Assembly: GCA_020055645.1 (NCBI GenBank)
Contig: CM034548.1
Coordinates: 33,096,201 to 33,160,200 of the forward strand
Source: Tomocerus qinae
Lineage: Eukaryota > Arthropoda > Collembola > Entomobryomorpha > Tomoceridae
Length of the DNA: 64,000 nt
Direction: 5' to 3'
Part shown: positions 1 to 64,000 of the stretch, piece by piece
Numbering within the stretch: the stretch's first letter is position 1
How the letters are laid out: each line of letters opens with the position of its first letter
The notes under the pieces: generated by a model
Told to the model about the DNA's origin: nothing
The model's database searches: none
Seen by the model: only the letters and a program-made list of their open reading frames with translations
Translations under genes and position numbers: made by a program

Positions 1-424
1 GTTTACGCAGTAAGATTCATTAGTTTGCTTATTCATTATTACAGCAACTGAAAATTTCTGACAGTTGACATTGCGTTATGTAGTTTGAAATAATGGTGAT
101 AACCATAGTTGTAAATATATTAAGTTGTAAGTCATAAGTAGGATTTACTTTTGTTAGTAGAAATAAAATACAGTTTTACTATAGCTTCAGTGCCCATTTC
201 CATTTAATAAATTTTGCATACAATTAAGCCTTAATTTTAGTTAAAAACCTTAAACTTGATGAAAAATAACTGTACCGTATAATTTTTCTTTTCTAACAGT
301 ATCTTTTGTGGATTTGCTTACGGTGTGAAAAATAAATTGTGATACCGGATTCCCAGTAACCGAAGAACTGGCGTGGAATTAGAATAAAATATAGGAAATA
401 TTTTACAGCCATATTACTACAACA
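1..424 (+). other. Rab21 upstream region and probable 5' UTR
   Basis: AT-rich sequence before the Rab21 start. A pyrimidine-rich run ending in AG at 299-300 could be the acceptor of a 5' UTR intron, so the leader would begin at about 301. I see no clear promoter element. Confidence 0.35.
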
Positions 425-1356
425 ATGGGTACAAATATGACCGGTTCGTCTTCGAGATCTTTCAACTTCAAAGTTGTATTACTTGGAGAAGGCTGCGTTG
501 GTAAAACTTCTTTGGTGCTTCGATATGTTGAAGATAAATTTAATGATAAACATATCACAACATTGCAAGTAAGTCTATTCAGATTTATCTTAAGTATATA
601 AAGAAATAAAGTTATGATTGAAAATATTGTGGAAATTAATCCTGCTTTTGTAATTGTTTTTAGGCTTCGTTTTTGCAAAAGAAGATCAATTTGTCCGGTC
701 GTCGAATACAACTGGCTATTTGGGACACGGCTGGACAGGAAAGATTTCATGCTCTTGGACCAATTTATTACCGGGATGCTAATGGAGCGGTGTTAGTTTA
801 CGATATAACTGATAAGGATTCGTTTGAAAAGGTAAAGGTTTCCCACTACACAAAATAAACATTGACAAATTAAATATTTTTGAAGATATAAAATCTTGTG
901 ATAATTTTAAAATGTTTGCTGTATGGGTTTAAAAGGTTAAAAATTGGGTGAAAGAATTAAAGAAAATGCTGGGTAATGATATTTGCCTTTCGATTGCCGG
1001 TAACAAGACTGATCTGGAAAAGCAAAGGACTGTAACTGCTGAAGAAGCAGAACAGTAAGTAGCTAATAAGTCAAAGTTATTTTTATCTCGTGGGTTAATG
1101 GGTCATTAGTAATACAACTTTTATTATTAACTATTGTTTTCCTTTCAGTTATGCAACTTTGGTTGGTGCTCGACATTTCCATACGTCAGCCAAGTTAAAT
1201 CATAACATTGAGGAAGTATTTCTAGATTTAAGTGAGCGAATGGTGTCCGCTTCGGAAGGAGCAGTTAGAGGAAAACCCTCTGGACGACAAAATGTTCTAG
1301 TAGTGGAACAAGATTCAAACATTCCTCCTCCGGTGAAATCAGGATGCTGTGGCTAA
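425..1356 (+). CDS. Rab21: Rab21 small GTPase (four exons, complete)
   Basis: Four coding exons join in frame: 425-568, 664-831, 936-1054, 1149-1356 (639 nt, 212 aa). All introns are short (95-104 nt) with GT-AG ends. The protein has every Ras-superfamily motif: P-loop GEGCVGKTS (residues 21-29), switch [11 protein letters not shown] (68-76), the NKTD base-binding motif (127-130), the TSAK motif in the last exon, and a C-terminal GCCG with two cysteines for geranylgeranylation. The run [14 protein letters not shown] after switch II is typical of Rab21. Family members act on early endosomes in endocytosis and integrin traffic; that role comes from the family, not from this sequence. The length is close to vertebrate Rab21 (about 225 aa). 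The ATG at 425 is the first in frame and leaves the usual short variable N-terminus. A CTTTTCTAACAG acceptor-like run at 289-300 suggests a 5' UTR intron. Confidence 0.96.
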
Positions 1357-1694
1357 GTTGTTTCAATTCCTGTAAATGTTCCCTTCAAACACTACTGTCA
1401 TCTTTCTACCAAAGTAATTCAATAATCACCTATTTGCTGGCCTATATGCGCTATGCGCATCCTATTTATCCAATTACTCAGTATACTTTAACTGTCGTCA
1501 CAATTGCAATGTTAGATAATTCTCTCGTCCAGCCAAATGAATAATCCGTTGTGAGTTTAGATTAGGTTTTGTGTATCTTTTGGGTACTTCATTATGATAG
1601 ATTGAGGTGTAAATACCCTAATAACTTTTCTTAACGTAAACAAAGTTCAATTTTTGAGTATATAATTAAGAAATGTGTTAACTGATTCCTTGTC

Positions 1695-1700
1695 AATAAA
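1695..1700 (+). terminator. Candidate polyadenylation signal of Rab21
   Basis: AATAAA lies 339 bases after the Rab21 stop and is the first canonical hexamer downstream. A second AATAAA sits near 1784. Either could set the 3' end. Confidence 0.4.
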
Positions 1701-3410
1701 AAAGGATTTCCTAATTTAGTGTTTCTATTTTAGTAATTTGTCAAAGTATTATCAGTGTGCAGCCTAGGCATTTTTAGAAGTGTAAATAAAATTAACGAGC
1801 TATCAAAATGCGGGTAGTAAAGAACATACCTGCGGAGAGGTTTACTCCTGTTTAGTTGAATGTTTTATAGTATTCACAGGTTTGGTCCTTCCAATCTCTT
1901 TCTATTCAAAGTGATATATATTTAGCAGTTATCTGTTCAAAGGTGGGGAAAGAATAAAATACAACAACGGAAAGCAATCATTTTACGCATCTTGAAATTT
2001 AATAAATGTTAACGACCGTAGACTATATAGTATCAATTCTACTTTTTATTATCGTTTATTTTGAATGTATTACAAACCCCAGAATCGAAATAATATATGA
2101 AACTATATCAATCAATAATAATATACCAATTAATATGCATATAATGATTTGTCTTCAATACTACAACACATACCTATATAAATATGGCTTCTCACAAACA
2201 ACAATCGATGAAAAATAAATGTACATACTTATACATAATAGTTATATCTGATGGATTTCAATGTATAGCTTAGAATTTGAAATTTAATCGAAAACAAATG
2301 TTACAGCTTACTACATACTATGTAAACTAATAATAGTAATAAGTTTGTAATTTTGTTACTGTGTTGTGTTATTTATACGATCAGTATCTTTTTACGCTTT
2401 ACTGAAATATAGAAAATAACACTAGTATTAGACGTGTTAATCATTATTTGATTTTATGTATTTGATTGTATTATTATTTTGAAGTTCTATTTATGTACCT
2501 TTCTTGTCAATCGTTTGTAGATGCTAACTACTTTATGTTTATCTAGAAAGCATATCATAAAGTATATTAATCCAATTAACATCTAGTCTCAAACCTTATC
2601 AATGGTTTCTTCCCCGATGAAATAAACCTTGTCTGGCTATGGGTATTTAGTATAAAACGGTAAATTACTAAATACCTGTGAACACATGCAAATAATTGTA
2701 ACATGCAAAATATTCTAGAATAGTTATTCATGTTAATGTAATGTGTAGGTCTTTAGTTTAGGTTAGCTTAGCACTTGTAAAATATACTTTATAGAAAATT
2801 AGCCCGAATTTGTGTCAATCAAAAATGTTGTGTACGTGTCTATGGGACACGTGAAGTGCGTAATTTACATGAATAAACTAAATCATTTAAATCGTTAAAA
2901 TCAAAATCATTAAAATATTATGCCAAGCGTATGGAAGTTTAGAGATTATGATTTCTTACACTTATTGGTATTGGTTTAGGCATTACCTTTCTTATTACTG
3001 AACAGACAACAAAATATTAATAAATTCCCTTCTATCTTCAAAATGAAATACTTTGATGACTGGAAAGTAAACTTATAACGTTTAATTGGAATCGATATTT
3101 GGTCAATATTGTAGCAAAAACATTGGCAAATATTTTGCAATTCGAGCCATTAGAATATTATCTTTATTAATAATGGATGAATCTTTTTTAGTATTTAAAA
3201 CTTGTAGCGTGGAAATTTTGTTTCACATATTCTTAAATTGTTTTCTCAAACGAAAATTTTAAATTATCGTTTCAATATGGAGTATAATATTTATATGCCG
3301 TTTTTAGTAAACATTTATGTACTTAAAATAAATACCTACATCTTCCCGAGTGGCAACTAATTTTTATTTGTATGTATGTGTACCATTCTGTTAAAACAAG
3401 AGCGACGACA

Positions 3411-3797
3411 CTGTACCATCGTTTGACTCTTCTTGTAAAGTCCTTTTACAAATCATCCGTTGGCCAACAAAACATTTACCCGACCGTAACACAATAAGTG
3501 GATATATTTACATTGTATGAGAATCCACTCCCACATTAGTACACCGATGATACCCGTTTTAGCGGGTAATACACATTTAGTAAAATCCGAATTTTTACAG
3601 TTTAGTCGGAAAATTCGGATTTTATCAAATGTTTGTTACCCGCTTAGGCGGGTATTATTGGTGAGCTAATTTCTGGTGGGAGTGGATTCGAATACAGTGT
3701 ATATGCACTTATTGTGTTGCATTCGGATAAATGTTTTGTTGGCCAGCGGGTGATTTGATAAACGACATTACAAGAAGAGTCCAACGATGCATTGTAC
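3411..3797. mobile_element. Foldback (long inverted-repeat) element
   Basis: Nearly the whole 387 bases form one imperfect palindrome with arms of about 190 nt. The left arm starts near CTGTACCATCGTTTGACTC and the right arm ends with the reverse complement of a matching run. Both arms carry CTCTTCTTGTAA, GGCCAACAAAACATTTA, CACAATAAGTG, ATCCACTCCCAC, AGCGGGTAA and AAAATCCGAATTTT in the same order. There is no coding capacity. The arm motif with GGCCAACAAAACATTT recurs in diverged form at the ends of the 39271-40185 element, so this is a family. No target-site duplication is obvious. Confidence 0.8.
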
Positions 3798-5621
3798 CTT
3801 GCATTATTTTTTGTATAGAAGTTGCAAAATAGCTATCTTCATAATTATTGCATCATGGTGATGATCCTTGACATGTATGTACCATATATATTTGTTTCTT
3901 GTTTTCAATAACTAAACGCCAATAGTGCAATCTCCAATAATCACAATCGCCTTGAAGTTTATTATTACTATTATTTGTCTGGGCATAGTAACGTTGGTAT
4001 TACAATGATTTTGTATAGCTATTTGGGCTTTTATAAGAATTTATATCATTTAATTGGTCAATTATTAAATATACTTCATAGGTTTTTGGTTTAAATGAAA
4101 TGCTCCAGACAGAATGTAAAGGTATTTGATACCCGTAATAAGATGACAACCATGCAGTTCCATGTAAATTTAAATATACTATGCTCAAGCGAGGATTTCA
4201 TATAGGTATGCATGACCTAAATAGTAATACCAATTTAACGGAGTGGGTAATATTTCCTGCCAGTGAATTTATAGATGGAATGAATTTAAATTTCTATATA
4301 TTAGATATGAGAAAAGATATGTTCCTGTAATTCTCAAATTTTGTTGATATATTTATGATATTATATTCGTATATAAAACTCAAAGTTCTTTTGTACAGTT
4401 GTAAATAAGTAACTGGCTAATCGAAATCTGAATTGGTAGCGACTCGGCTTATTTTGGGAGTAAGGCAATTATGAAATAAGTTGTCTTCGGTGCTAACTTA
4501 ATTAAAACGGAGGCACGCAACTTAATTCGTTTGTAACTGATTAAGTGGCACTTGAATAAACCCGAACTAATGAATGTTACTACCATCCATCCACATTATC
4601 CTTTGCCCATATGCTGATGCTTTGACAAATAAATGAACTTCTAGGAAACAGGATTGTGAGGCATGCTTTAATGATGGTAATACGCAACAATATTTCAATT
4701 CCCAATTACAATGATTTTACAGAATTTTAGAAAGTATGTACTTATCTTGATAATTGCTAGAATTACTACGTTTAACATGAGAACATTCATGAAGAGTGAT
4801 CCAAAACCACTCACAACAATCAGCATGAAGATTCATTAACCTGGACAAGATATTTTGCTTCCAATGGTTTTCCATGTTTTGTAATTACTATATTATAGTA
4901 GGCATGTTATTATATGTTTATTTTGGACAGAGCAAAAGGCATTACAAGAGAAATGTACTACAGAAGAAGTTTGCAAATCCTTATAGACTATGACATAACT
5001 TGCTACTCAATTTTTAATTACTATTATTTAATCACTATAATCGAACTTGCTAATTATACTCACTTACGAAGAAAATCTTTTAGAACAGATTGGATACTGT
5101 TCTATTTTAGCTAGATTTTTTACCAGTTAGCAAGTCATTTCAACCTGGATTTTATTTTTCTTTAGTGGCTAAAATGATATCAGATAACCACCAGAACATT
5201 CATGCCTTTGCTACGCTTAAACCACAACCCCGTGGCCAGCAGAGCAGAGCAATCAGAGTTTGATGTTCTACATTTGTTCGATTGGTAAAGACGCTGATTC
5301 CAATAACGACTGAATTTGTCAGCATCTTGATTTAATCTAGTAATTTGACTGGTTGTCAAAATGCAATTAAGATGTTAATATTCTTTGCAAATAGCAGCAA
5401 GTATTAGAAGATACAGTAAACACGACCATGTGTTTTAACTATCCTAGAAATTACATTAAATATAGAATGACATACTTATTACTAGTTGTTTTCTAAAGCT
5501 ACAATTTGTATGCATATTACATTTAACTTTCTGTTTTACTCAAATGCAAATATTGTTGCAGCAATTGCCTCAAACATGATGATTTTTTCTTTGCAGCACG
5601 TAGATTTTACACAGGCCTTTC

Positions 5622-8095
5622 TTAAGCAAGACAGGATGGGTCAAAAACGGCTTTTCTCAAGGCTGCCTTAGCAGCAGATGTTTGGTAACACTCTTCAATA
5701 AAGTCCCTTGGGAAAAAATATTGGCCCACCTCCCCAGTTGGGCAAGGTAGCGGTTCCAGGGCCTTGATGGTCTCCTCGATGTCGTCATACATAATATGAG
5801 TCATTTCCTCCAATTCCTGGATTGAAAAGTTTTTACCTTTCGATTCTCGCAAGGCTTTTACAACGGCGAAAGTCCAGTAGGACTGATATAATTTTATCCC
5901 TGATACCAAAATATGATTTTAATTTTAGTATGTTTATGTTCCTCAATTGAATAAATAGGAAGTGTCTTCCTTACCCAAGTCCGACAACGGTCTCTCAGGA
6001 GTTCCAAGCTGCCCTTCTCTACGGGAAATTTCGTAGCTGATCTGAATCATGAGCATCCCGTACCCATTTTGCTGGTAAGGAGGGAACACCAGGATGCAAG
6101 ACAGATTGTACAATGCCACCTCCGGATCCCTACCCTTTGAGAAGTAAGCTGCAATGCACCACTTGTTGCCTTTCTTTTCACAGAGCACGTAGTAGTAGAA
6201 GTCGTTGACAGTGTACACCGTCTCCTTGTGCTGGATGAACAACTTGCTCACCAGACTAAGATTTTGGCAGAAAATCTTTGCCTTGTTACCTGCCACTTGC
6301 CAAACTGAGACATCATCCTAAAATGTAGTTATAATACAATTTTTTAGTTTTCATAGTTTTATCATATTGTCCTCCAGGAAGGACATTTGGAGTCACATCG
6401 GCTTATCAAACCATGAATAGGTTGATACAATACCGAAATCCTTAATGCCCAATGACATTTGAGATTGGTTGTAAAGATATGCGAAATTCTTGCTCCCAAG
6501 TGTAAACGGCAAGACTAAAACGCCTCATCCTAGAGTGGGCGCCCACCCACCCCATCCTTAGATTAGGTTAGATTATGATAAATTAGAGGTTAGGTTTGTA
6601 GGGTGGTGCGGGGTGGGGTGGGGCACCCTAAGACGAGCCTTTAATCTGGCTGCTGCAAGTGTAAATCCAGAGGCGAATGTAAATAAATGATAGAATACCT
6701 GCTAGGATTAAGCTGTAAGATATAACATAAAGCAATTCCATATTCTAATCATTATTTATTTTGTACACTATTACCAAGTAAATATTGTAGTCTTCACGAA
6801 GGTGGAATTAAAACTTCTCGGTAAAATGAGTGAAAAATATAATCAATAAACGTAGACAATGTTGGAGACATTATGATTGGGATAAAATATAGTTGGAATA
6901 GGACTTACCTTGAGATAGATCTGTGTACCAGGCGGATTTTTCGCTTTACAGTCCCCCAAATGATGGCAAAATGTGCTTGCTTCAAGCATGTACTTGCAAC
7001 AGTATTGGCATACGAACAAATGTTCACTTTTCCCGTACTTGTCCGGATACTTAGAAGGGTACCACGTTTCTATCTCGAACATCCCAAACTGAAGCGTTTC
7101 GATCGTCTTCACAGCAGTGGGTTCCAATTGATACTGATGAAAACATTATTGTGGTTACCAATATATTAAATGCAGCATAAAGACTCTTAGCAGTTTCGGA
7201 ATAGGTGGTATTCATAGGTAAAATATGAAATGGAGAGTAATTGGGGTTCTAACATGCCCAAACTAACTTCTATAGTTATTAATGCCCTAAAAACTACGAG
7301 TTAATTTCTTTGGAAAATCTCCCATAATCTAATAAGATAAATTATTCCTTTCTACTGGTATTGTTATAATAAAGTCCAAATGAAACAAAGAGGTAATCGC
7401 ACTTTGTGTGTCATTACCTGGGAGTTACAACGTTCTGTATTAATATTGCAGGACAAGAACTTTTCAAAATGTAAAATTGTATTGTACTTACATCGCGATC
7501 TTCCTTGTCCAATTTCCTCTTGGGAGGCTCCTTGTTTAGTTGCATTTGCTGTTGGCGCTGTTTCACTGACTCAGAAATGCTTATGCCAAATACTTCCCCC
7601 GTAGCAGAAGTTACGGCAGATTCACTTTCACTTTTAATTCTTTCCGACGTAACCCATTCGTCCAGTCGGGGATCCTCACCATAATAGTGGATGTAGTATT
7701 GATGCCATCCGCCACGTAATCGTCTTCTTTCCACAATTCTTGCTTTTACTGTAGAACAATATTTGAATTGAAATGACATGATGATTGTAACACTGTCATT
7801 TGCTTTATTTTACTTCAATGAAATTGAATAAATACTATAGATATATTAATTACAGAAGATTACGAATATTAGATTCAATAATGAGTTTCTCAAGTAGAAA
7901 GATTTCGAAATACGAGCAAAAGAATTAATACTGTGTACAGGATAGGTAGATTTAGGCCAAGAGTCAAATTCTCAAACTCTCCCTAGTAGAGAAAAAATAT
8001 TCCAGGAAAATGTAATTTAAAATAAATGAATTACCCCACTTTCCTCTTCTCAAAACAAGATATCCCGGACCTACTTTATGCAAAAGCACGTTCAT
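5622..8095 (-). CDS. MYST histone acetyltransferase, KAT8/MOF-like, copy 1
   Basis: Five exons read on the minus strand: 8035-8095, 7492-7748, 6909-7133, 5975-6317, 5622-5899 (1164 nt, 387 aa); phases 1, 0, 0, 1 all match. Domain order: N-terminal chromo-barrel (about 10-60, with DPRLDEWV); C2HC zinc finger C148, C151, H164, C168; MYST acetyltransferase fold. Key residues are present: K212 (autoacetylated lysine position), C255 in NLSCIL, acetyl-CoA loop Q263-QNGYG-268, E289 in TPERPLSD. The FCQNL run resembles KAT8/MOF more than Tip60. The enzyme class acetylates histone H4 and other nuclear proteins. The start was placed by homology with copy 2: the acceptor in CTACAG at 7749-7750 shows that the frame beginning at 7779 is not the true start, and ATG 8095 heads a homologous exon. 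It is shorter and more diverged than typical MOF. A coding upstream exon remains possible. Confidence 0.85.
6512..6657. repeat. GC-rich inverted repeat in an intron of MYST copy 1
   Basis: A left arm from AGACTAAAACGCCTCATCC to CCCACCCACCCC pairs imperfectly with a right arm ending GGTGGGGCACCCTAAGACG and GCCTTTAATCT. The element lies inside the intron 6318-6908. It looks like a small non-autonomous element (MITE). It stands out by its C/G-rich runs in an AT-rich setting. Confidence 0.55.
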
Positions 8096-8396
8096 GTTGT
8101 ACTGAAATGTCCAAAAACAATCTGATTAAATGTAATGTTATTGTGTACTTGTGGAGTATACTATTCAATAATACAGTTTTTCTTCGTACCAATAAAGACG
8201 AAGAAAGTTGTTGAGTTTTGGTTGATCTGTTTTCAGAAAGAAGGAGAAAATATATGAAATATCAAAGTGAAGACCAAATCAAATGGATACTCAATAAAAT
8301 AATGGAGTTATGTTGATATAGTTCAATTAGGTATAGATATGAGATAGAGACTTGAGTAAGTGACTGTGGTAACTCTTTCCAGTGAGTGATGCTTAC

Positions 8397-8443
8397 TCTG
8401 AAGATGGCAAATTCCAAATGCAGAGCATCAAATGGAATACGGG
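8397..8443 (-). other. Putative upstream exon of MYST copy 1
   Basis: On the minus strand a pyrimidine-rich run ends CTACCTAG just before 8443, and the sequence continues to a GTAAGC donor after 8397. The same block (TTGGAATTT and a few bases later GTAAGCATC) occurs upstream of copy 2 near 15378. It joins in frame to the exon holding the ATG at 8095, but no in-frame ATG is visible upstream, so it is more likely 5' UTR than coding. Confidence 0.4.
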
Positions 8444-11164
8444 CTAGGTAGAAATAACATGGCAGGGAAAGAGACGCTTTGACGTATGTGGATATGTATG
8501 GATGAAACGTAGTTCCAAGATCCAAATTACATATTTTTCTAAACCACTACCCACAGATGAGTATGCGTTAACTTTTCATAAGCCAAAACGAAGATTGCTA
8601 TAGAGTGTCTACTTGCCATGATCGTACAAATTTCGATGGAGCCACAGTTAACCAGTACACAAGATTAGATTCAGTTTAATATACATTAACTTGTAATAAC
8701 TTGTATTCCTTATGTTGATACACCTAAAGATCTACGGTTGGTAATGCTACTGCTTAATGCGTTGTCTCATAGTTTTTGGGGCGGAGATACTGTTGTCTGA
8801 ATAGCCTATACGACGAAGGAAAAGTATTATGTAAGCTAAAAGCTTCAATATGTTTGGCACAGCGGATTGCAAATATACATTTATATTTGCCTCTACATAT
8901 ATTTTCAATAGCTCTGTTCATTAGTTATGGTAGATATGCATTTGATCCTTTCGATTCGTAGAAAAAGTATTGTATATCATAAACAAACGACTTACGTGAT
9001 GTCTGAGAAACTAATAACTAATCTTTTTCACTTTACAATCTACATCTTCATTATGCTTTTTAGGAAAAACGTATCATTCCTATTATTTACACGATTTCCA
9101 GTGTATACTATAACTTAAAACAAACTTCTATGGCAAAAGATATAAATCCATGACTATCTTTACCTTTATTAGTTACACTAATAATGAATCTACTAGCATT
9201 GTCATCAACAGAATGCAGTGATGCATCTAGTAAAACAAATGAGTGCATGATCAAACGATGTTAGGATGTATTTTAGAGCTAATGCTATCCTAATTTTCTT
9301 TAAAGTACACGGCGGTTTCCTTATTATCATTTTTAACAATTGTCCGATGTCCCCCAATGATTGTATGTTTTGCTGTAAAAATGATTGCGTATAGAAAAGA
9401 TGTCGAGTGAGTGAATCATATAATAAATGTATTAGGATGGAAAAAATAGATCTTTGTCTGTAATGCTATGGATATATCTCATAGAGCGTCTGGAAAATCA
9501 GACATATCGAAACGGTGCTAGGGTGCGACCGAAACAAAACGGAATCGAATTACATTATATAAAGTACATCTACGGAGACTGCCAATTGAGACATAATAAT
9601 ACAACATCGTGGTGGGATTGAAAGAATTGTCAGGAATCAGCAATACTAATAATGGCATTAGAATTTCACCCTATTCCATTACCATCTGTATAATGAGTAC
9701 ATGATACTGACGAACGGCGACGCGACGACAGGTGCTCTTTGTATATGTAATGCTCAAGTCGTCCTATAATTATTTCATCATGTACCTAGGTATTCCTAGT
9801 ATAAAGAAATAGATCCTTTCATCAACTCTCTGAAAGAGCAACAGACATATGTAATTGTCAAATGATCTCTGAAAAATGCTTACATAAGTTTCGTTATCGT
9901 TAAATATGTCCTGAGTGAGAAAAACAAAAGCGTCAAATGTCACATTATTATGTCTACGGCGTCATTGGTCATTGTATAAGACCTGAAGTTACTTAAGCGT
10001 ACTTACCTATTGTATTGTGTCAGCTCTCTTGTTGCGAATAATGTGTCTCCACTTCTTAGGATCTGTAGAATAGACGATTTAGGTACAAACAAATGAAAAG
10101 TCCTATATACAAATGTATTTACAGACACAGCAGTGCTACGATTCTTTTATCGGTTCGTCGTTTTACAAAATGTCATATTTGATTGTGTTATATAACCTCC
10201 TGCATTGAAACCCCACTTGTGTTTACATAAAATTGGCAATTATGGTGAACTGCGGCTACCCCAGATCAGTTACATATGACGTTAAAGTATCGATCCTGTA
10301 TTTGACATTTTATCATAACTTAATACCATGTATGTAAATGCAACAGTGAATACCTGACAGTTTTGTTGAGAATATCTAGTCAACAACTTTTACGAATGTT
10401 TTCAGTTGTCACGACTTACATCAATCCATATGAATATGCAACTCTAAATCTATATGATCTTATATAGTTAATAAGCTATATAACTTATAATGAGGTCATA
10501 TTTATGATAAAAACGAACCTATACTTTTGAATGTTATGTACAAAGACAATATCTTGCATGCAAATGCTAGATGGTTGAGGGAGGGCGTGCAATAGAGCTC
10601 GAGACTTTCCCGTAATCTATAATTTCAACCCTCTTGCTCTCGCTTTTGAAGTTTGCTGCAAACTTTTGTTCAATTTTAAGCCTTTTGTATTCATTCTCCG
10701 TTGGATTTTTATGCTTTTGTTAATTTTCTAAGAAACATGTGATTGTTGAAAATACATACTTATGAAACTAACTATCTTCATCATTCACTTTTAAAGCATT
10801 CTTTTTATTTTCTTTCAATGAAATTTACACGTAAATGCAATGGAATCATGAGACCGCATATTTTCATGTATATCTACATATTAATATTACACACACAAAT
10901 CATGCTCATATACTTTTGAAGTACAGATTCAATATTTATATCCAAAGACAATCGTCTTGCATGATAATATCATCATTTTTCCACTTCTACTTTCTCCATT
11001 TCCACTTTTTACATAGGAGATACAACATTACGTAAATATCATTTCGCACAAATACATTTTTCACTACAATTGACTACGAATTCATCTCGTCGACATCTCT
11101 GATGTTTATAGATGGACGTTTAAGCTTAAGCCAGGATCTTCGGCTTTCATCAACTTTTTCCCAC
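8444..11164. other. Spacer between the two MYST genes
   Basis: AT-rich DNA with no recognisable gene. It must hold the promoter of copy 1 and the 3' UTR of copy 2; a minus-strand AATAAA at 10803-10808 lies about 360 bases after the copy 2 stop. Short open frames at 8776-9118 and 10835-11035 show no family features. Confidence 0.45.
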
Positions 11165-14100
11165 TTAGGGAAGGGAGATAGAGGTGGCGAGTCGTCGGCG
11201 TAAGCCAGGGCCGTTGTTGACCCAAATAAAGTGGCGTTGGTCAAACATGATTTTCCAGTGATTAGACTCCTCGTCCAGTTTCTTGAAGTACTCATCGATG
11301 ATAGCAATGTCCAAGAAGAAACAGCCATATCTGCCACGGCAAGTTTTCGGTTCTATCAAATTCATAGCGGTGAGAACATCTTCTTGGGCAATAAAGGTCT
11401 TTGCGGACAATTGAGCCACTGTAAAGCATTTGCCATTAGCTTCTTTCATCACCTTCAGAATTGCGTAGACCCAGTATGCAACGTAGGATCTCTGTCCTAA
11501 AATGGGAATAGTACCTTTTAGTTACTCATTTCGCTAATTATAATATCCAGAAGAATTTTCCTAACCTAAGATTGACAACGGCTTCTCCGGTCTTCCAACT
11601 CTTCCTTCTCGTTTGGACATTTCATAACTCATTTGAATCATGAAAGCTCCAATTCCCCTTTTACGATAATGGGGGAATGTAAGGAGGCTCGACAAGTTGT
11701 GATGTCTAAAGTGTTTATCCTTCGAGAAGTAGGCAGCGATAGCCCACTTGTCACCTTTTGCCTCACAGACCACGTAGTAGTAGAAGAACTGGGTCGAGTA
11801 CACCATTCCCTTGTTTTTAATAAACAACTTGCTCACCAGACCGAGATTTTGGCAGAATGTCCTTTCCGCTTCTCCATCAACTTCCCAAACTCCGATATTG
11901 TCCTTAAATCCCAGTAAGTAGATTCCGCATTAATAAAATTAGTATAACTAAATTGTTTAGCTTTTAAAGTTCTTCCAATCCTTCTCCAGACAATCTCCCA
12001 AACCTTGTCTCAACAGTAGCTACTTACGATTCTTACAGATAGTGGACAAGCTTATACTCAATTGTGTAGCTATCTATATAACTCTCTGCGACAAAATAGA
12101 TTTCCTCTTCTTGCTTTCACAATCCAAGTGACCAATTTGCATGACTTTGTACAATAATATATTTCGACTAGAAAAGAAATGAAATTATGGCTGGCAAAAA
12201 CATTTTCTTTATTCGTATGAATATGCAAATCTTTTGCCGGTCTAGTGATGCCCTGCTACTTCATTAGATTACGTTCCTTTCTATTTCTTTCTAATTCCTT
12301 TACCAGTTTTCTACATTTAAGTAAGTATGATACTACTCAACATAATTTCTGTGATAGGAATGGCTAAAAATATATTTGTATTACAGTACACGCATAGGAA
12401 CTACTTCATCCCGAATTCTTGTTAGAATAGTTGTAAATTAACCCTAAGCCCACAATGCAATGCTACTACATGAACATGCGTAAAAATAATTTGGCTCTTG
12501 AAATAAGGAAAACGATCAAATTATTGGTCATTTAAAAATCGTAAATCTGCTAGTAGAAAGCCCTGAATCATAGTAATACAGGAAATACGAGATATTAACC
12601 TATGTTGACAAATATTCTTTATCCCCTACTATTATTGCAAAGTATGGATGTATTGGACTTGTCAGAATTGAATAAACTTTTACTTTACACTGGAGCAATA
12701 CATTTCAGTATGAGAGTAAGTAGTAGCATTAGATCTAGGTAGATAGTATTTCTTGTATCATTTTCCCCCACATAACTCCTAAGTATTTCAATCATCACAT
12801 CTTCGATTTCGATACTAACAATGAGCCGAGACTGTTTTCAGAAGCGTGTATGTTCTATACTGTATCACTATATATATCGGTATAACTAAAGTAGCTCTTC
12901 GGTTATTTATTTGGTTACAAACTTCTTTATACTTCCTATTGGTAAACAAAACCTTACCATTAATAGTTATTTGATCTAAACAAGGTATAAGCAAATAGCA
13001 ACAATAAGAAATGACAGTTTTATGTCTGCTATTCGTTCAGCATCTCAAATTTGGTTTTGGTTTCACACAATATCAGAACATCTCAAACTGTCAAACGTCA
13101 AGATTTGATAATGCGTGTGGGATGTGGGGAATATGATACAAGAAGTACAACAATCAGTCAATGTGTATGTGTAGGCCTATGCATTCTTTGTTAGCGTTAA
13201 ACTTGACAATTACGACAAGTTCAATAAATGTATGCTTCGCAATAGTACTAGGGGATAACAGTAATAAGTACTTTTGTCATTCATAGTCTACGAGGTATAA
13301 TGTCTCCGTACCGTAAAAAATCTACCTGACAAGTTACCATAAACCCAAACATGGAATATTGGTAACCGAGAATTTTTTATCATTGCGTTCAATTCTTGTT
13401 TGGAGTAGTACATATTTAACTGCCTGAATTTAAAGTTTAATCATCTCAGGCTTCACTGCAATTGAAATTCGAAAACTTGACTAAAGTTAAATGTTACATG
13501 TATAATACAAATCTCTTTCTTTTCTGGACCCAATGTCAATGTAGCAGTTTTAGTATATTAGTATGAAGCGTAGAATGGTGCGTATTACATTGTAGCAATG
13601 CTATATACCCGGTCATGTCTGCCTGTGTGATTTCTGGTTGCGTTAGTAGTGCTTCATTCCAAACAGGAGATTGAGGGGATGCCCTCGCATAATGCACAAC
13701 AGAGTTGAATGAAAGCACTACCTGTTTGCCCAATCCTTCAAACAATGCTTTCTTTTCTACTTTCTACGACTATGAGCTGTGCATGCTGCAAACAATACTT
13801 TCTATTTACTGCAACTACCAGCTCTGCATTAGTGTGTTATCTTACATTATTGTATATATAAATGCACACTAAAGGAATTAATGTTTTCACTTATGTACCC
13901 CAAATCATACCTTTGTACGTAGATTGTAGTACATGAAGGTATGCGTTGGGGTAAGTGAAAACGTTAATTGCTAATTTATGAGATTATGATCCTTCACTAA
14001 ATGTTGATATGATATTTATAAGCAGAGTTTCTAAGAGTTGATTCAATGGTTCACGCTAGACATTTGCCTCTTCGAGATACTACTAGTATGATAGACATGC

Positions 14101-15032
14101 AATTTAATTGGAAAATAGGATAGAGTATTAGCACAAGCTTACAGTCTAAATAAGCATGCAAAAAGTTTTTTTTTGGCAAATTACTTAGAAGGACTTGGAT
14201 TACTTAATTCTCAATACAGCAAGCCAAACTACTTAATAAAAAGGGAATATGTATTTACCTTGTGATAGACAGCAATGCCAGGAGGGTGTCTAACTGTACA
14301 GGTAGCCCGATGGAGACAATACGATCTCCTGTAGATCACATATTTGCAGCAGTATTCGCACACGTAAAGATGATCAGATCTTCCGTAGGGGTCGACATAT
14401 TTCGACGGATACCAAGTGACCAAGTCATTCATGCCAAATTGAACTGAGTCAACGGCCCTTTCTTTGAAAACCAGTGCCTAATCCAAAAATAATTAATTAA
14501 TATTCGAAAATGGAAAATTTCCAACCCCTTTACCCCGATTGAGTCAATGCCTGCTGAGAATATGGGTTTGTTCGTCTGAGCCGGAGCTCCTTCGCGATTT
14601 CTTCGTTCTTCTGCCGTCGCTGTAAATGGCTCACCGCTTCACAAATGCTCACACCTGATGAACGACGTTGAGAAGTTGTCTCTTTTCTGATGAATGGAAG
14701 TTTCCTAATTTTGTCGGCAGTAACCCATTCGTCATACCGAGAACTCAAGTTGGCATAATGAACCCGATATAGTGGCCAGTTTGTTTGGACCATCTGAAGG
14801 TTATGAATTTCCGCTGGAACTGCAAAACAATGTTGCTATTGAATATCTTTGTTACCTTTGTCCTGCCTAATTAGTATGACCACCCGAGGGAAAAACAATT
14901 GCAGCAATAATGCCTTTTAGTGGCATTGCTCAAATGATATTTGCCGTAAACACCCTTATTTGATAAATTTAACTTACCCCATGTTTGGTTCTTCAAAACT
15001 TGGTAATTTGGACCAACGTCGTGCATTTCCAT
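11165..15032 (-). CDS. MYST histone acetyltransferase-like, copy 2 (diverged; junction uncertain)
   Basis: Minus-strand exons: 14978-15032, about 14534-14819, about 14259-14477, 11566-11902, 11165-11496. Splice positions match copy 1 exactly at three of four introns. The product of about 402 aa has a chromo-barrel (SSRYDEWVTADKI), C2HC finger (C147, C150, H163, C167), the K211 position, an R260-KRGIG-265 cofactor loop and E286. The conserved active-site Cys is Ser252 (NLSSLL), and PLSDLG has become PLSILG. The exon 2/3 junction is problematic: the best GT donor (after 14534) is phase 2 but the homologous acceptor (exon from 14477) is phase 0. An in-frame product needs either an acceptor at 14458-14459 (exon from 14457) or a GC donor after 14551. 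It may be a working diverged paralog, a weakened enzyme, or an early pseudogene. Otherwise the frame is open throughout, which favours a used gene. Confidence 0.72.
13876..13969. repeat. Short hairpin element in an intron of MYST copy 2
   Basis: The left arm AATTAATGTTTTCACTTA, then CCCCAAATCATACCTT, pairs with the right arm AAGGTATGCGTTGGGG, then TAAGTGAAAACGTTAATT. Arms are about 40 nt with a small loop. Non-coding, MITE-like, within the 2.4-kb intron 11903-14258. The rest of that intron shows nothing I recognise. Confidence 0.6.
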
Positions 15033-15377
15033 CGTGAACTGACACTGTAAATATTGAACAATTTGATTTGATTTATTTTATTCCTTATATTTGCACTTCT
15101 TAATCCTTAAAGTTTTATTTATTATGTAAAAGTTGAAATTTGAGAAAAATTAAAATATTAAATTGAAACCACTTTTGAAATTAATTAGCGTGGAAGAAAG
15201 TGAAAGAAAGAGTAACTGAATTAATGATAGATAAAGTTCACTAAAATATTGGGATTTGTGGATATTAGTTTTATAGTAGATGTGGATAAAGAATAGGACT
15301 AACGGAGCGGAGCAGTGATTCTGTTCTGTATTCTTCTGCGGTTACTTTTCCTCAACACTTTTCTTTGAGATGCTTAC

Positions 15378-15432
15378 TGGAGGGATGCGAAATTCCAAGT
15401 GGACGACAAATAAGTACGTATTATTGGATAGA
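15378..15432 (-). other. Putative upstream (5' UTR) exon of MYST copy 2
   Basis: On the minus strand, sequence ending CATCCCTCCA before a GTAAGC donor matches the block upstream of copy 1 (shared TTGGAATTT and GTAAGCATC). It would splice to the acceptor at 15045-15046, just before ATG 15032. The far end is uncertain; CAG and TAG acceptors occur nearby. The conserved donor supports an exon; coding status is unproven. Confidence 0.35.
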
Positions 15433-17261
15433 TGTACTAATATCTGATTTACCTATACCTACGTAAGATTGAAGGTAGAGAAAGCTGGAACGACGCGGTC
15501 CGAAACTACTCTGGCGAAGTAACATTAACAAATCCAGACTCCGCTACTACTCATGTACAACTATCTCCACTAACAAGGATAGGAATACTTGCACATTTTA
15601 CATGGCAAATCTTTAGATTCCGGCATTCAATTGAATTATGTTTCGACGGAAGTTATGATAGAACTACAACATCGACTTGTACATATAAGCTATCTGAATG
15701 GAGATTTAACTTTCTTCGTGTTAAGTTCAAATCTTACTACTAAAATATTGATAAGCCCTGAAGGGATATTCTCCCTTTAAGAAAAATATAGTTCCTTTAA
15801 GACTAAGATGCAAAATGAAACCAAACTAAAACTTTGCCAGACTTTAAAATGCTACCAATTCATCTATCTATATTTTTTGCAATCCTAGAACAGAATGTTG
15901 GCATTTACTTTTGTAATTTTGTACTCCAAAATGCGAATACCAATTTCCTTTGAGATTCATTTAGTTGTGATATTATTGAATGATTAAATGTTTCATCCCT
16001 CCCTATACTCAAATATGTATCATCAACAGATCTACTCAAGACAGATCAACTAGTATATGTCTGTATATTAATTATTACGTTCTGTAATAACTTTTAATGC
16101 GAACTTTAGACAAAATAAATATTTTGAATCTGAAAACTATTCTTTTTCCTAAAGGGTTGACGCAATATTATTGAGATTGCTACAATATTGTATTGCCAAC
16201 AACTTATTAATATTTCGATCTCTTAAAGCGTACTTCATACCCAAGGAACATAATAGACATACAATACTATCATAGAATAGGCATTGATATCATTTTGTTT
16301 TGGTCGTATTTTGTGTACCTTTTGCACCTGTATTGACTTTTGGGGTTTACAATGAAGAAATTTATGAAGAAATATTTATGTTTTTAAAAGAAGTGTTGCA
16401 AATTATAACAATTTAAATATAAGCATTTATTGTAACAAATACGATCTCGTTTCCATTCGTCATGAATATGAATATAGGAGTTCTGGCTTTCAACTATTTA
16501 TTGAGAAATCCAAATCTTAGTCTACATTTTTTAATAGGATTATCGTTCACCTAACCTCAACTTTTCTCATTGTATATAATGTGATGATAACATTAAGTTA
16601 TCAGTGAGACACAAAAACTCAGGTAGAAGTGGAGTGCCATAGGAAACAAACGTTCGTTAAAATACTGTCGCAACCTAAGATTTCTTGTTCAATAATAGGG
16701 ACGATTGAAACTTCGCTTCGCATAATCAATATAGAAACTTATTTAAGTTATAACGTTATGGGCGAATTCTAAAAAGGTGGTTTTGTAAAATTGGCAATTT
16801 CAGTCTCAATTTATTTCAAATATGGTACAGATATGTGGTTACCTTTCTTTAATTGTAATTTGCAATTGCTTCATACACTACACAGTCTCAATATTACATG
16901 ATACTATGATTTCCAATAGAGGACCATATAAAATCAATGAGTAAGTATGACAAATAAATAGATACACAGAGTCAAATCGTATAGTGTACAATGAAAGAAT
17001 ATAGAATACTGACAAGGAAAGGCAAATAATCAAATTGTGAAGAAAAATTCAAGACTGTGAAAATCCATAGTAATTACTGCAATCTACGTCACCTTATCAA
17101 AATACGTGTTAAGCGGTACTGCAAGTGACGTCATGGGCCGATAAATGAAATTTGTGAATTTTCTATAGGGATCTGCTGAGGGTTAGTAATAGTTAGTATT
17201 CCATAGAATGCATATACTACATTTATGAGCAATGAATTAAAACAGGGAAGAGAATACTAGC
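15433..17261. other. Intergenic DNA, no gene seen
   Basis: AT-rich. It should hold the promoter of MYST copy 2. No convincing exon, repeat or RNA gene was found. Confidence 0.4.
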
Positions 17262-17645
17262 TTAGCTATTTACACGTAAATTAATAGTAATATGCTTGTT
17301 TACAGTTGTTTCAAACGAAGATAAAGATTCCTTAGATTTGACATCATTTGGCAAAGAATTCCACAATATTATTGACCTATGCTGGAAGGATTTTTTAAAG
17401 AATACTTTACTGAATGTATGTATGGTTATATTATTCAGTCTACTAGATTTACTTCTATCATCATACAATCACAGATCGGTAATTGGCTTCGGGTAAATGC
17501 ATTATTAGATTAGAGGATACAAAGTCTTCCGAATGGCATAATTACTATTTTTTAGCAAATATGTCAAATGTATTATACAGAGAGTACATATCCAGATAAG
17601 GTAGAATGTGTGCTTTCATTCTAGCAGCTTTCTTTTTACTGTAGA
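17262..17645 (-). mobile_element. Decayed non-LTR retrotransposon (LINE) reverse-transcriptase tail
   Basis: The minus-strand frame 17262-17468 reads FQHRSIILWNSLPNDVKS, then SLSSFETTVNKHI. This is the hallmark C-terminus of jockey/CR1-like LINE ORF2 proteins (RT-domain tail, 'LWNSLP...SL..FK..L..H'). Just upstream, in other frames and broken by stops, are KKAARMKAHILPYLDMYSLY and related pieces, typical of the end of the RT thumb. Only the last 130 or so codons remain, with stops and frameshifts: a dead 5'-truncated copy. Confidence 0.75.
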
Positions 17646-19815
17646 CATAATTTAATAAAAAATTTAATTGATACAACGATAATACACTTATACATTCAAT
17701 TCCGAGCAAACACATAATTTACATAAAACTCCTGTCGTTTACTTCCTCAATTAATTGACTCAACAGCCTTTTTTAATCTAAAGAAGCTTACATCTTTGTT
17801 GTACTAGTCCCTGGCTGCTAGTTTACGGTTTTAGTGCAGTTAACTTTTTGCAAAGCAGTAGACATGGATGAATGCAGAAATCGGCTATTGTCCACACTTG
17901 GTAACGGGAAGGGAAGCATTCTATAAAAGTTGGATTATTTGGGCTTTCTCCATAGCCTTCCTGAATCTTGAACAATACAACATAAAGATACACATTCGAT
18001 TTTGGATAGATGCTTTTTATTTCCTCAAAATCTAAAATGTTAAAAATATGAGTTTCCCCTGGAAAAAGAAACTTTAGCGTCCATTCTAAATAACATTTTG
18101 TTCAGGCAATGTACATGTTCTACAGACAAGTCAACAGCTTCGGAATTCTTCAAAAAAAATAAAACTTGTCTCAAATGAGAAAAATGAGTGAGTAAATATA
18201 CCTTTTAGGGATGCAGGAATTCATTTTCTTTCTTTGCCTTGGGTATAAACAATATTTAATAGTCGTATAAGGATTGTGACTTACAATTATGGTGCTCGCT
18301 TACTATTATTATGCCAAGTCATTCTGATAATTATGTTTCACACGAAGGGCTTTTGCGTGAAGATGTAGAAGAGGAACGGGAAAGTTGCTTAATAACGTTA
18401 GCACTACGAAGTGAGCAACGTTCTAAATCATTTTTACTACTACTAATACCCAAATGAATGAAAACAGACAATAAGATGTTGAACGTAATAGTGTAGGCTG
18501 CATTTGTTAATTTTATATCCCTCTAGCTAGCGTATTTGTCATTTAACATTCTAGTGCTATTATCATTAGGACATCGTAATTTTAAATCGAAACTACACCA
18601 ACAAACTATGTCTACATTTGTTAAGTATACCTACCTAGGTATGGTCTAACCAGTAACATTTATTTATTCGTTGTCTCAATTACACCATGAAAAGATAACG
18701 ATGATCCCGATATGCAGTCATTAATTTTAATTGTGCAGTTATGTAAAAGATTAAATATCCGAAAAATATGTCAACGTGTACCTAGTACTACACCCAGTAG
18801 TCATACGAGTGTCATATGACTGTTTTAAGATTAGACTATCATTAGCAAAAGGAAAAGCTAAGTTATGTAGACTGATTTTGATGACAGTAGCACCGAAACC
18901 CAGCCGAATCGAATTTCATCCAAAACGCCAACGCCTGTCTGAAGACTGAGGACTGTGAGGACTGACAAATAATGACATCTCTCACTCACATCTATTTGGT
19001 TGAATCAGCGATACGAATGGTTTAGAATTACATTCAATTACATATTATATTATCACTACTATATATAATCGTGTTGTTCGAGTGGCACGGTGAAAGTCGG
19101 TATGTGTTTGTGTGTCAGTGTATGTACCATCGTGTCCGTATTAGGTATTACATATACAAAAGCTTCTTGTCCATTTGCATGAAACTAAAAAGTTGAACAT
19201 TTTTATTATGCACGGTAACTAAATAGGTATTTCATAATAGTGTAATGTGCACGCGTTCTGTGTGCAGTTCCTTTCTCGCTTTCATCACAACTAAATGTGG
19301 TCTGTTCAGTGCTGTGAGATGTGGTGGTGAGGTCTTTGCTCTTAGATGATTTCACGCATTTAATATTTTCGCATTTTGATTCGCTTTTGTTTCTTGATGA
19401 CATTTTAAATGGGAAAACTGAAACTCCTGCTAAGTTTTGTCTTTATATGCCAACTGGTATTGCCACCCACCCTTTGACTTCATCACTGTTATCAACAAGG
19501 ACTTACCAGTAAGTTGAATTTTGAAGTGAAAATGGATCAAATTCAATTTCAAAAAATGAAGTGAGCCTTTACCTCCATATTAAAACTCTAAGCAGAATAT
19601 TGGGGAAAATGTGCCTCCGAACACATTTTATAGTTTTAAATAAAAGTCGCCTCTGAAAATGCCCCCCACCATGCCCCAAGATCTAATTTCTCGGATCCAA
19701 CCGGCATCACCTACCCTTTTTATAAATGCCGTTATTTTATATCTCAGCGTTTAGATCAGAAAAGAGGAAAAAATAGTGATGGGTGACTAACAATTCCGTT
19801 TGATATATATAGAAA
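17646..19815. other. Intergenic DNA, no gene seen
   Basis: AT-rich sequence without coding signal. The short frame at 19206-19403 (minus) is Ser/Thr/Lys-rich but shows no family, and overlapping plus-strand frames are equally open. A small direct repeat (GAGGACTGTGAGGACTGA) lies near 18950. Confidence 0.4.
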
Positions 19816-20706
19816 ACTAGGCGGTCACAGGGCCCAGTCCCTGTTAGAAATAAAGCTAGTGTGTATTCCGGGGCAGTAATGTACGATTTAAGTAGATGTA
19901 ATTCAGATGCATAGATGTTTTATATTAATTCCAATTGACCTTATCACGGTTTCTACTTTAGTGGGCCAGGGGTAGAGATTTAACATTAAGAGAGTCAAAA
20001 ATAATCCAAAACTTCGCCTTACTAAGACCGAATCAACTTTTTGGGTTGAAGTAAATGAGTGATTGTGATAGGTACTTGGCAACAGCATTGACAACTTACT
20101 CCGGTCGCCCACCATGATCACTTGGCTATGGATCTACGGTACTCTGAGGTACTCTCTACCATTATACATACAGCCATTAATTGACAATGGCCGATTTTGA
20201 GGTCAAGTTAGCCTTAATTGACAATATAGCGATCAATTAGAAAATTGAATGTTTTTGATTGTAATTTATGTCCCATAAGAGAGTTTGAGCTTTTATATGG
20301 GACTTTTTCTTCGAATTGACCTTATTATTCCTGAGTTACATTCCTGTCTCAGGCGAGCCCCGGTGCCCCCCCCCCCCTCGCCCGGTTTAGATTGCATGAA
20401 CTATTATGAAATTATTGATCGCAAAGTGCGAAGTTTTGATATGTACACTTGCTTGAAGTTCTTCTGGCTCGGACGTGTAGGGATTTTACAAATTTAGTGC
20501 GCTATTGTGCTTGGTGCTTAGCTGCGTTTTAGAATAGGGGAAAATTAACACACAGAAGTACAAACATACAAACGGAATTGCCACGTAACTAACTTTTGCC
20601 ATTTATCTAATAGTAATGATTAGACGATTCGCCTTTGCCCATTCAATTTGCTCCATATATCACTAGCTTTATTTATAACAGAGCCTGGGCCCTGTGACCG
20701 GTTAGT
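19816..20706. mobile_element. Terminal-inverted-repeat element, non-autonomous
   Basis: Left end 19816-19861 begins ACTAGGCGGTCACAGGGCCC and ends AATAAAGCTAGTG. The right end 20661-20706 is its reverse complement with few mismatches (ACTAACCGGTCACAGGGCCC). TIRs are 46 nt and the element is 891 bp. The interior has no transposase frame; it includes a C-homopolymer run near 20365. No clean target-site duplication is visible at either end, so the superfamily is open. Likely a MITE-type DNA transposon. Confidence 0.75.
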
Positions 20707-20800
20707 CTTCTTATAATGAGCATATGATACTGAAGGAGGGTGGATGGATTAGGTAAGAAATGTCAAGAAAACAACTTTTGTGAACTATAAATATTGTGAC

Positions 20801-21938
20801 TACCGTATTAATCGATTTAGTTCCCCATATCGCAATAATTCCCCAGTTGGGGAACTAAATGAATAAATTTGGGAAAATATGGCTCTCCAAATGTTTAGTT
20901 CCCCATATCGAAATAGTTCCCCACCCTAAAATCCTAAATTAAAGGCATAAGAACCATATTATTATACAAATCAAGTAGATGAATCTGGACTTAGCCAGTG
21001 TATCTGTACACTGTACCCAGTAAGTGCATATATGTGCCAACCAGTGTACAAAATACTATTTACCACTTATGATTGGGAAGTGGTTTTTAATGGTATTTAA
21101 TGTTATTATCACACCCTAAAATTAGTGGTAAATAATATAATTGGTAAGAAATGGTAAAAAATATTTATTTAAATTACGTACACAGTTTTCAGTAAAATTC
21201 GACATTAATACATACAAATACCGTTGCAGCTGACGATTGTTGTCCTAAATTGACTGCCCAACTTAACGTGTGTTAATTATCCAAGAAAGGGTCAACTAAT
21301 TGGGGCAAAATCATCCTTACTAACTTAATGAATAATTAATTCTAATTAAATGAGTACTTTTTCTAATTAAATGAAAGTTGGCTGTATACCAAGCGAATAA
21401 TGTCGTTTAAATGACTGTTTTACTACTTCAGTGAACACTCAAATATAAATCTTAATTAGAAATATTTTAGAGAAAATAGAGCATGAAAGCTAATTTTAAT
21501 GTGTCGTTTGTGTATCTCTGCTAAGTAGTGCTAAGTATTCACTATAATTTACCATTTTTACCATTAAATGCATTTTTACCACTGTGATGGTAAAAAAGGC
21601 TAAAAAGGGGTAAAGTTTGTAAAGTAGAATGACGATGATGACTTTGATGACGAAGAAATGGATGTTGATCTAACCAACCCTAATGGACGTATCTCTATCC
21701 ACTGACGACGACGTTGAAATCTAAATTCCTACTAGTATGCTCATTCACTATATTTACAATTTAATTTTGCTTTGAAATAATACAAAAATGTGACATTGAA
21801 ATTTTTTAATTTGCCATTAGAAATATAGTTCCCCATATCATAATAATTCCCCATGTGGGGAACTATAAGAGTATTTTTGACCCAAAAATGGTCTCCAAAT
21901 GGGAGTTCCCCTGGGGAACTAAATCGATTAATACGGTA
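20801..21938. mobile_element. TA-flanked TIR element with internal repeated hairpins
   Basis: Perfect 25-bp inverted termini starting CCGTATTAATCGATTTAG run inward from 20803 and from 21936. Each is bordered by TA (20801-20802 and 21937-21938), as expected for a Tc1/mariner/pogo-type insertion. The motif TTCCCCATAT, ATAATTCCCC and GGGGAACTA is repeated near both ends in both orientations. A short acidic frame near 21637-21700 (DDFDDEEMDVDL) could be the remnant of a pogo-like transposase tail, but this is weak. No intact transposase. Confidence 0.75.
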
Positions 21939-23439
21939 TATGAAAATGAATGGTATCGAAAGGTTCTGGACACTTCCATTAAATCGCTAAAGGAAACATG
22001 ATATCGAAATCAAAAGGTTAGGTTATATAATAACACATTATAATTATGTTATTGTAATTATGCATATACGTGTAGTACATCATTAACATCTTTTAATCTG
22101 GCCCACGAAATCGAAGCTACTATTTACATTATTATATGTACTATACATTTTTTCATGGCCTAGATTAAGCTCTACGGGTGCAGTGAATCGGTTAGGTACT
22201 GGTGCAAAAACGATGATTCGCCCAAAATGCGGGAATGATATTGAGTTTGTGTGGTAGCTTTATCTTCGCGGGACTCAGAACGGGCAGATACATTAAAATT
22301 ACACTTGGTAGTATACATACAATGTTGAATTATGGTTATTTTTCCTTTCAATGTTCATTGTTCACTTTATACGGTAGAATTGCGAAAGACTTTTTGTTTG
22401 AGGGACCAACTATAATGTAACCACTATTAAAGCATCAATCCCACATTTTTCCATTTCTTAAACAGTGCTTTACATATTGACATTTCTTTCACATAATTTA
22501 AATGCTACCAAAAGTCAAAGAATTGTTAACAGTTGCTAATAGATCAATACTATTGTGGCATAATAGTTTGGCAACTTAATTGTCTTTGGAGGATGAAGAT
22601 GATGATTATGAAATGAATCCTACGTAATACCACTAACATCAGAGTTGGAAGAAAAGGCTGAGTAAAGCAATGATATAATGCATAAAGAAAATACTAAATC
22701 TTGAAATAGGAAAAGAAGATTGATACATCGACTTAGAGACTATATAGACTATAAATTATGAAGTGAATTGTATCTTTTAATCAAACAATCCAAATTAGAG
22801 CATTGGGGGCGGAAAAGCTCTGATCAAGCTTAAAGACAAAAGTCGACGGCTGAAAAAAGTACGGCTGCGTTTGCGTCATTTTAGCATTCTAACCTTAGCT
22901 TACAGTTACAAATATGTCATGTATATCATCATAGTTATCATGCGTACATGTAGGTAAGGTAAGGTATGCAGAGACAGTATTAACTGGCAAGATTGGATGC
23001 AACTTGGGTCCAGGAGGAGAGGCTAACTTCTTGAACTGTCCAGCAAGGAAATAGAGACAGAGATAATATTATGCAAAATAGCACTCTTGCTTACTACGCT
23101 TTACTTTAAAGTTCAATACTTATTCACATATTCACATGAATAGGTAGTAGATCATCTCAGTTGATCTCAAGATACACATCATGATAACACTAGCTGGGCA
23201 TTATGCATATTGTACATGGCGTTGTGATCATGACCATTATGGCATCGGATGTCACCATGTCACCGAGTGTCCGTCTAAGGAGGCCGAACCGTCTCACTCT
23301 CACACACCCCCACCCCATTGCATGAAGCAAATGGCACGAGCCCTGAGAGCATCACAATGTCCTCCAGTAGATAAGAATCATGAATCTGCAATGTGCTTGA
23401 AACAAAGCCTTTACTTTTAACTTACAAATACTGGAACGA
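21939..23439. other. Intergenic DNA, no gene seen
   Basis: AT-rich. Frames such as 23181-23420 have no family resemblance and no splice support. Confidence 0.35.
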
Positions 23440-24018
23440 TATTCTCATCTATTGTGGTAAAGTTGCGATATCGCAAGAGTTGCTACGTCTACTTGCGATT
23501 TCAAAATAAATCCATATTCTCATGTCAGTTAGCAGCGTCCTAGCAAGTTGTGACGTTGTAGCAGTTTTTGATAAATTGTCCAAGGTAACGGTACTTATCG
23601 GCATGGATGTTCCAACTCCAAGGTGTGGAGTAGTGTGGGAAGGCTGTTAGGCATTGATTGAGGTACTACTTTACGAGTGACTGTAGTTATGGAAATTACA
23701 GTTACATATTGTCTTGCACTTCAATATGCATGGCACTTGATTGTCGTACTACAGATTCCGAGACCGGAGATTATCAAATTGCAATTGATATTGTCAAAAT
23801 AACCATAGGGATCATAATTGTCTCTATTTTTCAAGTGCCTTCGACAATGAGATCGCTAAGATGCGGTAGCTCTCAGTTTGAGCTAACTTTGCGACAGGTT
23901 TCTGCTATGTTGTAGCAAAATCAAGGGATGAGAATCGTGTTTTGTAGCAGCGCTATGGAAGTTACCTCTTCCTTAGACAACGATAGCAAAGTTAAACCTA
24001 CGACAATGATGAGAATAT
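23440..24018. repeat. Imperfect inverted-repeat element
   Basis: The left end ATATTCTCATCTATTGTGGT, followed by AAAGTTGC, matches the reverse complement of the right end (ATATTCTCATCATTGTCGTA, then ACTTTGCTATCG). Subterminal pieces (TTGCGATTTC, GTAGCAAAA) are also repeated. No coding capacity. Probably an old MITE; boundaries are approximate. Confidence 0.4.
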
Positions 24019-27000
24019 GGACAATAGTAACTCCTGTGGTAACTCAATATTTGCTTGCGATTTTCTCTTGCTAAGGGGATCAGAATATAGTCCCTGAATT
24101 GTAGGATGGGAAGACGGGAGATTTGTGGGGGAACTACAACGACTCGGTTGTACATGTGGGAGAGGGAGAAGTGGTGAAAGCTAGTTTGGCATTCCGTTTC
24201 TCTCCGAGAATCTCACTACTATCATTCGAAGGATGCTCTGCTGTGTATAAATGACGAAAATGTAAAATGCAATTGAAATGAGATGGAATAAATGGAAAGA
24301 AAAGGCTAGGAATGTTAAATGACTTTTACGTACTGTATTATTATTATTATTATTTTCTGGCAGATGCGGTTTACAAACAATATCATTAAGATCATAAGGT
24401 ACGGGTCACACCATAAGACATATACTTTTAGTTTACCTACATAATTACACTTAATACACACCTAAATTATATTCAACACATAATCATGATAATTATTAGC
24501 ATTACTCTATACTGTCGTTTTAAACTTACTGTTTATAAACGCACAGGACAAGACTATATTAAATTAAATGCTTATGTTTTACGCAGGTATAACATTATTT
24601 ACTGCTTTATACGGTATTTATTATATCTGTATATATGTATGATAGTAATATAGGAGTTATGATTTTATGCTATCATCCGTAGGTATCTGCATTCTATCAT
24701 TATATATTTTTCGGTATTGTATTTAATAAGTAATACGCACATCTACTTCGTTACATTTGTTTTTGTATAATAATATTGCCTGTTATGCTAGTTTAGTTTG
24801 ATCATTGATCCACATCCATTTATTATCGCCATTCCATGTCATCATCAGTATAGTCACACTTACTATTCAAATACAATACAATCCTTGTTGAAAATACATA
24901 CAACACTTTAAAATCAATGTCTAACATTAATTAAATATACATAAATAGTAATAGTAATGTATGCTGTATGTATTTAGTACATGATGCTTAAGAAATATGT
25001 TAATACGACTGACGATACACTTTCATAAATAGTAAGTTGCGTATCGTTTTCTATGAAAGTTCCAAGTTTTGCATTGACATTTCATTTGTTATATAACTAC
25101 ACATCAATTTATGTGAATTGACGATTTTCTTGCGCATTAGCCTTCTTTTCTTGTACACTTTGTATTCCTGATAATTATTTTGATGTTTGTAATGCTACAA
25201 TAATGGTGTAGGTATGTATATACACAAAATAAGTTATTAATAATTGTCACGAGTTCCTACCATTTCTTTATCTTAACATAACATTTCATGACAAGAAATA
25301 ATACCCATGGATCAGTTCTTGTTTGTATATAGCATTTCGGCAATAACAAATGGCATATATAGTGACAGAAAATGTAGATATCTTCGTATTACAAGTAGCG
25401 CGCAGAAAACAGATTTATTTCACGCTTTAAAAAGCGTCACTAAATAAAAGAAAACGTAATTATTAGAAAACTGTTCTTGTCATGTATGCATGCAATTTAC
25501 ACAAGAACAAGTATGGACACAAATATACTAATGGCATGCACAGAAAATAAAATACACTTGTAGGAATATTAAAACCTAAATGGGCACTTAGACATCTAAT
25601 TTGTTTTCCTACAGAAGCTGTTAAATAATGTCAAGATGGGATTTTAAAATGAAAGATAAAAATGAAAATCAGTTGCGGTAGAGTTAAAACAATAAAATTG
25701 TAACGCCGTTAGCGTTATTAAATGTCACTATACTGTAAAAGTTAGTTTTAATCCTGCTAAGGGTGAGAAATAATATTAGCATGTCTTAGATATTCGAAAA
25801 CATACAAGTTTCCATAAATTAAAGATCATTTATTGTTTTTACAGCTCTTTTATTGTAATGAAAAGTAGATATTTATTTTTGGTAGATTTATTATTAGATA
25901 GCCTCCATAGTTATTTTTCGTATCCTGTGTAAAAATTAGAATTCCCTTTTTTATTGTGCCTCTACTTTAGTACTTAGAATGAACAAGAATATTTTGCTTA
26001 TAGGCTTTTTTGTGAATTGATTAAATTTGGTTATTTGTATGAACAGACAAGCAACTTTATAATTATTATTCTTAGTCTGTTCAAAGCCTCTGTCTGCGTG
26101 TAATGTACGTAAAGGTACAAATATTATCTATCCAAAAAAGTTTAAATCCTAATTCATATACAAGATTGAAAGAAACTGTTTATAAAACGAATTTCTGAGA
26201 AATCTGAAGACATAAATTTCACTGTCTTTTAAAAGTTCACTACTTATTTCAGTACTGACGTATATGTATTCTTGAATAATTGTACAATTCATATTTCAGG
26301 GGCATGAAAGACAACCAATTTAACTGTTCGCCACGCTTTTTTGAATGTATCTCATTGAAGAATTTATCGTTAACGTCATAAGGCACTCTCTTTCGTTTCT
26401 TTGAATCATTTGAGCTCAGTATTTTTAAATATACGTTTCCTACCCTCACTAATTTGGAGATTTGTTAAATTAAAATTTCCTTGCTAAGTATTACGATGGA
26501 TAGACATTTTCCTACGTTTTGAGAGGAAAGGACGCAGTGGCCGAATGTGATTATTTTAGTGAGAAGAGTCTCGTACTTTAACTTTAGAAATGTAGAGTAG
26601 ATATAATTATATGTAAATATGTATAAATGCATTGGAAGGAAGATCAAGTTTACTCTGCTCCTCAAGTGTTTTGTGAATCGCTTAGGAGCAACATACGTAA
26701 TTTCATTTTGAATAGTATAATGTGCATAGAAAGGACGCGACAATACATTTGGCCTGATGATTGGTGCACTTTCTGGATTCGATGACTAAATATTAGAGCT
26801 AAGAAACAAAACACTATTAATTGCATTAGACGATTTGTATTTTGTGTTTAGCCAGTTTGTTCAAGTGCCTGCCTAAACTGTCCCGCAAACCCAGGAAATA
26901 TAGCATTTTGTCAATAGTATTATAGTATAGGTAGTAGTAGTACGTATAGTATATAAATATAACGAGACCAAAGCTTTCGTTTCAGTTACCAATAAGATTA

Positions 27001-28690
27001 AACCATCTTTTACTTCAATAGAATTTGAATTTTATGTATATCATTATGTATATTTTGTATAATATACTTTAGTAAGTATTGCCTATTTATAATTACTTCT
27101 TGATGTTTGCTCTTTCTCTCTCTATGATCAATGTTTGCATTAGGTCATAAATTATAATACATATCTCTACATACAATAATATTAATACATTACAATCTAT
27201 CTGCGAAATGCGAAAAATCATGCAAATTAATACAGTCACAATAATAATAATAATATATATAGTATTTTAGAGTACTTATTTACAAAGTACCTTCAGTGTA
27301 GTCACATTACAGTTAACGTAGTAGTTAAGTCACATAAAATCAACGGTATAGAAGGATGCGAGCGGGTTAAAAAGGTAGTTATCTCTTTTCTACACTGATT
27401 ACCTCATATATGATTAATAATAATATATTAGTGTTGTCAAACAAACAGATTGCAGGTCTTATACTATAATAATACATTAATATCGTTTAGCTAAATTAGT
27501 ACGGCGACACATTATCTGAATACCATACATTGTATAACACAGTTAGGTTTGGCGGGGAAAATGTAATAACTATTGAAAATGTCAAAATCTTCCTCATGCC
27601 ATCTGTAAAGAACGTCTAAAAGAATTGAACAGTCCGGCTCCTATTACTTCTTAATCTATTACCTGGACCTTGACAAACAAGGTGCGCGCCATACCATGCG
27701 GTGGGGACATGACACATCAATGTATCATGATTAATGTTAACACTTAAAACAATTAAAGACATGTGTACAATGTCAACAGTGCTTACCAGTAATACATACG
27801 TAAACTACGACAATGTACTTGTATAACAGTAATGCTGACAGTACAAGATACAAAAAAATTAAAACTTGGCTCTGACTCTAGGTAAAGTAAAATTGGAAAT
27901 GAGTTTGAGTAATCATTAAATTATAGTCAATTGTGGTGAGAGGTAGTGTCGTACAAATAAAATTACTCTCTAAGTTACAATCCTCTACTACTAGAAAGCC
28001 ATACATCAAGTTAACAATAAACAGTACACATATTTTTTAAGTATCATCTTTCTAACTGAAATCCTTACACTAATAAAATTATAATTTTCTTCGAGTCAGT
28101 TAGTAATAATTTATTTTACAGTATCTATCATACTAAACATAAGGATGGTTTGCGATCGAATTCAATTACTATACTGATTTACTAATAACGAAATAAATCA
28201 CACATAACGAGGCGAACTCCTGGTCAGGGCCAAGTAATTCCTACTCCTCCTATTTCCTTCTACGTTATTTAGTCTGTGTTTAAAATTTTTATTTTCCAAG
28301 AATACACTTTCTAATCATCCTTTACGAAACGCTTATGAATTTATTAGTTATATAAGGCGGACCATCAATTATTTGCAGCATGAGAAACCGACGATAATCT
28401 CACTCACGTTAACAGTCGAACAATTTAACACATAAAATTACAACGATAAGAGAACACTAACGATCTTCTACTCCAGTTTCCATGAGTTACTTCATATGAT
28501 CATTGTACTAGAGTACATATTTGGGCATGTGGTAGTCTGTTGTGTCCTGTGACGAATAGTACATACTGGATCAACGAGGAGACACTCTCCTCACGAACTA
28601 TTTATATAATTACTTAGCGTAAAATAAGTATTAGAATTTTAAATATTAGATTAACATAATGAGTTTCAATTCTTGTCTTCTGTTAGTATT
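24019..28690. other. AT-rich DNA downstream of MYPT, including its 3' UTR
   Basis: No coding signal. Simple repeats occur at about 24336-24354 (TAT) and 27241-27254 (ATA). The part nearest 28690 must be the MYPT 3' UTR. A minus-strand AATAAA at 28110-28115 would give a UTR of about 580 nt. Confidence 0.4.
28110..28115 (-). terminator. Candidate polyadenylation signal of MYPT
   Basis: AATAAA on the minus strand, 576 nt after the stop of the distal last exon. Other hexamers lie further down, so this is only the nearest strong candidate I found. Confidence 0.3.
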
Positions 28691-28777
28691 TTACTTGGAT
28701 AACTTGCTAATGACTCGAATCAGTGCACCATTTTCGTCCCGAAGTTTTTGATTCTCCGACCTCAAATGGCGTGTTTC
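28691..28777 (-). CDS. Mbs: MYPT distal last exon (zipper version A)
   Basis: Acceptor TTTGCAG, then 28 codons and TAA. It encodes the second half of the C-terminal leucine zipper, with NQKLRDENGALIRVISKLSK at the end, almost identical to vertebrate MYPT C-termini. Phase 0 entry from the exon 29939-30025. It aligns without gaps to the proximal last exon at 29542-29673. Confidence 0.93.
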   Translation of the reverse strand, partial: ETRHLRSENQKLRDENGALIRVISKLSK

Positions 28778-31700
28778 CTGCAAAGATAAATATCATCATT
28801 ACAATCCTGTCCAAAATAAGTCTTGCTGGATTATATTTGTTCAATCCAGGGTTAGCAACACTGATTGTGAGGAAAAAATAAACTGCCAACACACACAACA
28901 AATATATCTAAATACATGATTCACATATGATCATTTATAGTCATAATAATATAAACGCACAAATAGAAACTAATAATTTTTACTGCGGTCAGTAAAGTTG
29001 TACTAGCACTGATAAGTAGTAGCATTATTCGTAAATCTAGAAAAGCTTTATATCACTCCTGCATAGCCTCCTAATATTAATCACATTTAAAAACGTTTTA
29101 TGGTGGGTTTTAAAATTAGTTGGGTGCTGATTACTTGAATTTACAGTCCGAGTGTAGCTTTAACATTATTTTTCATAACGAGAGCTACAAAAATAATTAT
29201 TCACAATAGTTATCATAATATAAAATAACTTCACAACGAAAAACCTTGGATGACTATTCAAAAAACAAGATTTGACCTTGAAATCAAAAAAAAATGATTG
29301 CAATGAATATGGAAACGCCTATCGGTTTGAGGATTATTGGATAGGCGTTCCGACAAAAGACAACTCATTCCGAAAAGCAGTAAGGCAATGCAGAAAACAC
29401 TTCAAAATAAATATGTCACTTCTATGTAAACTGGGAGGGCGATCTGAAATACCTACAAAATGGTGGCAGCAGATAATATTCACTGGTAGATTTACAGAGA
29501 GAGAAGAGGAAGGAAGTGTCATTCATTTCAATTGAAATTGTCTACGGAGCTCTGCTGGGAACACTGCCAGCATTGGCACTTGCCCCACTGCCACTCAACT
29601 TCGACACAACCCGGGTCAATGCACGATTCTCCGCTTTCAATTTCTCACTTTCCAATTTCAATTTTTGCATTTGCTTCAGAAATACAGTCAACAACAATAG
29701 ATAAGACAGAGTGGTCAACTATACGCTATAATTCATAATGCCTTGTTCTACGATTTTTAAACGGATATCGGCAACAAGGCCACAAAGCTCCAAAGTAATA
29801 CGATAATTTCCTGGAAATAATATGGACAGTACTCCAATCCTTTTTCAACAAAATATTGAAATACTGTCCATTCCAGTCTTACGGCATACAACGTAAGCCA
29901 GGCAACAGTCCAAATAAAACAAGAGTTTGATTATTTACCTTAAGTTCCTCTTCCATTTCTGACAGCTTTCTCTCCAGTGCTCTTTTCTCTCGTTTTTCAG
30001 CATCGTCCACTCCAATTCTCTGCGTCTACACAAATCAAAACAAATTATTACAAAACTTTATGGCCCTATCCCGTTACCTACTCTATATTTTTCAGACTAA
30101 ATAACAGTAACGTAAGAAATAGATTTTAGTGTTCTGTTCAGTTCAATTATCATCCCACAGGCTAAATCTTTCAGACATCTGTCTGTAAATGAAGAGTTAG
30201 GGATGTAAACAAACATTTATATTCTACGAAGCTAGATGTGTAAATAAAACTAATTTTCCTTATCATCATCCCATGGGTATCACTTTTCTGACACACAGAC
30301 TCTTGTATACCTTCCTACTGTAGTATAAAGATACGTACTACAGATATGCAGATTACAGTAAATATTTTTCTTCCCTAGTGAATATAGTATTTTGTAGGCA
30401 CGTATATATGTAAGTAGACGAAGGTAAAGGAAAATGGGACCGAAATGAAAACAACTCGCACTTACCAACGCCACTTTTTCCAACTTCAGTTTCAGATCTG
30501 ACAATTCTTCTTCTGTGCGAGATAAACGAGATTTTATCGCTTGGTTTTCCTTCAAAACCTCTTCATAAAGCTGCAAGAACCAATTTAAAGCTCTCAGTTA
30601 ACGTCATAAACATTTAATAAATTGAATTATGTAGAGCATACAACACTGAGATATGATACCAATTTAACCGTAGTGTACGCAAGATAGCAATGACGCCGAT
30701 GCTACAGTATTCTCCGATTTTACATTTTGGAGCATGACGCCTTGCCATGTGTGTTTAATTGGAAAAGCAATAAAATAAGCCATTGCTCTACTTACCTTAC
30801 GGTAATTAATACGGGTAGTTACTCCATTTTCACTCTTTGACGATTCAGGACCTTGTTCCACATCGCTGGAAAACCCACTACCTCTCCCCGAACCAACCTA
30901 CACGGCAAAAACAAGAAAAAATCTTAGAAATCATTTGTTGACACATACATCTAATTACGGCAGTGTAATGCCCTGCACTGCAACATGTCACATTGCATCA
31001 CATCAATTCTTTTTAAAAACAAAACACTACAAGGAGGAAAAGTCGCACAATTGCTAGAAATTTTACTAGTTCAACAGTTCAGTGGGACAAAGTAATTGAG
31101 TAGGTGCACTAGGTATGCTAAGCGCTAACATGTGCCTAAATGACATCACATCTACATCTACGTATACTAATCCAATAATTATTTCGCTGAATCCCCAAAT
31201 TGTCAACTGTTTAGCTATATCACAGCCTCTTATACCACAAACTACCTAAATGTATTATCGAATCCAGATGTTATGCGTATCTACCTAAATGATCCTACTC
31301 TACGTAAACAACTTACGTGTAAACCTCTTTTATTGATATCACTATGATATTAGCCAACTCTAGGAAACTAATGGCGTGGCTAATTGCCATTACCAAGCAT
31401 ACATGTTAAGGTTAACTCACTCAAAAATGGAACAATATTTAAAGAAACGGTGTCTGAGACAGACAAGAGTTACTTCTACTTACTAGTGTCTAAAACTAAG
31501 CGACGCATGTCAAATTGTATTCAACTACTAATACATAATCCTACTTTAAGACATGAACAACTGCAGATGTCTGTAATATAGTAACACATAATAATAGAAT
31601 GTAGCTTTATATCTTAAATAAATAGAATAGGAAAAACAACTGCATATTATATCCGTAAAAGTTTCAGAATTTAGTGGAGTCCAAAGTACAATGTATAGCA

Positions 31701-34700
31701 GAAGATGAGAAATGTGCCAGATTTTCTACATCTCGTTTAGGTTAAAGCCTTTCTGTCAACAGTTAGTAATGGTATACATGGCAGGAGGAAGGATTCTATA
31801 ATTATTCCTGTACACACAAACATAACAAACAATTTTATCCATTTCTTACACTATCAGAATAATCATCAAAATCACACGGATCTTCATAGTCACTCTCATA
31901 ATAATCGACAGAAGGGGAGGATTGCTTTGATGTGTTGGAAAGAGATCCCAAAGACACAATCAAAGAGCTGAGACTGGAAGAAAGTCTTTTCTTAAGAGAG
32001 AGCTGGCTTTTCTTATCTGGTCCTTCGCTAACAATACTGGCCCGCTTTTGGCTACTGCCATTGGCGGCGACACTCCCTTTTGTACTACTCGCGGCACTCG
32101 TTCGGCCACCGTTGCTCACTTCTACTACATCACATGGATACTTGGACTTTGTGGATTTGCCTATGCTACTATTACTCAGGTCAGAGGACGGCAGGGCTGC
32201 TGCCCGCGCCTTTTGCTGCTGCCTCTGCACAAATTCAGGGGACGGGGCACGTCGTCTGGACGTCTCGTACGAACTTGGCCGCGAAATGTAAGAGCGGGGC
32301 GTGGCGTAGGCAGAAGAGTAATACTTAGAGGAGGCAGAGCTTGCATTGTTAGGGGCGGAGACAACTGGAGAAATGGAGTAGTGGCCGAATAAGTAGCCAC
32401 TACTACTCCCAGACGAAGGCGTCGAGGAGTAGTAGTTTTTGGAGGAGGCGGAGGAGGCTGTCGAGGTAGGTTTGCGGTAACTGTGTGGAAGTGATGCGTA
32501 GGCATTGACTAAACTGGACGTCGCCGAAGATTTGGATGGAGATGTGTAAACACTATTGGAACTGCCGGTATTGGTCCAGTCGTAATTGTACGCTGGAGTG
32601 ATTCCAGAGTAGTAGCCCGGGCGAGAGCTACGCGAATCCGAGTAACTATTCGGCACCGAATAGCGAGCCGTAGTTCTCGGCCTTGTTGATGAATAGTATG
32701 ACATTTTTGGATTTCGTACACACGACCTTATTTCCCAACCCAAATTCTCCTCCGTCAAATTAATCCTTGCGATGACAGATTCAAATGCACTGCAAGACTT
32801 GCAATTTCCAGCAAGGACAATCTTGAATCCACTTTTTAACTCGCTGATAAATCTGTCTCCGTTTCAGTGGGTGTAATATATCTCTCCACAGTCACACAAC
32901 ACCCACTGCTAAGCATCCAATATCTGATACACACAACTAGTAACTAACAGAGATTCAATCCATCAACATTTCCCCACAAACAAGTACTGCTCATAAATTA
33001 CAACTGAGTATCCATCCCTCTCCGTGTAACAGATCACAATCCTAATGATATCAAAGTGATGCTCCCAACATTTACACCACGAAGGATATTGCACAAGATG
33101 TGAGATGACAAGTGACAATCCGTAGAATAACGAACTAATCTATTACGCAGCAGGACCGATACACTTCAAAACGAGAATGGTAACATTATAAGCCCAATCT
33201 GAAATGCGAGCCCACACTGATCTCATAGTGTCCGTGAAATTGTCCACTCTACTTGGCATAATGCCGCCGATCACAGCTGTTTTCTCTTTTCAACCTATGC
33301 AAATTGCGCACATTTCTCCCCAAATACTACGGAACTGGGTAATCGTCGTGAGAGATCTGATTTATACACTTAACACTCTGCAATCAATGTAAACCGTAAA
33401 GGTAACAGCGAGCTGAGAAACCAAAAAGGTCGACTAAAGATATAGATAACAGACCGCAAGACAAGACTCAGGAGGAATAGCACACTGCAAGAAAAAATTG
33501 TAGAAACCTCACGTCACATGAGTTCACTTCAGATCAGGCCTGGATATGAATATCCGAATATTCACTGACATGGAGAACAATGACTTGGGCAACCTTCACA
33601 CCTGAGTGCAAAACTCATTTACGTTTTGAGCAGAAATACTATGCGACTAGTTCAGCGTCAACCAATATACTGGCTAATTGGCTAACTAACGACGAAAATT
33701 CTTCGGTTGACGTTGGCTACGCTGCATGATGACATGACATGACTCTCTTCAAATGCACCCAGAACAAAAATACACCGAAATGAGTCAGCCAGTCGTTGCC
33801 TTCTGTTTTTCTTGTCTTTAGATTCTTCCCGTCTCTTTCCAAAGCACAATGCAAATCAGTCAGTCAGTCTAGTCTTTTAGTGTGTTATGTATTTTGTCGG
33901 ATCCTCAGTTATCAGTCTTGATGATGCAACGGTGCTTAATGCTACAAAGCAATAGCAATCGAGACGACTAAGTAACAATGAGATTTACAGAGTTGGAAGA
34001 TTCAAAACGGTTTTCAATTGTACAACCGGAGAGAAGTGAAACGAAACTGAAGTCGAGACATTTTAATATATAATGTGCATATACCTAGGTAGTTACTATA
34101 ATAATATTATTATAGTTATGTAAAGTGTATGAAAGTGACGCCGTGCACATTCCCCCTCAGTTCCTTAACTTTCGTACAGATAAGAGAAGATGAGCGTCTT
34201 GTCTTTACTGGCAAGTCAAGTTAGACTTCGGTTCCGAATCGGATAAACTCCTATCTTACGCGTAGACATTTACACAGCCCATAAATGCATATACATCGTG
34301 TACACCATTCCTCAACATCAAGAAGAAACGCTACATGGAGAAGATAAGTCTTAAGTCAACTATACACAGACGTATATCCTCACACACCACCACAAAGAAA
34401 GGAGCCGAGGCAACTCTCATTTATACTCAAATGCTCCAACTTAACCCAACAACTCATACGAACATTTACACAGAGGATATCGCACCGAGAGGAAACTCCA
34501 CGGAGAAAAAACGGAAGCCAAGTATTTATATGTACTGTTTCATGTGCAGTGTCAGAGTCCTTTACGCTAAACGTTGAATCTTCAACTTCACGTTCACGTA
34601 ATGTGGAATAGGAGATCTAACCGTTGCGTTACATATCGTTTTGCTCCACTAATACTAAAGGTACAGTCTGGCCAACATAACTATGCATAACATAATGCGC

Positions 34701-37700
34701 TATGTACTTCAACAACAAGAAAAAGAAGCTCCCCAACAGAAAAACACGACGGATCACCTATACAAAGGAAGTCGCCGATGCCTTTGCCAAAAAATTATAT
34801 GGGCTGTGCCAAGTGTGACACTCCTTTCATTTCTTATCCTCTCATTCTTGCTCAACCAATTTCCTCTGAGGTGAGATGTCAACATTCGAATCAGCTCGAG
34901 TTATTTCCTTTCCATCTCGCCGATTTCCCTATCTGCATCTGCACTCTCATTATCTTACTCCAGCAATTCCTAATTCCTGCCCTGTCTCACATCAATACAA
35001 ATTAAAGACTCTTTCCCTAACGCAGCCCAACTTCTGTCAACTGTCCCATACATTCTCTTTAATTTATATACCTACTACTACATACACAATCTCAACTACA
35101 GTACTACTTTGTAATACAAGTCGCCATTTATTTGTCATACTTTGGTGAGTATTATTATTTATTGGCCAATTTAAGTAGTTCATCCCTAAAGAATTTCAAA
35201 CTAAATTAATGGCATTCAAATCACTGCGGAGAAAGTATTTCTCTGCAAATGTCTTAAATTAGACATTTTATTATCAGTAGTAGCATAAACTATCAAGATT
35301 GCGTTATGTGGCACGTATCGTTCTGCCTTCTTCCTCCTAATGATATTTTTCTGTCTCTGTCTAGTGCAATATAAACGAGAAGGGGAGCTAAAATAATTTA
35401 TGCATGAACCATAAACTGGATTCTGTAACAGAAAATTCGTCATCTGTCTATTTATCCGCCTGTGAAGCATCAGCCGTGGACGTGATTATTTTTCTTGGGA
35501 TCCATTCCCTATTGCTAACGCTAATTTAGTACCTGCTTTGATAAATACACACATACATGGAATGCCTCTCCCACATGCCACACAAAACAGTAACCACTAA
35601 AGGCAAGGCGAGTGAATACAGACATAAAGATATTCACAGTATATAATATAAAACCTATTTGGGAAGGTATAAACACGTGCTGGCTCCCTCCTTCTTCAAG
35701 ACCATCTTTTGATGAAGACTTTCGTCTCGTCACCACGTTTCCCTCGTGGACAAATATACTACAACATCCAAAGGCTTCGTCGTAGACGCTGCCGCCAGTA
35801 AAAACGGATTTTAAACGAGATAAATCTTCCACGCGAATGAATATACATACCAAGCCTTATAAATATACGTACTTCACACATGTACATTCTAAGAATGGAG
35901 CAAACTATTCATAACATGTGTAAATGTAAATACCCGATTATCTCTCAGCTTATGGACTCCTTTTAAATGCGTCTTCTGCTCACCCACTTTCTACATACAA
36001 ATCCCTACCAACAATTTTTACCGAAGATGACTTACATAACTCCCAACATTCTAGTACTTGTCTGGTTTTTCCCATAATAGATCAACAGAGCACCGTAAAT
36101 GTAACTACCTACCTAGTAGTAATGTAAACCCAAGGCAAAAACGCCCCCGTTTAAACATCTTCGCTGGCCTGGCTATTTTCGGATCAATTACTCTCAACAT
36201 TACACTCTTATCTACATACTCAAACATGACATCAAAGCATTATCCAGCACAAAAGGAGAGCAAGGCAAGGCTTTTGACAAGATTCGTATGCCACTCTACT
36301 TTTATTTAATCATCTTAGAGTTTAAACTATCTGCATGTGCTTTGCGCCTCGTACATTTTAGTGCCTACCATTCTAAGACTATTATCCCCAATACCCAAGT
36401 CCAACAAGAGGTATCATTCCACGCTTCTTCCATGCTGCAAATATTTATCTGCTTTTGTGCATTCTTGCATCACTCACTTTATGCAAGGAAATAAACCTAA
36501 ATCTAGTTTTCCGTTTTCGAATGTACTTTAGACTACTTTACTGTCTATTTAAATGACTTATTTAACTTAACTGTCTTGTAACTTGGAATTCATGCCATAT
36601 AGTACATAAATGCTGTCAAATGAAATTCAACATGCATTTATCTATAAATTTTGGCACTTATAAATAAAATGATAAATTCCTTCAAATTACAAATTTATCT
36701 AAGGCAAGTGACAGCCACACTGTGTCATTTTGGCACAAGTAATGAAACTACAGACATTCATTTAATATTAGATAATGAAAGATAATATAACGACAATAAG
36801 TATATATCTAAATTGTATTTGTTATTGTGTACATTGAATTTCTTAAAAAACTTAACTTACTGAAATGATATTCTTTTAAAGACTTGGTATTTATAATTTC
36901 TATTTGTGTTTGAAGTCAAAGATAGAAATAGAATTTTGGTATGTGAAGGTCTCAAATTCAATTGTTCATCCACAGAAATCGTGGTTAAGAATTGATGTAC
37001 ATGACACAACGGGAAAGAATGTATAATTACAGAAAAAGCACAATGCTGAGCACGACAAAACTGCAAAATAAAAACCATGCAAAGAAGAAGCCTCACCTCA
37101 TTATCGCTAGGCTGACTATCCTGACGATCCGGCTCAGTCCCCTAGAGCGTAAACAACAAGGGAAAGATTCACAAGGGTTTTAATAGGTACTGGATAAAAC
37201 ACACCGATAATTGAAGAATTGTAAACCCGAAATGTGGATACAATTCCCCATCAATTATGTTAGAAGCAAAAATAAAAACAAATGAAAGCTTTTTATACGT
37301 CGACAATGTTAAGTTAGGTCAACAGAGAGAAAGTTGAAACTTACATCAGCGTTGAATTGAACAACACCAGTGGAGCGTCGCTTTTGTTTCTTTTTTCTTA
37401 AGATCGCTCCTTGTGCTCCAGAATTTTTCATATCTTTATCTTTTTCATCGTCACCTGGAGCTTTGTCTCGGTCGTCTTCAGGGGGTCTTGGGGGTTTACC
37501 CAGGGGGGAATCTCCGCCGGGTTTACCTGCTTTGCTTCTTAGGGATGGACTTCGTTGGGTTGTTGAATTGTCTGTGATAACACCGGCTCGAGTTGATGTA
37601 CTTCGCGTGTCTTCTAAAGAGAATTTGCTACGATCTTGATCGTCCACTCTCAGTCTCCACGACGGTCGCCTTTCTAGTGATAAGTCTTCTTCTTTTCGAA

Positions 37701-40700
37701 GAACTGTAGAAACGTTGGCAGGTACTGTCGAGCCGGAGGGTGCATTTATCTGTAGATTAAGACTCTTAATTATTATCCTTTTCTTTTTAATCGTTTGGAA
37801 TTTTAACTAATACGAGAATCGGTGCAACTTACCTGATCATTAGAGGTGACCGCACCAGGATTCGATTGCTGGCTATTTTTCACATATTGCTCAGCGGATC
37901 TATTAGCAAACACATGACATTTTAATTACAAAAACAATCTGAAGACCTTTTAAAACAATGGGTGGTTAACTTTTTTTAAACACTTACTTCAGTTCTTCTA
38001 AGGTAACTCCCTGTGTAGATCGTCTCGTCTCCCTGACACGTTTCGCATGAGCTTTACGTTGCGTTTCTGACTCCTCATCACGAGCTGGAGGGACGAAAGA
38101 TCTGTAAATCAAATCAAACATTAATAAATCTCTTGTAAATATCATACTCAATTGGTTGTGCAAAATAAAAGTGCTGCTACATTCAAATGGCATGCATCAT
38201 TTTATTACTATTGTATTTACTACGACTATCAAAAATATTTACTACACTACTATTGCATAACACTTTAATATTTGTATTCATATATTTCCATCAGTAGTAA
38301 ACTAAAGTTTACAAACACTCTAAAATTAATGTTCTACCACGGTTAGTAAAAAGATGAGAAAATTAGGAAATTTTGAAATCACAAATTATAGAAATTAGAC
38401 TACGGTTTTAATTAAGCATCATGCTAAACCATGGGTCATCAACATCTACTGGAGAGTGACGTTACTACCGTCGGACGTCGACAGTTTTGTGCAAAAAAAA
38501 TGGGAAAGTGCAAATTCTTCGATCAAACTTCTCATTTCAGGCAAGTGCAGAGGCAAACGAAATTTGTGAATGTTTTAGTTTTTATAATTTGAGGAGAAGA
38601 CGCACTTGAAAAGAAATTGTTTGAATTTGGAGACAGGGCCAATCTTCGTTCCTCCCGGAGTGGATGGCGACAAACTTCCACTTTCTCCACTACGAATTCC
38701 ATGGTTTTAGGGCAGACATAATGCATAGATACGGATAAGATACGTATAATGCGTAACGTTGAAAGTAGACCCCACCACAAGCAAGAGTCACAAAAAGCAA
38801 TAAAGACACCAACACCTTTATTAGCTCGTGTGAAATCACTAAGCCCTTATGTACCCATTAGCTAACGTTATTGTTAAGATTATCAATACCAATGTATCAG
38901 ATCAATATTTCATTATTCCGAAAAGTAACGACACATTGAGTTACGTTTACGATTTCGAAACCAGAGACAGTATCAACACATCTCCTTGAGCACGAAGTTT
39001 GGTACAATACTCTTATCGAAAAGTGAATTTAGAGAATATAGTCATTTTGGTCATCTCTTAAACATTGCTTTAAAGCATTTTTAAGATTAAATATATCAAA
39101 CCCTGCATTAAAAAAGTTGGCTGAATTTAAAAAAATAATTTCTCGATATAGAAATGCTAACTATAGTTACCAACTTTTAGAAGATTTTAGTACGGTATTG
39201 AATAGTTGACTATAATTATTTAAAATTATAATAATTATAGCTCATATCACAGCGTCGATGTTTTCTTAATGTCCTTTTCAAAATCACCCGCAGCAAGCCA
39301 GTAAAATATTTTCCCAACAACAACACAATCAATGGATACATATACACCAAATTGCAGAACGGACATATAACACAAAACAGTTTGTTTGAGCCAAAACGAC
39401 TTGACCTAACCAGAGTTAGTTGAGTTTAGAAGTGTCACGAAACTAGTTAGCTGTCGAACAAGTTATTATACGACCTTGTTCGATGAATAGGAAAGATGTT
39501 AAGTCGCTCCTTTCAATTTTTCCCCTACTTCCTCTATCAGGGGATTACTGTAACCTATTCAGTAGTGTTACAAAACATGTCAGCTGTCAATGAAACTTTT
39601 ACACGGCTTTGTACGATAAATATAAACTCAGTTACGTTGATTTTCAGTTATTTTCAGTTTTTCACCCACTTCCCCTATCAGGGGATGATTGTAACCTATT
39701 TAAAAGTGCGGTAAAACATGTCAGCTGTCGAACAAGCCTTTACACGACGTTGTACAATGAGTAAAACAAAAGTTATGGCGATTTTTAATTTTTTTAAAAA
39801 TTTTGAACCCATCCCCTAGTCAGGGTGTGCTACCGACCTTGCCTATTTAAGAACTTCTTACTTTTTATTTGAAAAAGCTACCCTGAAAATTTGAACAGTC
39901 TAGCTGAAGCCATTCCAAAGTTATCCTGCAGAGGGATTTCAAGACAGACAGACAGGCAAAGCACTACCATATCAGCTGTTCATTCACCAAAAATGCCCGT
40001 TTGGGCAGGTACCGAAACAATGTACTAAACATCGAATTTTCGGATTAAATTCATATTCACGGGCATTTTTGGCGAGTGAACAGCTGGTGGTAGTGCTTTT
40101 CGTTACAGTATATTATACGTACATCCATTTAATGTGTTGTTGTCAGGCAAATGTTTTGCTAGCCCGTTGGTGATTTCGAAAAGGTCTCGTACAATATCAC
40201 AATTAGATTTATTGAAATAAATTATAAAAATAAACTAAATTCCCATTATTAATATTCATTCGATAAGAAATCGTTGTTATCTATGAAGTTAGCAAACGAC
40301 CCATACAAGTTAAGTAATAAGTTACGATGGATCCGTCGAAAACATCAAAAAATAATAAATTATTATAATTTTGTCAAGAAAAATTTGAACTAGCGTTGGC
40401 GGGAAGAATTTTACCTTCTCATTTGAACGGCGTTATTATTAGCAATATTTCCGACCGATCTGTTTTGAGGACTGGAAGAACCAATAGTATTTGGTCGGGG
40501 TGATCTAGCAGAATCAGTGTCTTTCCTGAAATTGAATAAAGGAGCAAACATGCAGGTTCAAATAATCAAAATAAATCACACAGGTTCATTTCAAATGTGC
40601 ATCATCATCGTCCCATAACAAATAAACAATAAATAATGCAATATCAGAAAATTATTAAACGAGTTTTGAAAAATTATTTAACTCCACAGTTAATATTGTC

Positions 40701-43700
40701 AATGTAAAATCAATTAGCGAACATTTGCTCAACCCATTTAATAAAGCATTTATTAAAAAAATATGTTGCTTTGTTAGGCACTGTAAATCTTTAGTTAAAA
40801 ACGATCATAATTAATATTTGTACTATTATAATAAAACATAAAAGCAAGATTAATATAATATTATGATTATGATACCTCCGGAGAATGACTTCGGGGCTGT
40901 TAAGGGAATTCGGGGGAGAGGCAATTGAGTTATTGTGGTTAGTGGACGCTGTAGTTAGTACGGTTGTATCGGTGGTTGAAGTTGTATTAAGATTTGTGGT
41001 TGGGGGTAGGTGTAAATTAGCAGCAGCGGCTTCTATAGCTTTTATACGATTTCGAGCATCCCTTAGTCTTGTGTAAAACCTAAAGGTAGGTTGTATTAGA
41101 AAAAACGATTAGCTTCTTTCATCCGAAAATGTATCAATTAAAATAATTCTGATTAATTAAACACATTAGTAGTGAAGCAACAAAGACCTAGCTCTAGCGT
41201 TGAAGTCACGAGTTACAATTACGAGAAATATTATTTAGTACTAACAAGTACAAACAATATTTCCTTAACCAAAACAAAAACTCAATGCATCACAGAAAAT
41301 ACATTTGGTGAGAGTGAAAATAATAATCTGATACTTATAATCTTTAACAACGCTATATAGTGATTGTTTCGGCGGTTGAGGTAAATAAAATAATGAGTTC
41401 CCAATCCTCCACTTACTTAGAGTCATGTTCAAAACTATACGCTCTTCTGAGAGTGGTATTTTCAGCGGTTGCCTCACTTCGTGTTCTTCTCACAGTCACA
41501 CGATCGTTGATTCTTTCATCAAGAGGGGCTGTAACATAGAGAAAGAATGGGCCAATGTAGTTAACAATTCAGCAGAATGATCATTAAGTAGATTTTGCAA
41601 TGCTACTCAATACATACAGAGAAGACTATATCTATCCAAAGTTAGTGGCAGCCAAGGAAATAGTCACATGAGAATCAATTGATATCAAAATGCAAAATAG
41701 TATCATTACTAGTAATAGTAGGTAGTCAACAATAATAATATTACTATCAATACTTTTCCCAGCCGTATTATTATTTTATAACTAAGTATCTATATATGGC
41801 GAAGCAATATCAAAACTATTTCAAGTTGAGATTCTTTGACAAAAGGCATGAGGTAGAATTAATTCCTGACTTAATTAGCCTGTGTATGATGTAAGTAGAT
41901 TACAGGCAGAGGCGTACAGCTGGTTAGTTGAATAGTGTAACACTACAACTAATAAAAATAGAAACAGGACAGAGAGTCAGCAAAACGTTTTTCAGCTACC
42001 TGCATGACACTAATTATCAAAAAAGGTTAAGAGAGTGAGTATTGGTATGGAAAAGATCAGAGTTGCCGTCAGTATCAACTCGGAGCGACTTACATGCTGT
42101 AGCTCTAGTTCGGAGTGAACCACCCCGACGCCATGCTGGAATATCGTCCCCACCCACTTCGTCACCTTTGACTCCGGGAGAGTCTGCCTGTTTCCCAGAC
42201 ATTCCCGTGGACGTGGTCACCGTACCAATAGTCTGACTCGTGGAAGTGGTTGTGGTCACGGGCGGACCAGGAACTAAAGTGGAATCTCCTCTTTCTACAG
42301 TCCTTGGTGACTTTGGCTGCTCTCCGACTCTCCCCAAGGCTGATTTCATAGGCAATTCACAATTCATGCATCTCATTTTAATGTAATTCATGACTCACTC
42401 ACATAACCACTAGCTCAATCTCCATGAATGTCGTGTCGTATCATATTTGCAATTTATATTCATATCCAATAGCAAATTGAATCAGATTACAGATTAACAA
42501 TGTATGGCGGAGACACAAATCTCTCCGTTCCATATCATTAGTGCTCACTAGACTACTAATAGTAACATTGCTCCACATTTGAAATTATAATGTGCTACAA
42601 GCAGATGTGCACTAGTACAGAAATTACGTATCCGATTTTATGATAACATTTGCAAGGGACAATTAAATAAAACATAGAAAAATAAATTCACTACCATACC
42701 ATTGAAAATTCAATTAAGACAATTCTATAAAAAACAAAACTCAGTTTTGAATATTCAAAATTTAAGGAAAGTATACGAATACAAGAAGTTGTAAGTAATT
42801 ACTTGGAGCATTAATTTACAAAATGATAGAAACTTTTAGGTAAACAAAATAGATAACATAATACATCTCACAAAAGCGTTTGATAAATAAAAACTTTGTT
42901 TTGCAAATACTTTAGGCCAAATAGAAGGCAAGAGCATAGACTACTGACATATTTCCATAGGACTATAGCTAATTGCTTGTAAGTGCAACATAAAATAAAG
43001 ACAACACAATAATGATACGCAGACAGACACAAAAGACAATGGGCCAACGAAAACGGTAATTTAGTGCAAACTTAGTGGGTAAGTGTAAGTTGGACGTAAG
43101 ATTAAGTGCGTGAAACAGAAAACGGTCTTTAGTTTAAGTAAGAAATTACCATCAGAATCACTCGTATTGGCAAAGTCGCTATCATGTTCATTTAAAAATG
43201 TATAATTAGTTGTAGCTTGGGTATCACCCACACAGGTTAATTCGGCAGACGGCAATTCTCCCACGGTATCCGCCGCTTCATTGGCCTCAAACTCTTCTTC
43301 TAAATATGTCACGATTTGTTACATGTATCGGGTCAGTCAGAAAGTATCAAGTCGATTCGAATCGTCGAATATCAGACAAAAAAGCAGAACACAGAACAAA
43401 CCAATTTGTTAGTATTCCTTACACATAATAACATTTAAGGCTTTTGAGTATTATAATAATCGTATAAAACTATCGCTCTACACTACAGATAATTTACAAC
43501 TAAACTACTAGCAAAATAAATAAATAAAACAAATGAAAGAAATACAAACAATAGGACCAATTAATAGGAACTACGCAGGTATCCGTTGGTAGGATTTTAA
43601 AAATGGGGGGAAATTAATTAAATGGGTAGGAAGCGTGGATTAAAAGACGCAACGTTTTATTATTAAAATGAACACAACAGTAGGAACACAAACAATTTGA

Positions 43701-46700
43701 ATGGTATTTTGATTAGGCTGTCCACAATTTTAGGTGATCAGTTAAGCAGGTTAGCCTTTTTACTCTGACGGGTCCTCATAAATTCTAAAAGCAAGAGGTT
43801 TAACTTTAACTTTACCAGATCCACTGTAGGATCCCTCAAGGGGTTTATTTTGATTCGGACCCAACGGATTGGTAACGATAGTGACATCCTCATCAAATAC
43901 CGGTTTTGGACTCCTACCAAGAACAGTTGAAACATTAGAAAATGACTGTTTGAGTGATATGCGAGTTTAATATGCCCACTAACCTTGCACCCCTCATTGA
44001 CAAAATGTGCCGATAGCATTATAGCTCAGCACTCATAAATAGTAATCCAAGTACAACTAATGACAATGTAATGCGATGCTATCGCGTATAATCCAATTAC
44101 ATTGCGTACATTGTACTATAATTAAACACACTTCCCTTCTTCTCATACACAAAAATACAGTCTACTTACTTTTTCTTGGGAGGAAGCGGCAAAACATTAG
44201 GAGGCTTTTGGTTTTCGATATTTTTATTCACATCATGCTTTTTCTTAAAATCTTCGAGAACCGGGATTACACTGGCATCTGCTACGTCGATAGCACTTTG
44301 ATCCTGTACCAAAATAAATAATTAGTACCAGCTTCTTAAAAACACTCACTCACTACAATTGTAAACAATATCAACACTATTGCTGTCACTTACGCAATTA
44401 TTCTTTATATTCATGTCGCACATGCTTTCTAATAGAACTTCACACGCTTCCTTCTGACCCCAATGAGCTGCAGCATGAAGCGGCGTCCAACCATCGAAAT
44501 CTTTACAATTAATATTTGCCCCAGCTTTAACTAATACGCTGAAATAATTAAATACATATCAATTAAGTTTCCTTCCTCCAAATATAAAACTTATATTCAA
44601 TTAGAAATGTCTCTCCACTTACTCTAACACTTTAATGTAACCTTTGCACGCAGCTACATGCATTGCCGTTGCTCCGGTTGTGGGATGCGGCTCTTCTTCG
44701 TAATAACCGTTTTCTAACCACTTCTTAGCATCTTCCATCATTTTAATTTCTTCGCCGCGTCGAGCTTCTTTAAGATCGATCCCTTTACATAAAATCACAA
44801 AATATTATTAATAATTCTTTACAAGGATTTACAATCAATTAAAAAAAATACAAAATTGACAATTGAGCAGTATTTAAATTCCATATATTTGAGTATCACA
44901 TTTAATTACCTTTCCCATTAATATCTTGAATAAATAATTCTCTAATTTCATCGCTCTTGCATATATCTAAGGGGATGCTGCAGTCATTATTCAAAGCTAC
45001 GACATTAGCTCCATGTTCCAACAGCAATCTAAGTTATTATACAACCACATTAGTAAGACATTACATATTATCTTATTTACATCCATAAGACTTGCTCTGG
45101 TAATTTTAAAACAATTCATAATGCAGATTTCGCATCTTTTGATTTTTCTTAAGCATATATTTAGTCTATTTCAGCATTTTTCATTTAATTCATTGAGATG
45201 CGGCTAAAAAGGAAAATGAGAGACTGAGTCAATGCAATATACCACTAGTACACGTCATTCATTGGTCGTAATTTATTGAAACGTTATTTAACTCATCATA
45301 AGTGTGAGTGTGACAAAATATAATCCTCTGCAAGCTTTTTACACGCGGCACAATGTATATCATTTCTAATTACTATAGAACTTAGTGACTCCTACTAAAA
45401 ACAATGGTGACAGGCAAATTGTTTTTTGTGCCGCTTTTTTACTTCCTTGTTTATCTGAACTTTTTCCACGGAATTGACAAACAATAAATAGTTTACTGAA
45501 GGGGTGTAATTAGACTACATATTTTCTGTACGTAAACTGGCTACTTGCTCATCCATTTAACATAATTATTTAATGATCAATGAGCATTACAATAGGTTGT
45601 AAATACAGATAATTATTCAGGTGTTCAACAACTAAAACGCCCAATGAATGTTTCATGTATTTGCACAAATAAACATAGAAATATTGTCGCAACGTCTGGG
45701 CAATAAAAAAATGTCGGTAGTATTAAATAGATAATGAATGAATCGTAGGATTTGTTTTGGAATTAGCTAGAATGAGTCAGAATTGATTTGTATTAGTCAG
45801 GGATTGGAAGTAAAAAATAAAACTTTTGTAATATGAATTGACATTTTTTTATATTTACATTGAATAGGATAAAAACAGGAAGGAAACCATACTTTGCGAT
45901 TGAGACATAGCAGCATGTTGCTACGGCATGAAGCGGGGTCCAACCTTCGTTATCGCTGATATTCACATCAGCACCATTAGCGAGTAGGAATTCAACCATA
46001 TCGAAATTGTCTTCAATACAAGCCTGTTAAAGAAAGTCAAGTGAATTAGAGTTAAAAACTAATAATAACATTGTGTAAGATCATGAGCTGAATAGAACCA
46101 ATCTCAATAATGTCATCCTCACACTCTTCTCCTATAAATTTCTCTCCATCATTTGCATCTGTCTTTCTTTTACATTTATAAGCATCTATCTGTACATCGT
46201 ACTATGTACTATTTTGTTGTTTGCAAACAGAAAAAGAATCTTTTGATTTCTCCTTGATTGCTCAAGCCGGTGAATTTAAATAAAGAGGCGAGAATTGGAG
46301 AAGAGTAGATCAAGATAGAAAAACATCAATTCAAACTATTTAAACTCACATTGTATTAGTTTTATAATAGAAGGATTCATTGCATTTGAGCTCCACTTTA
46401 ACCCGTCACACGAACAAAATATATACGCGCTTACTGTTACGACTTACTTATAGTAAAGTTTAAATAGTCGTGTAAGGTTACGTCAGTTCTGCCTTTGCCA
46501 TTATGCATCACAGCATAGTGAAGCATTCTACTCCAATTATACACTTATAGAATAGTAAGAATCCCATCCCTACAAAGTGGCAAATCAAAGGAGATCAGAT
46601 GGGCCAAAATGTGCAGTTTAATCCTAGCTGCTCCCGGTAAAAATTATCAATGCCACTCCACGCGATCGGGATGGGATTAGAGTACTACTATATACTACTA

Positions 46701-49700
46701 CTATTTTGTTACAATACTACTATAGATATTATAAGTATTATAGTCCTTAGTCCTCCGTTCATGAGTTGAGGTTAGATTTGTACGTAAGCTACGTCTTGCA
46801 TGGTTCCTTGGCTAGGATAACCGCCAGTAAGCCGTGTCATGACAGATACTTACACAAGGCCCGTTTCCCATGACTGCATTCGGAGAGTGAGTGACGGTAG
46901 TAGCAAAGGTAATGTCTGCCGTGTGAAATATCATGGATCACAGATCAAAGAAAAAACGTAATAATATGCCATGCCCAGACTGAAAACAATTATTTCTCTA
47001 TGTAAAACCATCGCATAGGCAAGGAGCATTAATATGCACATTATTTCTTGGTTCGTTTTGCGTTCGCACATCCGTCGTTTTTTACTGTATCCGAAGTTGC
47101 ACAGAAACTGCTTTGCCTATGCACATCAGGCATCAAATAAAGTCATTCATTCGTTGAGCTACTAGTTAAGTATACTATTAAGCACGGAGTTAACATGATA
47201 CTATGTACACCTACAAGATTAGAAATATCTTATCAGCACGAGTGCAGAGATTTAGAATTGAGCCTCGTAGTAGGCCGATAATGCTAATCGAAGAAATCCC
47301 TTTCTCTGACTGATTGTGCCCATTCTTCGGTGGCACGCAACGAAATTCGCCGTTCATGTGGAATTAAATGCATTTCTATAGATGCTACCTACATCTGTGC
47401 ATGTACATAAGTGTGTGGCAATAGCATTTGTACATAGCACATAGATAATAGCCCCACTTGCCTGACATAGCAAACCCATTTCAATGCATGCTATAACACT
47501 AATCGTAAATGCAAATACACAGATGTAATGTACACGTAACTCAGAATGTCTACATCACCATTCGGTTCGGTTCGAAGAAGATGTGACAAGACAAGGCAAA
47601 ATCCTAGGAACAGCATCTCTCAGTCAACTAAACATCTTCTAGCTAGTCATGAGTATGCACGGACTGATTATTGTGACTTGAGTTTTGTTCGAAACAGAGC
47701 AGACAGACATATTATCAGCTAAACTGAACAATTTACTCTCAGAGAGTCACAACACTCACAAGGAAAATAAGAAACTACTCTCTCGCATTCATTCAGACTC
47801 ACATCTGACTGACTTTCCTTGTTTTCCCTATATTACTCTCTCTCTCTAAACTAAAACTACTCGCCAGATATTACACGCCTGCAATTTACAATCCGAAATA
47901 CTATATACTAGTTACTACCTACATACGTATACATACATGACAGGCTCTTCTGCCACGACTCCGGTTTCAGCATGGTATTATACATACAATAAGTTGATAC
48001 AGATATTACATCTATAGGGATGTATGTAGTGCACTGTGCTAATACCGACCGGGTACAAAAGTACAACCGAATGTCTTGCCTCCGGATCCATCGAACACAC
48101 TTATATAGAATTCCGGCGGGTAGTACTTACAAATTTGCAATCGGACAATAGTAAAGTACACGTAGATACATAATTGTACAGCAGATGCACAAAATGTCGG
48201 GACTAGGGAGATCTTTTGAGAGAATAGAGAGAGCAGTGAGGCTTTAGTTAACGTACCCATGGAGGAAAGAGCTGGGTAGAGATAGGAAAATATGAACTGG
48301 GATCCATAGTAAGGAGAAGATGCACCTAGGCTAATTTTAGACCCGACTGTCTGTGTTTGAATGAGTTTGGTGGATCCAGCTCTTCTCCTCCTTCATCCTC
48401 ACAAATTTCATAAATACAAATATAAAAATGACTTGACACAGTCTTCTTCTTTCCCATTCATACAGTTCATCCAACTACTGCAGCCAGGGCCAACGAACAA
48501 GTCCCTATAAGTACATCTCTCTCGAATGAATTATGTAAATGTAAATATAAGTATGAACAGGAAATTCCACACAATCATCTCACTGTAGTTCAGAGTCAGA
48601 GTTGCCCACCACACACACACATCACAAACAACTAAAAATACATACTATTGTACAGTATTGTGCTGCTGGTACTAAGTACGAGTCAGTGCCTAGATCAAGA
48701 TCATTCATGTCTTCATAATATTATATATCCTCAGCCATAAAAGCTGTCATATACATGTCCCTTGAATATTATCATCTCTTTATATGTACATTTCGTTGTC
48801 TGAGACTCTAAATAGTCAAAGTCTCACTCAGCTGGAATGTAGGCGAACTAACAGAGGATGTACAGAGCATGGGAAGATGAAGGGGATGTGAACATCTCTG
48901 CTTACTAAATGCATGGCACGGTTATTTCGTGCATGACAGTTCCCTTTGCTACGGATAAATTATTATTTCGTTTACGCCGTACGCCAAACTTGAGGATAAA
49001 CCCAGCCTAAGTACATCTATTAGTACAGAATCAACGTTACTAGATAAATCCAGCTGAGCAAATGTTCATTTACTCTAACGTTAACGTCAACGTTAATCCA
49101 CTCATTCAATAATTCAATTAATTCAGAAATAATTTAATGGACTGTTGGATTTAATTTCCGCTCTTTTCCTCCTCCCACTCATCTTATTGTCAAACTTACT
49201 TTTACAATCACAAAGAAGCATCTTTTTAGGACGTCTGTAGATCTAGTATCTCGTCACGTAGAGTGACTGAACTGACGAGTGATCGAACTCGTCATTTACT
49301 CCACATTTTATTAGTTTCCCATCATAAAACCTTACAGTACAAATTGACGAGTGAAGCTACCATTAGAGACGCATCAAAATTTTTACATGTTTTCATTTCT
49401 AAATACTTTTATGCTTTTCAAGACTCCTGCGTCTGTTTCCATTCCACTCTTCAAACATCTATAGGTAGATGTTAATGTGTACGCACACACCACTAAATCT
49501 ATTTTACTATCTTTTCTGCTCGTGCTGCTCTCCTTTGCGCCAGATGTAGGCATGCCAGATAATTTTTTCGATCATCCTTAAACCGATGTGGTTGTGAGAG
49601 CAGAAACCGATCAATGGACCAATTGCATATGAAACTATCTACAGGTCATAAAAAGTCAAAGTTCAGATTGATAGCTATAAAAATCCTTTCTATACTATAC

Positions 49701-52601
49701 ATAGGGCTAATGCAGACATGGATTAATTATGTATTTAGAGCAAGAAGATGGGAGCACAAGACTAACACCTGGAAGGATGTGAACCTTGAGCAATTATCAA
49801 GATTACTATTTTCTCCTTCCTCCAACCTCTAACTCTCTGGGTATAGCATAAACGGAGCTGAACTCGCTGTTATCTGTATCATAATATATAGCATAGTAGC
49901 CTAATGGAAATCAAAGGGAAAGAAAGAAACCATTCGCACGTAGATTACACAGAGAAAGAGAGACAGAGCGGCGTTTAGCTACAGAATTACGTAAAAGATT
50001 AGCTAAATATTTCTTTTGCCTTTCCTCACTTGCAATTTCTTTCGGTGGGACTTCCTTGGAACTACCTATTACTTACTCGCAGTACCGTTAGTGCACCGCA
50101 GAGTAGACAAGTGAGAGCAAACTAACGTATTGTCAGATAAGCTGACTTCACATTTACATAATGCATACATACATACGTGCAGACATAATATACGCCAATA
50201 GGTTTCATCTTACTCTTGACTCCACTCCACTCATTATATAATGTGTAATCCAGAAGCAATTCAACTACATGGAGTATGCATGAAATGCTAAGTATGAAGT
50301 CGGCATTATTGAATCCACTATTTTTCACAGCCAACCTAGCAGTAACTAATATACTACTGAACAAAAACTAAATACATAACAGTCTTAACTCTCACACAAG
50401 TTAACTCAAGTTAGCCAACTCAGCATGGTATATTTCGGGACATTTCCTGATACAGCACACTTCCTGCACTCCAACTACTAATGTAAATACGTACCTACCT
50501 ACACATATGTACGTCTACGTGTCTGCAGATATTTCCACGTAGTTAATTTTATGCCTATACGTTAACAGTTTCCTTCTACTTTAAATATATGCCTACCTAT
50601 TATCGTATTTTAATACCGCCGCAATTATACCACTACTGCCTCGTAATTCATATGAACTCAGACCCCAGACACTACAATCACACACATTCTTACTAGCGAC
50701 GATGACTTACAGACTCAGCGTCATTTGACAAACTGTCCTATTAATAAATATGATTAAAACTTAATATCAACTTCACTATACTAATGAACGTACTTTTCCA
50801 TACATTCAATTATAATGACTAATCTCTTACAATATTTATACTACTATAAACTATCAATGGAACCAAATGAGTGCACGAGAGTGCAATCAAAACCACAGTT
50901 CATTAGACATTAAAAGTGAAGTACGTACCGAATTTACGTAAGAAGATGACTCTTCGCAATTAGTTCTGTCATATCATAACATACCGGCCGACATTACACT
51001 CTTTCGCTTTCTCTATCTCTCTCTAATTATGAACTGTGTTACGTATCTTTCCCATTATAAGTTACCCATGTCGGCAAAACCTTTTCATGAAGTTTCCTGA
51101 AGCAGTCATGAGAACGCCATAATAATTAGTCACACTTAAGTAGCATACCACAATTATTAACGTTATATTATGCCTAACGTTATGTACTTGTCATTACAGA
51201 AATGACAAAAAAATGTCTCCGTGTATCTATACCTACAAATAATAATTACCTGAAACCTAAGCATCATTTTTGTAGACTAGCAATTAATATTTATCTTAAT
51301 TTTTTATTTTTGGTACCCATTTACTATTTTAAAAATTAATAATGAACTTAAACAAATTAAACAGTACATCGCTGAGAGCTAGTAACAAATATAACAGAAA
51401 AAAAACTATATTTCACGTATTATTGCTCGCATAATCCCCAAAATGAGTAAATAGTAAGCTAAAGAAATGTTACCCCGGGGAAATGTTGTTTCTCAGATGT
51501 AGGCTAACTTTTATTAATGCAACGAATTTACGTTGTGTACATTAGACATTATTATAGGGGTATTAAAAAGACCTCGCCAATAAACATTCCAGAGAGGTAA
51601 TTGTTTTTTAGTGAATAGATATGGGTTTCATAGATAATTCTCACTTGTGCTTATTACCTATAGCTAGGTGTACCACTATAGTATACACCGTTTGAATTTA
51701 TGTAAGTCAATGTACCCACACAAGACATTTTATACTGTATACGTTCTTGTACCTATTTCTGCAAAAAACTTTAAAGAGTTCTACTAATGCTAAAACCGTT
51801 TTAAATCAACACTCGGCTCAAGCTCAATATAATTTTGGCACACCCACTGCTCCGCATAATTTTGGCAAACGCCAACAACACAATTAAACAATATTACTAA
51901 TAACTATATATCGTAAATATATTAATATATACTAGAACAAAAATACACGTACATGCAAATGATTTGACCAGCACATTGATCATTGGTAGTTAATGGCAAT
52001 AAAAATTGCGGGTCACCCAACGGGAAAATTAAAATAGTAGCACTAAATAACACAATTTTCGCAAGCGGACTGTTACCGATACGGTAATATAATAAGTTAT
52101 TTCTAAAATTTACTACGGTACATTAAAATATGAGACAATGTAAGGAATGGAGGATTTCTGATTATCATAAACAAAACTTAAATGATAACAACAAAATAGC
52201 ACGTAAATCTCGGCGCAGAGAGAGATCTCAATCAAAATTTATAATTGTGACAAAGTCATTTACTTGTCATTAAACGAAGATAAAATGATTGGGCATACAT
52301 TCCAAATACTGGAGAAAAATATAAATTAAATATAGATCAATACCTGATGGAGAGCGGTTATTCCATCTTCATCCACAGCATTAATATCATAGCCGTCTTG
52401 AATCATTTTGGCGACTTGACCTTTATCGTTAGAAGCACATGCAGCTTGAAAGATACATTTATCAGCAAATTTGACTCTTTTAGGGCGATTTCGAATGTCA
52501 ATACTTTCCCGTTCGGTGTCGGATTCTCTCCAGCGATCCAATTGTGCCTTCCGTTTATTATAAGCCGCCATAGCGGATTCCGCTTGATTACCCAGGGTCA
52601 T
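28691..52601 (-). CDS. Mbs: Myosin phosphatase targeting subunit (MYPT/Mbs; PPP1R12 family), full-length isoform
   Basis: Twenty minus-strand coding exons join in phase to 959 aa: 52344-52601, 45893-46023, 44910-45028, 44623-44782, 44394-44538, 44170-44303, 43816-43913, 43150-43299, 42094-42339, 41417-41528, 40876-41079, 40415-40525, 37988-38101, 37833-37899, 37345-37749, 37097-37141, 30796-30897, 30466-30570, 29939-30025, 28691-28777. The protein targets PP1 catalytic subunit to myosin. RVKF (42-45) is the PP1 docking motif, followed by ankyrin repeats to about residue 290 (ITALHQ, GWTPLHA twice, ATAMHVAA). TRRSTQGVTL puts the inhibitory ROCK threonine (human T696) at T652, and KRRSTGVV puts the second (T853) at T810; the spacing of 158 matches vertebrates (157). 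A coiled coil and the zipper end RVISKLSK close the protein. Human MYPT1 is 1030 aa. Weakest splice: the acceptor at 42340-42341, which lacks a good pyrimidine run. The first coding intron is 6.3 kb. Confidence 0.94.
29542..29673 (-). CDS. Mbs: MYPT proximal alternative last exon (zipper version B)
   Basis: After an acceptor ending TTTCTGAAG the frame reads 43 codons to TAG. The first 27 residues (ending ENRALTRVVSKLS) align without gaps to the distal last exon with 14 identities, then diverge into GSGASANAGSVPSRAP. It enters in phase 0 from the same donor (exon 29939-30025). It is therefore a duplicated, mutually exclusive terminal exon giving a 974-aa isoform. The 762-base stretch between this exon and the distal one is non-coding as far as I can tell. 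Confidence 0.85.
   Translation of the reverse strand, partial: QMQKLKLESEKLKAENRALTRVVSKLSGSGASANAGSVPSRAP
31850..32704 (-). CDS. Mbs: MYPT internal alternative first exon (Ser/Tyr-rich), short isoform
   Basis: A 285-codon open frame from ATG 32704, rich in Ser, Tyr and Pro (MSYYSSTRPRTTARYS at the start; DYYESDYEDPCDFDDYSDS at the end). It ends at a GTAAGA donor in phase 0, and the next downstream exon (30796-30897) also enters in phase 0, so a 411-aa protein with the MYPT coiled coil and zipper but without ankyrin repeats, PP1 motif or RRST sites results. Vertebrate PPP1R12B makes a comparable short C-terminal protein (M20) from an internal promoter. If the donor is not used, the frame stops four codons later (VRNG-stop), giving an independent 289-aa protein. 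The frame is open 5' of the ATG up to a TGA at about 32866, but no convincing acceptor is visible, which favours a first exon over a cassette exon. Confidence 0.65.
32705..37096. other. Large MYPT intron with probable promoter of the short isoform
   Basis: Lies between exon 37097-37141 and the internal first exon. It should hold the promoter and 5' UTR of the short isoform. An open minus-strand frame at about 35650-35853 (DEAFGCCSIFVHEGNVVTRR and onward) is less AT-rich than its surroundings, but I found no family or phase-compatible splice pair for it. Other frames are short and AT-biased. Confidence 0.35.
39271..40185. mobile_element. Composite foldback element with tandem repeats inside
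   Basis: The outer arms are inverted copies: left GTCCTTTTCAAAATCACCC ... CAACAACACA ... AATGGATAC, right the reverse complement of a similar run (CCTTTTCGAAATCACC ... GACAACAACACA ... AATGGAT). They resemble the arms of the 3411-3797 element. A second, nested palindrome spans about 39958-40101 (AGCACTACC, CAGCTGTTCA, CCAAAAATGCCCG in both arms). Between the left arm and this hairpin lies a tandem array. A run of ACAGACAGACAGG precedes the hairpin. No coding frame. It sits wholly within a MYPT intron. Confidence 0.7.
39447..39860. repeat. Three-unit tandem repeat (133-141 bp) inside the foldback element
   Basis: Units start at the TTAGCTGTC/TCAGCTGTC motif at 39447, 39580 and 39721. Each contains a TACGACNNTGTNCGAT-like block, a CCCCTATCAGGGGAT-like block (the third unit has CCCCTAGTCAGGG) and TGTAACCTATTNA. 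The third unit is the most diverged. A partial unit precedes the first. Confidence 0.7.
42340..43149. other. MYPT intron, nothing seen
   Basis: 810-base AT-rich intron. Its acceptor (minus strand, ending GAAATCAG at 42340) lacks a strong pyrimidine tract, so the exact start of the next exon is the least certain junction of the gene. Confidence 0.5.
43760..43913 (-). CDS. Mbs: Possible early-terminating version of MYPT exon 7
   Basis: Exon 43816-43913 normally ends at a GTAAAG donor. If this donor is skipped, the frame continues 18 more codons (KVKVKPLAFRIYEDPSE) to TAA at 43760-43762. A minus-strand AATAAA-like run lies about 100 nt further. This would give an ankyrin-only MYPT of about 365 aa. 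Intron retention alone would also look this way, so the isoform is speculative. Confidence 0.3.
45029..45892. other. MYPT intron, nothing seen
   Basis: 864-base AT-rich intron between ankyrin exons; it interrupts the lysine codon of SIAK|LLLEHGAN. Confidence 0.6.
46024..52343. other. First coding intron of MYPT (6.3 kb)
   Basis: Separates the PP1-docking exon from the first ankyrin exon. AT-rich, with small CT-rich microsatellites (near 47840 and 51005). Candidate MITE at 46559-46679. Frames such as 49614-49832 and 50122-50364 are short, AT-biased and unrecognised. Intronic enhancers could lie here, but I see no defined element. Confidence 0.5.
46559..46679. repeat. Short inverted-repeat element in a MYPT intron
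   Basis: GAATCCCATCCC and AAAGTGGCA at the left pair with TGCCACTCCA and GGGATGGGATTA at the right. The length is about 120 nt and it is non-coding. MITE-like; the ends are approximate. Confidence 0.4.
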
Positions 52602-52934
52602 TGTGACAAGTTACCAGTTACCAAAAACAGATGACCTACAATTAAATAAATATAAAATTTTGTCACTTAATCACAACGGTCACTGCACAGTGAAAATTTT
52701 AAAATTGACTTGGGAAGATACACACGAAACAATTATCGATGTATTCATTGCTTGAAAATCATTTATGTGCGAATGCAGACACATAGCAAAAGTCAGCAGC
52801 TTATAACTTTCGAAAGTGAACATTAACATTAACTTAACCAAACAAACTACAAACAACCAAAGGTCACTTACATGTGGTGGACTCTCGACCAAAAATGAAT
52901 CGAGAACTGACTGTGATTGAAACTTCACAGCCAC
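52602..52934 (-). promoter_or_regulatory. MYPT 5' leader with intron and upstream ORF
   Basis: On the minus strand a GTAAGT donor follows 52872 and an acceptor ending AATTGTAG precedes 52635, giving a 236-base leader intron. An ATG at 52934 opens a 26-codon upstream ORF (MAVKFQSQSVLDSF...). It crosses the splice junction and stops at 52618-52620, 16 bases before the main ATG at 52601. Such a uORF could limit translation of MYPT. The transcription start was not identified. Confidence 0.5.
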
Positions 52935-54162
52935 ACAAGAACTTTTTAAAGTGAAAATAATTTAATTTTAAAATTTACTGCTAACATTTAAATTTTGTTT
53001 GGTTGTTAATAACTCTAATTTTATATTAAATCAAACATTTCAAAATCAACCCGTTGCTTTAACTTAGACATACTCAATTACACTGCGCAATGCACTTGTG
53101 TGCATCACCTGTGAGATTGGCGCAAGAGTTTACAGAAGAAAACTCCCTTCAGTTTAAGTCAGAAGACTCACACTAAACTATCACACACACCACAGAAATG
53201 AAATTTATTACAATGTGGGGCACTGAATCCAGCATTTACATTTAAAAATAGAGATAAAGTCATAAATTAAGTCCATTGTATGCTAATTTAGCTAAATGCC
53301 ATTAGAAAAATATATCAATTTGAAGTTTATTGAAACTGCGAGGCATTTATTACTCTTTAAAGTTGTGTTAGCGTATATTTTTTAATATTATAGCACAAAT
53401 TAAATAGGTTGCTAAGTTTAAATTTCTTTGATTTATAGTTTACAATCCTTTGAGGCCAATGTTAATGGCTGTAATTATAAAATATTAAATGGAAAGTAGT
53501 CATGTAGGCAAGAATATATCACCAGTATTCCTTCCAAGGAACTCCGAGTCCTTTGATAATGTTATTCTGTAGAGTCCTAATCATTCTTTCGAAAATTAAA
53601 TGTTAAACTGCATATAAATATGAAGCCCTTCTACTTCATAACATAAAATATTCATATAAGATTTCCAGAAAATAGGTAATAACAATGTAATAACAAGGTA
53701 GTCAAATTTTTGCCCCGTATCTGTTTTGATTGGCTTCCGCGGTGCCCCGTATAACATGTCATTGGATGAAGGGAGAAGCTTAGGCCATCGCCTGTTTACG
53801 AAACCACAACCCATTGAGTCCCACTGGACCCCTTTTAGTATATGGTTTCTGTACATCTTAAGTAAGAAAAAACATTGTTTTTTCTTGCTTCTGAAAGTTT
53901 AATCTATGACTTCATAAAAATGATTTTCCGTCCCACTCAGACGAGCTTTAAATACTCAGAATACTATCAAGGTGGTAGCATTCATAGTTAGCAGAACTCT
54001 GATTGACTGATTCCCCATTACATGGTACATTAACAAAAGTATTAAGCCCCACCCTTTTTCACTGCCAATTTTGCAAGGAGATCTGGATAAAGGCCTTTAT
54101 TTTGGACACTTAGGAACATCCCTAACACCCTACCTTTTTGACCCGTCCATTCTATAGTCTAC
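52935..54162. other. Upstream of MYPT, no gene seen
   Basis: Probable promoter region of MYPT next to 52935. The frame at 53596-53856 (minus) includes a less AT-rich run (WDSMGCGFVNRRWPKLL) that I do not recognise; it may be a transposon scrap. Confidence 0.35.
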
Positions 54163-54283
54163 TAAGGCCCGTATTATGACCGTGTTTTTATGTTAAAAAT
54201 AAGTCGGCGCGACATCGGCTTCGGTCAATTTTGACGTCTTGAGGATCCCTAGTTTAAGACGCGGGTTCCTAATACGGGCCTTT
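54163..54283. repeat. Small TIR element (MITE)
   Basis: The 13-bp inverted ends AAGGCCCGTATTA are identical, and the element is about 120 bp long. Non-coding. A target-site duplication is not clear. Confidence 0.6.
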
Positions 54284-57200
54284 GAATATCATGTAACATT
54301 TTGCCATAAAGTGTCAAAATCATGCGCTGATTTATGTAATACATCTATATGGGTATATGTTGTGGCTTTATTGCACCCATTTATTGTTGCTTGAAGTAAG
54401 ACAAACATTCAGTCCAAGCCTCCTGGTTGCCACTTTGTATACCCATACCTAGGTAAAACTTCCCCGACTAGTATTGGTGGCAGTGTGAGGAAAAACAGGA
54501 CCTACGGCATAATGTTTCTGTTTTGACTAGACGGTCTTGTAGTCTTGTACTACACACACAGGAAGGAGAAACTGTGGACAGTGGTACCAATTTTGATTTG
54601 ATTCAAGTCCAGAATCATTTTATTTCACGCATAAAATGACATTATTTAACTCCATGAATATGTTTAAATGACAAAATAAATGACCGGGGTGGGTACAGTG
54701 ATATCGTCACACGGGTGAGGTGGTTGGCTAAGGTTTATTATGGCCTTTGGTTCGTTTTAGTCCTCCGTTCCCTTTTCTCCTGTGGCGGCCACATTTATTT
54801 ATAATTATTGTGTATCTCTATTATCTCATGCTGAATGTAAGATGTCATGGTCGTAGCTTTGTATCTATTTCGAGTACCCTAAACGAGAAAGCTCCTCCGT
54901 CAGGAAAACAGAACACATTCCTTTTTCCTATCTATCTCCTTTCCTACTTCTACTCTCCTACTTGTTAATAAAATACTTTCCTACTTGTTAGCATGAGATC
55001 AGTCAAGTAATGTCTGACTGAGATTTCTGTCTCACACTCTCGTTTTAATTTTCTGTTCTACACTCGCACTTACTGTTGAGCTGCTGCTGTCTCTGCGATA
55101 TTAAGGTATTGTGAGGATAGATGCCGACTTTACACTCTACACTCATTGCAAATTACATAATCCTGATAAATAAATAATATAATATTGTAATCAATTTAGA
55201 GAAACTTGTAAACTATATATTTGCTAAATCCCAGTACTTGTGCATTATTTATGAGACAAAATTCCTGTAATTCGAATGTATAAAAATGATGGCACGAACG
55301 AAGATTCTTAGATCGACAAAAGTCAACATTGCCAAAACCCAAGGTGGAAAATCATTCGAAAACTGCTGACGTGTTGACAGTTAATATACCATGTCAAATG
55401 CATGTAAAGAAGTAGCGGAGGTAAACATGAACTGTGACATTAAATAACATTTTGTGACGTATTTTCCATGACTTTTAACCATACAACCCTGACTGACTTG
55501 ACGTTAACCTGACCCAACGAATAACCTTTCAAACGAAGCAATTCATTTGTTCTACAATGTGCAGCGTTACATCGAATTTTATGATTTGAACCACGACCAC
55601 ATGCAGGGGGTGTGTCCAATTTGGCCCATTTTTAAACTTGATCTTACTTTTCACCCCTAGTTTACGTACAAAACGTTTGAACGGATTATCTCATTCCGTT
55701 CGAAAGTAATCGTGTTACCAGACGGACAGACAGACAGACCCGTCGTTCTTATAAACCAGCTCCGAAAATTAATAAACTGATTCAATTAAATTCAGCATTG
55801 TAAGGCAAGAATGTACAGTCATGTCATTATAAATCCTCAATTAAAAAGAGATATGAAGAGTCGACTGGTCAAAAAATTGTCAGTAAAATCAATGGTTATA
55901 TTATGATCAAAATGTAATATTATCTATAGTAGTGATAATGATGTAGTTTTTAAGAAATAAGTATGAAAAAGCTTTGAACTATTAATTTCTAATTGTATTT
56001 CTGGCTAACTCCAAAGTTGTAGGTAACTCTTCCTTGAAAAAATACAATGCATAATACATAAATACATAGGTCAAAGTTTAGTGATCTAAGAAAGCATTCT
56101 GTCAATTGATTCTAGTCCGTTCTGTGGATCTAAGAGTCCTATTCGATTCGTGCCACCCCTTTATCGTTCCACTGACATTTGCAATTTTGCACTGAGGTCG
56201 AAGGCTTTGAACTTTTGAATGTCATCATGAATAAATTTTGTATAAATATGACATTTGTTGACAGACAGACAACAGACGACTATAGTGTTTCAATGGCGTT
56301 GTTTAGTACGCACAGAATAATAGTAATACATAAAAGTTTTTTTTTAAATTCGCCAATAATGAAATGAATGCAATACAAATGACTCCAGTAGATTGAGAAG
56401 TAGCGAAAGTATCAAAACTTAAAGCACTACTGCAGAAGAAAATGACCTTTGACTTTCAACATTTAAATATATGTCAAGGATCGAAGAATGAAGAATGTTA
56501 ATTGGAATGTTTATATTAATAATGAAAATGGGAGTGATTTGTCGATATCAAGTGGAATAAAATGTCCAATGTGCTCCTTTTCCCCAGTCCCAGCTAATTT
56601 TATTTTCGATTTTATACTGAAAATTATTTTACCTCTGGAAAGCGAAGTTGTTTCACAGTTGATTGAGTACTTAGAATTTGAATGAAAGATTCTTCAGGGC
56701 AGGGCAGTCAAAAACAGAGAAGCTTGCTTTAAAACTAAATTCTTTTTGTCTGTTTTGCTAATTTCAGACCAATATCCTATGTAATTAACAATTTTGAGGA
56801 AAATATAATAATTTATAAATTTACTTTCTCACAGTGACTTCAAATTGTAATAAAAAGCCAATTATGAATTTCACAACTGTCCAAAAATTGGACGAGACGG
56901 TACCCAACCACTCACTACCGACTACCGACTACATTATAGAACAGGGACCACAGTCTCGACTCTCGATAGTACCGAGATTACGGGAAAACAATGTAAACAA
57001 AAGAAAAGTCTCTTCTGGTCTCAACTCCCGTCAATTCATCTTGGCCGTGGCATTGGATTCGGAGTTGGTTGGGTGGGACGTGAGACAACTCTATGGTTCA
57101 CCTCTGTGCTTGGTCTCGGCCTTTAAGATATTGACAATTAAGGAATAAGATTTGTGTAACACTCTAACGTAATATGTTTTACTAATTTTATTATGATTAT

Positions 57201-60200
57201 GATCATAATTATTTTATTTTCGACGGGAAATTAAAAAATTAATTAGTAGTTGAGGCTGTTTGAATTGAACAGGGTCTTAGCATTTATTTCACTTTTCAAG
57301 GCATTTTGTTTGAAAAATGAAATCAGATGAAATAAATTAAATATTTGAAATAAATGAAATAAAATGAAATAAATTGCCATGCATCCTATTTATTTCAATA
57401 ATTTCACTTTTCAACAAAAGCTGAAGTGAAACATTTCGCGAAATGAAAATCATTTATTTCTCAATTTATTTCAAGCGAAATATTTCACTTGCCAAATTCA
57501 AAAATAAAATACTTTTTTAGCAAAAATAATTCTTGACTGATTCCTACGAAACGCCAAAAATTAAATAAACATTTCCCTTGGTGCTTGCTTTATAGATAAC
57601 AAAATTGGAAACCGTATTTTGTGGTTTTGGTAGCATTCTGTATTTGATTTTCTTTGTTATTTTGGTATTTTCCGTACCTGCAGATTCACTAGCTGTAGCA
57701 ACGGTTAGTGCCTTGCTGAGGACTTACCTCTTACCTGGGATTCTAAGATGGTCTGGTCAACATTATAATCGGTTAAATTAGTTTCTAACATCTTAACATC
57801 ATATATGTAGAGTAGTTACAATCGCTAATAATCATTTTCCCAAAATCATCGAAAGAAAAGTCAGTTCCAGCAAAGCCAAAAATTGCGTTGCCTCAATGAA
57901 AATCAGTAAAAAAGTAGATAAAAACTAATTTCAGAAAGTGAATACCATTATCTGAGGAGAAAATCATAATGGGTAATTATTACAATTATTGTACATAGTT
58001 ATTATTTAATTTTATCATAATAATCATGCCTATATAATGATAATGCATTATAAATAAGTTCCTGGGATTCGAATGTCAATATTAGTTAAGAACAAGAAAA
58101 TACAACTCTTAATTTCATGGCCTGAGAGAGAAAACAATAATTGGTCGTCAGAGATGTTGGAGAAAGTCCTTCTGGCTTCTACCAATAAACCACACCGTTC
58201 CATCCATCTGGTTTAATTCAGAATCACCATCAAGCACGTATCTAGTAAGTGGCGGAGGGGGGCAGCCTATATCTTAGAAAGAAGTTTTTTTCCAAAAAAG
58301 GCAAAAAATTGCATCATTTTTTCGCGCTTGGAGCGAATATGTCCTATTTTTGTCATTATCTCAGGTGCCCCATTGACCAAATTTCTGGCTGATTACTATA
58401 ATCCCTGTATAATCGTAGACTTTGGTAACGTGTATGCATGTAATGTAACTATGTATCTATATAATATGTTGACTTTATCGCCGAACCAGGCACGTATTTA
58501 GAAGAGGAAATGACCGCCTTACATAGTTTTACAGGAAACGAGAAATAGTTTTCAAAAATGGCTAAAACTTGCAGTTAAGTTGGGAAATAAATATTTTGAT
58601 GCACCCCCTTTGAACAAGTCCCTGGGTACGTAGACGGGCTTTTGCCTTACAGAATCCGCAAGTGTACTTTAATTTCCTCTGGTGAAAATAGTCGGAGTCA
58701 TTTCGCCATTTTTCGACACTCATTGGCTGTGCATCTTTGCATAATCCTACCGATATTCAGTAGTGACAACTGAACCCCATATACTCATGTATGTATATTT
58801 TCCAGTATACTTCCCTCATAGTTACTTTCATTTTGTGTGATTTCACTACAGAAACCTTCTAGATGAGTGTTAACTTTACAGTATTTATTTTTCTAAAAGT
58901 TCTAAATTTATGCTAAATAAGATCTATGAGTGTTCCTGGAAAAGAAGAAAAGAAGCGAACCTAATCTGAAACCTAAAGTGCAGTCTAATTAGAATGAAAT
59001 GATTCCGGAAATTTTCTCCTTTCGTTGCATTGATTGCAGTGAAGAACCTGAAGAAGCACAACGAGGATCCAAATGTGTTTTGAGGAGCATTCACTCTCTT
59101 TAGCATTGGGCAGCAACGGTATCAGGATAAACTGCTAGAGCTCGAAAGAAAGCTTCCTTTTCCCGAATGCGGGAGAACATCTTCTATGTTATAAATCAGC
59201 TAAGCTACTAAATGGTAGCTGTATGCTTTTTTCTCGCCAAATTTACACAGCTAAAAGCCTTCTTCGTCTATTCCAGGACATCGAAGAGCTTTCCGCTTGC
59301 TATATGCTCTGGTATAAGGTGTATAGTTGTACGTATTGTAAACATTCTAAGAATTAAGCTCCTTCTCAAGATGTAGCTAAAAGAACAATTTTGCAACCAG
59401 TCAACGATAATAAATCTTTTCAACATCACTTTGAATGTTTTATATTAAAAAGTCATTTCTAATCTTCATATTAGAGCTAACTATAGTTTTCTGGATAATC
59501 TAAGTGAAGATAACTTTTTACATATGATAGACTCAATGACTTGAATAACAGAAAAATTGAAAAATTATTGGAATTTGAGAAAAGGCTCTGAACATAAAGT
59601 GTATTACTTTATTACAATGATTAGTCGTTAAGTTCTTATTTAATTGTAAGCTAAGCTATATCAAAATGATTGTACTTTAATGAACACAATGTTCCATGGG
59701 CCACGGGCTCGAAAACATCATTTCAATAAATCTATGTCAATATCAGAAAGTAATTTAAATAAATGATTTTAAAAATTTCGCACCCTAATAATTATGTAAT
59801 ATGTAGCAAAAAAATTACTGGATATGTCTACCTGATCTGTGGATATGGTTCTATGAAATATCTTCTCTAAAGTCTCTTGTGAGGATTTAGGAATTTTCCT
59901 ATGTGGGCCAAGTTATTGACTATAGGACTTCCGAGGTGGAAAACATTTCTCCTTACGCAGAAAAGAAAAGCCATTGAAAGCATTTCAGTCAAATTTATAA
60001 AGAAGGAAAGGAATGGCGATCTCCTATTGATTCAGTAGCAGAGATATTCCGTTAAAATATATTTTTGCTAGAATGCTGGTGAATATTCATTTTATGCTAA
60101 AGGAAAATGAAGCACATTATAGAGTGGTTAATCTGATTTGTATGAAAATAAGATGAACTACAAGTGAAATTCGTGATTCAAAATCCTCGTTAAAAAGTCC

Positions 60201-62220
60201 ATAATATGCGTAAAAATAATTTCGCCCAAGTATGCAGAATTGTATGGCAAGCCGGCTCAAGGTTGAAAAGCCTAATACCATTACATAACATAGTATTAAG
60301 ATATTTGTGTAGAATGAATAGTGAGGGATGTATATAGATTTACATTATCAGCAAATGTGTTACTTCCTTAGACATATATATCTTAGATCATAGAATGATT
60401 TTAACGAACGAATCACGTAGTCATTGCATTGCATAGATCTCTCCCCTATAAAAATATTTTTTGCAAACTCAAGAAAAGGTAGTTCTATCGGCCGAGTGAT
60501 ATCGGGTTTGGTGAATTGCTAATAATGTGACTGAACTCATGTAGCAATAAGACCTCGGCCATTTCCTCTGTACTGTCGTTTGACGCCAACTGAATAATAT
60601 AACAAACTGCTGAGTGTCAGTTTTCACAGACACTTATCCAAAGCAGGCGTCAGGAAAATGCCAATCTTTATGGTACTACAGTATCTGCTTGCTTCTCCTT
60701 CTAGCAACTTTAATATTATTGTAGTAGGCACAGTAAACTATTACACGGCATGCATATACATGTGAATATGCAATACAACTACTGCTTAGTTGTGTGAAAT
60801 TATGATAAGTAATATGAACCCCTTGTTTTCTTTTAAGAATAAACAGCTACCGTCAACAGTTAATAAATCGTTTTGCTTAGAGATGGATTTTATGCACGTA
60901 TTATTTGTCATTTACTATGATTATGACTCATGACTAGGAACAATCGTGTCATTGTACGTTGCAGCACTCAACTTATTCGGCTACTGGATCAGTTATTACG
61001 TAAGAAAAGTTGAGAATGAAAATAGATGGCCACCAAAAGTAACCATATAATATGCATAATCATTCTACATAGTGCATACCGTACAGGCGTCAATAACGTC
61101 TATCAGATATATTATATTAACAATGTATATGGAACACTAATTGGCAATCTTATTAATAAGTAGTTGATGCTAGGCTATTATTATAGGTATTTAATTATTT
61201 TCAAGTTAAGCTGTATTGCACATAGTATTAGCTGGCATTAGTAGTCCTTTGGGAAAGTTCTCTTAAGATTGACATTAGATATCCATGTAAGAGTCGTTAT
61301 TAGCCGTTAGCCGTACCTCATAATATATTATTATCATATCATCATTATGATAATATGAACACTAAGTAAAAAACTTAGAAGTTGATGGAGCTTTGTTTTT
61401 CCTTTCTAAATCTGCGATCTGTATATGTCCTTTTGTATTTACTGATACTAGTATCGATTGTAGTTAATGTTATGACTTTATGTCAATTATGCCCTACTGA
61501 CTCAGACTGCATCTCACCCAATCACACATTGTAATTTTTTCATATATTGAAGCTTAATATACCCTGCGACATATTATGACCAAGACTGTCCTACAATTTT
61601 AGATGGTCAGTTACTACACAAGCGAGTAGGTATTTATTTTAAGAAACATGGCCTAGAAACTTCAGGAAATCCTAATTCGTTTTTTTTCGTAGTGTTTTTA
61701 GTTTCCCAGCTTGATTATTGTAGTTTCGTTGTTTAAAGAAGAAAATCGTTGTTACAACTTACTTAATAAATGGCACGACTTAATAAATGTAGATCTTCGA
61801 ATCTGTATTTCAATGCGTTGTAAGCATGTTAATATTGTATTTTGGAGTTTTCATCAAACTTTTAAGATTTTGAAGACCACTTTATTCGGAAAATCCTTTT
61901 AATATCATTTATGCATTACAGGCTGGACACCCGGACATGCCAGATCAGTCTTTGATGAAAAATTGACTACTACCAGGGTTAATGAATTTAATGATTGAAT
62001 TGGTAATTTGAGAATAAGTCAACGTAAATGCTAAATAAAACATTTTTAGGACTTTCAAAAGAAATCATTTTGTCCCTAGATATAACGGGTGTGAGTCCAT
62101 ATACTATCCTATCTCTGCCTCTCTTTATGCTGTGTAGCAATGTGATAAGAATTATTAATCACTGAATCATTTATAGGACTCCAAAAACTTTAAAGCATAC
62201 TAGCTTCAATTATTCATGAG
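54284..62220. other. Gene-poor intergenic DNA
   Basis: No gene recognised. The longest frame, 56834-57148 plus (104 aa, MTSNCNKKPIMNF...), has no family resemblance. A block at about 55600-55745 ends in GACGGACAGACAGACAGAC, a motif common at the edges of arthropod dispersed repeats and also present near 39940. G-rich text near 58250 (GGCGGAGGGGGGCAGCC) resembles a hAT-type MITE end, but no partner end was found. Confidence 0.35.
57280..57492. repeat. Self-complementary GAAATAAAT / ATTTATTTC repeat cluster
   Basis: Many degenerate copies of GAAATAAAT lie on the left (57310-57375) and of ATTTATTTC on the right and at the far left. The block can therefore fold on itself in several registers. 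It is centred on short TTTCGCGAAA and CACTTTTCAA palindromic pieces. Non-coding. Confidence 0.55.
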
Positions 62221-62379
62221 CTAGCCTACAGTGCCGCAGCCGGGGGTGCAAGGGGGCCGGGCCTCCCCCGAAATCGAAGAAAAAAAAGGAATTTTTGCCT
62301 TAAAAATAGTATATATTTTCGCTTAAATATTGTCGGGCCACCTCCGAAATTTTTTTCTGGCTGCGGCCCTGCTAGCCTA
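62221..62379. mobile_element. hAT-type MITE with perfect 8-bp target-site duplication
   Basis: The element 62229-62371 (143 bp) starts CAGTGCCGCAGCC and ends GGCTGCGGCCCTG, imperfect short TIRs of hAT style. It is flanked on both sides by the identical 8 bases CTAGCCTA (62221-62228 and 62372-62379). The interior is G/C-rich at the ends and AT-rich in the middle, with no coding capacity. The intact duplication implies a fairly recent insertion. Confidence 0.88.
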
Positions 62380-64000
62380 GTAGAATCTTTTTTATGACCC
62401 GCTTTCGAGGAACATTTACTTACCCTATCCAGCCCAATGTCCAGATCTTAGATTCAAAAATAAACCGATATTAAAATATGGAAATTAATGCTACTGGTAG
62501 TACTTTCATAGTGGAATGAAACGAAATCTTTACTATTAGATAAACGTAAAGTGGAACATGCGCATGGAATTCTGAACTCATTTTGTTTTATATTTCAACA
62601 GCGTTAGGCATCAATAATTGGTCTGCTAAATAATCAACGGTCTATCGATGAAATTCGGGCCAATGCGCAGTCGCTAGAAATTTACTTATTTCAATATAAA
62701 TGTTTCATAATATTTCCAGCAATCTCGACTGCGTGAAAACAGAAAAAACTTTGGTTAATGCTAATTGTATGATTGGTGCGGTATGGTGAAATTTAAAGCT
62801 TCGTTTTTGACTATACCAGTCATGCACAATTTCTAAGTTCAAACTTATTTACTGTTTTTTACCGGAAATCTTTTACCGAACTACGAGCTGTCGTCGATGG
62901 CTGAATGTACTACTGTTCATTTAAAGAAATTACATACAACATTTTTGACATGAACTGTGAACTGCAAACGGAAATTTCCTCTGCTGATACCCATTGAGAA
63001 GCAAATAAGGCACTTTTACATAATTGTAAACTTTGACCTAAACTTTGAAACTGCATTTTACTTATATCCAATAACAAGAATATAATTAAGGGTTATTTAC
63101 TGTAAGTTTATGTACTTTTAATTAAGTTGATGTAATATTATTTATGTTTGGCATGGGTTCTATTCACTAGTCTATAATAAAGGTGATGAAAAGACATATT
63201 TCAATTTTCACATTTATTTTTCTAATCAACGAAGGATGAAAATTGCTACATTTCCTTGACTAGGTCTGTAGAGAAATTCCATAAGCAGAATAATTTTGTC
63301 CATAAGTCGTGTTAATGACAAATTTCTTTAATTTAAGGGCTGATTAAGTTATATATGTATTTCGGGGAACGGTGGGTTAGCTATTGTTTATGCTCACAAT
63401 TTATACGGGGGGCGGGGACGGGGACGGGAACGGATTATAGCATAAAGTGTTATGTAGCTTTCCTCCGATGAATTTACAAGACCAAAGGAAAGAGTTTAAG
63501 GTTCACACTTCATACATGCTCCATGTATTATTGGCTAGGGTATTTATGCATTTAGGGCACTAAAGAACGGAGCTGAAGCCATTGTTGACTCGGTTAACGC
63601 AAAACGCTACAAGTTGCAGATATTCATGCTTTACAACCACGCACTTGTTCTCCAGATCCCAATCTTGAATCATAGAAGTCAGATTCAATCAATCAATCAA
63701 CAACAATTTTCTGTCTTATTTGGATACCCGCTCCGAATTTATTATTTCTAATACATCACCGTAAAATCATCGACCAGGTACGTATCTATTAAAATTATTT
63801 TGCATAATTACTCACATCAAAATTGGTGACATGAAAAGAATTCGACAATATTCGTTGGTTAATCTTCCAATTGTCAATCTATCTATCCTTTATCTATATT
63901 ATAATTATTAATTGATCATAGAATAATGGAGTTCAGTCTCCGAAGACTAAACTGGTAGGTAAAAGTAAAATTTTTGTTGACATATTAGGTTAACCAAAAA
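62380..64000. other. Intergenic DNA, no gene seen
   Basis: AT-rich. A short G-rich run (GGGGGGCGGGGACGGGGACGGG) is near 63405-63428. No coding or RNA gene signal. Confidence 0.4.

Follow-up and report, generated by a model that had tools for sequence, protein, structure and literature searches.

Two MOF-like MYST acetyltransferase genes, referred to here as A and B, lie side by side on the minus strand of the window, i.e. the whole 64,000-nucleotide stretch of DNA that was analysed (G000:C3:33096201-33160200, 35% GC, in a genome assembly of 334.4 Mb and 115 contigs). They are old, heavily altered copies of MOF, retained in addition to a normal MOF on another contig. It is fairly likely that they are lineage-specific MOF/KAT8 paralogs, with A probably active and B weakened or non-catalytic. 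MOF, as a rule a conserved gene, is linked with the acetylation of H4K16, binds MSL1/NSL1 and, in flies, takes part in dosage compensation. A tandem, same-strand pair of this kind had been proposed in the first-pass annotation of the sequence and was recovered at the positions given below. Both genes were modelled with introns that have GT-AG borders in all cases (8/8, four per gene).

Gene A, 5622..8095, minus strand: MOF-like MYST acetyltransferase, 5 coding exons, 387 aa
A exon 1, 8035..8095, minus strand: start codon and start of the chromo-barrel, ending after W in phase 1
A exon 2, 7492..7748, minus strand: remaining chromo-barrel (Pfam Tudor-knot) and linker
A exon 3, 6909..7133, minus strand: MYST C2HC zinc finger
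A exon 4, 5975..6317, minus strand: catalytic core with Cys, acetyl-CoA loop QQNGYG and Glu (E350)
A catalytic Cys codon (human C316), 6096-6098, minus strand: in exon 4
A exon 5, 5622..5899, minus strand: C-terminal part of the MYST domain and stop codon
Gene B, 11165..15032, minus strand: MOF-like MYST paralog, 5 coding exons, 402 aa
B exon 1, 14978..15032, minus strand: start codon and start of the chromo-barrel
B exon 2, 14534..14819, minus strand: remaining chromo-barrel and linker, with a phase 2 donor
B exon 3, 14259..14457, minus strand: zinc finger, this start assuming the in-frame acceptor
B exon 4, 11566..11902, minus strand: catalytic core, Ser replacing the catalytic Cys, Glu conserved
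B Ser codon at the catalytic Cys position, 11687-11689, minus strand: in exon 4
B exon 5, 11165..11496, minus strand: C-terminal part of the MYST domain and stop codon

The Pfam domains Tudor-knot, zf-MYST and MOZ_SAS all scored above cut-off in the final models of both genes, which therefore possess the combination of MOZ_SAS catalytic domain and MYST zinc finger that was taken to identify a MYST acetyltransferase. MOZ_SAS was matched with 205.1 bits (E 9e-61) in A and 187.1 bits (E 3e-55) in B (cut-off 32.2), zf-MYST with 66.3 and 47.1 bits, respectively (cut-off 28.8), and Tudor-knot with 44.8 and 27.5 bits (cut-off 20.8). The Tudor-knot of B was the weakest of these matches and reached 21.6 bits in a hand-joined model without exon 1.

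A search of the genome with the MOZ_SAS family gave at least 18 exon-level matches, which represent eight genes according to the tree described below and to tblastn searches whose queries were human KAT7, human KAT8 and gene A. Besides A and B these are:

MOF1, C4:23.227 Mb: canonical MOF
MOF2, C3:4.479 Mb: second MOF-like gene
KAT7, C2:58.35 Mb
KAT5, C5:4.654 Mb
KAT6, C1:100.742 Mb (L014 2136-3125)
KAT6-like, C1:100.733 Mb (L013 1226-2258): diverged neighbour of KAT6

All 25 of the matches listed for the A protein against the genome (E up to 0.01) fell within the eight known MYST loci. In the window and the preceding 20 kb, tblastn at E up to 1 with the proteins of A, B, MOF1 and MOF2 gave no matches besides A and B. 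Over the MYST region MOF1 is 82.0% identical to human KAT8, MOF2 69.1%, A 42.1% and B 38.7%. The expectation that a canonical MOF would be present elsewhere was thus borne out by the whole-genome search in the form of MOF1 on contig C4, and under the best explanation the normal MOF job remains with this gene. The absence of a long N-terminal extension from A and B, which had also been remarked upon, holds in the present models: 7 residues in A and 5 in B precede the barrel, compared with acidic stretches of 67 residues in MOF1 and 129 in MOF2. The 129 acidic residues ahead of the chromo-barrel of MOF2 (C3:4.478 Mb; L010 5834-7922) contain many EQDL/EPDL repeats. A further tandem MYST pair was seen on C1, where the normal KAT6 lies next to the diverged KAT6-like gene.

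The gene structure of A and B corresponds to that of the genome's KAT8-type genes. Four junctions are common to A and B and recur in MOF1 and MOF2. In all four genes the barrel is interrupted directly after one and the same Trp, and a phase 1 intron falls within the Gly codon of PLSDLG (in B, PLSILG). An intron at FS|Y is present in the genome's own KAT5, KAT6 and KAT7 and in none of A, B, MOF1 and MOF2, and KAT5, KAT6 and KAT7 read through DLG (ELG in KAT6) without an intron. KAT7 has an intron near the junction of finger and core, which is 4 nt off and in another phase. The introns common to A, B, MOF1 and MOF2 imply a duplication at the DNA level and not retroposition. The earlier claim that A and B share splice positions therefore stands for all four junctions, except that the second differs in phase, its donor being phase 2 in B and phase 0 in A, MOF1 and MOF2. 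Of the two acceptors considered for B intron 2, the one that looks better by eye, TTAG|GCA, would shift the reading frame; an intact frame requires the weaker-looking GAAAG|GGCC, 20 nt downstream of it. This mismatch may reflect real splicing that is tolerated or the beginnings of decay, or a run of G may have been misassembled.

The two copies differ widely from each other. Amino-acid identity between A and B in the MYST region was 45%, and over 377 codons pN was 0.378 and pS 0.735. The Jukes-Cantor dS of about 2.9 is saturated, for which reason no pairwise dN/dS ratio is given for A and B. At fourfold sites 17/53 were identical, and blastn between two 7.5 kb regions gave only two stretches matching at E < 0.001, both of which were coding. 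Internal stops were found in 0/387 codons of A and 0/402 of B, where base-shuffled sequences had means of 23.1 and 22.3, respectively. The divergence of A and B is old, and amino-acid change has been held below synonymous change. Saturated synonymous change in combination with open frames and a lower pN indicates that both have long been preserved as proteins. The relaxed or altered selection suggested by the first-pass annotation is accepted only in part: change has been fast, but open frames and a pN of 0.378 against a pS of 0.735 show that selection was not simply relaxed. Recent relaxation in A or B would be invisible in a comparison of this pair without close relatives.

On the basis of ten other MYST rows, from which the KAT6-like sequence was omitted, 65 columns were defined as MYST-invariant. 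A retains 39 and B 40 of these residues, and 22/65 are changed in both, including R325 of the acetyl-CoA loop (Q in A, K in B) and several of LDHKTLYxDVxPF. In leave-one-out controls the numbers retained were 65/65 for MOF1, 65/71 for MOF2, 65/71 for KAT7, 65/66 for KAT6 and 65/67 for KAT5, and the KAT6-like row keeps 53/65. Because so few of the invariant residues are kept and 22 are lost in both, activity may have been lost in A as well as in B. Both genes retain the zinc ligands as well as the [QR]xxGxG loop. The alignment also places a retained K274, the autoacetylation site, in A and B, and an Ile at the position of D355 in B. The catalytic Glu (human KAT8 E350) is kept in both (TPERPL in A, RPEKPL in B). 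The equivalent of C316 is present in A (NLSCIL) and is replaced by Ser in B (NLSSLL, C316S). PMC7830570 names C316 and E350 as the pair of residues that is essential in human KAT8.

The ancestry of A and B was further examined in a mixture-model tree of 13 rows, in which the drawn root is merely the midpoint. A and B were sisters (support 100/100) and, together with MOF1, MOF2 and human KAT8, were split from the eight KAT5/6/7 rows with support of 97/99, albeit with long branches. The possibility that the two copies belong to different MYST subfamilies is contradicted by this tree, in which they fall into the same one. Branch lengths (changes per column) were 1.13 for the A/B stem, 0.54 for A and 0.99 for B, against 0.058 for MOF1, in agreement with the earlier impression that the pair evolves faster than is usual for MOF. 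B and the KAT6-like row were flagged as long branches. That A and B instead represent an ancient MYST subfamily of their own, placed near KAT8 through long-branch effects, would fit with the very long stem and with the similarity of A over shared columns, which is about equal to human KAT8 (42.1%), human KAT6A (42.1%) and the genome's own KAT6 (44.3%), the KAT6 rows being shorter fragments. When A and B were moved to the three KAT6 rows, the single alternative tried, the tree was 15.55 log units worse with a p-AU of 0.048. The KAT6 placement is only just rejected and, with branches of this length, the exact placement of A and B is uncertain. Given the long stem and this barely rejected alternative, the tree by itself is not conclusive for ancestry. 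Gene structure, however, is independent evidence: both intron characters that divide the KAT8-type genes from KAT5/6/7 put A and B with MOF, the split of the N-terminal barrel agrees with that of MOF1 and MOF2, and the support on the KAT8 side points the same way. A separate ancient subfamily is accordingly considered very improbable. Still more remote is an assembly artefact, for instance two haplotypes placed side by side. The tandem arrangement on one strand is what such an error would give, but its probability is practically negligible in view of the low identity of the MYST regions, the non-coding DNA that hardly aligns and the saturation at synonymous sites.

A more serious competitor, although it is clearly the less probable reading, is that A is a working paralog and B a decaying or non-catalytic copy (a pseudoenzyme or young pseudogene). 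It is in line with the Ser and the Ile at the two positions mentioned above, with the longer branch of B and with the out-of-phase donor and better acceptor of its second intron. According to PMC2988783, the activity of Drosophila MOF is reduced about 5 to 8 times in the mutants C680A and E714Q. On the other hand, B is otherwise open over 402 codons, has GT-AG introns and is constrained relative to A, and its phase mismatch lies at a G run where the assembly could be in error. The same paper reports that the role of the Cys in Esa1 is disputed, one in-vitro study having found it not essential; the mutants described in the paper carry Ala, not Ser. As C680A is about 5-8 times less active and the role of the Esa1 Cys is disputed, B may retain some activity. 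B is a homolog by descent and is not claimed to be a standard active enzyme.

The preferred reading, lineage-specific paralogs of MOF with A probably active, could have come about as follows. A MOF gene would have been copied at the DNA level, introns included, and the resulting copy would have evolved fast and lost its acidic N-terminal tail, unless it never had one. A second, tandem duplication would then have given rise to A and B. The expected fold of each still comprises a chromo-barrel, a zinc finger and a MYST domain. A would most likely bind acetyl-CoA and acetylate lysine by the usual Cys/Glu mechanism, possibly on altered targets. B, with Ser for Cys and the Glu kept, would most likely be weak or act as a binding or competing partner. 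More tentatively, the pair might found a fast-evolving MOF-derived subfamily, perhaps springtail-wide, with one copy lacking the Cys and a restricted role (e.g. germline or sex-biased) separate from MSL/NSL.

In comparison with KAT8/MOF (MYST1, including MOF1), A and B share the chromo-barrel, the C2HC finger, the MYST domain, the catalytic Glu and, in the comparison with MOF1 and MOF2, four intron positions, and are 42% and 39% identical, respectively, to human KAT8 in the MYST region. The catalytic Cys is shared by A, whereas B has Ser instead. Both are without the acidic N-terminal tail and have about 40% of the MYST-invariant residues replaced. Drosophila Myst5/CG1894 is close to MOF and testis-expressed. 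It is likewise an extra MYST gene, tabulated as the fifth with Mof, Tip60, Enok and Chameau in PMC8068152, and is likened to A and B by this listing, not by sequence. In the unrelated lineage of the annelid D. gyrociliatus, lineage-specific kat8 duplicates are mentioned in PMC12153100, so that KAT8 duplicated within one lineage, as here, is already known from another animal. The present case seems unusual in how far the copies have changed, in that one member of a tandem pair has lost its catalytic Cys, and in the presence of three extra MOF-like genes in a single genome. This genome, in which a canonical and a moderately diverged MOF coexist with a tandem pair of strongly changed copies, one lacking the catalytic Cys, offers a natural test of which MYST residues are dispensable, and of whether MOF duplicates acquire sex- or tissue-specific work.

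Some features apart from the MYST genes were also observed. An apparently intact, full-length copy of mitochondrial COX1 lies inside the chromosome-sized contig C1 (36.671 Mb; L043 1471-2871), and partial copies occur near C1:139 Mb, on C81 and on C11. The full-length copy on C1 looks like a collembolan sequence, and the host is accordingly treated as a probable springtail. A mealybug origin, which would have pointed to a connection with paternal genome elimination, had been considered in view of five large contigs and the GC content of the window, but the bacterial bioB gene that mealybugs would be expected to carry gave a single match of 33.3 bits, far below the cut-off of 225. Within the window, open reading frames at 30280-52610 (minus strand) look like exons belonging to a putative gene for a myosin phosphatase targeting subunit (MYPT/Mbs). 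Their ankyrin match is just over the cut-off and their PRKG1_interact match is under it. A 141-bp unit is present in about two tandem copies at 39511-39825.
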